From the NCBI RefSeq assembly GCF_013912375.1, contig NZ_JACETV010000001.1, forward strand, positions 1,178,001-1,242,000: a DNA stretch of 64,000 bases, given 5' to 3'. The notes under the pieces were generated by a model. That model made no database searches. It saw only the letters and a program-made list of their open reading frames with translations, and had not been told where the DNA came from. Positions 1 through 64,000 of this stretch are shown piece after piece (the stretch's first letter is position 1; each line of letters opens with the position of its first letter). The translations under genes were made by a program, and so were the position numbers. Source of the DNA: Emticicia sp. BO119 (lineage in GTDB: Bacteria; Bacteroidota; Bacteroidia; Cytophagales; Spirosomataceae).

Positions 1-1
1 G

Positions 2-67
2 CAAAACTACCTATACGGGCAACATAAGGGCTATACTCTTGTCTTTTTTAGGTTTACAATTGAATGA
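2..67 (+). CDS. C-terminal end of an upstream gene (partial)
   Basis: An open frame runs in from the left edge and stops at the TGA at 65-67. It overlaps the start codon of the next gene in the classic ATGA arrangement (ATG at 64), which suggests translational coupling. Only about 21 residues are visible (ending FFRFTIE), too few to identify a family. Another frame ends earlier, at 25-27, so the assignment rests on the ATGA overlap alone. Confidence 0.35.
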   Translation, partial: QNYLYGQHKGYTLVFFRFTIE

Positions 68-1167
68 TGGAGTTCATCAGACTTTTCTTGAAGCGATTCT
101 TATTCTTTCTGAATATGATTCTGGCACTATATACTTTATTAGTATATCAGTTAAGCTATTCAGTAAGTGTGAAGCACTGGCTTGGAGGATTCCTGATGTT
201 ATCTTTACCTCTCGCTTTCGCTGGAAATGTCTTTTTTATTCTCCTATGGACCTTCAGAAGATCGAGGAGAGCCTTTATTTCTGTTATGATATTATTAATC
301 GGATTTCCGCTTATACTCCGAACATTTACATGGCATACTATAGATGACGAAGATAACCGAAAGGGTATCTCTGTATTAAGTTATAACCTGATGTGGTGTG
401 ATATTGAAAGTTATAGCCTAAAGCGTGATACGGTAAATCCAATTAAGCTGATTAAAAATGCGGTTAATTTAGATGCTGATATTAAATGTGTGCAAGAGCT
501 ATTCAATGTTGATTACATTCCTCAATACAGAATGATTCAGAAGTTCAGGAATACTCATCCCTATTATACCTATGTGCATTCTACTCCGGGTAATGATAAA
601 GGACAAGGGTCTATAGGATTAGCTATTTTCTCAAAATACCCTATAGTGAGAAAAGAAGAAAAGCATTGGTCTGTGAACCATAATGGATTATTATCGGCAG
701 ATATTGTAGTCGGGAAAGATACTATCAGGGTAATAAACCTACAACTGAAATCAATGGGTGTCAGGGTTAATCGGGTTTTTGATGCAGGAGACGACAAAGA
801 AAAAGCAAAAAAAGAAGCTAAAACAATCTATCATCAATTAAAAGAGGGTTTTAATGATAGGATAATTCAGATGATTGAATTAGAACTCTGGATAAAAAAT
901 AGTCCGTATCCGATCATATTGGCCGGCGATTTCAATGAGGTACCATATGGCTATACCTATGGCAGAACCAGAAAATACTTGAAAAATGCGTTCGAAGAGG
1001 AAGGCAGAGGCTTTGGTTTTACCTACCACCGCTCACCCGGCTTTCTTAGAATTGATAATCAGTTTTATGATAGCAGATATTTTGAATTAAAACGTTTCAA
1101 AACTTTTTCTGAAATCCCGTATTCGGATCATTATCCTATTTGGGGAGAGTATATTCTGAAGAAATAA
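64..1167 (+). CDS. Membrane-anchored endonuclease/exonuclease/phosphatase family protein
   Basis: The 367-residue protein begins with about three hydrophobic segments (residues ~8-30, 40-62, 70-88). An EEP-fold catalytic domain follows from about residue 100. Visible family motifs are SYNLMW (Asn108), VQEL (metal-binding Glu145), GDFNEVP in the last quarter and SDHYPIW at the C-terminus (Asp355-His356, the catalytic dyad). EEP enzymes are metal-dependent phosphodiesterases acting on nucleic acids, phosphoinositides or sphingomyelin. The substrate cannot be read from the sequence, but the membrane segments suggest the active domain lies at the membrane surface. The ATG at 64 overlaps the preceding stop. 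The gene ends 54 bases before dprA on the same strand. Confidence 0.85.
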   Translation: MMEFIRLFLKRFLFFLNMILALYTLLVYQLSYSVSVKHWLGGFLMLSLPLAFAGNVFFILLWTFRRSRRAFISVMILLIGFPLILRTFTWHTIDDEDNRKGISVLSYNLMWCDIESYSLKRDTVNPIKLIKNAVNLDADIKCVQELFNVDYIPQYRMIQKFRNTHPYYTYVHSTPGNDKGQGSIGLAIFSKYPIVRKEEKHWSVNHNGLLSADIVVGKDTIRVINLQLKSMGVRVNRVFDAGDDKEKAKKEAKTIYHQLKEGFNDRIIQMIELELWIKNSPYPIILAGDFNEVPYGYTYGRTRKYLKNAFEEEGRGFGFTYHRSPGFLRIDNQFYDSRYFELKRFKTFSEIPYSDHYPIWGEYILKK

Positions 1168-1221
1168 AACATCTTTCTGCTTTATCGGCCAAAATCTCAT
1201 ACTTCTCTATCTCTACTTTAC

Positions 1222-2331
1222 ATGGAAAAACATTATCAGCTTGCTTTAACTCTGGTGGACGGTGTGGGTAGTATTATGTTCCGTCAATTAATTAATACGA
1301 TGGGCTCTGCAGAAAATGTTTTTAAGGCCAGAACAGACAAACTATTAAAAACGCCCGGAGTTGGAAAACAGATTATTGATAGTTTAAAAGATAAAACCTT
1401 GCTGACAAAAGCCGAGAACATATGGAAGGAGTCTGAAAAACAACAGGTAAAGCTATGTTTTTCAATCGATAGAGATTATCCTTCCCGTTTAAAGAGTCTA
1501 TATGATGCTCCAGCTATTCTTTATTTCAAAGGGAATGGAGATTTAAGCGCACTTCGAACAGTAGGAATTGTAGGCACAAGACAAGCGACTGAATATGGAA
1601 GAAAAGTAACAGAAGATATAGTTGAGCAACTTAAACCCTATAAAGTAAGTATTATAAGCGGTCTGGCTTATGGGATAGATATAATTGCTCATAAGGCAGC
1701 TATAGACCAAGGAATACCAACCATTGGGGTGATGGCGAGTGGTATCGATGTTGTTTATCCGGCAGCGCACAAAAAATATGTTGAACAGATGCTTGATAAA
1801 GGGGGGGTATTATCAGAAAATCCTTTCGGAATGAAACCTATCCGAAATCTGTTTATTGCGCGCAATAGAATTATTGCCGGAATAAGTGATGTAAACATAG
1901 TAGTGGAATCAGCAGAAAAAGGCGGGGCATTGATAACGGCAGATTTCGCGAATAATTACCATCATGAAGTATTTGCTGTTCCTGGTAGTCTTGATAATAA
2001 GTATTCAGCAGGGTGTCATAAATTAATTAAAGAAAATAAGGCGAATATTTTCACTCAAACAAGTGACATTATTGAGACAATGAACTGGAGTATAGATGGT
2101 ACAGGGATAACCAAAACGACTCCCATAGAACAAGAAATTGATTTAACCCAATTTACTCAGGAAGAAGGGCAGGTAATTGCGTATTTAAGAATACATGGAG
2201 AAACGCAGATCGACAACCTGAGCTGGCAGACGCAGATTCCGGTTAACAGGTTAGCTTCTTTACTATTAAATCTTGAATTTCAGGGTATTGTGAAAGCAAT
2301 GGCAGGTAAAAAATTTGGATTGAAATTATGA
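1222..2331 (+). CDS. dprA: DNA-processing protein DprA
   Basis: DprA loads RecA onto incoming single-stranded DNA during natural transformation. The 369-residue protein has the standard architecture. An N-terminal SAM/helix-hairpin-helix-like segment (TPGVGKQI, ~residues 45-52) is followed by the Rossmann-like core. The core carries GIVGTRQATEYG, SGLAYGIDIIAHKAA, SENPFG, FIARNRIIAG and ESAEKGGALITADFA, which are the nucleotide and ssDNA-binding signatures. A C-terminal winged-helix region (~310-369) ends the protein. Length is normal for the family and no key motif is missing. The start ATG at 1222 gives the expected N-terminus. DprA is also kept in many bacteria with no proven competence, so transformability is only an inference. 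Confidence 0.96.
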   Translation: MEKHYQLALTLVDGVGSIMFRQLINTMGSAENVFKARTDKLLKTPGVGKQIIDSLKDKTLLTKAENIWKESEKQQVKLCFSIDRDYPSRLKSLYDAPAILYFKGNGDLSALRTVGIVGTRQATEYGRKVTEDIVEQLKPYKVSIISGLAYGIDIIAHKAAIDQGIPTIGVMASGIDVVYPAAHKKYVEQMLDKGGVLSENPFGMKPIRNLFIARNRIIAGISDVNIVVESAEKGGALITADFANNYHHEVFAVPGSLDNKYSAGCHKLIKENKANIFTQTSDIIETMNWSIDGTGITKTTPIEQEIDLTQFTQEEGQVIAYLRIHGETQIDNLSWQTQIPVNRLASLLLNLEFQGIVKAMAGKKFGLKL

Positions 2332-2413
2332 AAATTAATAATTTTTAAAAGACTTGAGCAAACGATTAGGCTCTGTATTACGTTAATATAGTAAGCCTTT
2401 GAAAATGTAATTA

Positions 2414-3334
2414 ATGAATTTTATAGTGAACCGAATCAAAAAACTTAATGGCCAATCAAAAAGATTTGTAGCTTTTGTGGCCCTGAGTATTCTTCTTGGC
2501 TCTTGTTTCAGCAGATGGATAATGACTGAATCAGAAATTAAAGAGCATTACCGAGACCGATTAGCCAAGCCTTTATATCATATGGTTGAAAATGACTCCC
2601 TTAAGTTGCATTATGTTACTTTCGGAGCAGATACCGCTCAACCTGTACTTTTTATTCATGGTGCTCCCGGAGCATGGGATGGCTATCTGAATATGCTTGA
2701 TGATAGTGCTTTACAGCATCAGTTTCATTTGATTTCTGTTGACAGACCCGGTTATGGCAAATCTCAGAAAAAACCTAAGAAACGCGTATATTCTCTTGTG
2801 GAGCAAGCACAAGCCATAATTATGGCATTGAAGAGTAATCACTCAGGTAAAAAGGCTATCATTGTTGGGCGCTCGTATGGTGCACCCGTTGCCGCAGAGA
2901 TAGCAGCAATGTATCCTGATCTGGTAAAAAAGGTGATATTATTGTCGCCAGCCATAGACCCGGATACTGAAAAATTCTGGTGGTTTTCAAAATACGGGAA
3001 ATTTTTTCTGGTAAGGTGGTTTTTACCAGAACGTATGAATACCGCAACTGATGAAAAATATGCTCATGTGGCTGAATTAAAAAAACTGAAAAAAGAATGG
3101 CCAAAAATACAATCAGAAGTCACAGTGATGTGTGGTGGGCAGGACTGGATTGTAGATACAACCAATTTTTCATTTGCACAAAAAATGCTTCAGGGCAATA
3201 AAAGCACCCGATTTATATTTATTCCTGATACAGGGCATCTTATATCAAGCTCAAGACCTGACCTGGTAAAGAAAGAAATCTGTGGTGTTGAGGATCTGAA
3301 AGAAACTATACAGCAACAGGCGTCAGCCAATTAA
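2414..3334 (+). CDS. Alpha/beta hydrolase, probable lipoprotein
   Basis: This 306-residue protein has a hydrophobic N-terminus ending in a lipobox-like LLGSC (Cys at ~31), so it is probably anchored to the envelope. The alpha/beta hydrolase fold is supported by the oxyanion motif FIHGAPGAWDGY, the nucleophile elbow VGRSYG (GxSxG), an acidic residue in GGQDWIVD and the catalytic His in DTGHLISS. All triad candidates are present and in the right order, so it should be active. The substrate (ester, amide or other) cannot be told. It stands 82 bases after dprA and is followed by a strong terminator, so it ends a transcription unit. Confidence 0.82.
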   Translation: MNFIVNRIKKLNGQSKRFVAFVALSILLGSCFSRWIMTESEIKEHYRDRLAKPLYHMVENDSLKLHYVTFGADTAQPVLFIHGAPGAWDGYLNMLDDSALQHQFHLISVDRPGYGKSQKKPKKRVYSLVEQAQAIIMALKSNHSGKKAIIVGRSYGAPVAAEIAAMYPDLVKKVILLSPAIDPDTEKFWWFSKYGKFFLVRWFLPERMNTATDEKYAHVAELKKLKKEWPKIQSEVTVMCGGQDWIVDTTNFSFAQKMLQGNKSTRFIFIPDTGHLISSSRPDLVKKEICGVEDLKETIQQQASAN

Positions 3335-3360
3335 TCTGGTATAATTAATTTAATTTTTAT

Positions 3361-3407
3361 AAAGATTCAGGCAATGTTTTATAATTGTTTGAATCTTTCT
3401 TTTTTTA
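3361..3407 (+). terminator. Intrinsic terminator after the alpha/beta hydrolase
   Basis: A 9-bp stem AAAGATTCA/TGAATCTTT continues through two possible G-U pairs into CAAT/ATTG, closing on an 8-base loop. It is followed by CTTTTTTT. It lies 27 bases after the stop at 3334. Confidence 0.85.
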
Positions 3408-3464
3408 GGTCTATATTTAAACTGATACTAAACTGAATATATATTACCCGTTTTATCAATCAAT

Positions 3465-4892
3465 ATGAAACACCTATCATTACTCTTTGTATTTCTACTT
3501 ATTAATAATCTCTTATTAGCTCAGGATAAAAAGGCACAGATGCTCAAAAATATTTCTAAAAAAGAAATGTTTTACGGAGCAATAGCTAAGCAAATCTGGA
3601 ATTTTGCAGAAGTAGGCTATCAGGAAACCAGGAGTTCGGCACTATTGCAGGAAACTTTAACTAAGGAGGGCTTTACTATTCAGAAAGGAGTTGCCGAAAT
3701 TCCAACGGCTTTTGTGGCATCATATGGAGAGGGTAAGCCCGTTATTGGTATTTTGGGGGAGTATGATGCGTTACCCGGATTTTCGCAGGATTCTACTGCC
3801 GATCAAAAATCAATTGGAACTATGGCTGGCCATGCCTGTGGGCATCATTTGTTTGGTACAGCGTCGGCGGCGGCAGCAATTGCCGTAAAAGAGTATATGA
3901 AAGCTAATAATATTAAAGGTACGATACGCTTTTATGGCTGTCCGGCAGAAGAAGGTGGCTCGGGGAAGGTCTATATGGTTCGGGCAGGGTTATTTAATGA
4001 TGTTGATGCTGTTTTGCATTGGCATCCCAGCTCGTTTAATACTGCCAGTTTCGGTACTTCTCTGGCTAACAAATCAGGAAAATTCAGATTTTATGGGATT
4101 TCTGCTCATGCCTCAGCCTCTCCAGAAAAAGGGCGTTCGGCATTAGATGGGGTAGAAGCCATGAACAACATGGTTAATATGTTACGTGAACATATCCCTT
4201 CAGATTCACGTATTCATTATGTTATTACCAATGGTGGGAAAGCTCCTAACGTTGTACCGGATTTTGCAGAAGTCTATTATTATGCCCGTAACCCACGACG
4301 TGATATAGTTATTGATGTCTGGTCACGTATTGAAAAAGCGGCTAAGGGCGCTGCTTTAGGCACTGATACAAGAGTGGAATGGGAGCTAACAGGAGGAACA
4401 TACGAACTATTAGCCAACGAAACGCTTACCCAGGTGATGCAGGATAATCTGGTTAAGGTGGGAGGGTTGAATTATACACCTGAAGAAAGAGCCTTTGCGG
4501 AAAGACTATCAAAAAATTTAGGGCTAAATTACCTGAGATACGAAGATGCCACAGGCATAAAACCTTTAGACGTTGAAAAAACCGGAGCAGGTGGGTCAAC
4601 CGATGTTGGGGATGTGAGCTGGGCTGTACCTACTGTAGGTTTAAGTGTGGCAACGTGGGTTCCGGGTACTCCGGCGCATAGCTGGCAGGCAGTTGCTGCT
4701 GGCGGTATGAGCATTGGTCGTAAAGGTATGATGATAGCGGCTAAAACTTTAGCACTCACGGCAGTACAACTATTAGAAAGCCCAGAGACAGTCAAAAAAG
4801 CGAAGGAAGAATTTCAGAAAGCAAGAGGAGGAGATTTTAAGTATATTTCGTTAGTAGGAGATAGAAAACCAGCTTTAGATTATAGAAAATAA
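3465..4892 (+). CDS. Secreted M20 family amidohydrolase/peptidase (AbgB-like)
   Basis: The 475-residue protein starts with a Sec signal peptide (residues 1-19, cleavage after LLLAQ), so it works outside the cytoplasm, probably in the periplasm. M20 di-zinc amidohydrolase motifs are GEYDALPG, AGHACGHHLFG (metal His) and CPAEEGGSGK (catalytic Glu pair). A lid/dimerisation domain spans ~200-320, and the metal-site tail is GGSTDVGDVSW and PAHSWQ near 385-410. The order and spacing resemble the p-aminobenzoyl-glutamate hydrolase AbgB subgroup. That subgroup removes amide-linked side groups from small molecules or dipeptides, but the exact substrate is unknown. It is transcribed alone, between two hairpin terminators. 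Confidence 0.9.
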   Translation: MKHLSLLFVFLLINNLLLAQDKKAQMLKNISKKEMFYGAIAKQIWNFAEVGYQETRSSALLQETLTKEGFTIQKGVAEIPTAFVASYGEGKPVIGILGEYDALPGFSQDSTADQKSIGTMAGHACGHHLFGTASAAAAIAVKEYMKANNIKGTIRFYGCPAEEGGSGKVYMVRAGLFNDVDAVLHWHPSSFNTASFGTSLANKSGKFRFYGISAHASASPEKGRSALDGVEAMNNMVNMLREHIPSDSRIHYVITNGGKAPNVVPDFAEVYYYARNPRRDIVIDVWSRIEKAAKGAALGTDTRVEWELTGGTYELLANETLTQVMQDNLVKVGGLNYTPEERAFAERLSKNLGLNYLRYEDATGIKPLDVEKTGAGGSTDVGDVSWAVPTVGLSVATWVPGTPAHSWQAVAAGGMSIGRKGMMIAAKTLALTAVQLLESPETVKKAKEEFQKARGGDFKYISLVGDRKPALDYRK

Positions 4893-4895
4893 TAG

Positions 4896-4958
4896 AATAA
4901 GGGGAAAGGATATAAAAATGCAGGAAATAAGACTACTTCATTTGCTATTCCCCTTATT
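4896..4958. terminator. Long-loop hairpin between convergent genes
   Basis: AATAAGGGGAA pairs with TTCCCCTTATT across a 41-base loop, directly after the M20 gene stop and just before the 3' end of the convergent Lrp gene. It is probably a terminator serving one or both strands. The long loop makes it less certain than the others here. Confidence 0.55.
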
Positions 4959-4972
4959 TCTTTCTTTAAAAA

Positions 4973-5434
4973 TTACACCTCAAACTTTGTTTCATTTTTA
5001 ATCTCACTCATGACAAAAATACTATGAGTGCTGCCGATATTTTCAAGCGAAGCTAATTTGTTCATTAAAAAACTCTGATACTCACGCATATCGTCAACCA
5101 CTACCTTTATCATAAAATCATATTCACCTGAAATATTGTGGCATTCAATTACTTCAGTAAGTTTCACAATCTCTTCTACAAACTTTCGGCCTGCTTCCTG
5201 TGCGTGTTCTTTCAACCGGATATTACAGAATACCATCAGGTCTTTGCCAATTTTCTCACGGTCAATTACTGCTACATATTTTTTAATCACTCCATCATTT
5301 TCAAGACGGCGTACACGCTCATATACTGGGGTCGGCGAAAGATTCAGACGAGAGGCTAATTCTTTAGTTGTCAGGTGAGCATTTTCCTGCAGGTATTTTA
5401 AAATCTCTCTGTCTGTTGTATCTAATTTTTGCAT
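4973..5434 (-). CDS. Lrp/AsnC family transcriptional regulator
   Basis: The protein of about 153 residues has an N-terminal winged helix-turn-helix (LDTTDREILKYLQ, then LTTKELASRLNLSPTPVYERVRRLE, broken here by normal sequence) and a C-terminal RAM/AsnC ligand domain (~70-150). Lrp/AsnC proteins sense amino acids and regulate amino-acid metabolism. A longer frame reaches a TTG at 5470, but that codon lies inside a TAAATTTG promoter match (5475-5468), so the ATG at 5434 is preferred; it also gives the canonical family N-terminus MQKLDTTD. The gene is divergent from metH with about 200 bases between, so metH or the gene itself is a plausible target, though no operator was recognised. Confidence 0.93.
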   Translation of the reverse strand: MQKLDTTDREILKYLQENAHLTTKELASRLNLSPTPVYERVRRLENDGVIKKYVAVIDREKIGKDLMVFCNIRLKEHAQEAGRKFVEEIVKLTEVIECHNISGEYDFMIKVVVDDMREYQSFLMNKLASLENIGSTHSIFVMSEIKNETKFEV

Positions 5435-5467
5435 AGATAAAATGTCGTTTTTAGCAGATATTTCTTT

Positions 5468-5475
5468 CAAATTTA
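5468..5475 (-). promoter_or_regulatory. -7 element for the Lrp/AsnC gene
   Basis: Minus-strand TAAATTTG matches the Bacteroidota -7 consensus TAnnTTTG, 34 bases before the chosen ATG. No clear -33 TTTG was found. It helps to decide the start. Confidence 0.45.
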
Positions 5476-5559
5476 AAAATAAAACTCATAAGTATTTCAT
5501 GTTGTTTAGATATTTTATCTATTTTATTAAATTATTTCAAAAAATCAATCTTTAAATAG

Positions 5560-5608
5560 TATTTTTGTGAGATAAATTTTGTTGTTATTCGATACAGTCG
5601 GCAAAATT
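5560..5608 (+). promoter_or_regulatory. metH promoter and short leader hairpin
   Basis: TATTTTTG at 5560-5567 matches TAnnTTTG, and a weak -33 candidate TTTC sits at 5535-5538 (21-base spacer). Just downstream, AATTTTG (5575-5581) can pair with CAAAATT (5602-5608), giving a 7-bp hairpin near the 5' end of the leader of about 65 bases. No known SAM, SAH or cobalamin riboswitch is recognisable; the leader looks too short for one. Confidence 0.4.
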
Positions 5609-5637
5609 GTGTTACCAAACTTAAAAGAAAGATTAAA

Positions 5638-8600
5638 GTGACGGACATTCGAGAAATACTAAAAAACAGGATTCTGGTTCTTGATGGAGCTATGGGTTCA
5701 TTGATTCAGCAATATAAATTGACCGATGCAGATTATCGTGGTGAAAAATTCAGTGATTTTCCGTATGAAGTAAAGGGCAATAATGATATGCTGTCAATTA
5801 CCCGCCCTGATGTGATCAAAGAAATCCACGCAAAATATTTTGAAGCCGGAGCTGACATAGCTGAAACCAATACCTTTTCGGGGACATCTATCGCAATGGC
5901 TGATTATCATATGGAAGACTACGTGTATGAATTAAATTATGAGTCAGCCAGAATTGCCCGTGAGGTAGCCGATGAGTTTACTGCTAAAAATCCTGATAAA
6001 CCTCGTTTTGTCGCAGGCTCAATAGGGCCAACAAACCGCACATTATCTTTATCGCCTGATGTAAATGATCCTGGTTTCCGTGCCATAACTTTCGATGAAT
6101 TGGTTGATGCTTATTATGAACAAATACAGGGTTTAGTTGATGGTGGGGCAGATGTGTTATTGGTAGAGACTATCTTTGATACATTGAATGCCAAAGCGGC
6201 ACTTTTTGCCATAGATTTGTATGAATCGGACAAAAGAAAGGGTACGATTCGACCACTAAAAAGCCATTCAATTCCTAAACAAAATAATGAAACTGCTGCC
6301 TTAGCCGGAAAAAATACGAAAATACCCGTAATGGTATCAGGTACGATTACAGATGCATCGGGAAGAACTTTGTCTGGTCAAACCACAGAAGCATTTCTGA
6401 CCTCTGTTTCTCATATAGAATTACTATCCATCGGTCTGAACTGCGCTTTAGGTGCTGATTTAATGCGTCCTTATGTACAGACTCTTGCACATGAAGCACC
6501 ATTTTTAGTATCAGCTCACCCGAATGCAGGGTTACCTAATGAAATGGGAGAATACGACCAGTCGCCGGAGGAAATGGCTGTAATTGTTGAAGATTTCCTT
6601 CAAAACGGTTTTATGAATATTATAGGCGGTTGTTGCGGAACAACTCCGGCACATATTCATGCTATTGCAGAAGTGGCAAAAAAATACAAACCAAGAGAAA
6701 TTCCTGATTTTGAACCGATTCAGAAACTATCAGGTTTAGAGCCGTTGAAGATTACCAAAGAAACCAACTATGTAAATATTGGCGAGCGTTGTAATGTGAC
6801 GGGTTCAAAGAAATTTGCCAGGTTGATTCGTGAAGGAAAATATGATGAGGCCATTTCTGTTGCCCGTGAGCAGGTTGAGGGTGGAGCGCAGGTAATAGAT
6901 GTGAATTTAGATGAAGGTATGATTGATGGGGTAGAAGCCATGAAAACATTCCTGAATCTATTGATGGCAGAACCGGATATTGCCCGATTGCCGATAATGA
7001 TTGACTCATCAAAATGGGAAGTGATTGAAGCCGGGTTAAAATGTGTGCAGGGAAAATCAATTGTGAACTCTATTTCTTTGAAAGAAGGTGAGGCTAAATT
7101 CAAGGAATCAGCCGAAAAGGTAAAGCGCTATGGTGCTTCGGCTGTAGTGATGGCTTTTGATGAAACCGGACAGGCAGATTCGTATGAACGACGGATTGAA
7201 ATCTGTAAAAGAGCGTATGATATATTAGTGAATGAGGTGAATTTTCCTCCACAGGACATTATTTTCGATCCGAATATCCTGACGGTTGCTACAGGTATTG
7301 AAGAGCACAACAACTATGCAGTAGATTTTATTAATGCCACCCGCTGGATTAAAGAGAATCTGCCTTATGCCAAAGTATCGGGTGGGGTTTCAAATATTTC
7401 ATTCAGTTTCAGAGGTAATGAGCCTGTGCGTGAAGCTATGCACACAGTTTTCTTATATTATGCAATCAAAGCTGGCATGGATATGGGAATTGTAAACGCG
7501 GGTCAGTTGGGCGTTTACGACGATATTCCGAAGGATATGCTCGAATTGTGTGAAGATGTACTTTTGAATCGCCGCTCTGATGCAACCGAGCGATTGGTTA
7601 CATTTGCAGATACAGTAAAATCAAAAGGTAAAGAGCAGGTGGTTGATAATTCTTGGCGAGAGTTGCCAGTGAATAAACGTCTGGAACATGCGCTTGTAAA
7701 AGGTTTGACTGAATATATCGACATTGATGTAGAAGAGGCTCGTCAACAGGCAGAAAAACCACTTCATGTTATAGAAGGGCCATTAATGGATGGCATGAAT
7801 GTAGTGGGTGATTTGTTTGGAGCCGGTAAAATGTTCTTGCCTCAGGTAGTGAAATCGGCGCGTGTGATGAAAAAAGCGGTAGCTTATTTGTTACCATTTA
7901 TTGAAGCAGAAAAAGAAAGTGGAGAAAGCTCAAGTGCCGGAAAGATATTGATGGCAACCGTAAAAGGTGACGTTCATGATATTGGCAAGAACATAGTTGG
8001 TGTAGTATTGGGTTGTAATAACTACGAGATAATTGATTTAGGAGTGATGGTGCCAACTGACAAGATTTTGGCAGAGGCTAAAAAGCATAATGTGGACATT
8101 ATCGGACTTTCTGGGCTAATTACCCCAAGTTTAGATGAGATGGTGGGTGTGGCAAAGGAAATGGAACGTCAGGGCTTTAAAATGCCCTTATTGATTGGCG
8201 GTGCTACAACTTCCCGCATTCATACGGCGGTGAAAATTGACCCGCATTATTCTGGCCCAGTCATCCACGTATTGGATGCCTCCAAGAGCGTTCCGGTGGC
8301 AGGGCGATTGATGCAGAATGAACAGACCCATCAGGAGATTTATGATGAAATCAAACACCAGTACGCCAACCTGAGAGTGGAACACGCCAGCCGCCAGAAG
8401 GATAAAAACTTCATTACCATAGAAAAGGCCCGTGAAAATCATGTGCCGATAGATTGGGCAAACTTTCAACCAGTCAAACCCAGGTTTTTAGGAACGAAAG
8501 TATTTGAAAACTATGATCTGGCAGAAATTGCTAAATATATTGATTGGACTCCTTTCTTTCAGACATGGCAATTACATGGCAAATATCCTAAGATTTTCAG

Positions 8601-9480
8601 CGATGAAGTAGTGGGTGCTGAAGCAAGAAAATTGTACGATGATGCACAGAAAATGTTGAAGAAAATCATTGCGGATAAATCTTTACAAGCAAAAGCGGTC
8701 ATCGGGTTTTATCCGGCCAATTCTGAAGGTGACGATATTGTGTTGCATAATTTTGAAGAATATCACTACGATTTGGCAGGGCAAGGAAGTCTGAAAGGTA
8801 AAGGTTACAGGGTATTGAGTAATACAGCCGTTGCAGAAACTGGTGAATTGGTGGAGAATACTACTTCTCTGGCTACTCTGCACCATTTACGTCAGCAAAA
8901 TCAGAAGGCACAAAATCTGCCCAATCTATGTTTATCCGACTTTATTGCGCCAGTAAACTCACATAAGGAAGACTATATAGGTGCTTTTGCCGTAACTGCC
9001 GGAATAGGTATTGAAGCCCTTTTAGAGCAATACGAAAAAGACCATGACGACTATAACTCAATTATGCTTAAAGCCATTGCCGACCGGCTGGCAGAAGCAT
9101 TTACTGAATTAATGCATGAAAAGGTGCGTAAGGATTACTGGGGATATGATGCAGACGAAAACTTCAGTAATGACGATTTGATTTCGGAAAGATACAAAGG
9201 TATTCGCCCGGCACCGGGTTATCCTGCCTGTCCTGACCATACTGAAAAACGTGCTCTGTTTGATTTACTGGAAGCAGAGAAAATAGGTATCGAACTCACA
9301 GAAAGTTTTGCAATGTATCCGGCAAGTTCAGTAAGTGGCTGGTATTTCTCTCACCCTGAAAGCAAATACTTCACTATAGGAAAAATAAGCAAAGACCAGG
9401 TAATAGATTATGCAGAGCGTAAAGATATGAGTGTGGAGAATGTGGAGAAGTGGTTGAGCCCGGTTTTGAATTATGATTGA
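5638..9480 (+). CDS. metH: Cobalamin-dependent methionine synthase
   Basis: MetH transfers a methyl group from 5-methyl-tetrahydrofolate through cobalamin to homocysteine, making methionine. All modules are present in 1280 residues. The homocysteine domain carries zinc ligands Cys269, Cys332 and Cys333 (LNCALG, GGCCGTT). The pterin domain starts near [15 protein letters not shown] (~380). Then come a helical cap, the B12 domain with DVHDIGKN (axial His780) and GLSGLITPS, and the reactivation domain with [12 protein letters not shown]. The start is GTG at 5638; no better ATG lies upstream. Compared with the E. coli protein as I remember it, about 26 extra residues sit in the homocysteine domain near residues 197-226. 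It is preceded by a divergent Lrp gene and followed by a terminator, so it is monocistronic. Confidence 0.97.
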
Positions 9481-9506
9481 GAATGAATAGAACTTAAAAT
9501 TAGAAC

Positions 9507-9533
9507 GGCAACTCTTAACGGTTGCCTTTTTTC
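9507..9533 (+). terminator. Intrinsic terminator after metH
   Basis: GGCAAC/GTTGCC stem (9507-9512 with 9521-9526), 8-base loop, then a run of six T. Confidence 0.8.
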
Positions 9534-9549
9534 TTACCCATTTTTGCCA

Positions 9550-9557
9550 TAATTTTG
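9550..9557 (+). promoter_or_regulatory. -7 element for the SEC-C protein gene
   Basis: TAATTTTG matches TAnnTTTG and lies 23 bases before the ATG at 9580. This spacing is typical of the short leaders seen elsewhere in this window. There is no convincing -33 element. Confidence 0.45.
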
Positions 9558-9579
9558 TGTTTCAGAAAAACAACAAATC

Positions 9580-10425
9580 ATGTTTACATACCAAATCAAA
9601 AATCCAAAAGAGGCTTTTATAAATATTGAGATAGGAGAAGGAGAGTTTTCCGGAAAAATACTGAAATCGAATGAATTACAGCCTTGTATGGAGTTAACCT
9701 GTACTTGCGGAAATATTTATTTTGCTGCTGATGAACACCTCTACGCCCTGGATGTTGTAAATAATCAGGTCTTAAAGTACACCGAATCTGAAGCAATAGA
9801 TAGCGGAAACGATACCTATCTGAAATCGCTTGAAAATGAAATATCTGACGAGCAATGGGGTGAGTTAAATGCATTTTTCAAAGACCTGAAAGGAATGGCA
9901 TCTGAAGTGGCTGATGCTGATAAAATAGAGGCACATTTCGAAAACTACAAAAAAGTGCTCCAGGAGTCTCAGATGGTTTCTTACTTTGAGGTTCTGCCTT
10001 GGTCATTTGATTTTAATGTTGAAATAGAAGGTAAAAAGTATTGGATTAGTGATTTTTATTGTGTGAAACCTTCTTGTAGTTGTACGAGCGTTTTGTTATT
10101 ATTTTCTTTTAGCTACGAAGAAGACCCCTCTTTAGAGTTATGGTATGATTACAGAACGCATGAAGTTTCAATGGGTCAGCTGGATGATAAAAAAATGCCT
10201 GTTACCAAAATTATAAGAGAAATAAGATATACCCAGGCAGAAAAGTTCAGACAAACATTGAGCAGCCGCCATAAAAGAATGACAGTGTTTTTTAGTAATT
10301 TTTTGAAGAGAAATAAAATCTCACCCTCGCTAAATTCACCAGTAATAGCATCGGATACTATTGGCAGAAATGACCTTTGCCCTTGTGGTAGTGGTAAGAA
10401 ATATAAAAAATGCTGTGGAGCATAG
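9580..10425 (+). CDS. Hypothetical protein with C-terminal SEC-C zinc motif
   Basis: The 281-residue protein ends in a clean SEC-C motif (GRNDLCPCGSGKKYKKCC), a zinc-binding tail best known from SecA and also found on many unrelated proteins. Two further cysteine clusters are visible: TCTCG near residue 47 and CVKPSCSC near residue 165. The rest has no family I recognise and appears to be a soluble alpha/beta protein without signal peptide. The SEC-C tail usually mediates binding to partners such as SecB or ribosomes, so a role as an adaptor or in quality control is possible but unproven. It is transcribed alone and converges on the large transglutaminase gene. Confidence 0.75.
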   Translation: MFTYQIKNPKEAFINIEIGEGEFSGKILKSNELQPCMELTCTCGNIYFAADEHLYALDVVNNQVLKYTESEAIDSGNDTYLKSLENEISDEQWGELNAFFKDLKGMASEVADADKIEAHFENYKKVLQESQMVSYFEVLPWSFDFNVEIEGKKYWISDFYCVKPSCSCTSVLLLFSFSYEEDPSLELWYDYRTHEVSMGQLDDKKMPVTKIIREIRYTQAEKFRQTLSSRHKRMTVFFSNFLKRNKISPSLNSPVIASDTIGRNDLCPCGSGKKYKKCCGA

Positions 10426-10456
10426 TTTTTTTGTGGAATTTGATTCGATCCTAAAA

Positions 10457-10485
10457 CAAGTGTGACAATGTTGTTGCCACACTTG
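10457..10485. terminator. Hairpin between convergent genes
   Basis: An 8-bp stem CAAGTGTG/CACACTTG with an inner CAA/TTG pairing. On the minus strand it is followed by TTTTAG, so it most likely ends the transglutaminase transcript; it may also serve the plus-strand gene. Confidence 0.55.
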
Positions 10486-10495
10486 CAATTATTAA

Positions 10496-13400
10496 TCATT
10501 TCAGAACTAAAGTAGTATTTTCAGCTTCCACTATTTTGGTAATAAAAGTCCTGAATTCATCGAAATCTTGGGCACGTATATTCTTTCTTTCTGCAGTATA
10601 ACTTCTTTTCAATTTCAGGTGTTGATCATCAACTTTAGTGAAAGCTAAATCGTATATATTTCCTTTAAAGCTCAGATGTATATTTTCAGGAACTTCGAGA
10701 AATTTGAGCGGGTTATCGAGACTAATCGTAAACGTTTCTTCGTAAAAGTCTGTGGGCTCATAATAATTATAATCAAAATCAAAAGTTCTTTGGCTTTCAT
10801 CAAAAATGTCAAGCTTTGCGATTAAATCAGAAAAAGGAATTTTTAATGTTTTAAATGAACCTACTTTTTTGATTTCATTTTCTACGGTATAGTCATAAAT
10901 ATAAATTGCTGAATCAATTCTTGGCTCCAGTTTTTCAAAAGTCAGACTATTAAGTTTTAGTGTAGAACTAAAACCTCCGGCCAGTTCTTTCTTTAAACCT
11001 TCTTTCCTTTTTTCTTCATCTTCATAGTAGTATGCCTTACAAGTGCTGCCAGCCTGATTCCCAGTTCTGATTACATAGGTTTTTATATTAACACTATTAT
11101 TAGCTTTTACATCAATCTCTCCTTTCCTGATAATCGTGTTTATATAATTCTTGTTAAGCTGAAGGGTACTTAAACTAATAGTTTTAGGAATATTTCCGTT
11201 TGGAATCACTAATATAGACGCACCATTGTGCGTGTAATATAAATGTCCGAATGGTAAATCTGTATCTGTTAACTCCAAAAACTTACTGCCATTTTTTAAA
11301 TTAACTTTTACAATGCAGTGATTGAAATTCAAGGAAGGTAAAACCACATCTTTTTGCCCGTTGTCTCTGGTATTAATTAACACAAGGTTTACATCAAGAC
11401 CTGCTTCACGGGCAATAGAAGCATAGAGGGTTGAAACATCTTTACAATCGCCCAGGCGGGTATGATATACAGTAGAGGCTTTTTGAGGGATATAGCTTCC
11501 CTGACGGAAATCAATAGAACTATACTGAATATTTTTACAAACAAAGTCATAAATTATTCTGGCTTTTTGTTCATCAGTATATTTTTTGCCGTCAAACAAA
11601 CTTTTGACAATTGAGCGAATGGTGAAATCGGGTTGTGCCTGTTTTTCAGATAAATCGCTATACCATTGAGCTATATCGTACCAGGTATGTCCTAAATTAA
11701 GATGGACTGATGTTCCGATATCGCTGAAAGGAAGAGCCACAGCCTCTTCTTTTAGCACATCCGGAGAATTTAATTTCCATTTTCTTACTCTGAAATCATC
11801 TATCTGTTCTATTTCAGGCCTATAGGCTCCATTAATTACTGTATCTCTTAGAATAACGCCTTCTTCAGCAAAAATGGAATATTCTCTCGTATAAACAGGG
11901 GTATAAGAATTAAGAAAAAAAGCATCATAAACAAACATAGACGATTTACTGCCACTTACTTGTTTTTGTATGTAATCAACGTAAATATAATCACCAATCT
12001 CAAGATTGGTAAAAACGGCTTCCTCGCCATTACGCTCAGCATCTATTTTATTACCATTCTTCTTGATAGTTTTAGCTTCAATCACTTGTATTTCCATGTT
12101 AGATTCTGCGCCTAACTTAATTTTCTGCCACTCTTCTATAGCACTTTCCTGATTGATTTTTATGATATAAGACCATCTATAGCCAGTTGCTTTAGTCTTC
12201 AATATAATAAATGACTTTTTATCTGCAACAATGTCATAAGAATGCTTGATTTTGGGCACAAACTCTTTTTCGTAATTTTTGATAAGTTCGTTTGGTGTAA
12301 TCCCTGTTGCCAGATCAAATACAGCTTTTTGCCCGTTCAATTCTCTTATACGCTCATGATAAGCAAATGAAAAAGGAAAATAACGCAAAGCTTCTTTAAA
12401 ATAGCTTATTGCATTTTCTTTATCATTCTTCATTCTGTGTAATGTCCCTAAATCTGCGATATTTTCGTAATCTGATGGATTATTTTTCATTAAAGTTAAG
12501 GCTACTTTGATAGCTCCATCATAATCTCTTTTACGCGAAAGTAAATTGATTACTTTTTTATTCAGAGAGGGGTCATTCACAAATTTTTTAATATATTCTA
12601 AATTCGTTATTGCATCGTCTATTCTGCCTTGTGAAACATAGTTTTCTCTTAAAGTTTCAGCAATAACATAATTATTGTTGTTCTTTAAGTAGTTTTCTAA
12701 TATTTCATTAATCTTTTTGGGGTCAGGGGTAAGCGATTTCTGAAGATTATATTTAAGCAAAATCAACTCACTGCTCTCAGGATATTTACTTATTAACTCG
12801 TCGAGTTTATTTATTGCCTTATCAATATTTTCATCTAAAGCAAGCATAATAATGTCTCCGAGGCCAATATTCAAATCGGCATAAGGGTATTTTGCTTTGA
12901 ATAAACTGATAAACTCTTTGACTTTGCTTTTGTCAGTCTGGTCAGTTGCATCTTTTATTTCATTAGCAAGTATATCGAAGTCCTGCGGGTATAGTTCTTT
13001 ATAAATCTGGTATGTTTTATTTTGCTCTGTTGAATTTCCTGAATCCCGGTAAAATGAAATTAATTGTCTGAGCAAAAGATAGTTTTTGGGATAAGAAACG
13101 TATAGCTGACTTAAAATTTCTTCGGCAGCATACACTTCATAAGCTCTCATATAGGCTTTTGCTAATAGCAGATGATAAAGAATATCGTTTTTATCAGTCT
13201 TTTTCTGGAGACCTTCAACCGCAAAAAATGGTATTCGGGTAAAGCTGCCTTTATTATTCTGATACTCCTGATAATTTGTTTTGGCTGGCAGGTTAAGGTT
13301 TTTGTGTGTTAAATCAGTAAACCTCAGAAAAAAACTGGGGTAATCTTCTTCGTATTCACCCAACTGTACCAGAATACGATTATAGCCTTTGTTGAGGTGG

Positions 13401-14239
13401 CATTTTATTTGAAAATAATCAATCTCTGCATTTCTCCTTTCAGGCTCCGCATAAGCCAATGAATCATTTAACCATACTTTTAACGAGCCTGAATAACCGA
13501 ATTTCATTAGTACATCCTGCTCATCTGTTGATTCTACAAACGATTGTGCATAAATAATTGAGTTGGTACTATAAAAGTTGTAAGATTTATAATAATACCC
13601 GCTCAAAGAATTATTTTCGGGAGAAAACCATTGAATATCGGCTCCATATCTTGATTGAAAAGATTTACCTTCTTTTGGATTTTGAAGTACGCCAAAATCT
13701 TTGTTAAAGCCACTGTTCATTACATTGTCAAATGGCCCTACTAATGCCCAGTTTCGAATTGAAGTTATGATTTTATCATACTCCTTAAATTTGTCGATAT
13801 CATTAGCGTAGGTGTAATGTGATGTAAGTCTATATTTAATTATTTCATCGAATTTGCCTTTTGAACGAGAATCCTTTTCAATTTTCTTCATCAGACCCAG
13901 TTGATAAGGCTTATGTTTGCCTGGTTGGCCAACGACTCCGTTTTCAAACCATAAGGCAAATAGCTCATCATTCGGATCAGGCGAATTGTCAAAAAAATCA
14001 TTAAATAACAACGATGCTTCTTCAGGCTTACCCAAAGCATCGTAAAGCATAGTTAAGGTAAGTTGCGCCTTTGCTTTTGAATTTTTATCTTTTAATGCTT
14101 TTTCAAAAGAATTGATAGCATTATCGACGTCAGCATTATTGAGATACTCCCAGCCTTTCTGGTAGTTATTTTGTGCGAATAAAAATGAAGTACTTGATAA
14201 ACAGAATAATAATAGAAGGAAATAGTTGTTTTTTTTCAC
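10496..14239 (-). CDS. Secreted TPR, DUF3857 and transglutaminase-like protein
   Basis: This very large protein (about 1247 residues) carries a signal peptide (KKNNYFLLLLF to FLFAQ). A long tetratricopeptide-repeat region runs to about residue 620, followed by a DUF3857 domain (~630-800), a transglutaminase-like domain (~860-1000) and a beta-rich C-terminus. The transglutaminase triad is visible: Cys932 in LGDCKDVSTL, His974 in FNHC and an Asp in LELTDTD. DUF3857-transglutaminase proteins are common in Bacteroidota and are thought to act on peptides in the periplasm; the substrate is unknown. The frame extends to a TTG at 14266, but the GTG at 14239 puts the signal peptide at the N-terminus, so it is preferred. 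The protein is longer than most relatives because of the TPR part. Confidence 0.85.
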   Translation of the reverse strand: MKKNNYFLLLLFCLSSTSFLFAQNNYQKGWEYLNNADVDNAINSFEKALKDKNSKAKAQLTLTMLYDALGKPEEASLLFNDFFDNSPDPNDELFALWFENGVVGQPGKHKPYQLGLMKKIEKDSRSKGKFDEIIKYRLTSHYTYANDIDKFKEYDKIITSIRNWALVGPFDNVMNSGFNKDFGVLQNPKEGKSFQSRYGADIQWFSPENNSLSGYYYKSYNFYSTNSIIYAQSFVESTDEQDVLMKFGYSGSLKVWLNDSLAYAEPERRNAEIDYFQIKCHLNKGYNRILVQLGEYEEDYPSFFLRFTDLTHKNLNLPAKTNYQEYQNNKGSFTRIPFFAVEGLQKKTDKNDILYHLLLAKAYMRAYEVYAAEEILSQLYVSYPKNYLLLRQLISFYRDSGNSTEQNKTYQIYKELYPQDFDILANEIKDATDQTDKSKVKEFISLFKAKYPYADLNIGLGDIIMLALDENIDKAINKLDELISKYPESSELILLKYNLQKSLTPDPKKINEILENYLKNNNNYVIAETLRENYVSQGRIDDAITNLEYIKKFVNDPSLNKKVINLLSRKRDYDGAIKVALTLMKNNPSDYENIADLGTLHRMKNDKENAISYFKEALRYFPFSFAYHERIRELNGQKAVFDLATGITPNELIKNYEKEFVPKIKHSYDIVADKKSFIILKTKATGYRWSYIIKINQESAIEEWQKIKLGAESNMEIQVIEAKTIKKNGNKIDAERNGEEAVFTNLEIGDYIYVDYIQKQVSGSKSSMFVYDAFFLNSYTPVYTREYSIFAEEGVILRDTVINGAYRPEIEQIDDFRVRKWKLNSPDVLKEEAVALPFSDIGTSVHLNLGHTWYDIAQWYSDLSEKQAQPDFTIRSIVKSLFDGKKYTDEQKARIIYDFVCKNIQYSSIDFRQGSYIPQKASTVYHTRLGDCKDVSTLYASIAREAGLDVNLVLINTRDNGQKDVVLPSLNFNHCIVKVNLKNGSKFLELTDTDLPFGHLYYTHNGASILVIPNGNIPKTISLSTLQLNKNYINTIIRKGEIDVKANNSVNIKTYVIRTGNQAGSTCKAYYYEDEEKRKEGLKKELAGGFSSTLKLNSLTFEKLEPRIDSAIYIYDYTVENEIKKVGSFKTLKIPFSDLIAKLDIFDESQRTFDFDYNYYEPTDFYEETFTISLDNPLKFLEVPENIHLSFKGNIYDLAFTKVDDQHLKLKRSYTAERKNIRAQDFDEFRTFITKIVEAENTTLVLK

Positions 14240-14322
14240 GGAGGTAGTCACATTTAAAGTTAACAATTAATTGAACAGCAGCTTTAGGAGTAAATAGAAT
14301 GTCAATATCAGCTTATACATTG

Positions 14323-14356
14323 AAAAAGAGGCTTTTCCTGAGAAAAACCTCTTTTT
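14323..14356 (-). terminator. Terminator after the DUF6580-like gene
   Basis: The 9-bp stem AAAAAGAGG/CCTCTTTTT, read on the minus strand, ends in TTTTT. It lies 25 bases beyond the stop of the minus-strand gene at 14381. Confidence 0.75.
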
Positions 14357-14380
14357 ATATATTCGGATAAGTTGAAAACC

Positions 14381-14935
14381 TTATGCAACTCTCAATACTT
14401 CAAAGCGGCGCTGTAGTAAGTAGAAGCCGCCAAATAATATGCCAGAATAAAATAAATCACCAAGAATCTGATTTTTTAGAAATGGCAAGCCTGCTTCATA
14501 CGAAGCAATGATACCTGTCCAGTTATGAGGGTAGTTCCCCAGAGAAGGATTTGGAACGGCCGCTTCCGGATATAAAAAGGCAAAATTGGTAATTAAAAAG
14601 AAAATCAAAGAACTGGCAATGGCTGCGCCAGTTACTCTCAAGGCAGTTACTTTTTGTAAGGATAAAATTCCTAACAACGTTACTAAAGCAAACGAACCAT
14701 AGACTACAGGCATACCTGAGTGAAAGCCATAGCCAGTCATTAACTCGTGCATGGTATCGCTGATGAGCATAGCAGTTAAAGGCACAATAAATGCAAGCCA
14801 GCGATTGTTGAAATATGCACCTCCAAACAATGCAATAGCTGCAATTGGCGTAAAATTAAGTGGGTGCGGAAAAAATCTTGACAAAGCTGCCAATACTATG
14901 ATTGTGGCTAATGTCGAATAACGGGTTATATTCAT
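14381..14935 (-). CDS. Small integral membrane protein, DUF6580-like
   Basis: The 184-residue protein has about five hydrophobic segments, beginning ITRYSTLATIIVLAALSRF, followed by PHPLNFTPIAAIALFGGAYF. This N-terminal pattern (LSRFxPHPxNFTPIAAIALFGGAYF, interrupted here) is typical of a Bacteroidota family I know as DUF6580. The fold resembles substrate-binding S-components of ECF-type vitamin transporters. No ECF ATPase or T-component is nearby, so a transporter role is only an inference. An imperfect hairpin (CCGATAG/TTATCGG, about 14961-14986) lies 25-50 bases upstream of the start on the same transcript side. The ATG is at 14935. Confidence 0.7.
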   Translation of the reverse strand: MNITRYSTLATIIVLAALSRFFPHPLNFTPIAAIALFGGAYFNNRWLAFIVPLTAMLISDTMHELMTGYGFHSGMPVVYGSFALVTLLGILSLQKVTALRVTGAAIASSLIFFLITNFAFLYPEAAVPNPSLGNYPHNWTGIIASYEAGLPFLKNQILGDLFYSGILFGGFYLLQRRFEVLRVA

Positions 14936-15074
14936 ATAAAAATCAAGTTGTCAGTAACTGGCCGATAGTTCGTTCTGAGTTATCGGCAGAAATTACGACA
15001 AAAATACGAAGCAAATTGTACAAACAAAAATAAATGATCTCTTTTGGTCTCAGTTAATAAGGTTTTCGGAAACC

Positions 15075-16505
15075 TCAGTACAATACCCAGGTGTCTTTAC
15101 TGCCTCCACCCTGTGATGAATTTACGACTAACGAACCTTTTCGTAATGCCACGCGCGTAAGCCCGCCCGGAGTTACATGAATACCATTGCCGTAGAGAAT
15201 GTAAGGGCGTAAGTCTACATGGCGACCTTCCAGCCCTTCTTCTAAAACACATGGACTTCGTGATAACGAGATAGTCGGTTGGGCAATATAATTACGTGGG
15301 TTGGCCTTGATTCTTTTCTTGAACAGATCGTGCTCTTTTTTTGTGGCTTTAGGACCAATCAGCATACCATAGCCACCTGCCTCATTGGCTTCTTTTACTA
15401 CTAAATCAGCTATGTTTTCTATTACATATTTCATTGAATCTTCTTCACCACAGATATAAGTATCTACATTGGGTATAATTGCTTCTTCCCCTAAATAGTA
15501 TTTTACAATTCTTGGCACATAGGCATAAACTACTTTATCATCGGCTACACCAGTACCAGGGGCATTCGCCAAAGCAATATTCCCCTTTCGATATACATCA
15601 AACAGGCCAGGGATACCAATGAGTGAATGAGGATTAAAAGTGAGGGGATCCATAAATGTATCATCGATTCTTCTATAAATTACATCCACTGTTTTGAAGC
15701 CTTTGGTGGTACGCATTTTTACATAGTCTCCTGAAACAACTAAATCTCTATAATCAACCAACTCAACTCCCATTTGCTGAGCCAGATATGAATGCTCAAA
15801 ATAGGCAGAGTTATAGATGCCGGGGGTCAGGACAACCACGGTGGGGTCAGGGCGGCCTGAAATATAGCGTAATACCTCCAATAACTTGGCAGGATACTCT
15901 GAAATTGACCGGACACTCGATTGCGAAAGCACATCAGGGAAAGTCTGTTTAGATAGTTCGCGGTTTTCGAGCATATAAGATACGCCTGACGGACAACGCA
16001 AATTGTCTTCTAAAACTCTGAAAGCTCCGTCGTTTCCACGAATCAGGTCTGTGCCTGTAATATGAATCCAGATTTTTTTTGGGGGAGTTAAGCCTTTACA
16101 TTCCTTCAGAAACCCCTTGCTTGATTCAATGATTTCTCGAGGAATGACTTTGTCTTTTAATATCTTCTGTTGATTATAAATGTCTTGTAAAAAAAGGTTT
16201 AATGCAGTGATTCGTTGAATCAACCCTTTCTCCAGCCGGTTCCACTCTGAAGAGTCAATCACTCTCGGAATAATATCAACGGGAATAATTCTTTCTGTCC
16301 CGCCTTCTTCTGAATACACGTTAAATGTGATCCCTGCCGAAATCATAGCACGTTCGGCGGCACGTTGTTTATTCAATAATTCACTAATAGAGAGCTTTTC
16401 AATCCGCTCTTTTAAAAAATGATTACCGACACGGGCAGCAGTTTCAGCAGTAAGCATTTCGTCAAAGAAGTTTTCAGTCTGGTAGTGTTTGAAGTCGTAG
16501 GTCAT
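15075..16505 (-). CDS. Circularly permuted type 2 ATP-grasp protein
   Basis: The 476-residue protein matches the DUF404/DUF407 family, now called circularly permuted ATP-grasp type 2. Recognisable signatures are NLRCPSGVSYMLENR (~190), TPGIYNSAYFEHSYLA (~235), GAYGM-like GGYGMLIGPKAT (~375) and the C-terminal NSSQGGGSKDTWVL. ATP-grasp enzymes form peptide-like bonds through acyl-phosphates. In most genomes this gene is followed by an alpha-E protein (DUF403) and a transglutaminase or proteasome-like hydrolase, a set suggested to make and process a peptide. Here no alpha-E gene is adjacent, and the neighbours on both sides are unrelated. The length is complete and the ATG at 16505 gives the usual N-terminus. 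Confidence 0.9.
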   Translation of the reverse strand: MTYDFKHYQTENFFDEMLTAETAARVGNHFLKERIEKLSISELLNKQRAAERAMISAGITFNVYSEEGGTERIIPVDIIPRVIDSSEWNRLEKGLIQRITALNLFLQDIYNQQKILKDKVIPREIIESSKGFLKECKGLTPPKKIWIHITGTDLIRGNDGAFRVLEDNLRCPSGVSYMLENRELSKQTFPDVLSQSSVRSISEYPAKLLEVLRYISGRPDPTVVVLTPGIYNSAYFEHSYLAQQMGVELVDYRDLVVSGDYVKMRTTKGFKTVDVIYRRIDDTFMDPLTFNPHSLIGIPGLFDVYRKGNIALANAPGTGVADDKVVYAYVPRIVKYYLGEEAIIPNVDTYICGEEDSMKYVIENIADLVVKEANEAGGYGMLIGPKATKKEHDLFKKRIKANPRNYIAQPTISLSRSPCVLEEGLEGRHVDLRPYILYGNGIHVTPGGLTRVALRKGSLVVNSSQGGGSKDTWVLY

Positions 16506-16600
16506 ATAAGTTTCTTTGGTTTTAGGATAAACTAATGTACTAAAATATTATAAGCAATGATTAATTCAAAATCTTATATCGGTTTTTGTATAGAAATAAT

Positions 16601-16608
16601 TATTTTTG
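16601..16608 (+). promoter_or_regulatory. -7 element for the DUF5723 gene
   Basis: TATTTTTG matches TAnnTTTG, 65 bases before the ATG. A TTTG at 16585-16588 is too close (12-base spacer) to be a normal -33 element. Confidence 0.35.
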
Positions 16609-16672
16609 TCGTTCTTTAAACGTATTGCTATTGTTTGAATCTCAAAACCAGGAAATAATAATCCTATTATAG

Positions 16673-18250
16673 ATGAGGGTATCCTTTTGCTTTTTATTGA
16701 TATTTATTCATTTTCAGACCTTTTCACAGCAATGGCTTGGTATTTCTCCAAGCAATTATGCAGGTACCTATGGTATATATACTAACCCTGCAAATGTGGC
16801 CGATTCCCGATACAAGATTTTTTTTAACCTTGCAGGAGCCAACATTGACGTAATCAATAATTATGCTTCATGGGGAGCACCTTATTCTATTTTAGGGCTT
16901 GTAACCAATACGGTTTCGAATAAACATAGAAACGCAAGAGGAAGCATTTTATATAGGAATACCTATACAAAAGAATCACTTGAAAATACCAACTCAACGG
17001 CTTTTCTGGGAACAGATGTGAGGGGGCCTTCCTTGATGTTTACTCTTGAAAAAGCTAAAATGGCTATTGGTCTTACCACAAGGTTTAGGTTGATTACTAA
17101 CTTAAACAACACCACAACCCCCGTGGCTCGTTCTTTTGTAAATGGAACCATAATTCCAGGCATTTATGGTATTCCGCAGAATGACAACCATTTTTCAGCG
17201 AATCTGAATGGCTACGCAGAAATGGGGATTACAATAGGAAAGGTGATCAGAGAGCAGGATGAACATTTTTTGAAGGCAGGCATAACATTGAAACGAGTAA
17301 ATGCCTTATTAAATATTCATTATATAGCAGATGATGTTGATTATACTATCGATCAGATTGCCACCCGACCAACGAAACAGACTCTTTTTTTTGAAAATGC
17401 CGTAGGAACATTTGGTATGACAAAAAGTGGTGCCATGCAAATTGCAGGGCTTAGCCCAAACTGGCTGTTTGGCAATGCTCCGGCGGGTTATGGATATGGT
17501 TTAGATATCGGGATTGTGTATGAATACCGTCCGGATTATAGCAAATATGATATAAGACTGAAAGATCGCTGGACAATGGATGGAACGAAGAATAAATATC
17601 TGTATAAAATCAGTATGGCCTTATTGGATTTTGGTCAGATACGCTATAAAAGCGATCCTTTTGTGATGCAAACCGATGTTGTGGAATCAGGTGTTCTGAT
17701 TCCGCCAGGAACATTTAATAAAATAGATTCACCTGATAGACTCTATGACCAGATGAATAGTGCTTTTGGTTGGTCTGATATTAATTACAGACATCAGTTC
17801 AACGCACCTTTACCTACTGTAATTGCCACAACGTTCGATTACGCATTTTCAGAAAAAATATTTCTAAATGCCACCTGGATTCAGAGTGTCAGAGAAACGA
17901 AATCTATCGGAATGAATCAGCCTTCGTTGATAGCTATTGCTCCCCGTTGGGAATCAAAATGGCTTGAGGTTTCTTTGCCGGTTTCCTTACAAAACGGTTA
18001 CCGGAATTTAGCGGTTGGTCTTGCCGGAAGAGCAGGACCTCTGTTTATAGGTACTGATAATTTGCCGGGACTTTTAAACATTGGTAATCCAAAAGGGTTG
18101 AATGCATATTTCGGACTTTTTGTGCCTATTTACAGGAAGTTACCCGAATCGCCTAATGCCTGTTATTCAGAAACCAGGACTGGCTGGGGACAAGGTATCA
18201 GAGATATTTTAAAGAAAAGAAAACAACGCAGAAGGTGGAACAGAGGCTGA
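16673..18250 (+). CDS. DUF5723 family outer-membrane beta-barrel protein
   Basis: The 525-residue protein has a short signal peptide (residues 1-18, ending TFSQ). The mature part starts WLGISPSNYAGTYGIYTNPA, the recognition signature of DUF5723 proteins: an early NPA segment like that of FadL and PorV barrels. The rest alternates polar and hydrophobic residues with many aromatic strand ends, as in an outer-membrane barrel. The C-terminus is basic (RKRKQRRRW, split), unusual for a barrel and possibly a periplasmic or surface tail. The function of the family is unknown. The gene is monocistronic and converges on the Gfo/Idh gene across a shared hairpin. Confidence 0.78.
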   Translation: MRVSFCFLLIFIHFQTFSQQWLGISPSNYAGTYGIYTNPANVADSRYKIFFNLAGANIDVINNYASWGAPYSILGLVTNTVSNKHRNARGSILYRNTYTKESLENTNSTAFLGTDVRGPSLMFTLEKAKMAIGLTTRFRLITNLNNTTTPVARSFVNGTIIPGIYGIPQNDNHFSANLNGYAEMGITIGKVIREQDEHFLKAGITLKRVNALLNIHYIADDVDYTIDQIATRPTKQTLFFENAVGTFGMTKSGAMQIAGLSPNWLFGNAPAGYGYGLDIGIVYEYRPDYSKYDIRLKDRWTMDGTKNKYLYKISMALLDFGQIRYKSDPFVMQTDVVESGVLIPPGTFNKIDSPDRLYDQMNSAFGWSDINYRHQFNAPLPTVIATTFDYAFSEKIFLNATWIQSVRETKSIGMNQPSLIAIAPRWESKWLEVSLPVSLQNGYRNLAVGLAGRAGPLFIGTDNLPGLLNIGNPKGLNAYFGLFVPIYRKLPESPNACYSETRTGWGQGIRDILKKRKQRRRWNRG

Positions 18251-18251
18251 T

Positions 18252-18288
18252 AACACAAATGCCCGTTTTCTGGACGGACATTTGTGTT
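18252..18288. terminator. Terminator between convergent genes
   Basis: A 10-bp stem AACACAAATG/CATTTGTGTT is extended by CCG/CGG after one mismatch. It sits between the stops at 18250 and 18297 and probably works on both strands. Confidence 0.75.
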
Positions 18289-18296
18289 TGATTACT

Positions 18297-19583
18297 TTAT
18301 ACTTTCACGCCAAAAGGCTCCCGCATTTTTCTACTTAGCATTTTATTAGCTTCGCTATCATCAAACTTCTCTGTCTGAGGATTCCATTTCAATGGACGAC
18401 GAATTTCATAACCTATATTTGCAATATTACAGACAGTACAGGTACGATGTCCGATTTCTACATCACATATAGGTTTTTGTCTGGTGCGTATCGAATTTAA
18501 AAAGTCTTTGTAATGATTTCCCCCAACCGGAGAGGCTAATTTAATATCACTTGCTTTTAGTTGTACATCTTTCAGTTTATCAGGTACATTCAGAAATGAA
18601 CGACTTACCTCAATAATCCCATCTTTACCTCTGAACTGCACAGCATTACCCTTGCCGAAATCGTGGTGAATCATTTTTATACCATTGGCATATCTGAAAA
18701 CCATACCTTGTTCAGCTTCGGGAAATGTTGGTGGATATAATTCGACAGGGCCGCTCTCGTCCATACCTAATCCCCATTGTGCAATATCAAACATATGTGC
18801 GCCCCAATCTGTTACATCACCTCCACCAAAGCCTTTGTAATAACGCCACTTGCCCCAGAAAGTATCTTCTAAACGAGGAGCTAAGAAATGATGATAAGGG
18901 TGAGGCTGATTAGGGCCTATCCATAAATCCCAGTTCATAGTAGTTGGAACAGGCTCAGGCTGAAAATCCACAGGTTTTGGCGGGCCTCCTATGGTTACTC
19001 TAACTTCTGAAATCTCTCCGATATAGCCATTTCTAACCAGTTCACAGGCTCTTCTGAAACCATCTGCAGAGCGTTGCATGCTACCCGTTTGTAAAACCCG
19101 GTTGTTTTTTCTTACAGCATTTACTAATGCTCTGCCCTCGGTTACAGTAAATGTCAGTGGCTTCTCTAAGTAAATATCTTTCCCTTTTTCAGCGGCTCTG
19201 ATAGCAATTGATGCATGCCAGTGGTCAGGTGTAGCAATCACTACCGCATCAATATCCTTTCTGTCTAAAAGCTCAAGATAGTTTTCATAAACTTGTGGTG
19301 GTGTTTTTTCTTCACCTAAAAACTGTTTGGCATTTTTTACAAACAAATCTTTAGTGAAACTGTCAGTTTTGGTTTTATCTACATCACAAGCCGCTAATAA
19401 ATTAATCTCCTTGGTTTCGAGGAAGCGACCCTGGAGCCCTCTGGCTTGCCTGCCTAAACCAATAAAACCTACATTCACAACATCACTTGGTGCTAAAAAT
19501 CCTCTACCCAGAACATTCCTTGGCACAATGGAGAAAGCCGCCAGGGTTCCGGTTGTTTTAATAAAATTTCTTCGGGTGGTCAT
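18297..19583 (-). CDS. Gfo/Idh/MocA family oxidoreductase, Tat-exported
   Basis: The 428-residue protein begins with a twin-arginine signal (TTRRNFIKTTG, then AAFSIVP), so it is folded and probably loaded with NAD(P) before export to the periplasm. The Rossmann part shows GFIGLGRQARG (~40), AACDVD and ATPDHWH, with the conserved EKPLTFTVTEG (catalytic Lys region, ~145). The C-terminal sugar-binding domain contains WGAHMFDIAQWGLG. Relatives oxidise or reduce sugars, inositols or glycosides, often with tightly bound nucleotide. No sugar-use genes surround it, so the substrate is unknown. The ATG at 19583 directly precedes the Tat motif. Confidence 0.9.
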   Translation of the reverse strand: MTTRRNFIKTTGTLAAFSIVPRNVLGRGFLAPSDVVNVGFIGLGRQARGLQGRFLETKEINLLAACDVDKTKTDSFTKDLFVKNAKQFLGEEKTPPQVYENYLELLDRKDIDAVVIATPDHWHASIAIRAAEKGKDIYLEKPLTFTVTEGRALVNAVRKNNRVLQTGSMQRSADGFRRACELVRNGYIGEISEVRVTIGGPPKPVDFQPEPVPTTMNWDLWIGPNQPHPYHHFLAPRLEDTFWGKWRYYKGFGGGDVTDWGAHMFDIAQWGLGMDESGPVELYPPTFPEAEQGMVFRYANGIKMIHHDFGKGNAVQFRGKDGIIEVSRSFLNVPDKLKDVQLKASDIKLASPVGGNHYKDFLNSIRTRQKPICDVEIGHRTCTVCNIANIGYEIRRPLKWNPQTEKFDDSEANKMLSRKMREPFGVKV

Positions 19584-19690
19584 AGTAATAAGGTTGAAAT
19601 AGGATATGAAAATTTAGATTGAATAGATTACCAAATATAAGATGGAAACCCGTTTGTTTTCATCATCATAAAAGATTTATTTATTCTTGC

Positions 19691-20107
19691 TTATACTAAA
19701 TCGTTTGGGTCATCTAAGGTATAAGCATGAGTATGATGAGCCATACCAATACGTGGATAATAATTAATGGCTTTAGGGGCAGAAAGAAGAATTAATTTGG
19801 CCTGTGGGCTTGCAATTTTAGTATGGCGGATCAATTCCCTGCCAATACCTGATTTCTGATAGCCTTCATCGACAAATAAGTCAGATAAATAGGTGCAGAA
19901 AACCCAGTCAGTAACTGACCTTGCTACACCCACTAATTTATTATCAATTCTCGCGGTAATTATCAGATTAGAGTTTTCAACCATTGCCTTCATTCTTTCC
20001 AGGTCACCAACCGGTCGCCTTTCTCCTAAAGTAGAAGCTACGAGTGTAGCAGTAAATTCCTGCCAGTCAAGGTCTTTTTCTTGTGCATATTGAATAGTTA
20101 ATTCCAT
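19691..20107 (-). CDS. GNAT family N-acetyltransferase
   Basis: The 138-residue protein has the GNAT core: strand IITARIDNKLVGVARSV, the following LSDLFVDEGYQKSGIGRELI (acetyl-CoA pyrophosphate loop Q/RxxGxG, here QKSGIG, ~85-90), and AKLILLSAP with INYYPRIGM near the end. It should transfer an acetyl group from acetyl-CoA to an amine. The substrate cannot be read. The protein is of normal length with no extra domain. A TACTTTTG promoter match lies 26 bases upstream of the ATG. It is separate from the LytTR gene upstream (105-base gap). Confidence 0.88.
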   Translation of the reverse strand: MELTIQYAQEKDLDWQEFTATLVASTLGERRPVGDLERMKAMVENSNLIITARIDNKLVGVARSVTDWVFCTYLSDLFVDEGYQKSGIGRELIRHTKIASPQAKLILLSAPKAINYYPRIGMAHHTHAYTLDDPNDLV

Positions 20108-20132
20108 AAAAATTTGTCTTGTTGTAGAATGA

Positions 20133-20140
20133 CAAAAGTA
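20133..20140 (-). promoter_or_regulatory. -7 element for the GNAT gene
   Basis: Minus-strand TACTTTTG fits TAnnTTTG and lies 26 bases before the start codon at 20107. Confidence 0.45.
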
Positions 20141-20212
20141 TTGAAATGCAGAAGATAAACCAAAGATGGTAGCGCAGAATTGAGAGGATTTTTGAAATTT
20201 GATATTGAGTTC

Positions 20213-20506
20213 CTATAAGTTTTCTACTAAGGTTTTTTTTCTTCTCGAAACCGGTATTTCTTTACCATTACTCATTTCAATAAAAGTAACACGACCTACT
20301 TTATAAATATTACAAATATGATTAGGATTCAGCAAAAAGGAACGATGAATTCGAAGAAAATGATTAATCTCAACTTTGTTGTGGTAATGCTTGAGGGTAA
20401 ACGCAGAAAGACTCTTACGGCCATTATTCAGATATAGAATACTATAATTCTGATCCGCTTCAAGATATACGATTTCATTTGGAACAATTTGTTTGGCAGT
20501 ATTCAT
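20213..20506 (-). CDS. Stand-alone LytTR DNA-binding protein
   Basis: The 97-residue protein is a bare LytTR DNA-binding domain. The motifs EIVYLEADQNYSILYL, HFLRIHRSFLLNP and the C-terminal IPVSRRKK match the family's ten-strand fold. There is no receiver domain, membrane segment or histidine kinase neighbour, so it is not a classical two-component regulator. Such short LytTR proteins in Bacteroidota are unassigned and may respond through dimerisation or an unknown ligand. A TAGCTTTG promoter match lies 15 bases before the ATG. A plus-strand terminator-like hairpin stands just upstream of that promoter. Confidence 0.9.
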   Translation of the reverse strand: MNTAKQIVPNEIVYLEADQNYSILYLNNGRKSLSAFTLKHYHNKVEINHFLRIHRSFLLNPNHICNIYKVGRVTFIEMSNGKEIPVSRRKKTLVENL

Positions 20507-20520
20507 GACTTGTCAATTTT

Positions 20521-20528
20521 CAAAGCTA
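20521..20528 (-). promoter_or_regulatory. -7 element for the LytTR gene
   Basis: Minus-strand TAGCTTTG matches TAnnTTTG, 15 bases before the ATG. The 331-base gap between the divergent LytTR and GWxTD genes (20507-20837) holds this, the hairpin at 20557-20585 and the promoter at 20812-20819. I see no gene in it. Confidence 0.45.
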
Positions 20529-20556
20529 AAATTACGAAGCCCATCCATGAGGCGAC

Positions 20557-20585
20557 AATACCCTTTTGAGGGTATTTTTTGTTTT
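20557..20585 (+). terminator. Plus-strand terminator without an obvious upstream gene
   Basis: The 8-bp stem AATACCCT/AGGGTATT with a 4-base loop is followed by TTTTGTTTTT, so it has intrinsic-terminator form on the plus strand. The genes to its left are on the minus strand, so it could stop antisense transcripts crossing the LytTR gene or a small RNA. Confidence 0.55.
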
Positions 20586-20811
20586 TCAAAAAATACAAGT
20601 GGATTTCTTAATGATTTTTATAGTTTTCTCTTTTCTAAATTAACTTGAATGGAATAGGAGAAAAAGGGAATAATGAAAAGCATTCACTTTGCCAACCAGA
20701 ATGGCATATAATTCTTTCAGAATACTTTCCACAAATCGCAATAAAATTTCTTTGTCTCTCGTTCTGATTTTGTTTTTCTTCATTAATTATTATTATTAAC
20801 AAAGAAATTTC

Positions 20812-20819
20812 TACATTTG
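20812..20819 (+). promoter_or_regulatory. -7 element for the GWxTD gene
   Basis: TACATTTG fits TAnnTTTG. It covers the alternative TTG start at 20817, which favours the ATG at 20838 (19 bases on). Confidence 0.5.
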
Positions 20820-20837
20820 GAACAAGAATCGGGTATA

Positions 20838-22112
20838 ATGAGAAAAATACTTTTATATGCTTTAATATTGGGTCTCACAGGGTGTGCTACCAATAAAAAA
20901 ACGAATACAAAAGCTCCTCGAGAGATAAAAACTGCTGTAAACAATCCTGAAGTAGCAGCAAAACCATTAGTAGTGGCTATTAAGAGCCGATACATTGTAA
21001 AAGATTCTTCTACTGCCAAGATTTTCATGGAATTGGATGTTGAAAACTTAAGCAGAGATAAGGCCTTGCAGCAAATGAAAGAGGCTTTTCGCTTAAGTTG
21101 GTTGTTGCAGTCAGATTACGGTGTAAGAGACAGGCTTGCTTTTAATAGAGTGGACTTCTCGGAACAGAACTTTCTGGTAAGAGATGATAAAGTGGAGGTT
21201 ACATTTGATGTGCAAAGACCAAAAAATGTTAGTAAAGCTCTATTACTGACAGAAATATTTGAACTGGCAACCAGTAAAAAATCAAATAATGATCTGGTAA
21301 TTGATTTTTCAGCAGTTCGGTTGAGCGACAGGTTCGGGCTTTACACTACTGATTTTTCACGCCCGCTTTTCAGAAATTATATTAATAAAAAGGATACTTT
21401 CCAGATACGTAGCATTGATAACCACGTCAAAGATTTATTCCTTATCCGTTATAGTAACGATTTTGACCCTGCGCAATCTCCTATGGCTACGTCACTGAGA
21501 CCAGTGAAATCGTTGAATGTGGAAGAGATAGTGAAAGTGCAATCTGGCACGCCAATACAATTATCAAATGAAGGCTTATATTTTGCAGTGGAGGATACTC
21601 TCAATAGTAGAAACGGGTTTGGGTTTATGATTGTGGATAATCGTTTCCCTAAGTTTACCATGCCCGAGAAGTTGGTAAAGCCTCTTATTTATATGAGTAC
21701 AAGCCAGGAAACTCGAACCGTAAACGAAAACCCGGATGCCAAACAGGCACTTGATAGATATTTTTTAGCAGTTACAGGTGGAAATCAGGCTTTGGCCAAG
21801 AAAATCATTAAGACTTATTATAGAAGAATTGAAGAGGCCAACAGATTGTTTACATGTTTTAAAGAAGGCTGGAAGACAGATAAGGGTATGGTCTATATAA
21901 TATTAGGGCCGCCAAACAAAGTGCAGAGAAGCAGGGATAGGGAAGTGTGGATGTATGCACAAAGCCAGAATTTTTCAGAAATTATTTTTACATTTAATAA
22001 AAAACCAAATCAGTTTACAGATAACTATTATGAACTGGTTCGGTATCCCGAATATCAGGCATATTGGTATCCGTTCGTAGAAGCATGGAGAACAGGAAAC
22101 GTTATGGAGTAA
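20838..22112 (+). CDS. GWxTD domain-containing lipoprotein
   Basis: The protein of about 424 residues begins RKILLYALILGLTGC, a lipoprotein signal with Cys at ~17. The C-terminal third carries the family signature GWKTDKGMVYIILGPP, followed by a basic, aromatic-rich segment (~345-424). GWxTD proteins are widespread in Bacteroidota; their role is not established. A frame extension begins with a TTG at 20817, but that codon lies in the promoter match, so the ATG is preferred. The last 28 bases overlap the start of rlmB in another frame, so the two genes are translationally linked. Confidence 0.88.
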   Translation: MRKILLYALILGLTGCATNKKTNTKAPREIKTAVNNPEVAAKPLVVAIKSRYIVKDSSTAKIFMELDVENLSRDKALQQMKEAFRLSWLLQSDYGVRDRLAFNRVDFSEQNFLVRDDKVEVTFDVQRPKNVSKALLLTEIFELATSKKSNNDLVIDFSAVRLSDRFGLYTTDFSRPLFRNYINKKDTFQIRSIDNHVKDLFLIRYSNDFDPAQSPMATSLRPVKSLNVEEIVKVQSGTPIQLSNEGLYFAVEDTLNSRNGFGFMIVDNRFPKFTMPEKLVKPLIYMSTSQETRTVNENPDAKQALDRYFLAVTGGNQALAKKIIKTYYRRIEEANRLFTCFKEGWKTDKGMVYIILGPPNKVQRSRDREVWMYAQSQNFSEIIFTFNKKPNQFTDNYYELVRYPEYQAYWYPFVEAWRTGNVME

Positions 22113-22939
22113 ATTCCGAGTCAGGTGACCGCAAAGAAGGCCCCCGTGGAGACGGTCCTCGCCCGGATTTCAAGAAAAAGCAAAAGTTTTTTGCAAAACC
22201 TAATTTTGAAAAAACATCTAAACCAGATATAGTTTTTGGTGTGCAATCGGTATTAGAAACCCTGAAAGGCACCAAAGAAATTGAAAAAATATTAATTCAA
22301 CGTGAGTTCGGTCATGCCGAAGTAGAGAAACTTGCCAAAGAGCGTGATTTGCCTGTTCAACGAGTACCTCTCGAAAAGCTGAACCGGATCACGATGAAAA
22401 ACCACCAGGGGGTTATCGCTTTTGTATCTGCTGTTAATTACGCCAAAACTTCAAATGTGGTAGCTGATATTTTCGAGAAAGGAGAAGTACCTCTGCTATT
22501 GGTTTTAGATAGAATTACAGATGTTCGTAATTTCGGAGCCATAGCCCGAACAGCGGAGTGTTCGGGTGTTCATGCCATCATTGTTGCTTCAAGAGGTGCA
22601 GCCCAGATTAATGCTGATGCGATGAAAACTTCTTCAGGGGCGTTAAATTTCATGCCCGTCTGCCGTGAAAATAGCCTCTCACAGGTATTAGAAGAATTGC
22701 AGCAATCGGGCATTCAGATTGTTGCTTGTACTGAAAAAGCTACTGATGCATTATACAGTATAGATTTCACCGTTCCGACGGCTATCCTTATGGGTTCAGA
22801 AGAAGATGGTATCTCTGAAAATCTTTTAGAACAAGCTGATCATTCGACTAAAATCCCGATGCTTGGTAAAATTGGCTCTTTAAATGTTTCGGTTGCTACT
22901 GGCGTAATATTATATGAAGCCGTAAGGCAAAGAATTTAA
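22085..22939 (+). CDS. rlmB: 23S rRNA (guanosine-2'-O-)-methyltransferase RlmB
   Basis: The SpoU/TrmH-family enzyme transfers a methyl group from AdoMet to a guanosine of 23S rRNA (2251 in E. coli numbering). After a basic, disordered extension (~1-45, rich in Gly, Arg and Lys), the substrate-binding domain starts at IVFGVQSVLE. The knotted catalytic domain contains LDRITDVRNFGAIARTAE (motif 1, with the catalytic Arg), ILMGSEEDGIS (motif 2) and IGSLNVSVATGVILYE (motif 3). The ATG at 22085 overlaps the upstream GWxTD gene; a TTG at 22064 is less likely. It ends in a 4-base tail-to-tail overlap with the MerR-like gene. Confidence 0.95.
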   Translation: MENRKRYGVNSESGDRKEGPRGDGPRPDFKKKQKFFAKPNFEKTSKPDIVFGVQSVLETLKGTKEIEKILIQREFGHAEVEKLAKERDLPVQRVPLEKLNRITMKNHQGVIAFVSAVNYAKTSNVVADIFEKGEVPLLLVLDRITDVRNFGAIARTAECSGVHAIIVASRGAAQINADAMKTSSGALNFMPVCRENSLSQVLEELQQSGIQIVACTEKATDALYSIDFTVPTAILMGSEEDGISENLLEQADHSTKIPMLGKIGSLNVSVATGVILYEAVRQRI

Positions 22940-23241
22940 ATCTCCTTCAAGGCCTCTTGTAAAAACGCTCTGATTGTCAGTAATCTGGTTTTCAGCGCGT
23001 TTTTACTTTTATTGAGGTCGGTCTTTTTATTAATCTTCCTTTCTGTACCCTTCAAAGTAAGCGTACCAGCATTTTTTACTTCTATAATCTCCCGAAGTCT
23101 ATCAATATCTTTTTTGGTGATTTTACGGTCACGACCGTTACGTTCAAACCTGAGTCTGAATTTTTTTTCATAAAACCGGATTTTTGAGGCGGTAACACCT
23201 AAAATTTCGGCAACTTCATTTGTCGTATAAAAAAGCTTCAT
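22936..23241 (-). CDS. MerR-like DNA-binding protein
   Basis: The 101-residue protein has a MerR winged helix at its N-terminus: LFYTTNEVAEILGVTASKIRFYEKKF. RKITKKDIDRLREI is the usual wing and hinge. The C-terminal half is short, lysine-rich and helical, without an effector domain. It may bind DNA as a dimer without a small-molecule ligand. Its ATG shares one base with the stop of the LRR gene (TGATG), so it is translated as the second gene of a two-gene operon. The stop overlaps that of rlmB as the palindrome TTAA. Confidence 0.87.
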   Translation of the reverse strand: MKLFYTTNEVAEILGVTASKIRFYEKKFRLRFERNGRDRKITKKDIDRLREIIEVKNAGTLTLKGTERKINKKTDLNKSKNALKTRLLTIRAFLQEALKEI

Positions 23242-24704
23242 CAACGTACTAAAATGTCTTTTTTCTCTAAATCTGTCACCAATTTAGCTAATTCCTCTTT
23301 CTTCTCCGCAATTAAGTTAAAATCATTGCCTTCAAAAAAAACTCTTTGTAGTTTTTCAAACTTTCTCAGTTGAATAGGAACTTCCATAATCTGATTTTTG
23401 CTCATATCTATTTCAACAAGGTTATTTAATTCAAATACCATGTCAGGAATTGTCCTGAATATATTATAACTAATATGCAATAGCTTTAAATCAGGCAAAG
23501 TGGGCAGGTCATTCAATCGGTTATGATGAGCATAAAGCGTTTCTAAAGTTTTGATTTTTGCGATGTTTGCAGGAAGATTCCATAGCTCATTATTGGACAC
23601 AGCCAGAGTTTTCAGTTTTGGCATATTACAAATCTCATTCGGCAATTGCTTTAAATTATTGTAATAAAGGTCTAATTCTTCTAAGCCCGGTAGTTTCGTT
23701 ACATTAAGAGGTAGTTCTGAAAGATTCGCATTATACAAATTCAAGGCTTTCAGATTATCCATCTTTTTAAAATCACGCTTTCTGAAGCCTTTAAAACGAT
23801 TGTTTCCTAAAAATAATACTTCTAACTTACGGTTTTTCGACAAGCCCCTTGGCAGCATAGGTATTCCTGTATATTGCAGATTTAGGTCTTTCAGTTGGTT
23901 ATTTCTGGCGAATTTTACCTTGTTATTATTGATCGGATTACTGCTCAGGCTTAAAAACTTCAGATTCTTTATTTTAGATACAGACTTCGGTATTTTCTCA
24001 ATATAATTATTCGATAAATCCAGTTTTTCAAGATTTTTAAACTTAAATACAATCATTGGAAAAGTCTCTAAGTGTAAGCCATTCAGCATCAATGTTTTTA
24101 CCGTATCCGGTTTGTCGCATGCCTCAGCCATTTCCAGATTATAAATAAACATTTTACTTGGCTTTTTAGGTTGATTACCCAAAGTCATTAAAAAAGTTAT
24201 GCTAAATTTCTCTTTGCTTAAGGTGTTAGGCAAGCGATAAATCTTGCAAAACTCTTCAACAATAGCATGAAATTTTTGTTTGTTTTCTGCATTGAGAGAG
24301 TCATTAAATATAGGGGGTCTATTATTATTAATCACAATTTGCCCCTGATACCCATAAACAAAGTAATCAATTGTTCCATCAGGTTGAACCAATAATTCAA
24401 CAGGAAAAGATTTAGCTTCATTGAGTTGGTAAAACTTTACATTGCGTTTATTAGCGAAGCTGTAAAAATCAGTATAGATTTTTTTTGTCTCTACTTCCAA
24501 TATAACAGTTTTATTCTTCTCAATATCTAAAAGAGCATCACTTAAAGGTCTATATGGATTTGTAGACTCATGTATAGTACTTTTACCTTCTTTAATAATT
24601 TTTGGCGGAAATACCTCCTTTTCGAAATCTTTAGCCCGATACACTTTTTGTTGCCCATAAGAGCAAATGGAAATAAATAAGAACAGACAAAATAGGTATT
24701 TCAT
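23241..24704 (-). CDS. Secreted leucine-rich-repeat protein
   Basis: The protein of about 487 residues starts with a signal peptide (KYLFCLFLFISICSYGQ). An N-terminal domain of about 170 residues without recognised family is followed by about ten LRR units from ~180. Repeats such as LEKLDLSNNYIEKIPKSV and LEELDLYYNNLKQLPNEI have the plant-like/bacterial 23-residue LxxLxLxxNxLxxLP pattern. It probably sits in the periplasm or on the surface and binds proteins or peptides. An earlier ATG at 24731 would put nine extra residues before the signal peptide, so 24704 is preferred. It is followed by a MerR-like gene by TGATG coupling. Confidence 0.85.
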   Translation of the reverse strand: MKYLFCLFLFISICSYGQQKVYRAKDFEKEVFPPKIIKEGKSTIHESTNPYRPLSDALLDIEKNKTVILEVETKKIYTDFYSFANKRNVKFYQLNEAKSFPVELLVQPDGTIDYFVYGYQGQIVINNNRPPIFNDSLNAENKQKFHAIVEEFCKIYRLPNTLSKEKFSITFLMTLGNQPKKPSKMFIYNLEMAEACDKPDTVKTLMLNGLHLETFPMIVFKFKNLEKLDLSNNYIEKIPKSVSKIKNLKFLSLSSNPINNNKVKFARNNQLKDLNLQYTGIPMLPRGLSKNRKLEVLFLGNNRFKGFRKRDFKKMDNLKALNLYNANLSELPLNVTKLPGLEELDLYYNNLKQLPNEICNMPKLKTLAVSNNELWNLPANIAKIKTLETLYAHHNRLNDLPTLPDLKLLHISYNIFRTIPDMVFELNNLVEIDMSKNQIMEVPIQLRKFEKLQRVFFEGNDFNLIAEKKEELAKLVTDLEKKDILVR

Positions 24705-24840
24705 AGTTTTAGCTTTTAAGTTTAAAAACATAACTAATTTTTTAGTTGTATATTTTATTTGTAGGAAGGATTTTTTTTAATGGTATTTTTCAGCTAATTT
24801 ATTTTCATTCAGAGCCTTAAGCATGCATAATAAAATTGCT

Positions 24841-24848
24841 TACATTTG
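24841..24848 (+). promoter_or_regulatory. -7 element for the enoyl-CoA hydratase-like gene
   Basis: TACATTTG matches TAnnTTTG and lies 18 bases before the ATG at 24866. The earlier ATG (24836) would be upstream of it, so it decides the start. Confidence 0.5.
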
Positions 24849-24865
24849 TTTATAAATCAGATAGT

Positions 24866-25624
24866 ATGGAGTATCAGGATATAATTATTGAAGAGAAAGG
24901 TTCAATCGCTATTATTACACTTAACAGGCCTGCCTCGTTAAATGCACTCACACCTTTAATGATAACGGAATTAAAACAAACGTTAACAGAAATATCTAAT
25001 CGAACAGATATAAAAGTATTAATAGTAAAAGGAGCGGGCAGAGCCTTTTCTGCTGGGGTTGATTTAAAAGCTTTGAATGAAGGCATACAAGGTGGTCAGT
25101 TCAGAGCTTCTGATATTTTGCGGGATGGTAATGATATTGCCCATATTTTACGCACTATGCCTCAACCAGGAATTGTGTTGGTACACGGGCATTGCTATAC
25201 AGGCGCAACTGAATTAATGATGTTTTTTGATTTGATTTTAGCGGCAGAAGATGCCAGAATAGGAGATACTCATACCAAATGGGGAATCCTGCCTAAATGG
25301 GGAATGACTCAGCGATTACCAAAACTGGTAGGTATTCTCAAAGCCAAAGAATTATCTTTTACAGCTAAACCCATTACAGGCAAGGAGGCAGAACAAATAG
25401 GCTTGGTAAACAGGGCAGTACCCTTAGAGAAACTGGAAGAAACTGCTTTTGAATTGGCCAATGAGATTTTGCAAAACTCAGCGCAGACAATAGCCGCCAT
25501 GAAACACCTGTATAACGAAGGTTTTTCAAAAACATTAGAAGAAGGATTAGCCATTGAACAATCATTCCTTACGGAAATTACTGATAGATCCGAATTTTTA
25601 AAGAATTTTGAGAAGAATAAGTAG
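24866..25624 (+). CDS. Enoyl-CoA hydratase/isomerase family protein
   Basis: The 252-residue protein is a crotonase-fold enzyme. The oxyanion-hole strand GRAFSAGVDLKAL and second loop YTGATELMMFFDLILA are present, as is KWGMTQRLPKLVG. The first catalytic Glu of hydratases (Glu144 in the rat enzyme) is kept in TEL. The position of the second (Glu164) appears to be His in GDTHTKWG, by alignment from memory. Many bacterial homologues have this DTH-KWG variant, and their true activities are uncertain (hydratase, isomerase or other CoA chemistry). It stands 1.2 kb before the 4-hydroxybutyryl-CoA dehydratase-like gene on the same strand; a metabolic link is possible but not shown. Confidence 0.85.
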   Translation: MEYQDIIIEEKGSIAIITLNRPASLNALTPLMITELKQTLTEISNRTDIKVLIVKGAGRAFSAGVDLKALNEGIQGGQFRASDILRDGNDIAHILRTMPQPGIVLVHGHCYTGATELMMFFDLILAAEDARIGDTHTKWGILPKWGMTQRLPKLVGILKAKELSFTAKPITGKEAEQIGLVNRAVPLEKLEETAFELANEILQNSAQTIAAMKHLYNEGFSKTLEEGLAIEQSFLTEITDRSEFLKNFEKNK

Positions 25625-25915
25625 ATGATTGATTTTGAAAAGAGGGGTCTATTCAGATAAAATCAGATATAACAACCAAAAATTGTAAACTTAAAACATC
25701 ATCCCCTTTGGAGGCAGACGGCTCGTCTACAATTAAAAATCGGTGGAATAATAATGAAATAAAGAAGAGGTTTATCGGATTTATAATTGTCCGAGTTTAA
25801 ATGATGCCTGCTTTTTTGGTTATTTTTTTCAGATAAAAAAAGTAACAACACAAGTCTATGCGAATAACATTTCAAAAAGAAATATCTCAATACTCGTTTC
25901 GCTGTTACAAAAACC
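25625..25915. other. Intergenic stretch with one small hairpin
   Basis: Between the crotonase-fold gene and the next hydrolase there is no frame with protein-like content. A 7-bp inverted repeat with one G-T pair (GCAGACG/CGTCTAC, about 25712-25728) is the only structure I saw. No clear promoter was recognised. Confidence 0.4.
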
Positions 25916-26815
25916 ATGAAACCAACTTTAACAGGCAAAGCCCCCTGTAATAATATTGAAATTTACTTTGAGACTTTCGGGCAGAAGCATAATCAGGCAA
26001 TTCTATTGATTATGGGACTTGATGCCCAGAGTATTATGTTTACCAATGATTTTATAGAGCCTTTAGTAGAAGCAGGTTACTATGTTATCAGATTCGATAA
26101 CCGGGATATTGGCTTATCAACCTGGTTGAATGATACGTGGCATAGAAGAAGACCCTATACTTTAGAGGATATGGCAAAAGATAGTATAGGATTATTAGAT
26201 TATTTGTCAATTGCTCAGGCGCACGTTATTGGCGTTTCGATGGGAGGAATGATTGCACAGCGTATTGCCATTTCTCATGCAGAAAGAGTGCTTTGCCTGG
26301 TTTCAATTATGTCTTCTGGTTTTATGCTTAATCCACAGGCAGTACCTTTTTTTAAAGGTAAGCCGTTTGTAAGGCTGATTCCTTTTTTTCTGAGAAATTT
26401 TACAATCAAAAGTAAACTGGCTTTTCCTGCTATAACCATTGAAAGTTATGTGGCTACTTATAGAAGATTAAATGGTAAGACTTTTCCGTTCAATCATAAA
26501 CATTTACGAACCATATTTACAGAAGGAATAGAACAAAGAAAGGGGCAGAATCCGAGAGCCAGATTCCAGCAATTTTGCAGTATTGCAGCTTCAGGTTCAC
26601 GCTTACATGAGTTGCCTAAAATCAAAGCTCCGACTTTGGTCATTCATGGCACAGAAGACCCTTTGATTCCGCCCGTTCATGCAAAGATTTATGCGCCTAA
26701 AATACCTAAAGCAAAAATGCAGTGGGTTAATGGTATGGGACACCAATTGCCCAAGCCTGTTTTAGAAATAGTTATGCCTGAAATTATCGGGCATTTAAAA
26801 ACCAATTCTTTTTAA
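25916..26815 (+). CDS. Alpha/beta hydrolase
   Basis: The 299-residue protein has the alpha/beta hydrolase pattern: LLIMGLDAQSIMF (oxyanion region), FDNRDIGLST, the nucleophile elbow GVSMGGM (Ser at ~106), an Asp in HGTEDPLIPP and the catalytic His in GMGHQLP. There is no signal peptide, so it is cytoplasmic. The FDNRDxGLS motif is typical of a subgroup including aclacinomycin methylesterase-like and haloperoxidase-like hydrolases. It is five bases upstream of the dehydratase-family gene, so the two are an operon and probably act on related compounds; a thioesterase or esterase step would fit but is inferred. Confidence 0.85.
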   Translation: MKPTLTGKAPCNNIEIYFETFGQKHNQAILLIMGLDAQSIMFTNDFIEPLVEAGYYVIRFDNRDIGLSTWLNDTWHRRRPYTLEDMAKDSIGLLDYLSIAQAHVIGVSMGGMIAQRIAISHAERVLCLVSIMSSGFMLNPQAVPFFKGKPFVRLIPFFLRNFTIKSKLAFPAITIESYVATYRRLNGKTFPFNHKHLRTIFTEGIEQRKGQNPRARFQQFCSIAASGSRLHELPKIKAPTLVIHGTEDPLIPPVHAKIYAPKIPKAKMQWVNGMGHQLPKPVLEIVMPEIIGHLKTNSF

Positions 26816-26820
26816 AAGTT

Positions 26821-28353
26821 ATGGAAATCAATGATATTGAAATAAAAGGCATTAGTTCTGCCGAAGAATATATTGAGAGTCTTAGTAGACGAGCCTTGAA
26901 GGTATATCTTTTTGGAGAGTTAGTGGAAAATATTGTTGATCACCCAATGATTCGCCCTTCTATTAATGCTGTGGCAGAAACTTTTGAGCTGGCTTTAAGA
27001 GAACCGGAATTGGCTACCGCTATTTCTCCTTTTACGGGCAACCGCGTAAATCGTTTCTTGCATATAGCACAATCGAGAGAAGATGTGGTTTTACAGAATA
27101 AAATGCAACGGCGGTTAGGGCAATTGACTGGCACTTGTTTTCAAAGATGTGTAGGCATGGATGCTTTTAATGCGCTGTATTCAACCACTTTTGAAATTGA
27201 TACAAAATATAATACCGCTTATCATGCTCGTTTTAAAGAATTTATTGCTTATACCCAAAATCACAATTTCGTGATTGGTGGGGCAATGACCGATGTAAAA
27301 GGAGACAGAAGCCTTGCTCCGCATCAGCAGGTGGATCCGGATTTATTTGTGCATATTACTAAACGAACGGCAGAAGGTGTTTATATAACTGGCGCAAAGG
27401 CGCATCAGACGGGGTGTCTGAACTCTCATTGGCTTTTGGTTATGCCAACTATGCGGTTGACAGAAAATGATAAAGACTATGCCATTGTAGGGGCTATTCC
27501 GGTTGAAGCAGAAGGTATTACCTATATTTATGGGCGACAATCCTGCGACACAAGAAGTATGGAAGCAGGAAACATTGATGAAGGCAATGCACAGTATGGA
27601 GGACAAGAGGCTTTGGTGATTTTTGAAAATGTGTTCGTACCTAACGAGTTAATTTTTATGGATGGCGAGTATGAGTTTGCTTCGATGTTAGTTGAGCGTT
27701 TTACCTGCTATCATCGCCGGAGTTATGTTTGTAAAAGTGGAGTAGGAGATGTGCTGATTGGTGCGGCCGCTACTATTGCCGAATATAATGGAGTTGATAA
27801 AGTTAGTCATATTAAAGATAAACTGGTAGAAATGACTCATCTGAACGAGACTATTTACGCTACCGGAATAGCCGCATCCTATCAATCAAAACCTACATCG
27901 TCAGGAGTTTATCTGGCAGATGATATGTTGGCTAATGTATGTAAGCACCATGTAACAAAATTACCTTATGAAATCAGTCGTCTGGCACAGGATTTAGCAG
28001 GTGGTTTGATGGTTACGCTGCCATCAGAACAGGACTTCAGAAGCGAAGCAGTAGGCCATCTTTTAGAGAAATACCTGAAAGGAAGAGCTGATGTTTCAAC
28101 AGAGCATCGAATGAGAATCTTGCGTTTGATTGAAAATATGACTTTAGGCAGAAATGCTGTTGGGTATCTTACCGAAAGTATGCATGGTGCGGGTAGCCCA
28201 CAAGCGCAACGAATACAGATAGCACGACAAATGCAATTAGATTTTAAAAAACAGTTAGCCAAAGAATTGGCAGGTATTAAAAAGCGACAAAAGAATATTC
28301 TGTTAACAGAAATCAGTGAATATTTCGGTCGTGTATTTGACACCAATGTTTAG
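26821..28353 (+). CDS. 4-hydroxybutyryl-CoA dehydratase family flavo-FeS protein
   Basis: The 510-residue protein belongs to the HpaB/4-hydroxybutyryl-CoA dehydratase superfamily (acyl-CoA dehydrogenase-like fold). It carries the residues that mark the dehydratase branch rather than the FAD hydroxylases. These are Cys106 and Cys110 (CFQRC, the CxxxC of the [4Fe-4S] site), His298 and Cys304 (YHRRSYVCK) and the HGAGSPQAQR motif with Glu452. The characterised AbfD of Clostridium aminobutyricum uses ligands Cys99, Cys103, His292 and Cys299 plus FAD for radical dehydration to crotonyl-CoA. Here His and Cys are six residues apart instead of seven, so cluster geometry or activity may differ. It forms an operon with the preceding hydrolase. 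Being oxygen-sensitive in known cases, its role in this probably aerobic organism is unclear. Confidence 0.85.
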   Translation: MEINDIEIKGISSAEEYIESLSRRALKVYLFGELVENIVDHPMIRPSINAVAETFELALREPELATAISPFTGNRVNRFLHIAQSREDVVLQNKMQRRLGQLTGTCFQRCVGMDAFNALYSTTFEIDTKYNTAYHARFKEFIAYTQNHNFVIGGAMTDVKGDRSLAPHQQVDPDLFVHITKRTAEGVYITGAKAHQTGCLNSHWLLVMPTMRLTENDKDYAIVGAIPVEAEGITYIYGRQSCDTRSMEAGNIDEGNAQYGGQEALVIFENVFVPNELIFMDGEYEFASMLVERFTCYHRRSYVCKSGVGDVLIGAAATIAEYNGVDKVSHIKDKLVEMTHLNETIYATGIAASYQSKPTSSGVYLADDMLANVCKHHVTKLPYEISRLAQDLAGGLMVTLPSEQDFRSEAVGHLLEKYLKGRADVSTEHRMRILRLIENMTLGRNAVGYLTESMHGAGSPQAQRIQIARQMQLDFKKQLAKELAGIKKRQKNILLTEISEYFGRVFDTNV

Positions 28354-28434
28354 TCATTAGCCGCAAACATCTTCATTTAAATTTTCAAACCTCTTTTTAT
28401 TAAAAGAACACTTCAAATAATCTATAATTTAGAC

Positions 28435-28442
28435 TAAATTTG
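28435..28442 (+). promoter_or_regulatory. -7 element for alaS
   Basis: TAAATTTG matches TAnnTTTG. It implies a leader of about 145 bases that contains two copies of ACGACCG (28496-28502, 28537-28543) and the octamer repeats at 28551-28590. Confidence 0.5.
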
Positions 28443-28550
28443 CACCCTCAATAAATAAAGCAAAATATTTATCGAAAAAGAGGTTGTAGGTGTAAACGAC
28501 CGCCTCAGAAATGGATTAATGAATTTTTGAAAATTGACGACCGTCCTTTA

Positions 28551-28590
28551 ATCACTAATTCACTAATTCACTAATTCACTAATTCATTAC
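28551..28590 (+). repeat. Octamer tandem repeat before alaS
   Basis: Five successive 8-base units: ATCACTAA, TTCACTAA three times, then TTCATTAC. It ends four bases before the alaS ATG at 28595, so it lies in the leader over the ribosome-binding region. Confidence 0.9.
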
Positions 28591-28594
28591 TTAT

Positions 28595-31240
28595 ATGACT
28601 TCGCACGAAATTCGTAAGGCTTTTTTAGACTTTTTCCGCAGTAAAGGACACTTGATAGTACCTTCGGCTCCATTGGTGGCAAAAAATGACCCAACCCTTA
28701 TGTTCAACAACTCGGGTATGGCGCAGTTTAAGGATTTTTTCTTAGGCAATGGTACACCTCCCGCCAAGCGTATTGCGGATACTCAGAAATGTCTTCGGGT
28801 TAGTGGTAAACATAATGATCTTGAAGATGTAGGGTTTGATACCTATCACCATACCATGTTCGAGATGTTGGGCAACTGGTCTTTTGGTGATTATTTCAAA
28901 AAAGAGGCTTTGGCATGGTCGTGGGAATTATTGACAGAAGTATATAAATTGCCTAAAGATAGAATCTACGTATCAGTTTTTGAGGGTAGCAAAGAAGATA
29001 ATGTGCCATTTGATCAGGAAGCATTCGACATTTGGAAAGAATTGATAGGGGATGAAAACCGTATTATTTTAGGTAATAAAAAAGATAATTTCTGGGAAAT
29101 GGGCGATACAGGCCCATGTGGTCCATGTTCAGAAATCCATATAGATTTACGTAGCCAGGAAGAAGTAGACCATAAGAGCGGCAAAGAGTTAGTCAATAAT
29201 GACCATCCGCAAGTAATTGAAATCTGGAATAATGTATTTATGCAGTTTGAGCGTAAAGCCGATAAATCATTGGTTTTATTGCCTGCCAAACACGTAGATA
29301 CAGGTATGGGCTTTGAGCGCCTATGTATGGCTATTCAAGGCAAACAGTCGAACTACGACACTGATATTTTCCAGAATACAATTACCGTGTTGGAAGAAAT
29401 GTCTGGCAAGAAATATGGCGAGAATGGTACACTTTCATCTGATTCATATGTAGATGTAGCTATGCGTGTAATTGCCGACCATATTCGTGCAGTAGCCTTT
29501 ACCATTGCTGATGGACAATTGCCATCTAACAATAAGGCCGGATACGTTATCCGCCGTATTCTTCGTCGTGCCGTAAGATATGGTTATTCATATTTAGGGT
29601 TTAAAGAGCCATTCATGAATAAACTGGTGCCAGTATTGGCTGAACAGTTTGCTGATGTTTTTCCTGAACTGAAATCACAACAAGAGTTTGTAGGTAAAGT
29701 AATTGAAGAAGAAGAAAAAACATTCTTGCGTACCCTGGAAACAGGTTTGAAACGCCTTGATGTGATCATGAGTAGTACCAATGGAAAAGTGATAGCTGGT
29801 GAACAAGTATTTGAGTTGAGCGATACATATGGTTTTCCACAAGATTTAACAGCTCTTATCGCTAAGGAAAATGGGCTTACTGTTGATGTAGAAGGATATA
29901 ATAAAGCCTTGCAAGTACAAAAAGACCTTTCAAAGAAAGATTCTGCTAAAGAGGCCACTGACTGGGTGGAATTGAATGAAGGTCAGGACTTTGAGTTTGT
30001 TGGTTATGAACAGCTCTCAGTAGAGGCGCAGATTGAAAAATACCGTAAGGTGAAAACCAAAGCAGGAGAAGAATATCATATCGTATTAGACCGTACACCT
30101 TTCTATGCTGAAATGGGTGGTCAGGTTGGTGATACCGGAACAATCGTAATTGGAAATCATGCCATTAATATTGCCGATACCAAAAAAGAAAACGATTTGT
30201 TTATCCATATTTCAAGAGATAAAAATTTAGAAGAATTACTGAATGATGCCAAAACAGTAGTAGCACACGTAGATGCGGCACGTCATGGTAAAATCATGGC
30301 TAATCACACCGCTACACACTTAATGCTGGCAGCTATGCGTCAGGTATTGGGCGATCATATCGTGCAAAAAGGCTCTTATCAGGATGATAGCGTAACGCGT
30401 TTTGACTTCTCTCACTTTGCGAAAGTAACTGATGAAGAACTGGCAAAAATTGAAGCTATTGTGAATGAGAAGATCCGTCAGAATATCGCATTGGAAACTA
30501 AAGTAAATATGCCTATTAACGATGCCATTGCTTTAGGTGCAACTGCAACATTTGGCGAAAAATATGGAGACTTCGTTCGGGTGGTTATTTTTGACCCACA
30601 ATTCTCGGTTGAATTATGTGGTGGTACGCACGTGCCATCAACTGGTCAGATAGGTATATTCAAGTTTGTTTCAGAAGGTTCGGTAGCAGCAGGTGTACGC
30701 AGGGTAGAAGCCTTAACAGGTGAAAAAGCCATTGAGAAAATCAAGGAAGATTTAAGAGTAAAAGATGAAATAGCTTCATTACTGAAAAACCCTGCAGATC
30801 TGGTAAAAGCTATCGAAAACCTGCTTGCAGATAAAGCGGCTTTACAGAAAAAAGTAGAGGTATTGGAAAATGAGAAACTACAGGACTTAAAAAAGCAATT
30901 GCTTGATAAGGTGGAAGCTACCAATGGTATCAATGTATTAACTGCAAAAGTTACTGTACCATCTGCAGATGCCTTAAAACAACTGGCTTTTGAGTTAAGA
31001 AATCAGGTGAGCAATTTCTATGGTGTGTTGGGTGCAGAAATAGGAGGCAAACCACAATTGGCCGTAATCATTGATGAAGGGGTTATGAAAGATAAAAATC
31101 TCCACGCGGGTAATATCGTAAAAGAATTAGCCAGAGAAATGAAAGGCGGCGGAGGTGGGCAGCCATACTTTGCAACCGCTGGTGGAAGCGATTTAAGTGG
31201 GTTAGATAAAGCAATAGAAAAAGGAAAAAGTTTAGTATAA
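28595..31240 (+). CDS. alaS: Alanyl-tRNA synthetase
   Basis: AlaS charges tRNA-Ala and edits mischarged serine and glycine. The 881-residue protein is full length. The class II catalytic core starts TSHEIRKAFLDFFRSKGH with PTLMFNNSGMAQFK. The editing domain has the zinc site HTATH and CGGTHVP (~565-680). A C-Ala oligomerisation domain follows, ending GGGGGQPYFATAGG. All motifs are intact. It has an unusually long leader of about 145 bases with 8-base tandem repeats next to the start codon, so translational control is possible. A strong terminator follows. It is monocistronic. Confidence 0.98.
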   Translation: MTSHEIRKAFLDFFRSKGHLIVPSAPLVAKNDPTLMFNNSGMAQFKDFFLGNGTPPAKRIADTQKCLRVSGKHNDLEDVGFDTYHHTMFEMLGNWSFGDYFKKEALAWSWELLTEVYKLPKDRIYVSVFEGSKEDNVPFDQEAFDIWKELIGDENRIILGNKKDNFWEMGDTGPCGPCSEIHIDLRSQEEVDHKSGKELVNNDHPQVIEIWNNVFMQFERKADKSLVLLPAKHVDTGMGFERLCMAIQGKQSNYDTDIFQNTITVLEEMSGKKYGENGTLSSDSYVDVAMRVIADHIRAVAFTIADGQLPSNNKAGYVIRRILRRAVRYGYSYLGFKEPFMNKLVPVLAEQFADVFPELKSQQEFVGKVIEEEEKTFLRTLETGLKRLDVIMSSTNGKVIAGEQVFELSDTYGFPQDLTALIAKENGLTVDVEGYNKALQVQKDLSKKDSAKEATDWVELNEGQDFEFVGYEQLSVEAQIEKYRKVKTKAGEEYHIVLDRTPFYAEMGGQVGDTGTIVIGNHAINIADTKKENDLFIHISRDKNLEELLNDAKTVVAHVDAARHGKIMANHTATHLMLAAMRQVLGDHIVQKGSYQDDSVTRFDFSHFAKVTDEELAKIEAIVNEKIRQNIALETKVNMPINDAIALGATATFGEKYGDFVRVVIFDPQFSVELCGGTHVPSTGQIGIFKFVSEGSVAAGVRRVEALTGEKAIEKIKEDLRVKDEIASLLKNPADLVKAIENLLADKAALQKKVEVLENEKLQDLKKQLLDKVEATNGINVLTAKVTVPSADALKQLAFELRNQVSNFYGVLGAEIGGKPQLAVIIDEGVMKDKNLHAGNIVKELAREMKGGGGGQPYFATAGGSDLSGLDKAIEKGKSLV

Positions 31241-31245
31241 AATGA

Positions 31246-31270
31246 AGGCGAACATCTGTTCGCCTTTTTT
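31246..31270 (+). terminator. Intrinsic terminator after alaS
   Basis: AAGGCGAACA pairs with TGTTCGCCTT (10 bp) over a 2-base centre; the tail is TTTTTT. Confidence 0.88.
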
Positions 31271-31317
31271 GTTTCATCATTTTGTATGGGTGTGTGGTAT
31301 TTAATCTTGGGTCTGTT

Positions 31318-31731
31318 TCAATCAGCTAACCGAACCAGGCATTTTAGATCACTATCATTCATATACCACTCTACACAAGCACCGTTTGGGTCTATACGTG
31401 GATTTTCCAGAAGTTCATTAAACGCATCTCCGATAGCTGAAATATTCTTCATAAACTCATGAATATCAATGCTGATATACTCACCTTTTTTTATCAGGTA
31501 AGTCTTCAAACCTAATTGCGCCGCTTCGCCTTTGATTAATTCTTCGGCCGCGGCCTTATAAACAATTGTGCCATCAATCGGGAAAGAAATACCGAAGTAT
31601 TTTCTTTCAGGTGAATCTTCTCTTGGTACAAGACTATGCATTTTTTGATGTGCCGCCAGCACTCCATCAGGAAACGAACTGGCGGTTATATACATAGCTG
31701 AAATATCGTCAGGCAAATGATACTTTTCCAT
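31318..31731 (-). CDS. GyrI-like effector-binding domain protein
   Basis: The 137-residue protein looks like the AraC/Rob C-terminal effector-binding (GyrI-like, SOUL-related) domain without DNA-binding part. FPIDGTIVYKAAAEELIKGE and the later HEFMKNISAIGDAFNELLEN and CVEWYMND fit this fold. Free-standing GyrI-like proteins bind small hydrophobic or xenobiotic molecules, and some degrade them; which applies here is unknown. The start overlaps the preceding DoxX gene by 23 bases, so the two are co-translated. It is the last gene of the minus-strand group 31.3-32.1 kb. Confidence 0.72.
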   Translation of the reverse strand: MEKYHLPDDISAMYITASSFPDGVLAAHQKMHSLVPREDSPERKYFGISFPIDGTIVYKAAAEELIKGEAAQLGLKTYLIKKGEYISIDIHEFMKNISAIGDAFNELLENPRIDPNGACVEWYMNDSDLKCLVRLAD

Positions 31732-32101
31732 GTGTTACAGGCTCTTTAAGTTTATTGTAATACACATATGAAACTATCAGGATGGCTAAAATAAAAAGCG
31801 GAAACGGGGTCTGCGCATTAAAGCCGTCTATCGCCCAATGGCTGATGAATGCTGAAAGCAAAGTAAAGCTAAGCCCTGCATATGCCCATTCTTTGATTTT
31901 TGCCGGAACCATTGGTAGTATAATAGCTAACGAACCCAAGACTTTATAAACTGTCAACATCACTCCAAAATAGGCAGGATAACCCAGGTGGCTGATGCCC
32001 TCTTTTGCGAGTTCAGTTTGTGAGGTTAAGGCCGGCATTACACCTTCCCATATAAAAATTATGGTAGTAGCTACCCAAAAAATGATTTTGTTCTTTTTCA
32101 T
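31709..32101 (-). CDS. DoxX-like membrane protein
   Basis: The 130-residue protein has four hydrophobic segments and the DoxX-like pattern GISHLGYPAYFGVMLTVYKVLGSLAIILP, whose first half resembles the quinol-binding region of related proteins (shown here only by position, ~33-61). DoxX-like proteins are small membrane proteins often linked to redox balance or stress. The ATG is at 32101; the 3' end overlaps the GyrI-like gene by 23 bases. The pairing is common in Bacteroidota and suggests a common stress response. Confidence 0.8.
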   Translation of the reverse strand: MKKNKIIFWVATTIIFIWEGVMPALTSQTELAKEGISHLGYPAYFGVMLTVYKVLGSLAIILPMVPAKIKEWAYAGLSFTLLSAFISHWAIDGFNAQTPFPLFILAILIVSYVYYNKLKEPVTHGKVSFA

Positions 32102-32186
32102 GATAATAGTATTTAGAAATTAAAAGTATGTGTTTATAAACTATTGTAATGGTTATTATGATTCTAAGATTGTGTTTATAATATCT

Positions 32187-32600
32187 TTAAGCATCTTGTG
32201 GAAAACCGTTAGGATCCATCCAGAAAACCTCCCATTTATGCCCGTCTAAATCAGCATAACTATCCTGATACATCCAGCCCATATCGGTCAGGTCTCTGTA
32301 TTTAGTTCCACCTGCATCAATCGCCTTTTTAACCATTTCATTAACTGCTTCTTTGCTTGGCATTTCAAGTGATAGTATTACCTCATTTGATTTGCTTGTG
32401 TCGGTAATATCTTTATCAACAAATGATTTAAAGTGTGTATGAGTCAGAAGCATGGCATAAATGCTGCCTTCTTCAATAATCATACAGGTAGCATTTTCGT
32501 CAGTAAATTGTGGATTGAAAGAATAACCCAGTTTTGTAAAAAAATCAATTGATTTTTGAAGGTCTTTTACTGGTAGGTTTACAAAAATTTTAGTTGCCAT
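32187..32600 (-). CDS. VOC family protein (glyoxalase/bleomycin resistance fold)
   Basis: The 137-residue protein has two beta-alpha-beta-beta-beta units. IFVNLPVKDLQKSIDFFTKLGY is the usual first unit; the C-terminal YQDSYADLDGHKWEVFWMDP is the usual end, with Glu in the metal position. It should be a metal-dependent lyase, dioxygenase or a binding protein for a small molecule. The subgroup (start KIFVNLPV) is commonly annotated as lactoylglutathione lyase-like, but the substrate is not known. Gap to DoxX is 85 bases, so it could be in the same transcript. Confidence 0.88.
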   Translation of the reverse strand: MATKIFVNLPVKDLQKSIDFFTKLGYSFNPQFTDENATCMIIEEGSIYAMLLTHTHFKSFVDKDITDTSKSNEVILSLEMPSKEAVNEMVKKAIDAGGTKYRDLTDMGWMYQDSYADLDGHKWEVFWMDPNGFPQDA

Positions 32601-32832
32601 TGTGTTGATTGTTTATATGTGTATAAAAAACTGTGTAATCATTGAGTCCTATTTGCTCGTTGATTACAATACAAATTTACGGCGAAGAAACGAGATAAAC
32701 GGAGGGTAAACACGCCAATAAAAGGGCTATTTACGACAAGTTATTTGGCTTTACTTAAGGCACTTAAAATTGAAGAATTCAGGAGAATAAAACGGCTGAA
32801 ATCAGCCTTTAAATAAAGAAATTTTAGATAAT

Positions 32833-32864
32833 AAGGAGAATACCAATAAAAAAGTATTCTCCTT
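32833..32864. terminator. Hairpin after the MerR-TipAS gene
   Basis: A perfect 11-bp stem AAGGAGAATAC/GTATTCTCCTT with a 10-base loop, nine bases beyond the MerR-TipAS stop. Neither side has a strong T-run, so it may act as a weak bidirectional terminator or RNA stabiliser. Confidence 0.65.
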
Positions 32865-32873
32865 TAATTAAGA

Positions 32874-33647
32874 CTATTTCAGATGATTATCAGCAAAATA
32901 AGTCATTGCTTTGCTCAGGAATAAGGCATATTCCGGTTGTGGCTGGCCATCAAGGATGGTAAACCGTTCATCGTTTACATATAGTTGTCCTAAACCTTTA
33001 TAAGCCTCCGCTTGCTTATCGCTTAAATCTGATGTACCCCAGAAAATTCTGATAATTTCGTAATGCTTAGCAATCAATTTCTGTGTTTGCTTACTTGTTG
33101 GATCACCATTTTTCAAAGCAAATATGGCACTGGCATTTTCTTTTAATTCTGTTTTTAAAGCCTCAAACTGAGCTTTGGTCAACTTACCCAATGCCTTTTC
33201 GGAATGTTCTACTACTTCTTCGCCATATTTCTTTGAGGCTTCTGCTCTGTAGGTCTCAGCTGTTTCCTTAGCCAGACCTTCATATAATTCTTCTGGTTTT
33301 AACATAATCTTTCCTGTTTTTAAATGATTAACTGTTTTATCAATCGTTTCTATGAGCATGCTTATTCTGTCTTGCCGGGCCCGCAAGGATTCCTTATGAC
33401 TTAGCAGCGCTTCAACTAAGTCAAAATCCGGATTATCAAGAATAGCCTGAATTTCTTTCAGCTGGAAATCCAGTTCCTTATAAAACAGAATCTGTTGTAA
33501 TCTTAATAATTCCTTTTCGCCATACAATCGATACCTGGCCTCGGTTCGGATAGACGGTTTCAGCAGCCCCATCTGGTCATAGAGATGTAAGGTACGTACA
33601 CTTACACCTGCCATTTTCGCCATTTTTTGCACTGAATAAGCATTCAT
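32874..33647 (-). CDS. MerR family activator with TipAS drug-binding domain
   Basis: The 257-residue protein has a MerR helix-turn-helix (YSVQKMAKMAGVSVRTLHLY, then LLKPSIRTEARYR) and a dimer helix. A C-terminal TipAS domain follows (~140-257), with the typical AYKGLGQLYVNDERF end. In the thiostrepton-responsive TipA and in Mta/SkgA, this domain binds drugs or peptides and activates promoters with extended spacers, including its own. A matching extended-spacer element lies just upstream (33673-33706). It stands next to VOC, DoxX and GyrI-like genes, all compatible with a small-molecule stress response. Confidence 0.93.
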   Translation of the reverse strand: MNAYSVQKMAKMAGVSVRTLHLYDQMGLLKPSIRTEARYRLYGEKELLRLQQILFYKELDFQLKEIQAILDNPDFDLVEALLSHKESLRARQDRISMLIETIDKTVNHLKTGKIMLKPEELYEGLAKETAETYRAEASKKYGEEVVEHSEKALGKLTKAQFEALKTELKENASAIFALKNGDPTSKQTQKLIAKHYEIIRIFWGTSDLSDKQAEAYKGLGQLYVNDERFTILDGQPQPEYALFLSKAMTYFADNHLK

Positions 33648-33672
33648 TTGCTTTCTTTATTGATTAACAATG

Positions 33673-33706
33673 CAAACATAGTCTATGACGTAAGGTAAGA
33701 GTCAAG
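33673..33706 (-). promoter_or_regulatory. Extended-spacer promoter of the MerR-TipAS gene
   Basis: Minus-strand TATGTTTG (33680-33673) is a perfect TAnnTTTG element 26 bases before the ATG. A CTTG at 33706-33703 stands 22 bases upstream, against 18-19 for thrA and pyrB here. The spacer carries a partial dyad typical of MerR operators (ACTCTTACC and TACGTCATAGACT arms). This fits a MerR-activated, autoregulated promoter. Confidence 0.5.
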
Positions 33707-33862
33707 CGTTTTCTGAAAAAAAATCAGAAAAATTCCGAAGAGAAGTAATATGCAAGGAGTTTACATTCCTTTTGGTTTGTGAGTGTATTTAAAATCACCA
33801 AACAGCAATGAAATAATAGCAACAATTTAGCAGGAACTACTTTTAATAGAATGCTGCATAGC

Positions 33863-34810
33863 TTATAAAGTATCCAGATACTTCAATAAAGCATCTTTGG
33901 TAGTAGGTGTAAGTTTTAGCTCCACTTTTTGCTTATCCTGAACTATCATATCTTGCAGAAACGAATAATATTCTTCCTTTTCTGTTACTGCATAAGCTAC
34001 AATTTTTACATTTCTTCCTACAGGAACCTGCCCTGATACTCCGCCATATACCTGCATGACCGATTTTAAATCAGGGAAATAGAGAAAAATAAGTATTTTT
34101 TCAATTGAGGGGGTTTCTGAACTAAAAGAAATAGTAGTTTTAGCTTCAGTAAAGTCATAAAATTTATCACAGTTAATCCAGCCAATACGGCTTGGGAATA
34201 TAAGGTACATATCCTTCTCGCCGTAAATAGTACCCCCCCCATTTCCTGTGCCATTTCTTGATGAGTCTGCCTGAATCCAATTAACAAACCCTGCTTTTGT
34301 TTCCTCACCATAGAATAGACCCATAAATCCATCTACTCTTCCGCTTTTAGCCGGAACATTTATAGTAGTACTGTTTATACGATTAAGAGATAACTCCTTT
34401 CCATCTTTATAGGCTTTAATTAAAAGCTCGCCTGCCGTGGTTAAAAGCCTTCCATTTGAAACCGTTGGCATCTGATGTAAAATCATATCCTTTGGTGTAA
34501 ACAATTCTAAAACTTCTATGTCAAATGGATAAGTAATAGCACCACCGTCAGGTAGTTTCAGATCTCTTGTGTAAAGCCATATTCTTGAACCTTGTTTACA
34601 CACAAAAGGTAAATCATTATCATTCTTGATTGTTTTCTTTTCAGGTTGTGTACCAAACTTGTTAAACGTAGTACTACTAATGGCAATAAAATTATCTTTT
34701 ATATCGACAGGCGTAGGTTCTGTCTGCTCGTCAAGTAAAATTGACCTGTCTTTTGAGCAGGCAATGGCAAATAAAATAAAAGAGAATAGTAGGAGATTTA
34801 TCTTTTTCAT
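33863..34810 (-). CDS. Hypothetical lipoprotein
   Basis: The 315-residue protein has a lipoprotein signal (KKINLLLFSFILFAIAC, Cys at ~18). The mature part is beta-rich with no domain I recognise; a Gly-rich turn and several aspartates occur near residues 175-195. It precedes nothing on its strand for 1.4 kb, and its ATG follows the barrel protein stop by 12 bases, so the two form an operon with the barrel gene first. An envelope pair of unknown role, possibly an outer-membrane complex, is the simplest reading. Confidence 0.75.
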   Translation of the reverse strand: MKKINLLLFSFILFAIACSKDRSILLDEQTEPTPVDIKDNFIAISSTTFNKFGTQPEKKTIKNDNDLPFVCKQGSRIWLYTRDLKLPDGGAITYPFDIEVLELFTPKDMILHQMPTVSNGRLLTTAGELLIKAYKDGKELSLNRINSTTINVPAKSGRVDGFMGLFYGEETKAGFVNWIQADSSRNGTGNGGGTIYGEKDMYLIFPSRIGWINCDKFYDFTEAKTTISFSSETPSIEKILIFLYFPDLKSVMQVYGGVSGQVPVGRNVKIVAYAVTEKEEYYSFLQDMIVQDKQKVELKLTPTTKDALLKYLDTL

Positions 34811-34822
34811 AAGTAAAAGTTC

Positions 34823-35371
34823 TTAGGGTTTAGGGCAATTGTTTTTGCGTTGTAACCGGTTATTGAAGGGGAAAAACAATACACCCACTTCTCCATAACT
34901 TTCGTTCCAAAGGATATTGTATTTTCCTTCGGCAAATATTCTAATGAAATTCCATCCTCCTGATAACCCTAATCCTGCTTCTGGTAATACGTTATTCTGT
35001 TTGGCCTCAGACTGCGCTGTTCTTTTGAAGTTTATCCATCTGTTATATTCTACTCCGGCTGCTAAATATATAACCGGACGCTTAGGGTTAACAACCCTTC
35101 GGGTTCCTAAAGAAAAAGTATTGTTTATCAGGAAATAATGCAGATTTATCCCTCCATAGGCTTCATGAATATTATTAAAAGAAGGCATATACTTAATTTG
35201 AGGAACCAGAGCAAATCTATTAGCAACAGGCATTTGGATTCTGAAACCTGCTCCGACTGTCTGCAATGGAAAGTTATAGATTGCCGACAGACCAAAGGCG
35301 GTCTTATCCTGAGCGTGCAAACTCTTGCCAAGGAGTAGCAGGATAATAATTTTTAGGGAGATATTTTTCAC
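34823..35371 (-). CDS. Hypothetical outer-membrane beta-barrel protein
   Basis: The 182-residue protein has a signal peptide (KNISLKIIILLLLGKSLHAQ), then alternating short strands with aromatic ends (ALVPQIKYMPSF, IYLAAGVEYNRWINF, FIRIFAEGKYNIL). This fits a small 8-strand outer-membrane barrel of the OmpA/OmpX type. No known family name could be assigned. It ends in NNRLQRKNNCPKP, not the usual terminal aromatic, so the barrel call is moderate. It is the first gene of a pair with the lipoprotein downstream. Confidence 0.65.
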   Translation of the reverse strand: MKNISLKIIILLLLGKSLHAQDKTAFGLSAIYNFPLQTVGAGFRIQMPVANRFALVPQIKYMPSFNNIHEAYGGINLHYFLINNTFSLGTRRVVNPKRPVIYLAAGVEYNRWINFKRTAQSEAKQNNVLPEAGLGLSGGWNFIRIFAEGKYNILWNESYGEVGVLFFPFNNRLQRKNNCPKP

Positions 35372-35849
35372 TCAATAGTAATGATTAAAGATAATCTTAA
35401 GCAAATATCTTCAAAATCAGCCACTTAACAAAAAATAAATTGAACATTCATTTGAACTATCAGAAAAGACTGCCTCAAGAAGACAGTCTTTCAAAACTAA
35501 CGAATATGAAATAAGAAATTTAATGCGCTTTTATAGTAGTTTTTACCCAATTACTTCTAAGATGTGTTTTCCTGGATTATACCTGCAAGTTATCGGGCCT
35601 GATTCTGATCTACGAATTCTGAAAACTGTATGATTTTTTTTAATAGCAGAATCTCGTCAAACTTCTTATCAGGGTTTGGTTATAATTTACTGATTTAATA
35701 CGGGGTTTAATGACCGGAAAGATTGCTTATATGACGAGTAAAAATCAGGTTGGGGTTGCACCTTAACTATAATAAAAGGGGTATGAAAGTATTACAAAAT
35801 TGAAAGGAGTGGAATGAAAAGCCCAGAATGTAGACAAATCTAAGATTAA
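35372..35849. other. Unexplained non-coding block
   Basis: There is no convincing gene in 478 bases between a barrel gene and an HD-domain gene, both leftward. A perfect 8-bp hairpin AAAGACTG/CAGTCTTT stands at 35465-35491. From about 35520 to 35700, all of several short frames on both strands look protein-like but have stops and no start: minus-strand ones include SESGPITCRYNPGKHILEV and NPDKKFDEILLLKK. This looks like a decayed gene or a dispersed repeat rather than ordinary intergenic DNA. Confidence 0.5.
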
Positions 35850-36482
35850 TTAAAGAAGTGTTATTTCTTTGAGTAAATTCTGCCTTGCTTTCGATTCATA
35901 TTTGTCGAAAAAATAATCTGTTTTAAATATTCTTTTCATCTCCAGAAACTGATTTAATACTTTTTTTCTGGCTGGCTTATAAACCATATCAGAATAGATA
36001 CTATATTCTTTTCTTATTCTTTGACTATACTGTTCGTAGAGAAACCAGTCTTTCCCTAAAATAGAAAGGTCTGCATCAGTAAAAAAGTTGGTGTCAGAAT
36101 CCTGGCTAAAAATATGTTTTTGTGTAGCAATAATCTGTTGATAGCAACTGTCAATCATTTTAGCCGGTAATGCAATAGCCTGCAATCTTTTTTGTGCTAA
36201 TTCGGCGCTCTGTTCTTCGTTGGTGCTTTTAAGGACATTGTAAATAATGTCATGATAAAAGAGTGAAAACAAGATAGTATTCCAGTCGTTTATTTGGCTT
36301 CTCACTTCTGTCAGTTCGCTAAGCATATTTTCAAGATGATTCATTGTATGATAATGACGGTCTTTATTTGTATATGCTTTTTCAATTTCATGCCAATAAG
36401 AATTGACCATATCAGATGAGTTAATATATTCCTTCAGTAAATTGATGAATGTTTCTTTAAGAAAACCAATGCTCATTCGCAT
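35850..36482 (-). CDS. HD-superfamily metal-dependent phosphohydrolase-like protein
   Basis: The 210-residue helical protein matches the COG4339 group (predicted HD-superfamily metal-dependent phosphohydrolases). YHTMNHLENML (first metal His region, ~43-53) and LFYHDIIYNV (the HD pair, ~73-82) are visible. The later FFTDADLSILG adds the conserved acidic residue (~140). The substrate, probably a nucleotide or other phosphoester, is unknown. It is a single gene downstream of the FKBP gene on the same strand, 118 bases apart. The ATG at 36482 is used; a second in-frame ATG lies two codons on. Confidence 0.83.
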   Translation of the reverse strand: MRMSIGFLKETFINLLKEYINSSDMVNSYWHEIEKAYTNKDRHYHTMNHLENMLSELTEVRSQINDWNTILFSLFYHDIIYNVLKSTNEEQSAELAQKRLQAIALPAKMIDSCYQQIIATQKHIFSQDSDTNFFTDADLSILGKDWFLYEQYSQRIRKEYSIYSDMVYKPARKKVLNQFLEMKRIFKTDYFFDKYESKARQNLLKEITLL

Positions 36483-36600
36483 TTTTACTAATGGTTATTT
36501 TGTTAAAATACAGTTTTGATATAGCTGTTTGCAATCATAGTTTTTGGAGTAATTATCCTTATTTTTTGACAAAGACAACTACTCCGAATACTCCGAAATC

Positions 36601-37020
36601 TTATTTTACACCAACCAATTCAATCTCAAAAATCAAATCCTTACCGGCTAATTCATGGTTAGCATCTAATTTTACTTTGGTAGCTGATATTTCTCTCACA
36701 ATCACAGGTATTGCCTGCTGGCCGTTGTGCATGTTTAATGTACCACCTATTTCTAATGGAATATTATCTGGAATATCCAGACGGTTAAAAGTGAAAATCA
36801 TATCTTCTTTTATCGGTCCATACGCATCATCAGCAGGAATAAAAACGGTTTTCTTGTCACCGATTTCCATACCCGTTACTCCTGAATCAAACCCCGGAAT
36901 AACCATTCCGCTACCGACTGTAAATTGCAATGGTTGACGCCCTTCTGAACTATCAAAAACTGTTCCGTCACTTAAAGTTCCTTTATAATGTACTTGTACT
37001 GTATCGCCTGATTTTACCAT
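36601..37020 (-). CDS. SlyD-like FKBP-type peptidyl-prolyl isomerase
   Basis: The 139-residue protein is a SlyD-type FKBP, in which the chaperone insert-in-flap domain interrupts the isomerase domain. The FKBP start is VHYKGTLSDGTVFDSSEG with PLQFTVGSGMVIPGFD; the IF domain spans ~65-120 with the usual DDAYGP start. The C-terminus NHELAGKDLIFEIELV is the family end. Unlike E. coli SlyD there is no histidine-rich metal-binding tail. It helps folding at proline bonds in the cytoplasm. Expressed alone with no clear promoter recognised. Confidence 0.93.
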   Translation of the reverse strand: MVKSGDTVQVHYKGTLSDGTVFDSSEGRQPLQFTVGSGMVIPGFDSGVTGMEIGDKKTVFIPADDAYGPIKEDMIFTFNRLDIPDNIPLEIGGTLNMHNGQQAIPVIVREISATKVKLDANHELAGKDLIFEIELVGVK

Positions 37021-37366
37021 AATTATATTTTTTTGGTATAAAGTAAAGTATTAAAATGATTAAATGTTTATACTTATTTAATTTACAAAGTTCTGCAATT
37101 GTTTTTGTTTTTAGGAGTTTATGTTTAAAAAAAGCAATTTTTGTCAGGTATATTTTTTGTAAAATGCTGGTTTATAGGTTATTATGTTTTTGTGCGTTCA
37201 CTTGGCCAGGCAATATCTTTTAACCTGATTTTTTGTAATTTTTATCTCCTGATCAGAAATCGATTATGATTATTAATAGCTCTCATTTTTAGTTTAGTAA
37301 TACGAATTTACTGCTTGAAATTATTTAGAAAAAATTAATAATTTAGGGGTAAAATCTAAACATTGA
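37021..37366. other. AT-rich intergenic region
   Basis: The 346 bases between divergent FKBP and DUF1003 genes are very AT-rich. I see no gene, no long repeat and no perfect TAnnTTTG match; the divergent promoters must be here but are not identifiable by eye. Confidence 0.4.
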
Positions 37367-37753
37367 ATGAAGAAGAAATTAATTGAAGATGAGAAAGCCC
37401 TGAGTTTTGGCGATAGAATGGCTGACAAAATTGCAGATTTTGGTGGTAGCTGGACTTTTATTCTGTCTTTTATGGGATTTTTATTAGTCTGGATTTCATT
37501 TAATATCTACTGGCTAAGTAATAAAGGGTTTGACCCTTATCCATTTATTCTCCTGAATCTTATTCTTTCTTGCGTAGCTGCTTTGCAAGCTCCGTTAATT
37601 ATGATGAGTCAGAATCGTCAGGAGGAGAAAGATCGGGAAAGAGCCAAAGAAGATTTAAGGATTAATCAGAAAGCAGAAGAAGAGATCAGAAGCCTGCACA
37701 GGAAGATAGATTTGTTGATCAAATATCATGAAGAGTTAACAAAGGCAAAGTAA
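37367..37753 (+). CDS. DUF1003 family membrane protein
   Basis: The 128-residue protein has the DUF1003 pattern: a charged start (LSFGDRMADKIADFGGSWTF, residues ~13-32), two membrane helices (~33-52 and ~60-82) joined by a short loop (FDPYPFILLN), and a charged coiled-coil tail of about 40 residues rich in Glu, Lys and Arg. The family is widespread and of unknown function. The length is normal. It is a single gene convergent on proS. Confidence 0.9.
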   Translation: MKKKLIEDEKALSFGDRMADKIADFGGSWTFILSFMGFLLVWISFNIYWLSNKGFDPYPFILLNLILSCVAALQAPLIMMSQNRQEEKDRERAKEDLRINQKAEEEIRSLHRKIDLLIKYHEELTKAK

Positions 37754-37816
37754 GATTCTATTTGTTTATCTGTAAAAGAAGGGTAGAGGTATTCTGAGGA
37801 CCATACTCAAAAAAGC

Positions 37817-37847
37817 ACGAAAGGCGAACCGGATATCCGCCTTTCGT
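37817..37847. terminator. Terminator between DUF1003 and proS
   Basis: A perfect 10-bp stem ACGAAAGGCG/CGCCTTTCGT with an 11-base loop, followed by TATATTT on the plus strand. It lies between convergent stops and is probably used by both. Confidence 0.8.
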
Positions 37848-37852
37848 TATAT

Positions 37853-39328
37853 TTAATATGCTCGGGCAAAAATTACACGTTTCTTAGATGGCTTGCCCGT
37901 TAAAATGCAAGTACCTTCTTCTTCTTTGACATCTAACGGGATACAACGAATAGTTGCTTTTGTTAATTCCTTGATTTTTTCTTCTGTTTCAGAAGTGCCG
38001 TCCCAATGGCAATGTAAGAAACCTCCATTCTCAATTTGTTCCTTAAATTCGTCCCAGGTATTTACTTCAAAAGAGTTTTCTTTTCTAAAATCAAGAGCTT
38101 TCTGATAGATACTTGTCTGAATTTCATTCAATAAATCCTTCACATAAGAAGCAATTCCATCGAGAGAACGTGTTTCTTTGGTCAGCGTGTCTCTACGGGC
38201 TACTTCAATTACTCCGTTTTGCAAATCTCTCATGCCTATTGCCATACGCACTGGAACCCCTTTCAGTTCGTACTCAGCAAATTTCCAGCCAGGACGTTGT
38301 GCATCGCTATCATCAAATTTTACAGTAATGCCAAACGATTTCAATTCTTTTACAATTGGCATCATTGTATCCTTAATAGCAGACAGGTCTTCATCTCCTT
38401 TGTAAATAGGAACAATTACTACATGAATCGGAGCTAATTTTGGAGGCAATACCAATCCATTATCGTCCGAGTGTGCCATAATTAATGCACCCATTAAACG
38501 AGTACTAACACCCCATGATGTTCCCCATACGTGGTCAAGTTTCCCTTCTTTTGACTGGAATTTTACATCAAATGCTTTAGCAAAGTTTTGACCCAGAAAA
38601 TGAGAAGTACCTGCCTGTAAAGCTTTTCCATCTTGCATCATAGCTTCAATACACATGGTTTCTTCTGCACCGGCAAACCGTTCATTAGCTGATTTAAAGC
38701 CTTTCACTACTGGTACAGCCATAAATTCTTCAGCAAAAGTGGCATAAACATCAAGCATTTGTTTGGTTTCTGCCATTGCCTCTTCACTTGAAGCATGAGC
38801 CGTGTGGCCTTCCTGCCATAAAAATTCTGCTGTACGCAGAAACATACGGGTGCGCATTTCCCAACGAACCACGTTTGCCCATTGATTAATCAGAATAGGC
38901 AAGTCTCTGTACGATTGTATCCAGTTTTTATAAGTACTCCATATAATAGCTTCGCTCGTTGGTCTAACTACTAATTCTTCTTCCAGTTTAGCTTCAGGGT
39001 CAACCATCAGGGAGCCGGGTTTATCAGGATTGTTTTTGAGGCGATAATGCGTCACTACAGCGCATTCTTTGGCAAATCCTTCGGCATTTTTTTCCTCTGC
39101 TTCAAACAAACTTTTGGGTACAAAAAGTGGGAAATAGGCATTGGTATGCCCCGTTTCTTTAAACATATCGTCTAAAGCACGTTGCATTTTTTCCCAGATT
39201 GAAAACCCGTAAGGTTTGATAACCATACATCCTCTTACCGCTGAATTTTCAGCCAGATCAGCTCGTTTAACTAATTCGTTATACCATTCCGAATAATTCT
39301 CACTACGTTTTGGAAGCCCTTTACTCAT
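37853..39328 (-). CDS. proS: Prolyl-tRNA synthetase, type 3 (archaeal/eukaryotic-like)
   Basis: ProRS attaches proline to tRNA-Pro. The 491-residue protein is the short ProS type 3 that lacks the editing domain inserted in the E. coli-type enzyme. Class II motifs are visible: [14 protein letters not shown] (motif 1 region), [26 protein letters not shown] (motif 2, shown only by position ~160-185) and [15 protein letters not shown] (motif 3). The anticodon domain starts at ~285, and the C-terminal zinc-like domain ends IFARAY. The ATG at 39328 gives the usual [16 protein letters not shown] start. Confidence 0.97.
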
Positions 39329-39450
39329 AATTATTGAAAAAAATTAAACTTTTATTAATGCAATGAATCTAATAGATAAGATTTTCGTTAATATCTATGA
39401 AAAGCACAATCTTTACTGATTTTAATTAAACTTTCATATAGATTGGCTTG

Positions 39451-39458
39451 CAAAGATA
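39451..39458 (-). promoter_or_regulatory. -7 element for proS
   Basis: Minus-strand TATCTTTG matches TAnnTTTG and gives a leader of about 117 bases. The rest of the 331-base divergent gap (39329-39659) is AT-rich and shows no gene or strong repeat. Confidence 0.4.
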
Positions 39459-39659
39459 AGTTTTTATATTAAGTTTGTCATAGATAATTAGGTTACTTTT
39501 AGGTAGCCGGTAGTCTGAACAAATAAATGTGATGTGCAAAAGAACGTTTGTGAAAATTTTGTTATTTTTTTATTAGTACATACAACCTTTTCCCTCGCTC
39601 AAGCATCATTTACATAGATGAAGTTTATTTTTAGTTCACAATTAATTCTTAAAGATAAA

Positions 39660-40940
39660 ATGAACACTTTCAAATCTTTCAGGTATCTGTCGGTCGCGGT
39701 GCTTTTGGGTACTTGGGGTTGTAGTCAAAAACAAGTTGCTACGAAAGGTGATTACGATGATCTTTACGGCTCATCGAAAGATGCCCCTCAGGTAACTTAC
39801 AGAACATCTTCACAACCTTCAACTTCTTATCAAAATCCTGACTATACAGATAACCTTCGTTACCAAAGAGAAGAAACGCCTGTTCAGACCGAAGGAACTG
39901 ACGAATACTACGATGAGAACTATGTAAACTCTCGTAAAGTACAACGCAGTTATTCATCTGATCCCGGGTACACTTCAGGATTCTCTGATGGTTATCAATC
40001 AGGCTGGAACGATTACGCTTGGAGCCAACCGATGGGTTGGGCAAGCCCATTCAGCCGTTTTGGCTACTACTCACCATTTGGATACAATTCATTCGGAGGA
40101 TATGGTGGATATGGCAGTGGCTTTAGTCTTGGCTTAAGTTTAGGTTATGGATTAGGCTACGGTGGCCTTGGCTATGGTGGTTTTGGCAATCGTTTCTATG
40201 ACCCATTCTGGGGTGGTGGTATGTATAGCCCTTATTATAGTTCATGGTATAGCCCGTTTTACAGCCCTTTTTATAGCCCATATTCATACTATAATTCATT
40301 TTATAGCCCTTATGACTACTATGGTTACGGCTATGGTGGCTATTACGGATACCCTGGTTATGCCTACAATGTTACTTCGGGTGTGGGTGGCTTAGCTAAA
40401 ACTCGTACTTATGGCCCGCGTGATGGCGGCAGAGGTTCGGCATTTTATAATGACCGCTTTAATAATACTGCTATCAGAACTAATGACGGTGGTCGTCGTG
40501 CAGATGGAAATGCAAGAACTTATTCGGGTTCAAATACAGGAAGAAGTTATTCTGGTAATGACGGATACTATGCAACACCAAGAAGAAACGGTTTAGATAA
40601 TTCGTCGTTCAATAATACCCGTAATAATTCTCGTTCAAGTTCAGGTAATGATGCCTACTATGCACGTCCACGCAGAAATGGCGGTTATGATAGTGGAAAT
40701 TCAACGAGATCTTATGATTATAGCCGACCTTCAAACAGCTCTTCTCGTTCATCAGGAAATAGCTGGTCAAATGGTAGTGGTAACTCAAGAGGTTCTGATA
40801 GCTGGTCGAGAGGTTCTTCATCATCTAACTCAAACTGGAGCAGCCCAAGCCGTAGTTCAAGCAGTAGCAGCAGCAGCTCAAGTAGTGGTGGCTCTCGTGG
40901 AGGTAGCAGTAGCGGTGGTAGTAGCCGCGGACCAAGATAG
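39660..40940 (+). CDS. Tyr/Gly/Ser-rich low-complexity lipoprotein
   Basis: The protein of about 426 residues has a probable lipoprotein signal (SVAVLLGTWGC, Cys at ~21). Three low-complexity zones follow: a GF/GY/GG-rich segment (~130-185), a zone of SPFYSPY/YYGYGYGG repeats (~190-235), and a Ser/Asn/Arg-rich tail with two related units containing YSGNDGYYATPRRNG and SSGNDAYYARPRRNG, ending in a long Ser/Gly run. No enzyme domain is seen. Such sequences are typical of surface or matrix proteins and may self-assemble, but this is inference. An ATG at 39618 adds 14 residues before the signal and is less likely. Confidence 0.75.
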   Translation: MNTFKSFRYLSVAVLLGTWGCSQKQVATKGDYDDLYGSSKDAPQVTYRTSSQPSTSYQNPDYTDNLRYQREETPVQTEGTDEYYDENYVNSRKVQRSYSSDPGYTSGFSDGYQSGWNDYAWSQPMGWASPFSRFGYYSPFGYNSFGGYGGYGSGFSLGLSLGYGLGYGGLGYGGFGNRFYDPFWGGGMYSPYYSSWYSPFYSPFYSPYSYYNSFYSPYDYYGYGYGGYYGYPGYAYNVTSGVGGLAKTRTYGPRDGGRGSAFYNDRFNNTAIRTNDGGRRADGNARTYSGSNTGRSYSGNDGYYATPRRNGLDNSSFNNTRNNSRSSSGNDAYYARPRRNGGYDSGNSTRSYDYSRPSNSSSRSSGNSWSNGSGNSRGSDSWSRGSSSSNSNWSSPSRSSSSSSSSSSSGGSRGGSSSGGSSRGPR

Positions 40941-40999
40941 TATTACACTTTTCAAACAATTAGTGCAGAAGGTTTGTTAAGCTCGGTAAGAGTAAACGT

Positions 41000-41013
41000 A
41001 ATAACGCGTTATT
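41000..41013. repeat. Perfect 14-bp palindrome
   Basis: AATAACGCGTTATT is fully self-complementary. It lies between the lipoprotein stop and its terminator-like hairpin, and could be a DNA-binding site or chance. Confidence 0.6.
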
Positions 41014-41032
41014 ATACTGTTAAAATATTCAG

Positions 41033-41073
41033 AAACCTCGCTGAATCATAACTGTTTGGCGAGGTTTTCTATT
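41033..41073 (+). terminator. Terminator after the low-complexity lipoprotein gene
   Basis: AAACCTCGC pairs with GCGAGGTTT (9 bp, loop 17 bases), followed by TTCTATT. It lies about 90 bases after the stop and upstream of the FadL-like gene. Confidence 0.65.
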
Positions 41074-41179
41074 GAGAAATTTACTTTGATAAATGTACCC
41101 TTAATCAGGAAGAATGATAAAACAACTACTCGGATTTTATCCAGGTTTCAATTCTTCAATCATAAAGTTTTTTAAAAAA

Positions 41180-42712
41180 ATGAAAATCTCACGCATTCTG
41201 ATTACAACTTCTCTATTGATGGGAGGAATCGGAGCTAAGGCGCAATTGAGTTTAGGCGGGCATTTTTATGGTGAAGATGCCTTCAGATTCTCTGAAACGA
41301 AAATTTCCGGCTCTGCCCGTATGCAGGGTTTAGGTGGCGGATATGTTTCTTTAGGTGCTGATGCTACTAACAACTACACAAACCCTGCCGGTTTAGGTTT
41401 TTATAATCGGTCTGAACTCAGTATTACACCTGTACTTAACTCTGTTAATACTTCATCGGTTTATGCAGGTTCCCAATTTAGTAGAAGCACAACCAGTCCG
41501 AATATTGGTCAATTAGGACTCATATTTAGTAACGGCGGTATTGGTACTCGTAAAAAACGGTCAGCTTTTGCAATCACTTATTCAAGACAAAATAGTTATT
41601 TGTCTGATTTCAGATATTCAGGAACAAATCAGCGTAGTTCAATGGCAGATTTTTTTGCTGAAAGAGCAACACAAAGAGGTGCAGATTCTGGTGTGCTTGA
41701 TGACGAATATGACCCAAACTCAGGAACTGCCGCTACCGCTACTGCTATGTATTATCAGGCTTATCTGATAGATCCGGTGTCAGGAGGTGGGGCTCCTTAT
41801 CGTAAATTAGAAACGAAATTGCCAGTGGATCAAATCGGTGATATTTCATCTACAGGATCAACAAGTCAATGGAATTTAGGTTACGGGATAAATTTTGATG
41901 ATAAAACCTACATTGGTTTAGGTATCGGCTTTGTTCGGCTGAACTATGAAAATGTAACTACACATAATGAACGTTTCCCTACTGGGGTGGTTTTCAATGG
42001 ATTTGAATACGGAGAAGACTTATATGTGCGTGGTAGCGGAGTTAATTTCTCTTTAGGAACTATTTTTAAAGCAACCGAAAATATCAGTATTGGTGCCAGT
42101 TTAACTACCCCTTCATGGATTAGTGTGAGCGAAATTTATAACTCACACGTGATAATTGACCCCAAAGCAGGAAACGGAATTATTCCAACTTCGGCCACAA
42201 CCAATATTGCCACTGATGAAAATGTATTTTCTTACTCATTGACTACTCCATTGAAAGCAAGTGGCGGAGCGACTTTTTTCTTTCCGAATAAGGCAGGTTT
42301 TATTACCGCTGATGCTGAATATGTCGGCTATAGCAGTATGGGAATTAAAGACCCTGAGGACAATTCATGGAGCTCTGACCAGAAGAGGGCTATCAAAAGT
42401 GCTTATAATGACGTTGTGAATATTAAAGTTGGAGCAGAATATCGTATTCAGAATATAAGGGTAAGAGCCGGGGCAAAGTATATGCCTGATACTTACAAAC
42501 AAAAAGTTGATAAACTTAATCGTGCTCAAACTTTATTTACAGGTGGATTCGGGTATCGGTCATCAAAATTCTTTATTGATTTAGCTGGCGTATTTAATCA
42601 GTTTAAAGGAGCATATACACCATATCAGTTGAGTAATCCTCAAAACTATGGTTCGGCTAATCTGACAACTAAAGGTACAAGTTTTGTGGTTTCGATAGGG
42701 ACTTTTTTCTGA
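41180..42712 (+). CDS. FadL/OmpP1-like outer-membrane protein
   Basis: The protein of about 510 residues starts with a signal peptide (KISRILITTSLLMGGIGAKAQ). The mature N-terminus has the hydrophobic-transporter pattern SARMQGLGGGYVSLGADATNN then YTNPAGLGFY (shown in two pieces), the NPA motif of FadL-type barrels. Alternating strand pattern and many aromatic ends continue to the C-terminal VVSIGTFF, the expected terminal Phe. FadL family members pass hydrophobic molecules through the outer membrane. An earlier ATG at 41114 would place 22 residues before the signal peptide, so 41180 is used. Convergent with aroK across a hairpin. Confidence 0.85.
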   Translation: MKISRILITTSLLMGGIGAKAQLSLGGHFYGEDAFRFSETKISGSARMQGLGGGYVSLGADATNNYTNPAGLGFYNRSELSITPVLNSVNTSSVYAGSQFSRSTTSPNIGQLGLIFSNGGIGTRKKRSAFAITYSRQNSYLSDFRYSGTNQRSSMADFFAERATQRGADSGVLDDEYDPNSGTAATATAMYYQAYLIDPVSGGGAPYRKLETKLPVDQIGDISSTGSTSQWNLGYGINFDDKTYIGLGIGFVRLNYENVTTHNERFPTGVVFNGFEYGEDLYVRGSGVNFSLGTIFKATENISIGASLTTPSWISVSEIYNSHVIIDPKAGNGIIPTSATTNIATDENVFSYSLTTPLKASGGATFFFPNKAGFITADAEYVGYSSMGIKDPEDNSWSSDQKRAIKSAYNDVVNIKVGAEYRIQNIRVRAGAKYMPDTYKQKVDKLNRAQTLFTGGFGYRSSKFFIDLAGVFNQFKGAYTPYQLSNPQNYGSANLTTKGTSFVVSIGTFF

Positions 42713-42766
42713 TAATAGTCTTACAAAGATTTGCAATAACTAATGAAATACAAATAGATTGAAAGC

Positions 42767-42797
42767 GAAATGACAACCCCTTTGGAGTTGTCATTTC
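42767..42797. terminator. Terminator between the FadL-like gene and aroK
   Basis: A perfect 11-bp stem GAAATGACAAC/GTTGTCATTTC with a 9-base loop, then TGTTTTATT on the plus strand, between convergent stops. Confidence 0.8.
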
Positions 42798-42801
42798 TGT
42801 T

Positions 42802-43326
42802 TTATTGAATCTTTTTAGCAAATTCAGCCTCTAATATCCATAATATAGCATTGGGTTCTGTATCACCTTCAATGGTAATATCAGCTTTTGTGTAGAAAGG
42901 AAGACGTTCGTTGTATTTGTCGGAAAGTGTACTTAATAAATCTTTATTTTCGAGGTCATACAATGGTCTTTCATTTTTCTTGGATAATTGCATCCTTTCT
43001 AATAAACGTGCAGGTTTTACATCAAGAAAAATACTTATTCCATTCGCCTTTATGTAGTCAAGCCCATCCAGAAAACAAGGTACTCCACCTCCTGTGGCCA
43101 CTACCAAACGCATATCTTTTTGTATTTTTTTTAACTGCTGATTCTCCACTTTCCGAAAATACTCTTCACCATTTAGGGCAAATATCTCTGAAATTTTCTT
43201 TCCTTCCGCAATTTCAATTCTGGCATCTAAGTCAACAAATTCATATCCTAAACTCCTGGCTAATTGCCTTCCCAAAGTGCTTTTACCTGAAGAAGGCATA
43301 CCAACTAAAAAAATATTCGTCGTCAT
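42802..43326 (-). CDS. aroK: Shikimate kinase
   Basis: Shikimate kinase phosphorylates shikimate in aromatic amino-acid synthesis; aroA, the next step, is 8 kb away in this window. The 174-residue protein shows the P-loop GMPSSGKST (residues 9-17), DLDARIE (Walker-like Asp), EEYFRKVE (shikimate Arg), the GGG motif ATGGGVPCF and the lid arginine region KNERPLYDL. Nothing is missing. The start ATG (43326) is 37 bases after the BT_3928-like gene stop, so the two are probably co-transcribed. Confidence 0.95.
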   Translation of the reverse strand: MTTNIFLVGMPSSGKSTLGRQLARSLGYEFVDLDARIEIAEGKKISEIFALNGEEYFRKVENQQLKKIQKDMRLVVATGGGVPCFLDGLDYIKANGISIFLDVKPARLLERMQLSKKNERPLYDLENKDLLSTLSDKYNERLPFYTKADITIEGDTEPNAILWILEAEFAKKIQ

Positions 43327-43363
43327 TCTGTCTGTTTGGGCGTAATATAATGAGTATCTGTAT

Positions 43364-44473
43364 TTATTTTAATTTATCTGCAATTGTAGCCTTATCAGGA
43401 ATACTATGATTTCCCCATTTTCCTTTTACCACTCCATTTTGTAACAAAATCACACATGGATTTGTTCGCGCCATTGTTTTTAAAACTGTAGCATCGGCAG
43501 TAAAATAGGGAGTTGTTAAATTATTTGCTACACGAAACTCCTCAAATTCGCTTTGTATGGCCGAAGTCAGAATCATTGGTTCAATATTAGTACCTTCAAC
43601 ACTTTTTCCTAAAGCTTTAATTTCAGAAATCTCATCTTTATCAACATCTTTGATTTTCTTAAAAATAAATAATAGTTTATTGCCTGTAAATGTTGAATCA
43701 GTATAGACATTTCCTTGTGAATCATTCACAAAATAGTCGGTAATTTTAGGCTTTACTTTATCATCATTCAAGGTAATAGAAGATACATATTTATAAGTGG
43801 TGGTGTCCATCAGGAACTCATTTGATTTTTCTTCCTTCCCAGTTTTCTTATTCAGAAAAGTATATTCAAATATGGGTTTAATGCCTGTTGGTTTCATCTG
43901 GTCAGGAATACTTTTGCCTATGGCGTATGGTAAAAAATCAATAGGAGGTAAATAAAGAATAGCATAGATACCTATTCCGAAGGATATCAGCGTTGCGATT
44001 GCCATTACTGCATGTAAATTTGAATCCTTGTATGTATTTCTGAATATGAAGATGATGAGTATAAGAACTGTAAGGAATATATCTTTATTGAACGATGTCC
44101 AGGGTTTTAGTTTTAAGAAATCACCAAAACAACCACAGTCTGTTACTTTATTGAAATAAGCAGAGTAGAAAGTCAGAAAAGTGAAAAATACAATAATTCC
44201 TAAAAGTAGCCAAGATGTAATTTTCATTCGGTAGGAGAGAAGTGTAGCCACCCCTAAAATGACTTCTAAAGCACAAAAAATAAGCGATAGTACCAGAGAA
44301 TTATGAGCAAAAAACATAAAGAAGCTCTCTAAGTCTGGAATATCCTGAGAGAAAACCTCAAAATATTCTTCCAGTTTGATACCTGTGCCAACTGGATCAA
44401 CTACCTTAACAAAACCGGAAAAAATGAATATAACACCTACAATGATGCGTGCGATTTGGGAAATGAGTTTCAT
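43364..44473 (-). CDS. BT_3928-type DoxX family membrane protein
   Basis: The 369-residue protein has a DoxX/MauE-like membrane domain with four or five helices (~1-170), including GVIFIFSGFVKVVDPVGTG and the CGCFGD cysteine pair (~115) typical of MauE-like disulfide proteins. A C-terminal soluble domain (~190-369) resembles a degenerate thioredoxin fold, ending NPCVILLQNGVVKGKWG, but without a CxxC motif. Bacteroidota genomes keep this gene after DUF1599 and near folP, as here. The function is not established; a redox role at the membrane is plausible. Not fused or truncated compared with relatives as I know them. Confidence 0.85.
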   Translation of the reverse strand: MKLISQIARIIVGVIFIFSGFVKVVDPVGTGIKLEEYFEVFSQDIPDLESFFMFFAHNSLVLSLIFCALEVILGVATLLSYRMKITSWLLLGIIVFFTFLTFYSAYFNKVTDCGCFGDFLKLKPWTSFNKDIFLTVLILIIFIFRNTYKDSNLHAVMAIATLISFGIGIYAILYLPPIDFLPYAIGKSIPDQMKPTGIKPIFEYTFLNKKTGKEEKSNEFLMDTTTYKYVSSITLNDDKVKPKITDYFVNDSQGNVYTDSTFTGNKLLFIFKKIKDVDKDEISEIKALGKSVEGTNIEPMILTSAIQSEFEEFRVANNLTTPYFTADATVLKTMARTNPCVILLQNGVVKGKWGNHSIPDKATIADKLK

Positions 44474-44572
44474 AAATGAATAAGGTATAGTTTCAGTATC
44501 AGTAACAATCAGGCAAATATAATGTGCAGGAGTAAAGCCAATTGTTAATCACTTGTTAAACATAAAGGAAAT

Positions 44573-45124
44573 CTATTGCTGACTCTGCGCTTGTCCAAGT
44601 TTGATTAAGCAAAAAACGGCATAGTTAATAATATCCTGATACCCGGCTTTAATGCCCTCCGAAACAATTGTCTTGCCCTGGTTATCTTCTATCTGTTTTA
44701 TTCTGAATAGTTTCATCAGAATAATATCGGTCATTGAACTTACCCGCATATCGCGCCATGCTTCACCGTAATCGTGATTTTTGTTGAAAAGCAATTCCAT
44801 TACCTCACCAATTTCCTGATTGTACAATTCATGCAATTCCTCAAACGGAATTTCGATTTTGGTGTTATCAATCAGTTTTTGCTGTATAAGTGCCATAACA
44901 CAATAATTGATAATACCTATAAATTCTGGTACTTCCCCCTCATCAACCTTACTGAATCCGTTATTCTGAATTGTTCTGATACGTTGGGCTTTTATAAAAA
45001 TCTGATCCGTAATACTTGGAAGCCGGAGTATCCGCCAGGAAGTCCCATAATCTTTGTTTTTTTTCTCGAAAAGCTCCTGACAAATTTTTATAATATTTCG
45101 GTATTCGATTTCGGTCTGGTTCAT
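44573..45124 (-). CDS. DUF1599 family protein
   Basis: The 183-residue protein is two tandem copies of a DUF1599 unit (now called nucleotide modification associated domain 1). Each has a KKNKDYGTSWR-like or KNHDYGEAWRDMR motif: the first at ~20, the second at ~115, each followed by SxTDxIxxKxxRI(K/R)xIxxNxG. The function is unknown; the fold was predicted to act on nucleotides. It is divergent from folP and upstream of the BT_3928-like gene, the order seen in many Bacteroidota. The ATG at 45124 fits the usual start. Confidence 0.9.
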   Translation of the reverse strand: MNQTEIEYRNIIKICQELFEKKNKDYGTSWRILRLPSITDQIFIKAQRIRTIQNNGFSKVDEGEVPEFIGIINYCVMALIQQKLIDNTKIEIPFEELHELYNQEIGEVMELLFNKNHDYGEAWRDMRVSSMTDIILMKLFRIKQIEDNQGKTIVSEGIKAGYQDIINYAVFCLIKLGQAQSQQ

Positions 45125-45182
45125 GCCCGCACTCCAAAAAAGGATAAATTTAAGGATTTCTGAATATAATAGTCTATTATTG

Positions 45183-45190
45183 CAAAACTA
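45183..45190 (-). promoter_or_regulatory. -7 element for DUF1599
   Basis: Minus-strand TAGTTTTG matches TAnnTTTG, 59 bases before the start. On the plus strand, TATTATTG at 45176-45183 is a one-mismatch candidate for folP. Confidence 0.4.
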
Positions 45191-45213
45191 TAAAACTTCG
45201 GCACTATAAACAA

Positions 45214-46089
45214 ATGTCATTTGAGTTTAACCATACAAAAAGCTATCAGATGAAGCTTCCTGGTGGACACCTATTTGATTTATCTGAACCTAAAGTAATG
45301 GGTGTACTTAATATCACCCCTGATTCTTTTTTTGCAGGAAGCCGTTATGAACCTGACTCTCAGTTAGTTATTGATACGGTTGCAAAAATGATAAATGATG
45401 GAGCCAGTTTTATTGATATTGGTGGGTACTCAACCCGTCCGAATGCCAGAGAAATCAGTGTAAGTCAAGAAAAAGATAGGGTTTTGCCCATAATTGAGGC
45501 AATTATTAAACATTTCGATAATCCCATTATCTCTATTGATACTTTTCGTAGTGAGGTTGCTAAAGCAGCTATTTTAGCAGGTGCAGCTATTATTAACGAT
45601 ATTTCGGGCGGAAATTTAGACGTGGAAATGTTTCAGACTGTTGCAGACCTCGAAGTACCTTATATATTAATGCACAGCCGGGGGAACCCTGAAACAATGA
45701 CCAGCCTTAATCAGTACAGAAATGTAACGATTGATGTTATTAGTGAATTGCAAAGTAAAGTTTTCGAATTAAGGAAATTAGGGGTAAAAGACATCATTAT
45801 TGATCCAGGGTTTGGCTTTGCCAAAGGGCCAAAACAAGGTTTTGAAATGATGCGGAGTTTATCGGCTTTTGAGATTTTTGACTTACCGTTACTCATAGGT
45901 ATTTCAAGGAAATCAATGATTTATAAGACACTTAATATAGATGCCGGTGCTGCATTGAATGGAACTACTGCCCTTCATATGATAGCCTTGATCAACGGCG
46001 CACACATATTAAGAGTTCATGATGTAAAAGAGGCTGTTGAAGCAATAAAATTATTTGAAGCTACCTACTTGCAACCACATTTCGGATAA
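45214..46089 (+). CDS. folP: Dihydropteroate synthase
   Basis: FolP joins p-aminobenzoate to dihydropterin pyrophosphate in folate synthesis. The 291-residue TIM-barrel protein shows MGVLNITPDSFFAGSRYE, DIGGYSTRPNA (pABA loop, with Arg), SIDTFRSEVAKAAI, NDISGG, IIDPGFGFAKG and ISRKSMI. All pterin and sulfonamide-site residues seem present. It is divergent from DUF1599 and its 3' end overlaps the convergent SdpI-like gene by 29 bases. An in-frame ATG at 45250 would also give a good protein; 45214 is kept because the frame before it is open and near the promoter candidate. Confidence 0.95.
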   Translation: MSFEFNHTKSYQMKLPGGHLFDLSEPKVMGVLNITPDSFFAGSRYEPDSQLVIDTVAKMINDGASFIDIGGYSTRPNAREISVSQEKDRVLPIIEAIIKHFDNPIISIDTFRSEVAKAAILAGAAIINDISGGNLDVEMFQTVADLEVPYILMHSRGNPETMTSLNQYRNVTIDVISELQSKVFELRKLGVKDIIIDPGFGFAKGPKQGFEMMRSLSAFEIFDLPLLIGISRKSMIYKTLNIDAGAALNGTTALHMIALINGAHILRVHDVKEAVEAIKLFEATYLQPHFG

Positions 46090-46678
46090 GACGTATAACA
46101 ATACCGTAGAAAATAACCGCACCAATAAATACCAGCCCCCAGGAAACCAACCGGCTCTCGGTAAAAGACAAGAAGAAAACTGTGCCAGCGATACCTACCC
46201 AGAAAAACAAGCGAGCAGTAAATCGCTGTAATTGACGGTAATTTTTTTCTTCGTAATCTCTTGAGAACCAGCCATTACCAGCAAACGCACTGCTTGGATG
46301 GAGATTAGATTGAAAGTTGCCACTGGCAAATAAAAATAATGATAGAGCCACACCAAGATAACGCGGTGGAATGCTTTCACCCTCTGAATAGTGCAGGATA
46401 TAGTAAAAGAGAATAAAACCTAAGGCCGCAAGATAAGACGACCAGATGAGCCTGATGCGTTTGTCACTTCGTATTAAAAAATCTGCATTGGGTTTCTTGC
46501 TATCTAAATATTGCATAATTAATGGCAAAAAATAGAAAAGCATCGTAGCAAAACAATATAATAGTATAACTCTGGTTTGCCCCGCAAGCATTTCAGGATT
46601 CCAACTGAATAGCAAATAAATAAAGGGGGCTAATGCGATGCCAATAATCAGGATTTCGAATAACAATTTGCGTTTCAT
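46061..46678 (-). CDS. SdpI-like membrane protein
   Basis: The 205-residue protein has five or six membrane helices: a DUF1648-like N-terminal pair (ILIIGIALAPFIYLLF, IYL), then the SdpI/YfhL domain with the GNF and NGWF landmarks in ASGNFQSNLHPSS and FAGNGWFSRDYEE (~145-170). This is a degenerate version of the family's GNYxPxxxxNxFIGIRTPW pattern. SdpI of Bacillus gives immunity to the SDP killing factor and binds SdpR, its repressor; an SdpR-like gene lies immediately upstream here. The TTG at 46690 is ignored in favour of the ATG at 46678. Confidence 0.75.
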   Translation of the reverse strand: MKRKLLFEILIIGIALAPFIYLLFSWNPEMLAGQTRVILLYCFATMLFYFLPLIMQYLDSKKPNADFLIRSDKRIRLIWSSYLAALGFILFYYILHYSEGESIPPRYLGVALSLFLFASGNFQSNLHPSSAFAGNGWFSRDYEEKNYRQLQRFTARLFFWVGIAGTVFFLSFTESRLVSWGLVFIGAVIFYGIVIRLIRNVVASR

Positions 46679-46721
46679 GACAGTCTGCAATTAGATAGTT
46701 GTGTACGCTACAGTATCGTTT

Positions 46722-47033
46722 TCAATCGGTAATTGTACGGGGATTTACTTGCAGACGGATTCTTGGTTTTTCGGTCGGGGCGGGTTTAAACTGAATAAAC
46801 CAGGCAAGAATTTCGTCCATCACAGTCATATTCAAAGAATAATAAATAAACTGTCCCTTTTTTACAGAGGCTACCAGATCAGCCTGTTTCAGTAAGTCGA
46901 GGTGATGAGAAATACTTGGTTTGGTCATGTCGAAGCGTTCAGCAATGTCGCCAGCAGTCATATCGCCGTCTTTAAGCATCTCTAAAATTTCACGGCGAGT
47001 AGAGTCGTTTAATGCTTTAAATAAATTATTCAT
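46722..47033 (-). CDS. ArsR-family repressor (SdpR-like)
   Basis: The 103-residue winged-helix protein has the ArsR core NLFKALNDSTRREILEMLKD, GDIAERFDMTKPSISHHLDLLK and ASVKKGQFIYYSLN, in this order. It closely follows the autorepressor SdpR subgroup (no metal-ligand cysteines). A longer frame begins 33 bases up, but the ATG at 47033 gives the canonical N-terminus. It is 43 bases before the SdpI-like gene, so it forms an operon with it. In Bacillus SdpR represses the pair until SdpI, engaged by toxin, captures it at the membrane. Divergent from the thrA leader. Confidence 0.9.
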   Translation of the reverse strand: MNNLFKALNDSTRREILEMLKDGDMTAGDIAERFDMTKPSISHHLDLLKQADLVASVKKGQFIYYSLNMTVMDEILAWFIQFKPAPTEKPRIRLQVNPRTITD

Positions 47034-47046
47034 TGGTATTAAATGA

Positions 47047-47061
47047 CAAATAAGTTTATTG
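47047..47061. promoter_or_regulatory. Possible SdpR operator
   Basis: CAAATAA-G-TTTATTG is an imperfect dyad (5 of 7 pairs) just upstream of the SdpR-like start. ArsR-type repressors use such AT-rich dyads, but chance is possible. Confidence 0.25.
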
Positions 47062-47199
47062 AACAAATGTTAAGGTACGAATTAATGAATAAATTCTGGA
47101 ATATTCAAATTTTATTGCTTAAATATTTAGATAATCTTCTAAATGGAAGTTAGATAGCCGAGACAATTCTTTGAAAAACACAATTTTATAGCTTAATAC

Positions 47200-47229
47200 C
47201 TTGAAATCGTATATAAATCATTATATTTG
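47200..47229 (+). promoter_or_regulatory. thrA promoter
   Basis: CTTG (47200-47203), an 18-base spacer, then TATATTTG (47222-47229): a good match to the Bacteroidota consensus. Transcription should start near 47235, giving a leader of about 205 bases. The 409-base gap up to 47033 holds this, the terminator at 47251-47283 and no coding frame. Confidence 0.6.
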
Positions 47230-47250
47230 CAGACACTTCATCAATATACA

Positions 47251-47283
47251 ACCCCATTCTTAACAGAAGTGGGGTATTTTTTT
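47251..47283 (+). terminator. Intrinsic terminator inside the thrA leader (candidate attenuator)
   Basis: ACCCCA-TTCT pairs with AGAA-g-TGGGGT: 10 bp with one bulged G and a TAAC tetraloop, followed by ATTTTTTT. It starts about 16 bases after the predicted transcription start and points toward thrA. No plus-strand gene lies upstream whose end it could serve, since the neighbour is the divergent SdpR gene. Confidence 0.75.
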
Positions 47284-47442
47284 AAGAATACAAGCAATGA
47301 TGGTTTGGGAATAAAAGCGGTTTAACGGGTTGCGAATTAGTGAATATCTGAAAAAAATAATTTTTAACGATACTAAAAACCATACTGCAATTATTTGTTT
47401 ATCATTCGCCGTTCATCATTAATTACTCAATGATTTAAGATA

Positions 47443-49902
47443 ATGAAAGTTTTAAAATTTGGAGGTACTTCTGTAGGAACAGTAGAAAGTATAAATCAGG
47501 TTATTCAGATTATCAAAGAAAACCTTGATGAGGGCCTTAAAATTGCAGTAGTATATTCTGCGATGGGTGGGGTAACCAACCGTCTGATTGAAGTAGGAAA
47601 AATGGCATCTGCCTCAGACCTTGAGTATCTGGAACAGCTCCGCACATTAGAAGAACGCCATTTTAATGCGGTGAGAGGTCTTATAGATATAAAAAATCAA
47701 AGCGGAGCAATTGCTAAGGTTAAAGGCTTATTCAATGAACTTGAAGACTTGTTAAGGGGTGTTTTCCTGATTAAAGAGTTATCTTTACGTACCCTTGATT
47801 TGATAGTTAGCTTTGGAGAAAGGTTATCAACTACAATCATCACAGAAACACTTAAGAACAGGGGCATTGATGCGGAATTTTTAGATTCACGTAAGGTAAT
47901 AAAAACCAACGATGTATTTGGATATGCAGATGTGAATTTTGAATTAACAAATGAACTGATCCGCAAGCATTTTGCCCAGACTAATAAACTGCAATGTATT
48001 ACCGGATTTATAGGTTCTACAATTGACGGAGTAACAACAACCCTTGGTCGGGGTGGCTCCGATTACTCTGGTTCTATTTTTGGTGCAGCCCTGAACGCAG
48101 CGATTATCGAGATATGGACTGACGTAAACGGAATGATGACAGCAGACCCTCGTAAGGTAAAAAATGCTTTTACAATACCAACCATTACTTATGCAGAGGC
48201 AATGGAATTATCGCACTTCGGAGCAAAAGTAATCTATCCCCCAAGCCTGACACCCGCTTTTTATAAGAATATCCCAATCAAGATTCTGAATACCTTTGAT
48301 CATAAGCATACGGGAACTTTTATAAGTAAAACTGCTGAAACCAAAGAGTATTCAATTACCGGAATTTCGTCTATTGACGATATTGCTTTGGTAAACCTGC
48401 AAGGAGGCGGAATGATTGGAGTAGCAGGTATCTCTGCCAAATTGTTTTCCATTCTGGCAAAAAATAAAATCAGTGTTATTCTTATTTCTCAGGCATCATC
48501 AGAACATTCCATCTGTTTCGCAGTAGATCCAAAATCTGCTTATGGTGTAAAAGAAATATTAGAAGAAGGGTTTGCCACTGAAATAGCACAAGGACTACTC
48601 GATAATATAACTATAGAACAAAACTTATCGGTGTTGGCAGTAGTAGGAGAGGGCATGAAGTCGAGTTCAGGTATTTCAGGTAAATTATTCTCTGTACTCG
48701 GTAAAAACGGTATTAACGTTGTTGCTACAGCTCAAGGCTCGTCAGAGCTCAATATATCTGTAGTTATCTACAAAAAAGATATTGGCAAAGCCCTGAACGC
48801 CATACATGAAACATTCTTTCAGGTTGATGGTCTTACTCTCAATCTGTTTTTAGTGGGTGCTACCGGGTTAATAGGTAGTACGCTTTTACGCCAGATTCGT
48901 GAGCAAAGAGATTATCTGAAATCACGCAAGAATCTTAATATCAGGTTGGTAGGTATTACCAATACCAGAAAAATGCTTTTAGATGAAACTGGAATTAGCC
49001 TTGAAAACTGGAAAGAGGAATTATTAGAAAATGGTGAAATTGCAAATATTGGTTCATTTATATCTGATGTACAGGATTTAAACCTACCTTATAGTGTATT
49101 TGTGGATTGCACCGCTGACAAAAATATTGTACAATACTATTATTCATTGCTAAGTGCCAGCGTTTCAATTGTAACTCCTAATAAGGTAGCCAATTCAGGT
49201 AAGTTCGAACAGTATTTTATGTTGCAGAAAGCAGCCCAAAAGCATGGAGTAAAATTTCTGTACGAAACGAACGTAGGGGCTGGTCTGCCAATTATCAATA
49301 CTTTACAAGGCCTGATAACCAGCGGCGATAAGATTCATAAAATTGAGGCGGTATTATCCGGTACATTGGCATATATCTTCAATAATTTCAAGTCAGGTGA
49401 CAGGTTTGTGGATGTGGTTCGTGAAGCCAAAGCCAAGGGTTATACCGAGCCTGATCCAAGAGATGATTTAAGTGGACAAGATGTTGCACGGAAAATATTG
49501 ATTTTATCAAGAGAATGTGGTTTGAAATTAGAGCCTGATGATGTGAAAATCATTAATCTGTTGAATGACGCTTGTCTGCAAGCAAAAACGGTTGATGAGT
49601 TTTTTGTGGAGTTAGAAAAAGATAACAGCAGATTTGAAAAACTCCTGGCAGAAGCAGAAGCAAAAGATGAAGTACTAAGATACATAGCAACTTTAGATGA
49701 AGAAAAGGTGACTATTGAGCTGAAAACCGTTGGACGTACGCATCCATTCTTTAATCTGGCAGGTTCAGAAAATATTGTTTCTTTTACAACCGAGCGTTAT
49801 AAACACAATCCACTGGTTATAAAAGGACCCGGTGCAGGAGCAGAAGTAACGGCCTCTGGTGTTTTTGCAGATATCATGAGCATTAGTAGCTATTTGGTGT
49901 AG
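47443..49902 (+). CDS. thrA: Bifunctional aspartokinase/homoserine dehydrogenase
   Basis: The fused enzyme catalyses the first and third steps from aspartate to threonine, methionine and isoleucine. The 819 residues show the kinase start LKFGGTSVGTVES (residues 4-16), ITGFIGS and GRGGSDYSGSI, two ACT domains (~315-460; SVILISQASSE and INVVATAQGSSELNIS) for allosteric control, and the homoserine dehydrogenase with LFLVGATGLIGSTLL (NAD site, ~465), ETNVGAGLPII and DPRDDLSGQDVARKIL. The length fits E. coli ThrA. No thrB or thrC follows, so it is a single gene ending at a terminator. Its leader has a premature terminator. Confidence 0.97.
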   Translation: MKVLKFGGTSVGTVESINQVIQIIKENLDEGLKIAVVYSAMGGVTNRLIEVGKMASASDLEYLEQLRTLEERHFNAVRGLIDIKNQSGAIAKVKGLFNELEDLLRGVFLIKELSLRTLDLIVSFGERLSTTIITETLKNRGIDAEFLDSRKVIKTNDVFGYADVNFELTNELIRKHFAQTNKLQCITGFIGSTIDGVTTTLGRGGSDYSGSIFGAALNAAIIEIWTDVNGMMTADPRKVKNAFTIPTITYAEAMELSHFGAKVIYPPSLTPAFYKNIPIKILNTFDHKHTGTFISKTAETKEYSITGISSIDDIALVNLQGGGMIGVAGISAKLFSILAKNKISVILISQASSEHSICFAVDPKSAYGVKEILEEGFATEIAQGLLDNITIEQNLSVLAVVGEGMKSSSGISGKLFSVLGKNGINVVATAQGSSELNISVVIYKKDIGKALNAIHETFFQVDGLTLNLFLVGATGLIGSTLLRQIREQRDYLKSRKNLNIRLVGITNTRKMLLDETGISLENWKEELLENGEIANIGSFISDVQDLNLPYSVFVDCTADKNIVQYYYSLLSASVSIVTPNKVANSGKFEQYFMLQKAAQKHGVKFLYETNVGAGLPIINTLQGLITSGDKIHKIEAVLSGTLAYIFNNFKSGDRFVDVVREAKAKGYTEPDPRDDLSGQDVARKILILSRECGLKLEPDDVKIINLLNDACLQAKTVDEFFVELEKDNSRFEKLLAEAEAKDEVLRYIATLDEEKVTIELKTVGRTHPFFNLAGSENIVSFTTERYKHNPLVIKGPGAGAEVTASGVFADIMSISSYLV

Positions 49903-50030
49903 TCTTGAACTCCGATTTTCCTGATTGTTTAGTTTCAGGTAACAAGCTTTTATGAAATCATTTCAAAATCCTGATTTCGGTGTAATCATCAAATCAGTTA
50001 AATCAAAGGTCTGGATATTCCTCAATAAAA

Positions 50031-50062
50031 AAGCCTCCTGGATTCAACCAGGGAGGCTTTCT
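50031..50062. terminator. Terminator between thrA and the esterase gene
   Basis: AAGCCTCC-TGG pairs with CCA-GGGAGGCTT, with a small bulge and a 6-base loop; the tail is TCTTGT. It lies between convergent stops at 49902 and 50084. Confidence 0.75.
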
Positions 50063-50083
50063 TGTATTTATATATATCGATAG

Positions 50084-51043
50084 TTAATTTCGTGTATTAT
50101 CGTCACCAAAGAAGACCAGAGTTTTATCAATGGTTTCGCTTAATAACATCCATTCGTGTCCTTGCTCAGGATAGAAGTTGTAAGAATTGATAACAGCATT
50201 GGCTTGGAGTTGCTGTCTTAAAAATTCTCCCTGATCAGACGGGATAAAGTCATCTTTACCACCATAAAACATAATAGTTGGAGGAGAAACTTTAGTTACC
50301 TGATAGCGTGGACTGGCCCTTTTAAACGCGTCAGGATTAGTACTATAGGGCTGGCCTATTAAATTTTCAATGTCCTGTCCGAATTCCCCTACACGTATTT
50401 TATCTGAGGTAAGGTCTATTGGGGCAGCAATCACAGAAATACCTTTCACATATTTCGATTTATCTACTGTATAAGAATAAGCCAAGGCTAAATGTCCTCC
50501 TGCGCTTGCCCCGATAAAGTAAATTTTATCAGAGAAACTATACTGCTGCCGCATCGAGAGAATCTTATTGATAAGTGTACCTAAATCCTGTATTTGCTGA
50601 TCATATTTAATACCATTCTGGAATGTAAGGCGGTAGTTGGCGTTTACAATTACCCAGTTGTCTCCCTTATCTTTAATCTGGCTTACATAGTTTTTCATGA
50701 AACCTTTATCTAACTCTTTCCATGATCCTCCATGGAGAATTATAACAACTTTTGTTTTAGTAGGAGACCTTTTGGCTGGTATATGAATATCAAACTTTTG
50801 CAGGTCGTCCGGTCCGTAAGCCTGGTGCATCAGATCTTGTGCAGTTGCTTCAATATAATCTGATTGGGGAGGGTTATTCGGATTAGTCGGGGTTGTTGGA
50901 GTTGTCGGATTATTAGTACCAGTAGTAGTGGTATCAGTCTGAGTTTTATCATCTTTCGATGGTTTCAGGTCTTCTATTACCTCGCATGAACTAAGAGTAA
51001 TCAGAGAGAAAGTTATAAGGAATCCATATATGATACTTTTCAT
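50084..51043 (-). CDS. Lipoprotein alpha/beta hydrolase (esterase)
   Basis: The 319-residue protein has a lipoprotein signal (FSLITLSSC, Cys at ~20) followed by a Thr/Pro/Asn-rich linker of about 40 residues (~30-65) like a flexible stalk. The hydrolase domain shows the oxyanion motif ILHGGSWKELD, the nucleophile elbow GASAGGH (Ser at ~180), the acid in GGKDDFIP and the catalytic His in EQGHEWM. This HGG-GxSxGG set is that of the HSL/BD-FAE-like carboxylesterases. It is probably anchored in the outer membrane and cleaves carboxylic esters, perhaps on polysaccharides. It is single and convergent to thrA. Confidence 0.85.
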   Translation of the reverse strand: MKSIIYGFLITFSLITLSSCEVIEDLKPSKDDKTQTDTTTTGTNNPTTPTTPTNPNNPPQSDYIEATAQDLMHQAYGPDDLQKFDIHIPAKRSPTKTKVVIILHGGSWKELDKGFMKNYVSQIKDKGDNWVIVNANYRLTFQNGIKYDQQIQDLGTLINKILSMRQQYSFSDKIYFIGASAGGHLALAYSYTVDKSKYVKGISVIAAPIDLTSDKIRVGEFGQDIENLIGQPYSTNPDAFKRASPRYQVTKVSPPTIMFYGGKDDFIPSDQGEFLRQQLQANAVINSYNFYPEQGHEWMLLSETIDKTLVFFGDDNTRN

Positions 51044-51249
51044 GATTTTAATTATTTAGATGTGTGCTGTGATTCTTATAAGTTGTGTTCAAAAATGTAT
51101 TCCAAATATTAACTAAAACGTAAAAATAGAAAATTATGTTTTTATGGGGAAAATATTCCTCATAATGTGTTGCAAAATTGATAAATCAGGGTTTAATGAG
51201 AAATTAGAGATATTTTTAAATTATACTTCTGACATTTAGGAGAAAACCC

Positions 51250-51257
51250 TAATTTTG
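51250..51257 (+). promoter_or_regulatory. -7 element for aroA
   Basis: TAATTTTG matches TAnnTTTG, 41 bases before the TTG start; no clear -33 element. Confidence 0.45.
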
Positions 51258-51297
51258 CACTTCAAATCAGATTAGACGACAAACCACTACTCATATT

Positions 51298-52542
51298 TTG
51301 GAAAAAGTAATTCTCTACAAAAATTCGCAGGTATTTGACGTAAAAATTCAGTTAGCCTCTTCAAAATCAGAAAGTAACAGGGCATTAATCCTTAATGCTT
51401 TATCAGGCTTTAAAGGAGACTTGCAAAATCTTTCTTCAGCCCGCGATACCCAGACCATGATTCGGTTGCTTCAGTCAACTGAACCAGTTGCTGATGTTAT
51501 CGATGCGGGAACAACCATGCGATTTTTAACAGCCTATTTCGCGGCCACTAACCAACGCAAGAGCATGACAGGTACTGCCCGTATGTGTGAACGACCTATT
51601 GGAATATTGGTAGAAGCCCTGAAGTCGATCGGAGCAGAGATTGATTACAGGCAAAAAGAGGGGTATCCACCCTTGCAAATAAATGGATTGAGTGAACAGA
51701 AAAATAATGAAATAACTATAAGAGGAGATGTGAGTAGTCAGTATATCTCGGCTTTAGTGATGATTGCCCCAACCTTACCTAAGGGGCTGACAATTCATTT
51801 AACAGGCGATTTAGGCTCGATACCTTATATTAAAATGACTCTTGCCCAGATGAAAGCCTTTGGCGTAGAAGTAGAAGCAGACTGGAACAAGAAACTAATT
51901 AGTGTTGCACCACAGGATTATGCCCCGACCCGTTATCAGGTAGAATCCGATTGGTCAGGAGCAAGTTATTGGTATAGTATAGTAGCTTTAGCTACTTTTG
52001 AAGATACTAAAGTTGAATTATTAGGATTAAAAGAAAATTCTCTTCAGGGAGATAGTGCAATAGTAGAAATAATGGCTCAGTTAGGTGTAAAAAGCACATT
52101 TACTAAAGATGGAGTTTTATTAACGAAAATTCCATCACAACAAAAGCTTGCATGGGATTTTACTAATTGCCCGGATTTAGCGCAGACAGTAGCAGTTACT
52201 TGTGTGGCCAAGGGTATAGAAGCTACCTTTACAGGGATTGAAAGCCTTAAAATAAAAGAAACTGACCGGATAACAGCCTTACAGAACGAACTTAAAAAGT
52301 TTGGGGGTAGCATGACAGAGATTGTAACTAATACTGAATATAAAGTATCGGGGTCAGGATTTATATCTGGTAGTAGTGATATAACCATTGCTACTTACGA
52401 TGACCACCGTATGGCTATGGCCTTCGCACCATTAGCTATGCTTGCAGATGTAACGATCGAAGAGCCACACGTAGTAGTGAAATCTTACCCGAGTTTCTGG
52501 GACGATATAAAGAAAGTTGTTTCAATCGAACAACCAGCCTGA
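51298..52542 (+). CDS. aroA: 3-phosphoshikimate 1-carboxyvinyltransferase (EPSP synthase)
   Basis: EPSP synthase joins phosphoenolpyruvate to shikimate-3-phosphate. The 414-residue protein has SKSESNRALILNAL (phosphate-binding Ser/Arg), DAGTTMRFLTAY (in place of the common NAGTAMR), RPIGILVEALK, GDVSSQYISALVM and KIKETDRI-like LKIKETDRITAL with the final DDHRMAMAFAPL. The set marks a full and active enzyme, with an unusual DAGTTMRF variant. The start is TTG at 51298, as no ATG lies upstream in frame before the promoter. It ends at a terminator that overlaps the pyrB promoter. Confidence 0.95.
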   Translation: MEKVILYKNSQVFDVKIQLASSKSESNRALILNALSGFKGDLQNLSSARDTQTMIRLLQSTEPVADVIDAGTTMRFLTAYFAATNQRKSMTGTARMCERPIGILVEALKSIGAEIDYRQKEGYPPLQINGLSEQKNNEITIRGDVSSQYISALVMIAPTLPKGLTIHLTGDLGSIPYIKMTLAQMKAFGVEVEADWNKKLISVAPQDYAPTRYQVESDWSGASYWYSIVALATFEDTKVELLGLKENSLQGDSAIVEIMAQLGVKSTFTKDGVLLTKIPSQQKLAWDFTNCPDLAQTVAVTCVAKGIEATFTGIESLKIKETDRITALQNELKKFGGSMTEIVTNTEYKVSGSGFISGSSDITIATYDDHRMAMAFAPLAMLADVTIEEPHVVVKSYPSFWDDIKKVVSIEQPA

Positions 52543-52553
52543 TGATTTTTATT

Positions 52554-52584
52554 AGCCCCTTTTGTGTATTGGGGCTTTTTTTTT
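52554..52584 (+). terminator. Terminator after aroA
   Basis: AGCCCC pairs with GGGGCT (6 bp, 11-base loop), followed by nine T. It lies 12 bases after the aroA stop and overlaps the pyrB promoter. Confidence 0.85.
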
Positions 52585-52591
52585 AATTTTG
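52561..52591 (+). promoter_or_regulatory. pyrB promoter, embedded in the aroA terminator
   Basis: TTTG (52561-52564), a 19-base spacer, then TAATTTTG (52584-52591) is the best consensus match in the window. The -33 box is in the terminator loop and the -7 box starts at the last T of its tail. The ATG is 24 bases on. Confidence 0.65.
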
Positions 52592-52614
52592 CCAAACATA
52601 CTTCTCTAATTAAG

Positions 52615-53538
52615 ATGCAATCATTGAGTACCAAACATCTTCTCGGTATTAAAGACCTTACAACAAACGATATTCAACTTATTTTAGAAACTGCCAAAGA
52701 ATTTAAAGAGGTCATTAATCGTCCGATTAAAAAAGTGCCTACCCTGAGAGATGTAACGATTGCCAATGTTTTTTTTGAGAATTCTACCCGTACACGACTA
52801 TCATTCGAACTGGCTGAGAAGAGGCTTTCGGCCGATGTAGTCAATTTCTCTGCGTCCGGAAGTTCGGTAAAAAAAGGAGAGACCCTGCTTGATACTGTCA
52901 ATAATATTCTGGCAATGAAAGTAGATATGATTGTGATGCGTCATGCAAGTCCCGGAGCTCCCCATTATCTGTCAAAGAAAATCAAAGCTAATATTGTGAA
53001 TGCCGGAGATGGTACTCACGAACACCCGACACAAGCCTTATTAGATTCATTTTCGATGCAGGAAAAATTGGGAGATTTGTCGGGAAAAAAAATTGCTATA
53101 ATCGGAGATATTCTTCATTCAAGAGTGGCCCTGTCCAATATATTTTGTCTACAAAAATTAGGCGCAGAAATTACTATCTGTGGTCCTAATACGCTTTTGC
53201 CTAAATACATAAGAGAAATTGGTGTGAAGATATCGCATAGTGTGAAAGATACTCTTAAATGGTGTGATGTAGCAAATGTATTAAGAATCCAGTTGGAACG
53301 TCAGCAAATCAAATATTTTCCGTCATTAAGAGAGTATTCCCTGTATTTTGGTATCAATAAACAGATGCTTGATGAACTGGATAAGGAAATAGTGTTAATG
53401 CACCCGGGGCCAATAAACAGAGGGGTTGAACTATCAAGCGATGCGGCGGATTCTCATCATTCTATTATTCTTGATCAGGTTGAAAATGGCGTAGCGGTGC
53501 GTATGGCTGTGCTTTATCTTTTGTCGCAACAGAACTAA
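52615..53538 (+). CDS. pyrB: Aspartate carbamoyltransferase catalytic subunit
   Basis: PyrB makes carbamoyl-aspartate in pyrimidine synthesis. The 307-residue protein shows FFENSTRTRLSFELAEKRL (carbamoyl-phosphate loop STRTR), SSVKKGETLLDT (80s loop), HASPGAPHYLS, DGTHEHPTQALLD and LMHPGPINRGVELSSD. All key residues are present. A TTG/ATG extension at 52564 would start inside the aroA terminator, so the ATG at 52615 is used; it also restores the family N-terminus QSLSTKHLLGI. No pyrI follows, as usual in Bacteroidota. A terminator follows directly. Confidence 0.96.
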   Translation: MQSLSTKHLLGIKDLTTNDIQLILETAKEFKEVINRPIKKVPTLRDVTIANVFFENSTRTRLSFELAEKRLSADVVNFSASGSSVKKGETLLDTVNNILAMKVDMIVMRHASPGAPHYLSKKIKANIVNAGDGTHEHPTQALLDSFSMQEKLGDLSGKKIAIIGDILHSRVALSNIFCLQKLGAEITICGPNTLLPKYIREIGVKISHSVKDTLKWCDVANVLRIQLERQQIKYFPSLREYSLYFGINKQMLDELDKEIVLMHPGPINRGVELSSDAADSHHSIILDQVENGVAVRMAVLYLLSQQN

Positions 53539-53549
53539 AATACTTACGC

Positions 53550-53587
53550 AAAATCAAAAGGCACAATTTTCTGCGCCTTTTGATTTT
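53550..53587. terminator. Terminator between pyrB and the Spy-like gene
   Basis: A perfect 13-bp stem AAAATCAAAAGGC/GCCTTTTGATTTT with a 12-base loop, between convergent stops. Each strand ends in a T-rich tail. Confidence 0.88.
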
Positions 53588-53601
53588 ATCTGAAACTAAA
53601 A

Positions 53602-54000
53602 CTATTTTCTTCTGCCCCTCATTTTATCTCTCATTTCGGCTCTTCTTTTCTTATTATCTTCTTTGAATTTGGTCATTTGTTCTGGTGTCAGCACACTTTC
53701 ATAATTTTTCATTAAAGCATCACGGTTTGCTTTCATTTGTTCCCGGTTTGCTGCCATCTTTTCCTTCTGTTCTTTCCTGAACTCATCTCTTTTTTTCTCT
53801 TGCTCAAGGTTCAGTGCTAATACTTTCTGATATTGATCATTGCTTAATGCAAGTGATTCCTGCATATGTTTGGTTCTCATTTCGGCACGTTGTTCCGGAG
53901 TTCTTTCCATTCCCTCGCCACGAGTTGCTTTAGTGTTCTGAGCTAATGCTCCAGAAACCAATCCACCTACAAGCGTACACACTAAAAGGATTTTTTTCAT
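53602..54000 (-). CDS. Small periplasmic Spy/CpxP-like protein
   Basis: The 132-residue protein has a signal peptide (KKILLVCTLVGGLVSGALAQ). The mature part is highly charged and helical (Glu, Lys, Arg, Met), with LSNDQYQKVLALN and LTPEQMTKFKED, the LTxxQ pair that defines Spy/CpxP-type proteins. Its basic tail ends RDKMRGRRK. It probably acts as a periplasmic chaperone-like or stress protein; the family in Bacteroidota is poorly known. A TATCTTTG promoter match lies 108 bases upstream. Confidence 0.85.
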   Translation of the reverse strand: MKKILLVCTLVGGLVSGALAQNTKATRGEGMERTPEQRAEMRTKHMQESLALSNDQYQKVLALNLEQEKKRDEFRKEQKEKMAANREQMKANRDALMKNYESVLTPEQMTKFKEDNKKRRAEMRDKMRGRRK

Positions 54001-54107
54001 GTTTTAATAAGATTGATTGTACTAATTGTGAATATTTCTACAACGTTGTGATTCTTAGAATGAATTGAGCCAAAAAGGTTTAAAGCTTAAATAAACTTAT
54101 TTGTTTT

Positions 54108-54115
54108 CAAAGATA
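54108..54115 (-). promoter_or_regulatory. -7 element for the Spy-like gene
   Basis: Minus-strand TATCTTTG matches TAnnTTTG, giving a leader of about 100 bases. Confidence 0.4.
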
Positions 54116-54248
54116 ACAGAATATGTTTTACCTTTACTGTCGACACGATTTATTTCAATAAATGATAGATTTCTTAAAGAATAAAGCGATTGATATGTCG
54201 AATATTATTCGCAACTTTTCGAAAATCAATCAACACCGGGCCGTGTAG

Positions 54249-54264
54249 GCTCAATCACTCAATT
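54249..54264 (+). repeat. Two octamer units before nuoC
   Basis: GCTCAATC and ACTCAATT are two 8-base units related to those before alaS and prfC, ending two bases before the nuoC start. Confidence 0.45.
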
Positions 54265-54266
54265 TT

Positions 54267-54770
54267 ATGTTGGATTTTGACCTGATAAGACTATTGATTA
54301 TAAGTATGTTCGGTGATAATGTTATTCTTAAAGAAGATAAAAGTTCGCCGCAACCATCTATAACAGTGCCAACTGACAAAATATTAGAAATATGCCAGTT
54401 TTTACATGTGCAACCTAAATTGTACTTTGACTATCTGGCATGTATAACAGCCATCGATAATGGAATTGAGATTGGAACTTTAGAGGTGATTTACCACCTG
54501 ACCTCAATTCCGTATGGACATAATTTTGTACTGAAAGTTGAAGTGCCAAGAAACCTGGAAGGTGAGCCTTTGCCAAAAGTTCCATCTGTTACACCCATCT
54601 GGCGAACAGCCGATTGGCACGAGCGTGAAGCATATGATCTGGTAGGTATTGAATTTGTTGGCCACCCTGATTTAAGAAGAATCTTATTACCTGCCGATTG
54701 GGAAGGACACCCGCTAAGAAAAGATTATAAAGAGCAGGAGCAATATCATGGCATTAAAGTGAAATATTAA
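54267..54770 (+). CDS. nuoC: NADH-quinone oxidoreductase subunit C
   Basis: NuoC (30-kDa subunit) is part of the peripheral arm of respiratory complex I. The 167-residue protein shows the family core DYLACITAID (~47), IEIGTLEVIYHL, and the strong motif VTPIWRTADWHEREAYDLVGIEFVGHPDLRRILLP (here given by position, ~110-145) with DWEGHPLRKDY. It is of full length for a stand-alone NuoC. None of its usual neighbours (nuoB, nuoD and so on) lies next to it; prfC is convergent and a Spy-like gene is divergent. The start is ATG at 54267, two bases after octamer units. Confidence 0.93.
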   Translation: MLDFDLIRLLIISMFGDNVILKEDKSSPQPSITVPTDKILEICQFLHVQPKLYFDYLACITAIDNGIEIGTLEVIYHLTSIPYGHNFVLKVEVPRNLEGEPLPKVPSVTPIWRTADWHEREAYDLVGIEFVGHPDLRRILLPADWEGHPLRKDYKEQEQYHGIKVKY

Positions 54771-54810
54771 AAAGAAGCCCTTTCTCTAACTGAGAAAGGG
54801 CTTCTTTTTA
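54770..54810. terminator. Long perfect terminator between nuoC and prfC
   Basis: An 18-bp perfect stem (54770-54787 with 54793-54810) and a 5-base loop begins with AAAAAG and ends with CTTTTT on either strand. It serves both convergent genes. Confidence 0.92.
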
Positions 54811-54816
54811 TTCAGA

Positions 54817-56412
54817 TTAATACGCCAGTGCTGTTTTAAATTCTGAAGTAGTATGGAATTGAATATCAGGATTATTCTGAATATTCATTCGTAAAATCCA
54901 GTCAGTCTCTGCCAGAAATACCGGATTCTGATCTTTATCATAAGCAATGAAGTTACTTTTTAACCGGATAAATTCAGCTAATTTGGTTTTATCTTCGGCT
55001 GTTATCCAGCAAGCTTTTGAGTAAGGGCGAGCTTCAAACCGGCAACTGGCGCCATATTCATTCAATAATCGATACTGAATTACCTCAAATTGAAGTTCAC
55101 CAACGGTGCCGATAATCTTTCTGTTACCTGGTTGAATGGTAAACAACTGAGCTACCCCTTCATCGGTCAATTGTTGAACCCCTTTTTCCAGTTGTTTAGA
55201 CTTCATCGGATCATTGTTAATTACCTCTTTGAATATCTCAGGCGAGAAGCTTGGTATGCCTGTAAACTGTAATTCTTCACCCTCGGTCAAAGTATCACCA
55301 ATTTTGAAAGTACCAGTATCATATAAGCCAATTACGTCGCCCGGATAGGCGTCTTCAACTACATCTTTTCTATCTGCTAAAAACGCAAATGGGCTTGAAA
55401 AACGCATTTCTTTACTTAAACGCACATGTTTATAAAACTTGCCACGCTCAAATTGTCCGCTACAGATTCTTAAGAAGGCAATTCTATCACGGTGTCTTGG
55501 GTCAATATTGGCATGGATTTTAAATACAAAACCGCTGAATTTCTTTTCTTCAGGCTCAACCATTCGTTTATCGGTCATACGGTGCACCGGAATCGGTGAA
55601 ACATCGCAAAAAGTATTGAGCAATTCCATCACACCGAAATTACTGACAGCACTACCGAAGAAAACCGGAGCCAGATTTCCTGCCAGATAATCTTCCTGAT
55701 TAAAATCACTATAAACTCCCTCAATCAATTCTACATCTTCACGTAACTGATTAGCATCTTTTTCGCCTACTTTTTTATCAAGTACATCCGAATCTAAAGC
55801 GATAACCTCAATGTCATCTTCCAGACGCGTTTTATTAACGGCAAAGTGATTCATTTTCTTTTCAAGAAGGTGATAAACCCCTTTGAATTCAGAACCCCCA
55901 TTCACAGGCCAGGTAATCGGACGAACCTTGATATTCAGTTTCTGCTCTAATTCATCAAGCAAATCAAAAGGGTTTTGCCCCTCACGATCAAGCTTATTGA
56001 CAAAGATAATTACCGGTGTATTACGCATACGACAAACCTCCATTAATCGCTCAGTTTGTTCCTCAACGCCCTTCACGCAGTCAATTACCAGAATTACACT
56101 GTCAACAGCTGTAAGAGTTCTGTAGGTATCTTCTGCAAAGTCTTTGTGACCAGGCGTATCAAGGATATTAATTTTAAGGTCTCTGTATTCAAAGGTCATT
56201 ACTGAAGTAGCTACGGAGATACCTCTCTGCTTTTCGATTTCCATGAAATCAGAAGTGGTCGATTTCTTGATTTTATTTGATTTCACCGCTCCGGCGGTCT
56301 GAATCGCCCCTCCGAAAAGGAGTAGTTTTTCAGTCAGTGTGGTTTTCCCGGCATCGGGGTGAGCAATAATAGCGAAAGTACGACGTTTGTGTAACTCTTG
56401 AAGAAATGACAT
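54817..56412 (-). CDS. prfC: Peptide chain release factor 3
   Basis: RF3 is a GTPase that removes RF1 and RF2 from the ribosome after termination. The 531-residue protein shows the G motifs [16 protein letters not shown] (P-loop), [15 protein letters not shown] (switch I), LDTPGHKDF and NKLD, followed by domain II (~270-380) and the domain III end. The length is usual (E. coli 529). A promoter match (TATTTTTG at 56565-56558) places the start of a leader of 140 bases that carries octamer repeats. The ATG at 56412 gives the usual start. It ends at an 18-bp terminator. Confidence 0.97.
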
Positions 56413-56419
56413 TTTTATC

Positions 56420-56427
56420 TAATTTTG
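56420..56427 (+). promoter_or_regulatory. Possible -7 element for the 2OG oxygenase gene
   Basis: Plus-strand TAATTTTG lies 149 bases before the ATG at 56576. It sits just upstream of the prfC start codon on the other strand, so the two leaders would overlap as antisense RNAs. Confidence 0.3.
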
Positions 56428-56498
56428 TGAACACACAGGCTCAACTTAAACGATTTATATTTTATAATATAAGTTTTAAAGAAGCTTAGTGAGAGTTT

Positions 56499-56538
56499 AA
56501 TCACACAATCACTCATTCGCTCAATCACTAAATATCTT
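56499..56538. repeat. Degenerate octamer tandem repeat in the prfC leader
   Basis: Plus-strand units AATCACAC, AATCACTC, ATTCGCTC, AATCACTA and AATATCTT keep an exact 8-base period. They lie 87-126 bases upstream of prfC, in its leader, and also upstream of the 2OG oxygenase gene. Confidence 0.7.
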
Positions 56539-56557
56539 GGAGCGCATAAAACGGGTG

Positions 56558-56565
56558 CAAAAATA
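56558..56565 (-). promoter_or_regulatory. -7 element for prfC
   Basis: Minus-strand TATTTTTG matches TAnnTTTG; the implied leader is about 140 bases and includes the octamer repeat. Confidence 0.45.
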
Positions 56566-56575
56566 CATATAAAAT

Positions 56576-57178
56576 ATGGAAGAAACATGGCAAGTTTCAT
56601 TTGAATCAATAATTTCTCAAATAGTTGAAAGAGGATATGGTATTTTGGATGGTTTTCTGTCAGAAGATGAAATAGGTAAACTGAACGAGAGTTTGGTATC
56701 TCATTATCAGGCACATGAGTTTAAGCAGGCAGGTATTAGCAAAGATCATGAAGTAATGAAAAATATTCGTGGAGACGAAATTCTTTGGTTAGAACGAGGT
56801 GATGCTAATGAGGCTGAAACTAAGTTTTTAGAAAGATTAGAGTATTTTATGAGCTATGTGAATTATACTTGTTATTTGGGGCTGCGTTCGTACGAAATCC
56901 ATTATGCTTCTTATCCTGTTGGTACATTCTATAAACGTCATTTAGATAAATTCAGAAATGACTCAGGACGTAAGCTGTCATTTATCTGTTACTTGAATCA
57001 GGGCTGGCAGGCAGTCAATGGGGGTGAATTAGTATTATATTTACCGGATAAAGAAGAAACTGTTCTACCACTTGGTGGAAGACTCATAGTTTTTGAAAGT
57101 GACAAAATTGAACATGAAGTACTACCCGCTAACCGCGAGCGCAGAAGTCTGACAGGCTGGCTTCGTAATATTGACTAG
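56576..57178 (+). CDS. 2-oxoglutarate/Fe(II)-dependent oxygenase
   Basis: The 200-residue protein is a prolyl-hydroxylase-like 2OG oxygenase. The metal triad is complete: His122 and Asp124 in KRHLDKF, and His180 in IEHEV. Arg190 in RRSLTGW binds 2-oxoglutarate; the strand NGGELVLYL precedes it. Sequences of this type are SM-20/PKHD-like and hydroxylate protein residues or small molecules. No substrate is apparent. It is transcribed away from prfC and ends tail-to-tail with the molybdopterin enzyme, sharing the palindromic stop CTAG. Confidence 0.9.
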   Translation: MEETWQVSFESIISQIVERGYGILDGFLSEDEIGKLNESLVSHYQAHEFKQAGISKDHEVMKNIRGDEILWLERGDANEAETKFLERLEYFMSYVNYTCYLGLRSYEIHYASYPVGTFYKRHLDKFRNDSGRKLSFICYLNQGWQAVNGGELVLYLPDKEETVLPLGGRLIVFESDKIEHEVLPANRERRSLTGWLRNID

Positions 57179-57945
57179 AGCGTTACATCATAATCATATC
57201 CCAGCTCATGCCAGTAATCACGGGGTGGAGTATCCGAAAAATACATCTTACCTATACGTTTCAGGTTCTTTATTCCATATTTTACAGGAATAATCAGACG
57301 TAGAGGTGCACCATGAAATTTAGGTAGCGGTTGGTTGTTCACTTCAAAACACAACAAGGTTTGCGGATGTAAAACACTTTCTATATCCAATCCCACATAA
57401 TATTTGGCATCAGGGGTTTCCAGACCTACATATTTATACCATTCATTGCTGCCTTCTTTCTTACCCAGATTGTATTTTTTCAGAAAATCTGAAAATCTGA
57501 CACCTCCGTAATGGACTACCTGATCCCAGCCTTCAATACACTTAAAATCGAAAACTATTTCTTCTTTTGGCAGTGATTTTATGTCTTGCATCTGAAAGTA
57601 TGTAGAAGGCTTCCCGGAAGGACTTATTACTTCAAGTTGCCATTTTTCTACATCAATATTGTCCTGTATTCCGACAAATCCATTTAATCTTGGTCTTTTC
57701 GCTGCACTTGTTTTCGGATAAGTTCTGGTCATATTATTATTGCTGAAGAACTTGTCTTTTACTTTTTCGTTAAAACCTAATACATTTCTGGTTGTCTGGT
57801 CTAACTTGTGATTGGTTTTGGGTAAATTCCTGTACCATTTCCAGGAGAACCAACCGCTTATGCCTGCCAGAATAAAACCAGCAAAAGAAAAGAATGTTCT
57901 ACGTTGTATCTTTTTATCAGACCATTGTTCTATATTATTCTTCAT
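57175..57945 (-). CDS. Molybdopterin-dependent oxidoreductase (sulfite-oxidase fold, MsrP-like)
   Basis: The 256-residue protein carries a Tat-like motif (KIQRRTFFSFAG) and one hydrophobic segment, and then a sulfite-oxidase-fold domain. VFDFKCIEGW contains the molybdenum-coordinating cysteine and FHGAPLRLIIPVKYG the cofactor pocket. It lacks the C-terminal dimer domain and the haem domain of sulfite oxidases, as in MsrP (YedY), which repairs methionine sulfoxide in the periplasm. It follows a cytochrome b gene by 11 bases, which would deliver electrons from the quinol pool. The substrate is not known. Confidence 0.85.
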   Translation of the reverse strand: MKNNIEQWSDKKIQRRTFFSFAGFILAGISGWFSWKWYRNLPKTNHKLDQTTRNVLGFNEKVKDKFFSNNNMTRTYPKTSAAKRPRLNGFVGIQDNIDVEKWQLEVISPSGKPSTYFQMQDIKSLPKEEIVFDFKCIEGWDQVVHYGGVRFSDFLKKYNLGKKEGSNEWYKYVGLETPDAKYYVGLDIESVLHPQTLLCFEVNNQPLPKFHGAPLRLIIPVKYGIKNLKRIGKMYFSDTPPRDYWHELGYDYDVTL

Positions 57946-57956
57946 GGCAGTGTTTG

Positions 57957-58667
57957 TTAAGCTTCAATAATAGGAGAGGGTGTTTCTTCCGGTTTTTCTT
58001 CAATCGGTGGAGTAATGTTTTTCTTTACTTCAAAACCTGTAATCATTGACTGAAAATTACTCCAACCTGCCCTGATAACCTGAATAATATGAATCAGAAA
58101 AAATAAAACGTAACCGATTGTCAGGATAAAATGTAGAGCTCTGGCAAATGAATAGCCTCCCATTAACCATGTTAACCAATGTACTTGTACTGGTTTATAA
58201 ATTGCCAAGCCTGTAACTAACGAGCCAAAACCCATGAGAATAATAGCGGAGTAAGCTATTTTCTGCGCACCATTATATTTGCTTTGAGGAGGGTGGTATG
58301 GGCTGATATGTAAATCATGCAAAAGTACCTGCCACGCTTCCTTGAAAGATTTTCTTGTCGGAATTAAATAACGCCATTCGCCTGAAATCAATGTGTAGAC
58401 CACATAAAAGAATCCATTCAGAAAGAAAATCCACATAAAAACAAAATGCGTTGCCATACCTTCGGCGAGTCTGTATGGGAGTTTAAGCATTTTATAAAAC
58501 CATTCCGGAAAAAACTTTATGATAATAACATCTCCTATCTGAATTTTATAAACACCATTTGCCCAGTAAATAAGCATACCACTCCAAATCATAATTAATA
58601 ATATGGGGAAGTTTACCCAATGAAACCAGCGTATCGCTAAAGGGTGCTTTTTTTCGATTTCTTTCAT
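57957..58667 (-). CDS. Cytochrome b561/thiosulfate reductase-type membrane protein
   Basis: The 236-residue protein has four or five membrane helices and haem-ligand histidine candidates: RWFHWVNFP (helix 1), MATHFVFMW (helix 2-3), RALHFILTIGY (helix 4) and FFLIHIIQV. It resembles the cytochrome b of thiosulfate reductase and Ni-Fe hydrogenase type. The chain extends to a non-canonical start at 58700, but the ATG at 58667 gives the expected short cytoplasmic start KEIEKKHPLAIRW. It is the first gene of an operon with the molybdopterin enzyme and would feed it electrons. The long Glu/Pro-rich tail (PPIEEKPEETPSP) is unusual and probably flexible. Confidence 0.85.
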   Translation of the reverse strand: MKEIEKKHPLAIRWFHWVNFPILLIMIWSGMLIYWANGVYKIQIGDVIIIKFFPEWFYKMLKLPYRLAEGMATHFVFMWIFFLNGFFYVVYTLISGEWRYLIPTRKSFKEAWQVLLHDLHISPYHPPQSKYNGAQKIAYSAIILMGFGSLVTGLAIYKPVQVHWLTWLMGGYSFARALHFILTIGYVLFFLIHIIQVIRAGWSNFQSMITGFEVKKNITPPIEEKPEETPSPIIEA

Positions 58668-58829
58668 CTGCAATAAGTGTATAGAAGAAACAAATAACAA
58701 TTTACACTATTTACGTTTAATAACAAATTTGAGATTGAATCAACTTTAAATGAGACTATATGTGAGGGTTTAAAAGTATATTGCAGAGCCAATAGGACAG
58801 ATAGCTTATGGCTATTTAGAAAATTTTAA

Positions 58830-58837
58830 TAAATTTG
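58830..58837 (+). promoter_or_regulatory. -7 element for the 57-residue gene
   Basis: TAAATTTG matches TAnnTTTG, 18 bases before the ATG at 58855. Confidence 0.5.
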
Positions 58838-58854
58838 TACAAAAACAGGAAATC

Positions 58855-59028
58855 ATGACTTTTGAGGAATACCTTGTCAGCAAGAAAATAAGTAAAGAAA
58901 AATTCGCTAAAGCCGAACCTGAAAGATTTGAGGAATGGAAAGTGTTATTCGATCAGATGCACCCTGAAAGTTTTACAATGCACAAGAAATTTTTTCTGAA
59001 TCCAGTCAGGAGGAAATACCACTTATAA
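58855..59028 (+). CDS. Small conserved-looking hypothetical protein (57 residues)
   Basis: This frame starts ATG at 58855 and stops TAA at 59026. The product reads MTFEEYLVSKKISKEKFAKA, then EPERFEEWKVLFDQMHPESF, then TMHKKFFLNPVRRKYHL. It is a charged, helical, soluble protein with a basic end. The pattern KxxFxxAEPxxFxEWxxLFxxMHPxSFTxxKKFxxNPxRRKYHL resembles short hypothetical proteins I remember from other Cytophagales, but I cannot confirm that. A good promoter element lies 18 bases upstream, the coding pattern is convincing and the gap is otherwise empty. The function is unknown. It is divergent from the cytochrome gene. Confidence 0.78.
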   Translation: MTFEEYLVSKKISKEKFAKAEPERFEEWKVLFDQMHPESFTMHKKFFLNPVRRKYHL

Positions 59029-59190
59029 ATATCAATTGTCCTACGTATATAGAGGATGTTTCATAATAACGTCTTTTTTTTGATTGAAACTTATCTACTT
59101 ATCTGAACCTTTCATCTACTATTTTAAGGTAATCGTAATTTTTATAAATCTTTTAATGATAACTCGTGTATTTAATGCAGGATTGAATGG

Positions 59191-59198
59191 TAATTTTG
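59191..59198 (+). promoter_or_regulatory. -7 element for the TonB-receptor-like gene
   Basis: TAATTTTG matches TAnnTTTG, 63 bases before the ATG. A TTTA at 59171-59174 (16-base spacer) is the best -33 candidate. Confidence 0.4.
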
Positions 59199-59260
59199 TA
59201 CAAAATCAAGATTTTTTAGCTATTACAACCACAGATACAGTTTAACATTTATTTACGAAA

Positions 59261-61912
59261 ATGAAAAAAAGAATTTTACTCGCAGTCCTTTCTTTAGGAT
59301 TAATCACCACAACTTTTGCGCAATTTCCTGGTGGAGGTGGAGGCGGTGGCTTTGGTGGTGGAGGTCGTTCAAGCGGTGGTCGCTCTGGTAACGGATTTCC
59401 TGGAATGAATCAGCAACAGCAGCAGGCTCCGGAAGACGAAATTCCAAGAGGTAATGCTAAAATCAGTGGCAAATTAATAGACTCAACTACTAATAAACCA
59501 GTTGAGTTTGCCTCTATAGCTGTATATGACAAAAACAATAAAGTGGTTGATGGCTCAATGACTGATATGAATGGTGCTTTTACAGTTAAGAACTTAGCCA
59601 AAGGAACTTATAAGGTAGTAGCTTCTTTTATCGGATATAAAAATGCTACTTTGACCAAAGTTGAAGTTAATTCCAATAAGGCAGACGTTAATATCGGCAA
59701 TCTGCTAATGGCTACCGATACCAAAATATTAAATGAGGTAACTGTGGTAGGGCAGGCAGCCTTGATTGAAGATAAGGTTGACCGCCTTGTATATAATGCC
59801 GAAAAAGATATTACAAGCCGGGGTGGAACAGCCGAGGATGTACTTAGAAAAGTGCCTATGCTCACAGTTGATATGGATGGAAACGTACAGATGCGTGGTA
59901 GTAGCAATATCAAGGTTTTGATTAATAACAAACCCTCAAGTATTCTGGCCTCAAATATTGCCGACGCAATTAAACAGATTCCTTCTGATATGATTAAATC
60001 GGTTGAGGTAATTACTTCTCCATCGGCCAAATATGATGCAGAAGGAACTGCTGGTATCATTAATATTATTACTAAAAAGAATACCCTTCAGGGTTTAACG
60101 GGGTTTGTTAATGCAGGGGCAGGTTTGCGTGGAGCTAATGCTTTTGGCAATCTTAATCTACGTAAGAAGAAAGTGGGTACATCTTTGAATTTTGGAGGTA
60201 ATTCGGGTTATAACACCCCAAGTGATGGAGCTACCACACGTGGAAGCTCAGTAAGAGGTACAAATACTACATTGGCACAAACAGACGCCAGCAGAGTAAG
60301 ACGCTTGTTTGGTAATACGCAGCTAAGTGTTGATTACGACATTAATTCTAAAAACTCATTGAGCCTTACAGGACGCCTTGGTGTTGGAAATTTCAATACA
60401 AAAGGCAATCAGACCTCCCTGTTAACTGGTGCAGATAATATTGTTTTGCAGGAATATACCCGTTATATCAATCAATTGCGTAGCAACAGAAGTATTGATT
60501 TTGATTTTAACTATACCAGAACTTTTAAAGATCAGGGGCATGACTTCCAGTTTTTGATTCAACACGGCAGAAACCTTCGTAATACAGACTTTACAACAGA
60601 CCAGAACAGCCTGCCTTTCAATAAAAGTAATAATGATGGTAAAAATGCTGAAACAACTTTCCAGGCCGACTATAATTTGCCATTCAAGAAGCATATTTTT
60701 GAGACCGGTGCTAAAGTAGTAATTCGCGATGTAAGTAGTTCGTATGATTTTTTCCAGTTTAATGAACAAGCCAACGATTATGTGATTGTACCGGGAAGAA
60801 CCAATAATTTTAATTATGAACAGAATGTAGCTTCGGCTTACACTTCACTTACAATATCTTTACCAAAAAAATGGGGTATTAAGGCAGGTGTTCGATATGA
60901 AAACACACATATTACCGCCAAATTCCAGAACTCTGATAAACCGACTTCGATTGCACCTTATGAAAACATTGTACCGACATTTACAGTATCTAAAGATTTT
61001 CCTAAGAATCATAAGGTCAGATTCAGCTATGGGCAAAGAATCCAGCGTCCAAATATGGATTTCCTGAATCCATTTGTTAATTATGCTGACCCTTTGAACA
61101 TTTCTTATGGTAACCCACTTTTGAGACCTGAGTTGAGCCATAACTTTGAATTAAATTATAATACTTATTTTAAAGCCAATTCAATCAATCTTTCGGTTTT
61201 CAGAAGAATGACTAACAATAATATTACTTCTGTGAGATCAGTTGATGAGAAAGGCGTGGTTACCACAACTTTTGATAATATTGGTAAAACTAACTATTAC
61301 GGAGCCAATCTGTTTGTGAATATACAGCCAACCAAGAGTTTCAGATTGGGTGGAGGAGCCAACTTTACTTATAATATGCTGAATGGCTCAATAGTTATTC
61401 CGGTAATTCAGAGCGATAATACTTACAAAAATACAGTGGTAGGTATCGAAAATAAAGGATGGAACTCAAACTTTAACTTTAATGCTTCTTATACCTTTAC
61501 TAAAGGTTGGGGAGCTCAGGCGTTCGGATTTATCGGAAGCCGTCAGGTTCAGTTACAAGGCTATCAAGGCGGATGGAGAAATTATAACATTGGCGTGAAA
61601 AAAGATTTCAAGAATAAAAAAGGTAGTTTCAATTTTGGACTGGACAATCCGTTTACAAAATATATGACAATTAAAGGTTTTGCTCAAGACCCTACCTTTA
61701 CATCTAATTCAGTGCGCCATGTGTATAATAGAGGTTTCCGTTTTTCTATTAATTATTCATTTGGTAAAATGGATTTTAACGGAGGGGGTAGCCTATTCAG
61801 AAACCGGAAGAAAGTAAATAATGATGATTTGAAAGCAGGTGAAACCGATGGAGCTGCCGGACAAGGACAACAACAAGCGCCAGCAAGTGGGGGCGGTGGT
61901 CGTCCGAGATAA
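59261..61912 (+). CDS. TonB-receptor-like outer-membrane barrel protein (OMP_b-brl_3)
   Basis: The 883-residue protein has a signal peptide (RILLAVLSLGLITTTFAQ) followed by a Gly-rich linker and a Gln run (~20-50). A carboxypeptidase-regulatory-like domain starts at GKLIDSTTNKPVEFASI (~70-150), then a plug (RGGTAEDVLRKVPMLTVD, SPSAKYDAEGTAGIINIITKK, ~180-270). The OMP_b-brl_3 barrel fills the rest, with GQRIQRPNMDFLNPF and an aromatic-rich end. A Gly/Gln/Pro-rich C-terminal tail (GQGQQQAPASGGGG) is unusual. It has no SusD partner, so it is probably not a polysaccharide importer; the cargo is unknown. It is followed by a terminator. Confidence 0.9.
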   Translation: MKKRILLAVLSLGLITTTFAQFPGGGGGGGFGGGGRSSGGRSGNGFPGMNQQQQQAPEDEIPRGNAKISGKLIDSTTNKPVEFASIAVYDKNNKVVDGSMTDMNGAFTVKNLAKGTYKVVASFIGYKNATLTKVEVNSNKADVNIGNLLMATDTKILNEVTVVGQAALIEDKVDRLVYNAEKDITSRGGTAEDVLRKVPMLTVDMDGNVQMRGSSNIKVLINNKPSSILASNIADAIKQIPSDMIKSVEVITSPSAKYDAEGTAGIINIITKKNTLQGLTGFVNAGAGLRGANAFGNLNLRKKKVGTSLNFGGNSGYNTPSDGATTRGSSVRGTNTTLAQTDASRVRRLFGNTQLSVDYDINSKNSLSLTGRLGVGNFNTKGNQTSLLTGADNIVLQEYTRYINQLRSNRSIDFDFNYTRTFKDQGHDFQFLIQHGRNLRNTDFTTDQNSLPFNKSNNDGKNAETTFQADYNLPFKKHIFETGAKVVIRDVSSSYDFFQFNEQANDYVIVPGRTNNFNYEQNVASAYTSLTISLPKKWGIKAGVRYENTHITAKFQNSDKPTSIAPYENIVPTFTVSKDFPKNHKVRFSYGQRIQRPNMDFLNPFVNYADPLNISYGNPLLRPELSHNFELNYNTYFKANSINLSVFRRMTNNNITSVRSVDEKGVVTTTFDNIGKTNYYGANLFVNIQPTKSFRLGGGANFTYNMLNGSIVIPVIQSDNTYKNTVVGIENKGWNSNFNFNASYTFTKGWGAQAFGFIGSRQVQLQGYQGGWRNYNIGVKKDFKNKKGSFNFGLDNPFTKYMTIKGFAQDPTFTSNSVRHVYNRGFRFSINYSFGKMDFNGGGSLFRNRKKVNNDDLKAGETDGAAGQGQQQAPASGGGGRPR

Positions 61913-61947
61913 TGGATTAGTACCTTGATTGGCAGATGTTTAAATAA

Positions 61948-61987
61948 AAAATGCCGTCTGAGATTTTGTTTCAGATGGCATTTTTAT
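61948..61987 (+). terminator. Terminator after the TonB-receptor-like gene
   Basis: AAATGCCGTCTGA pairs with TCAGATGGCATTT (one G-T pair) over a 9-base loop, then TTTATTT. Confidence 0.85.
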
Positions 61988-62059
61988 TTATTTTTAGTTA
62001 ACTCTTAAGCAGATTCGTAAATTATTTGATAATTTAATTGGCAAACCCATATAACCACA

Positions 62060-63247
62060 ATGAAAAAAAGACAGACATGTATTATGATTTTCTTTGCAGT
62101 ATTATTCGCACATCATTCAATGTTTAGTCAGAATGCCCTCACACCTCCCGGAATAGTTATCAATTATCTATCTAAAGAAACTGGTAAATATATCGGCTCA
62201 CCTTCTATTTGTATTTTACCCGATGGAACTTATATTGCATCTCATGATGAATTCGGACCTAAATCAAAAGAGTTTGCTTCTGCACAAACCAGAATTTTCT
62301 CTTCTGATAATATGGGTAAGACATGGCAACAAATTGCCAGTATCGACGGTCAGTTCTGGTCTAATCTGTTTTTTCAAAACGGAGCATTGTATATTATGGG
62401 CACTAATAAGCACCACGGTAATTTCATAATCAGGAAGTCGACTGACAATGGGCATACCTGGACACTTCCTTACAGTAAAACAACCGGATTGATACTTGAG
62501 GGCGAATATCATACAGCCCCCGTGCCTGTTATTATCCATAATTCCAGAATCTGGAGGGCAGTTGAGTATGCCACCGCACCTACTACTCGATGGGGAAGAC
62601 GATATAGTGCGATGATGCTCTCAGCACCAGTAAATTCCGACTTTCTGAATAAAGATAACTGGAGACAAACAAATTTTCTGCGGTATGATTCTACCTATCT
62701 CGATGGGAAGTTCAATGCCTGGCTGGAAGGAAACGCGGTGGTAGGCAAGGATGGAAAAATGTTTGATATTTTACGGGTAGATGTGCCGGCAGGCCATGCA
62801 GAATATGCAGCTTTTGTAAATATTAGCAAAGATGGCAGGAAGGCAACTTTTGATAGGGAAACCGGATTTATACAAATGCCGGGAGCAAGTAAGAAATTCA
62901 GTATCAGGTATGATAAACTAACAGATAGATACTGGGCTTTAATTAACGCAGTAGATACTACCTATAAAACAAGAACTCCGGCAAGTATAAGAAACCAATT
63001 GGTATTGGTCAGTTCGTCAGACCTGAAAATATGGCAGTTTCATAAACAATTATTATTTAATGAAGATATTACCAGGCATGGTTTTCAGTACGTTGACTGG
63101 TTATTTGAGAATGATAATATTGTTTTTGTTTCAAGAACTGCTTTTGACGATGCTACTGGTGGGGCAAATAATTTTCATGATGCTAATTTTCTTACTTTTC
63201 ACAGAATTGAGAATTTCAGAAATTTTATCACTAACACAAAGGATTAG
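62060..63247 (+). CDS. Secreted sialidase-like (BNR/Asp-box) protein
   Basis: The 395-residue protein has a signal peptide (MIFFAVLFAHHSMFSQ). Two Asp-box motifs, SSDNMGKTW (~90) and STDNGHTW (~128), mark a six-bladed sialidase beta-propeller, together with GSPSICILPDGTYIASHDEFG. Members of this group are often exo-alpha-sialidases or related glycosidases; a catalytic Tyr/Glu pair cannot be confirmed by eye. There is no carbohydrate-binding domain. It stands alone between terminators. The start ATG at 62060 gives the signal peptide. Confidence 0.8.
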   Translation: MKKRQTCIMIFFAVLFAHHSMFSQNALTPPGIVINYLSKETGKYIGSPSICILPDGTYIASHDEFGPKSKEFASAQTRIFSSDNMGKTWQQIASIDGQFWSNLFFQNGALYIMGTNKHHGNFIIRKSTDNGHTWTLPYSKTTGLILEGEYHTAPVPVIIHNSRIWRAVEYATAPTTRWGRRYSAMMLSAPVNSDFLNKDNWRQTNFLRYDSTYLDGKFNAWLEGNAVVGKDGKMFDILRVDVPAGHAEYAAFVNISKDGRKATFDRETGFIQMPGASKKFSIRYDKLTDRYWALINAVDTTYKTRTPASIRNQLVLVSSSDLKIWQFHKQLLFNEDITRHGFQYVDWLFENDNIVFVSRTAFDDATGGANNFHDANFLTFHRIENFRNFITNTKD

Positions 63248-63303
63248 AAAACAAGGATATCAGAAATGAAGGATTGCCTGTTTAATAAAGAATTTATCGC
63301 GAA

Positions 63304-63340
63304 AAGCCATGCTGAAAGGTGTGGCTTCTTTGTTTTTTTT
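63304..63340 (+). terminator. Terminator after the sialidase-like gene
   Basis: AAGCCA/TGGCTT with further G-T and C-G pairs inside (about 9 bp), followed by CTTTG and a run of eight T. Confidence 0.75.
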
Positions 63341-63375
63341 GTACTTTCGCAAATCACATGTTAAAGATTCCAACC

Positions 63376-64000
63376 ATGCAGATTAGCTTTTTAGAAATAA
63401 AGTGGACAGATGTATTAGATGTTGTATTAGTAGCTTTTCTATTATATTATATTTATAAATTGGTAAAAGGAAGTGTAGCAAGCCGGGTGTTTATGGGTTA
63501 TTTACTCATTTATCTGTTTTATCTGATTGTAAAGGCTATCGGGCTGGAGTTACTTACCCGTATTCTCGAATATTTTATGGGTGTGGGGGCCATTGCACTC
63601 ATTGTGCTTTTCCAGCAGGAAATCCGGCGTTTTTTGCTCCTTGTAGGCAAATCTACTTCTCTTACGAATAATAAATTTCTTGCTAAATTATTAGGAAATC
63701 AGTTAGAAAAAGAAAGTGCTACACCTATAAAAATTGTAGCTGAAGCCTCTAAAACTATGTCAAGTGAGTTTACTGGTGGAATTATTGTGCTTCAGAAAGA
63801 AGATGATTTAAGTAAATTTGTTGAGTCAGGTGATATTGTTGATGCAATTTTATCAAAAAAAATGTTGATTACTCTCTTTAGTCAGTATAGTCTGTTAAAC
63901 GATGGCGCAGTAATAATTAATAAAGGCCGGATCAGGGCTGCCCATTGCATATTACCAATTGCAAGTGGTGATGATCTGCCTTCTAATTATGGCTTCCGGC
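63376..64000 (+). CDS. cdaA: Diadenylate cyclase CdaA (3' end beyond the window)
   Basis: CdaA makes the second messenger c-di-AMP from two ATP. The visible 208 residues contain three membrane helices (~10-90, including DVVLVAFLLYYIYKLVKG and VGAIALIVLFQQEIRRFLL), and the DisA_N catalytic domain from ~110. The catalytic DGA motif occurs in LLNDGAVIINKGRIRAAHC (~178-196). The window ends in YGFR, at the start of the expected RHRAA motif. An ATG six codons earlier (63358) is possible; 63376 is preferred because a near-match -7 box (TACTTTCG, 63342-63349) leaves only a few bases before 63358. The gene is truncated only by the window edge. Confidence 0.9.
   Translation, partial: MQISFLEIKWTDVLDVVLVAFLLYYIYKLVKGSVASRVFMGYLLIYLFYLIVKAIGLELLTRILEYFMGVGAIALIVLFQQEIRRFLLLVGKSTSLTNNKFLAKLLGNQLEKESATPIKIVAEASKTMSSEFTGGIIVLQKEDDLSKFVESGDIVDAILSKKMLITLFSQYSLLNDGAVIINKGRIRAAHCILPIASGDDLPSNYGFR

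Follow-up and report, generated by a model that had tools for sequence, protein, structure and literature searches.

The window analysed here, a stretch of 64,000 nucleotides from the 6.57 Mb genome of Emticicia sp. BO119, carries between the promoter and the start codon of thrA what its sequence, predicted fold and conservation identify as a real, selected, short attenuator-like terminator. Placed about 50 nt from the RNA start, with neither a leader peptide nor a strong antiterminator, such a selected terminator would be a minimal attenuator, and little on RNA-level control of amino-acid synthesis in Bacteroidota was found in the literature searched. We give about an even chance to the reading that thrA is under transcription attenuation without a leader peptide, by a promoter-proximal terminator inside its own transcription unit. 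The features of the locus are the following.

46722-47033, minus strand: divergent gene for an SdpR/ArsR-type regulator, upstream neighbour of thrA
47176-47187, plus strand: AAACACAATTTT, block 5' of the promoter, invariant in an alignment of the four species that have the terminator
47201-47229, plus strand: thrA promoter, with TTG at 47201-47203 (weak -33 part) and the -7 box TATATTTG at 47222-47229, from the sequence and the family leaders
47233-47241, plus strand: ACACTTCAT, where the RNA is expected to begin, without change in the same alignment; contains CACTTC (47234-47239), complementary to GAAGTG (47266-47271)
47252-47283, plus strand: predicted intrinsic terminator (sequence, fold, conservation), with stem 47252-47259/47266-47274, bulged G47269, loop 47260-47265 and tail 47275-47283
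47284-47442, plus strand: spacer from the terminator to thrA, 159, 303, 94 and 70 nt long in the four species and not alignable
47443-49902, plus strand: thrA, bifunctional aspartate kinase/homoserine dehydrogenase I, 819 aa (NCBIfam NF006959, 1029.9 bits, cut-off 726), start codon ATG at 47443

The hairpin is made up of the arms CCCCATTC (47252-47259) and GAAGTGGGG (47266-47274) around the loop TTAACA and is followed by TATTTTTTT, the tail comprising T47275, A47276 and seven T at 47277-47283. It begins 22 bases past the -7 box, and the RNA is predicted to fold at -11.9 kcal/mol (z -3.17), a value that none of 200 dinucleotide-keeping shuffles equalled. The sequence and coordinates of promoter, hairpin and tail given in the preliminary description of this locus are confirmed, together with the GC-rich stem, its bulged G, the U-tail and a remaining leader of about 160 bases (159 by our count). 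A simple terminator scan of the window did not pick up this terminator, probably owing to the bulged G. In a background sample of 864 kb of the genome (the window plus 40 further stretches), one rule returned 398 terminator-like sites. Of these, 22 have TAnnTTTG within 60 nt upstream, and five of the 22 also have an upstream TTG, lie outside a long frame and stand before an ORF; TATATTTG occurs among the 22 only at thrA. The arrangement of promoter and terminator at thrA is beyond chance, and rare in this genome.

For the Bacteroidota, the available part of PMC7366714 gives TAnnTTTG as the -7 consensus. Upstream of thrA, a -7 box TATATTTG or TATCTTTG is present in 69 of 70 family leaders, and TA[TC]nTTTG is found within 370 nt of the gene in 134 of 136; in 12 loci of the latter scan (mostly of genus g13) the start was placed 3-6 bases 5' of the real ATG, and distances to the ATG are short accordingly, and at L140 two leader scans picked different -7 boxes. 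Because the box recurs so widely, the promoter 5' of the terminator is, as judged from these leaders, the ancestral thrA promoter of the whole family. The good promoter first described is thus borne out in its -7 box, whereas its -33 part is weak and shifts in position between relatives. The RNA start is inferred to lie at about 47233-47236, 4-6 bases past the -7 box, which places the stem 16-19 bases from the start, close to the 16 bases originally estimated. Between the stop and thrA no better second promoter was found, one-mismatch -7-like sites being at least as common in base-composition shuffles. Since the family promoter precedes the stop and no better one follows it, thrA would be reached by read-through. 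Further upstream, an inverted repeat ATTTAGA-N6-TCTAAAT (47125-47144), in part kept among relatives, lies between the SdpR/ArsR-type gene and thrA, and is a possible operator for the divergent regulator.

Conservation of the hairpin in relatives, which the preliminary description had proposed as a check, holds for part of the genus: hairpin and tail occur once each in four of 11 Emticicia genomes, always upstream of thrA, but are absent from the other seven even at three mismatches. The closest named relatives by thrA are Emticicia sp. C21, Emticicia agri and Emticicia sp. 21SJ11W-3, with protein identities of 93-96%. At four-fold sites of thrA, 57-66% of positions differ when the window is compared with the remaining three terminator species, and 57-68% across the six possible pairs, which is near saturation. 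On a thrA tree of 16 rows the four terminator species cluster together; a single change is needed there, and support is 87/99, hence not full. The loop varies in four of its six positions in their alignment; the stem is invariant across all four sequences and offers no varying pairs for covariation. None of the 26 columns that make up the arms, the bulge and the tail shows a change, and the spacer cannot be aligned; on this comparison, conservation thus covers the hairpin with its tail, the 5' end, the promoter and the block 5' of it, and the remaining leader is free. By the same alignment, hairpin and tail are under selection in one Emticicia clade.

A conserved intrinsic terminator between a promoter and its gene is the general mark of an attenuator, and is what is found at this locus. 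Under peptide-less attenuation, RNA polymerase would start near 47233-47236 and, no more than about 50 bases on, run into the hairpin with its U-tract. Transcription would then either end near 47283, releasing a short RNA, or continue across the spacer as far as thrA; how often it continues would set the level of thrA expression. The stop would have to be active in the cell and its efficiency to respond to a signal, and a possible switch is the 5'-end pairing CACUUC/GAAGUG, aided or blocked by a trans-acting factor. In the thrA leader, neither a ligand site nor a protein site was recognised, and by eye the same terminator was not seen at thrB or thrC.

Ribosome-mediated attenuation had been judged unfitting at the outset, and the leaders examined here agree with that judgement. 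As had been noted, no start codon (ATG, GTG or TTG) lies between the -7 box and the hairpin of the window; neither the short frames starting in or after the hairpin nor the one pre-hairpin TTG frame, found in E. agri only, contain a Thr run, and a Thr-rich short ORF occurs in none of the 70 family thrA leaders tested. Between 46000 and 48000, no Rfam riboswitch or attenuator, including the covariance model of Thr_leader (RF00506), gave a match up to an E-value of 5. A different picture is seen at the thrA loci L053-L110, mostly of Mucilaginibacter, Pedobacter and Sphingobacterium, where a simple rule detected a Thr-rich leader ORF in 49 of 58, the strict terminator rule a terminator in 27 and both together in 20. 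The Thr/Ile-rich leader peptides in this set lie about 100-350 nt upstream of thrA and are accompanied by GCCTTCCTCC-type terminators. The one locus tested against Rfam, the Mucilaginibacter thrA leader L068, scored 40.7 bits with Thr_leader, under the gathering score of 55.

The preliminary description had seen no complement that could act as an antiterminator. There is in fact a candidate: the CACUUC at the start of the RNA is complementary to GAAGUG in the 3' arm, so that the G bulged out of the terminator stem would be paired too. This pairing is weak, at -5.3 kcal/mol compared with -11.9 for the terminator. When the RNA is folded at increasing lengths, the pairing is best at 38-40 nt, the terminator winning from 41 nt onwards, and three relatives behave similarly. 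A 5' match of this length arose in 386 of 20,000 base-composition shuffles. A 5' motif resembling ACACTTCAT is also present in leaders without this terminator (L123; Spirosoma), and the CACUUC segment may therefore be kept for another reason. As an antiterminator, the 5' switch is a weak hypothesis.

The weakness of this pairing, together with the lack of a ligand-binding fold and of any Rfam family (E up to 5), speaks for a constitutive leaky terminator, which would merely fix a lower thrA expression and leave the sensing of threonine to the enzyme itself. We regard this as rather unlikely, given that the 5' segment and the bulged G are invariant at saturated divergence, a constraint beyond what a plain hairpin calls for. 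Distinctly unlikely in our view is that the product of the thrA promoter is a trans-acting sRNA of about 50 nt, with the hairpin as its terminator and thrA transcribed via read-through. The unit would indeed suit an sRNA in having a promoter, an invariant 9-nt 5' end, an invariant stem with a variable loop and a U-tract, followed by an unconstrained spacer; yet it is always upstream of thrA and nowhere else in the genus, its pairing with the thrA start region is not special, and the complement ATGAAGTG is found at the starts of 0 of 707 ORFs. The thrA start region and ORFs starting with ATGAAGTG are accordingly unsupported as sRNA targets. That the hairpin is a 5' stabiliser or repeat remnant and not a functional terminator, as the CCCC/GGGG hairpins recurring in the thrA leaders of other Emticicia might hint, is highly improbable, since it is single-copy even at three mismatches (and is rejected as a repeat), the CCCC/GGGG repeat is unmatched in the window's genome and a stabiliser has no need of an invariant U-tract.

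In other Emticicia (L115-L117, L119-L121, L033-L039), the CCCC/GGGG element itself is a repeated hairpin that follows the thrA promoter and precedes the start codon, lying directly 5' of the ATG in several of these leaders. A 22-mer of it has 35 matches, allowing up to one mismatch, in nine of 11 Emticicia genomes, and none in that of the window.

Across the family, a terminator no more than 90 nt from the -7 box was counted in 10 of 134 thrA leaders and three of 30 genera, against 1.70 leaders and 0.40 genera in dinucleotide-keeping shuffles. This count excludes L260 and L264, two leaders in which the rule recognised no -7 box; the arm scans described below took their last 120 bases. The ten comprise six of 11 Emticicia leaders, both of genus g16 and two of 12 of g13. 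The matches in Emticicia L120 and L121, which are CCCC/GGGG repeats having a short U-run, and both of those in g13 are borderline. An excess of structure throughout the family was rejected for the 60 nt past the -7 box, the fold z (from shuffles that keep dinucleotides) averaging -0.20 over the 66 leaders that do not belong to the four-species clade, of which four fall below -2; even in the terminator species 21SJ11W-3, z is 0.10 in this span. The two g16 leaders, L127 and L128, have another promoter-proximal terminator upstream of thrA, again without a leader peptide; the loop ACTTGTAA of the L127 terminator displays the Thr anticodon, and that of L128 does not. A block resembling CATCAACGGCTTCCTGATTA is conserved in Spirosoma-type thrA leaders (for example L146, L156, L200-L206 and L215), some 10-30 nt past the -7 box. 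At L240, a locus of the window's own genome, on the minus strand at about 2841-2811, a hairpin AGGACGATT...AATCGTCCT upstream of thrC abuts a -7 box TATATTTG.

In sister genera the thrA leader holds hairpins of another kind. The anticodon arm of tRNA-Thr has a 5-bp stem and a 7-nt loop with U at position 33, the anticodon UGU and A at position 37. The hairpin CTGCT-GTTGTAA-AGCAG, found in thrA leaders of g2, g6 and g36, is one that we take to have the shape of a tRNA-Thr(UGU) anticodon arm by this general geometry; the 41 stretches scanned held no tRNA-Thr. Exact copies of this 17-mer number nine in 222 genomes, all of them in thrA leaders (five of five genomes in g2, one of one in g6 and three of eight in g36). 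In the remaining five g36 genomes the 17-mer is missing even at one mismatch, an argument against an element common to all of g36. With one mismatch, 22 matches lie outside thrA leaders, among genomes with thrA coordinates at hand (all but G119 and G171), and a reversed control pattern gave three matches. The loci with such arms are:

L153, L157, L159, L246-L249, L263, L264 and L300-L311: thrA leaders with a Thr arm upstream of thrA, from the arm scans
L326, L334, L336, L338, L340 and L342: thrS upstream regions with a Thr arm upstream of thrS, from the arm scans

In g13, the thrA leaders have a hairpin 6-9 nt past the -7 box with varying stems and a fixed loop GTTTGTAG, the loop being present in 12 of 12. 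Among its 10 distinct sequences, 88.9% of the cells pair (80.4% in shuffles), two-sided changes are seen in 10 cells (2.8) and the covariation score is 0.420 (0.201), values reached by none of 500 shuffles for any of the three, although the close relatedness of the rows means that this comparison overstates the case. Weaker measures are the three pairs with two-sided changes (81 of 500 shuffles) and the 10 further pair types (16 of 500); the best slid version of the hairpin pairs in 54.4% of cells, with a score of 0.168.

A strict arm scan for every anticodon found Thr arms in 21 of 136 thrA leaders, where shuffles that keep base composition only give 0.62; like all arm counts here, this one is inflated by the relatedness of the genomes. 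All other anticodon types together gave 11 against about 8.9. The Thr arms fall into g13 (11), g2 (five), g36 (three), g6 (one) and g5 (one), the single g5 arm being probably due to chance. Upstream of thrS the strict scan yielded Thr arms in four of 19 regions (g5, g36, g2 and g6) against 0.18, with seven of other types against about 3.4. A relaxed scan, run with no shuffle control, found thrA arms in 12 of 12 leaders of g13, five of five of g2, three of three examined of g36, one of one of g6 and one of two of g16, with three more scattered. Equally without shuffle control, it found thrS arms in seven of 19 regions (g2 2/2, g36 2/2, g6 1/1, g5 1/1, g22 1/1), and none in g13 (0/3), g16 (0/2), g32 (0/1), g28 (0/1) or Emticicia (0/5). 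For 24 genera, nothing was found in the search for Thr arms in thrA leaders. Rfam gave no match on five Thr-arm loci except a microRNA model on the opposite strand of L263, which was taken as chance. Within Emticicia, the strict scan detected no Thr arm in 11 thrA leaders or five thrS upstream regions, and the window's thrA and thrS have none in the relaxed scan; a relaxed arm in one of the 11 thrA leaders (L114, loop TGTAGTAAT) is probably a chance occurrence.

The motif shared by g2, g6 and g36 may have one origin and that of g13 another. The arms suggest that threonyl-tRNA synthetase controls thrA in these genera, and thrS too in g2, g6 and g36, with the hairpins as putative operators. If true, a tRNA synthetase would regulate a biosynthetic gene via tRNA mimicry, and thrA and thrS would form one regulon in three genera. 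Across related lineages the thrA leader carries a leader peptide (loci of the Sphingobacteriales type), a tRNA-like hairpin or a bare terminator, and it appears to be a place where control at the RNA level changes. A tentative wider reading, to which we assign slightly less than an even chance, is that RNA control has been reinvented at the thrA leader of the Spirosomataceae: threonyl-tRNA synthetase would bind an arm mimic at thrA in g2, g6, g13 and part of g36, and at thrS as well in g2, g6 and g36, while in the Emticicia clade of the window an early, peptide-less terminator would be read by a factor instead.

Among the matches listed in a search of titles and abstract beginnings in the open-access literature, no paper was found on a Bacteroidota thrA leader or on control of thrA by threonyl-tRNA synthetase, and the main text of PMC2965389 mentions neither Bacteroidetes nor threonine nor thrA. 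In E. coli, according to the available part of PMC7373986, threonyl-tRNA synthetase represses its own mRNA by binding mimics of the tRNA-Thr anticodon arm in the thrS operator. The likeness is confined to the sister genera, where arm-like hairpins lie upstream of thrS and thrA; these differ in that thrA is a putative target as well and in that the arms are known from sequence only. The window differs from the E. coli operator in having no such arm at thrA or thrS. Also in E. coli, ChiZ and IspZ are short terminated 5' UTR RNAs that have been detected and act as sRNA sponges, according to the accessible text of PMC7815308; what they share with the window is a leader RNA that starts at an mRNA promoter and is terminated, that of the window being a prediction from the DNA alone. 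The Thr_leader of E. coli (RF00506; thrL) differs from the window, which has no leader peptide or Thr/Ile codon run, a far shorter leader and no Rfam match; what the two have in common is an intrinsic terminator between the promoter and thrA.
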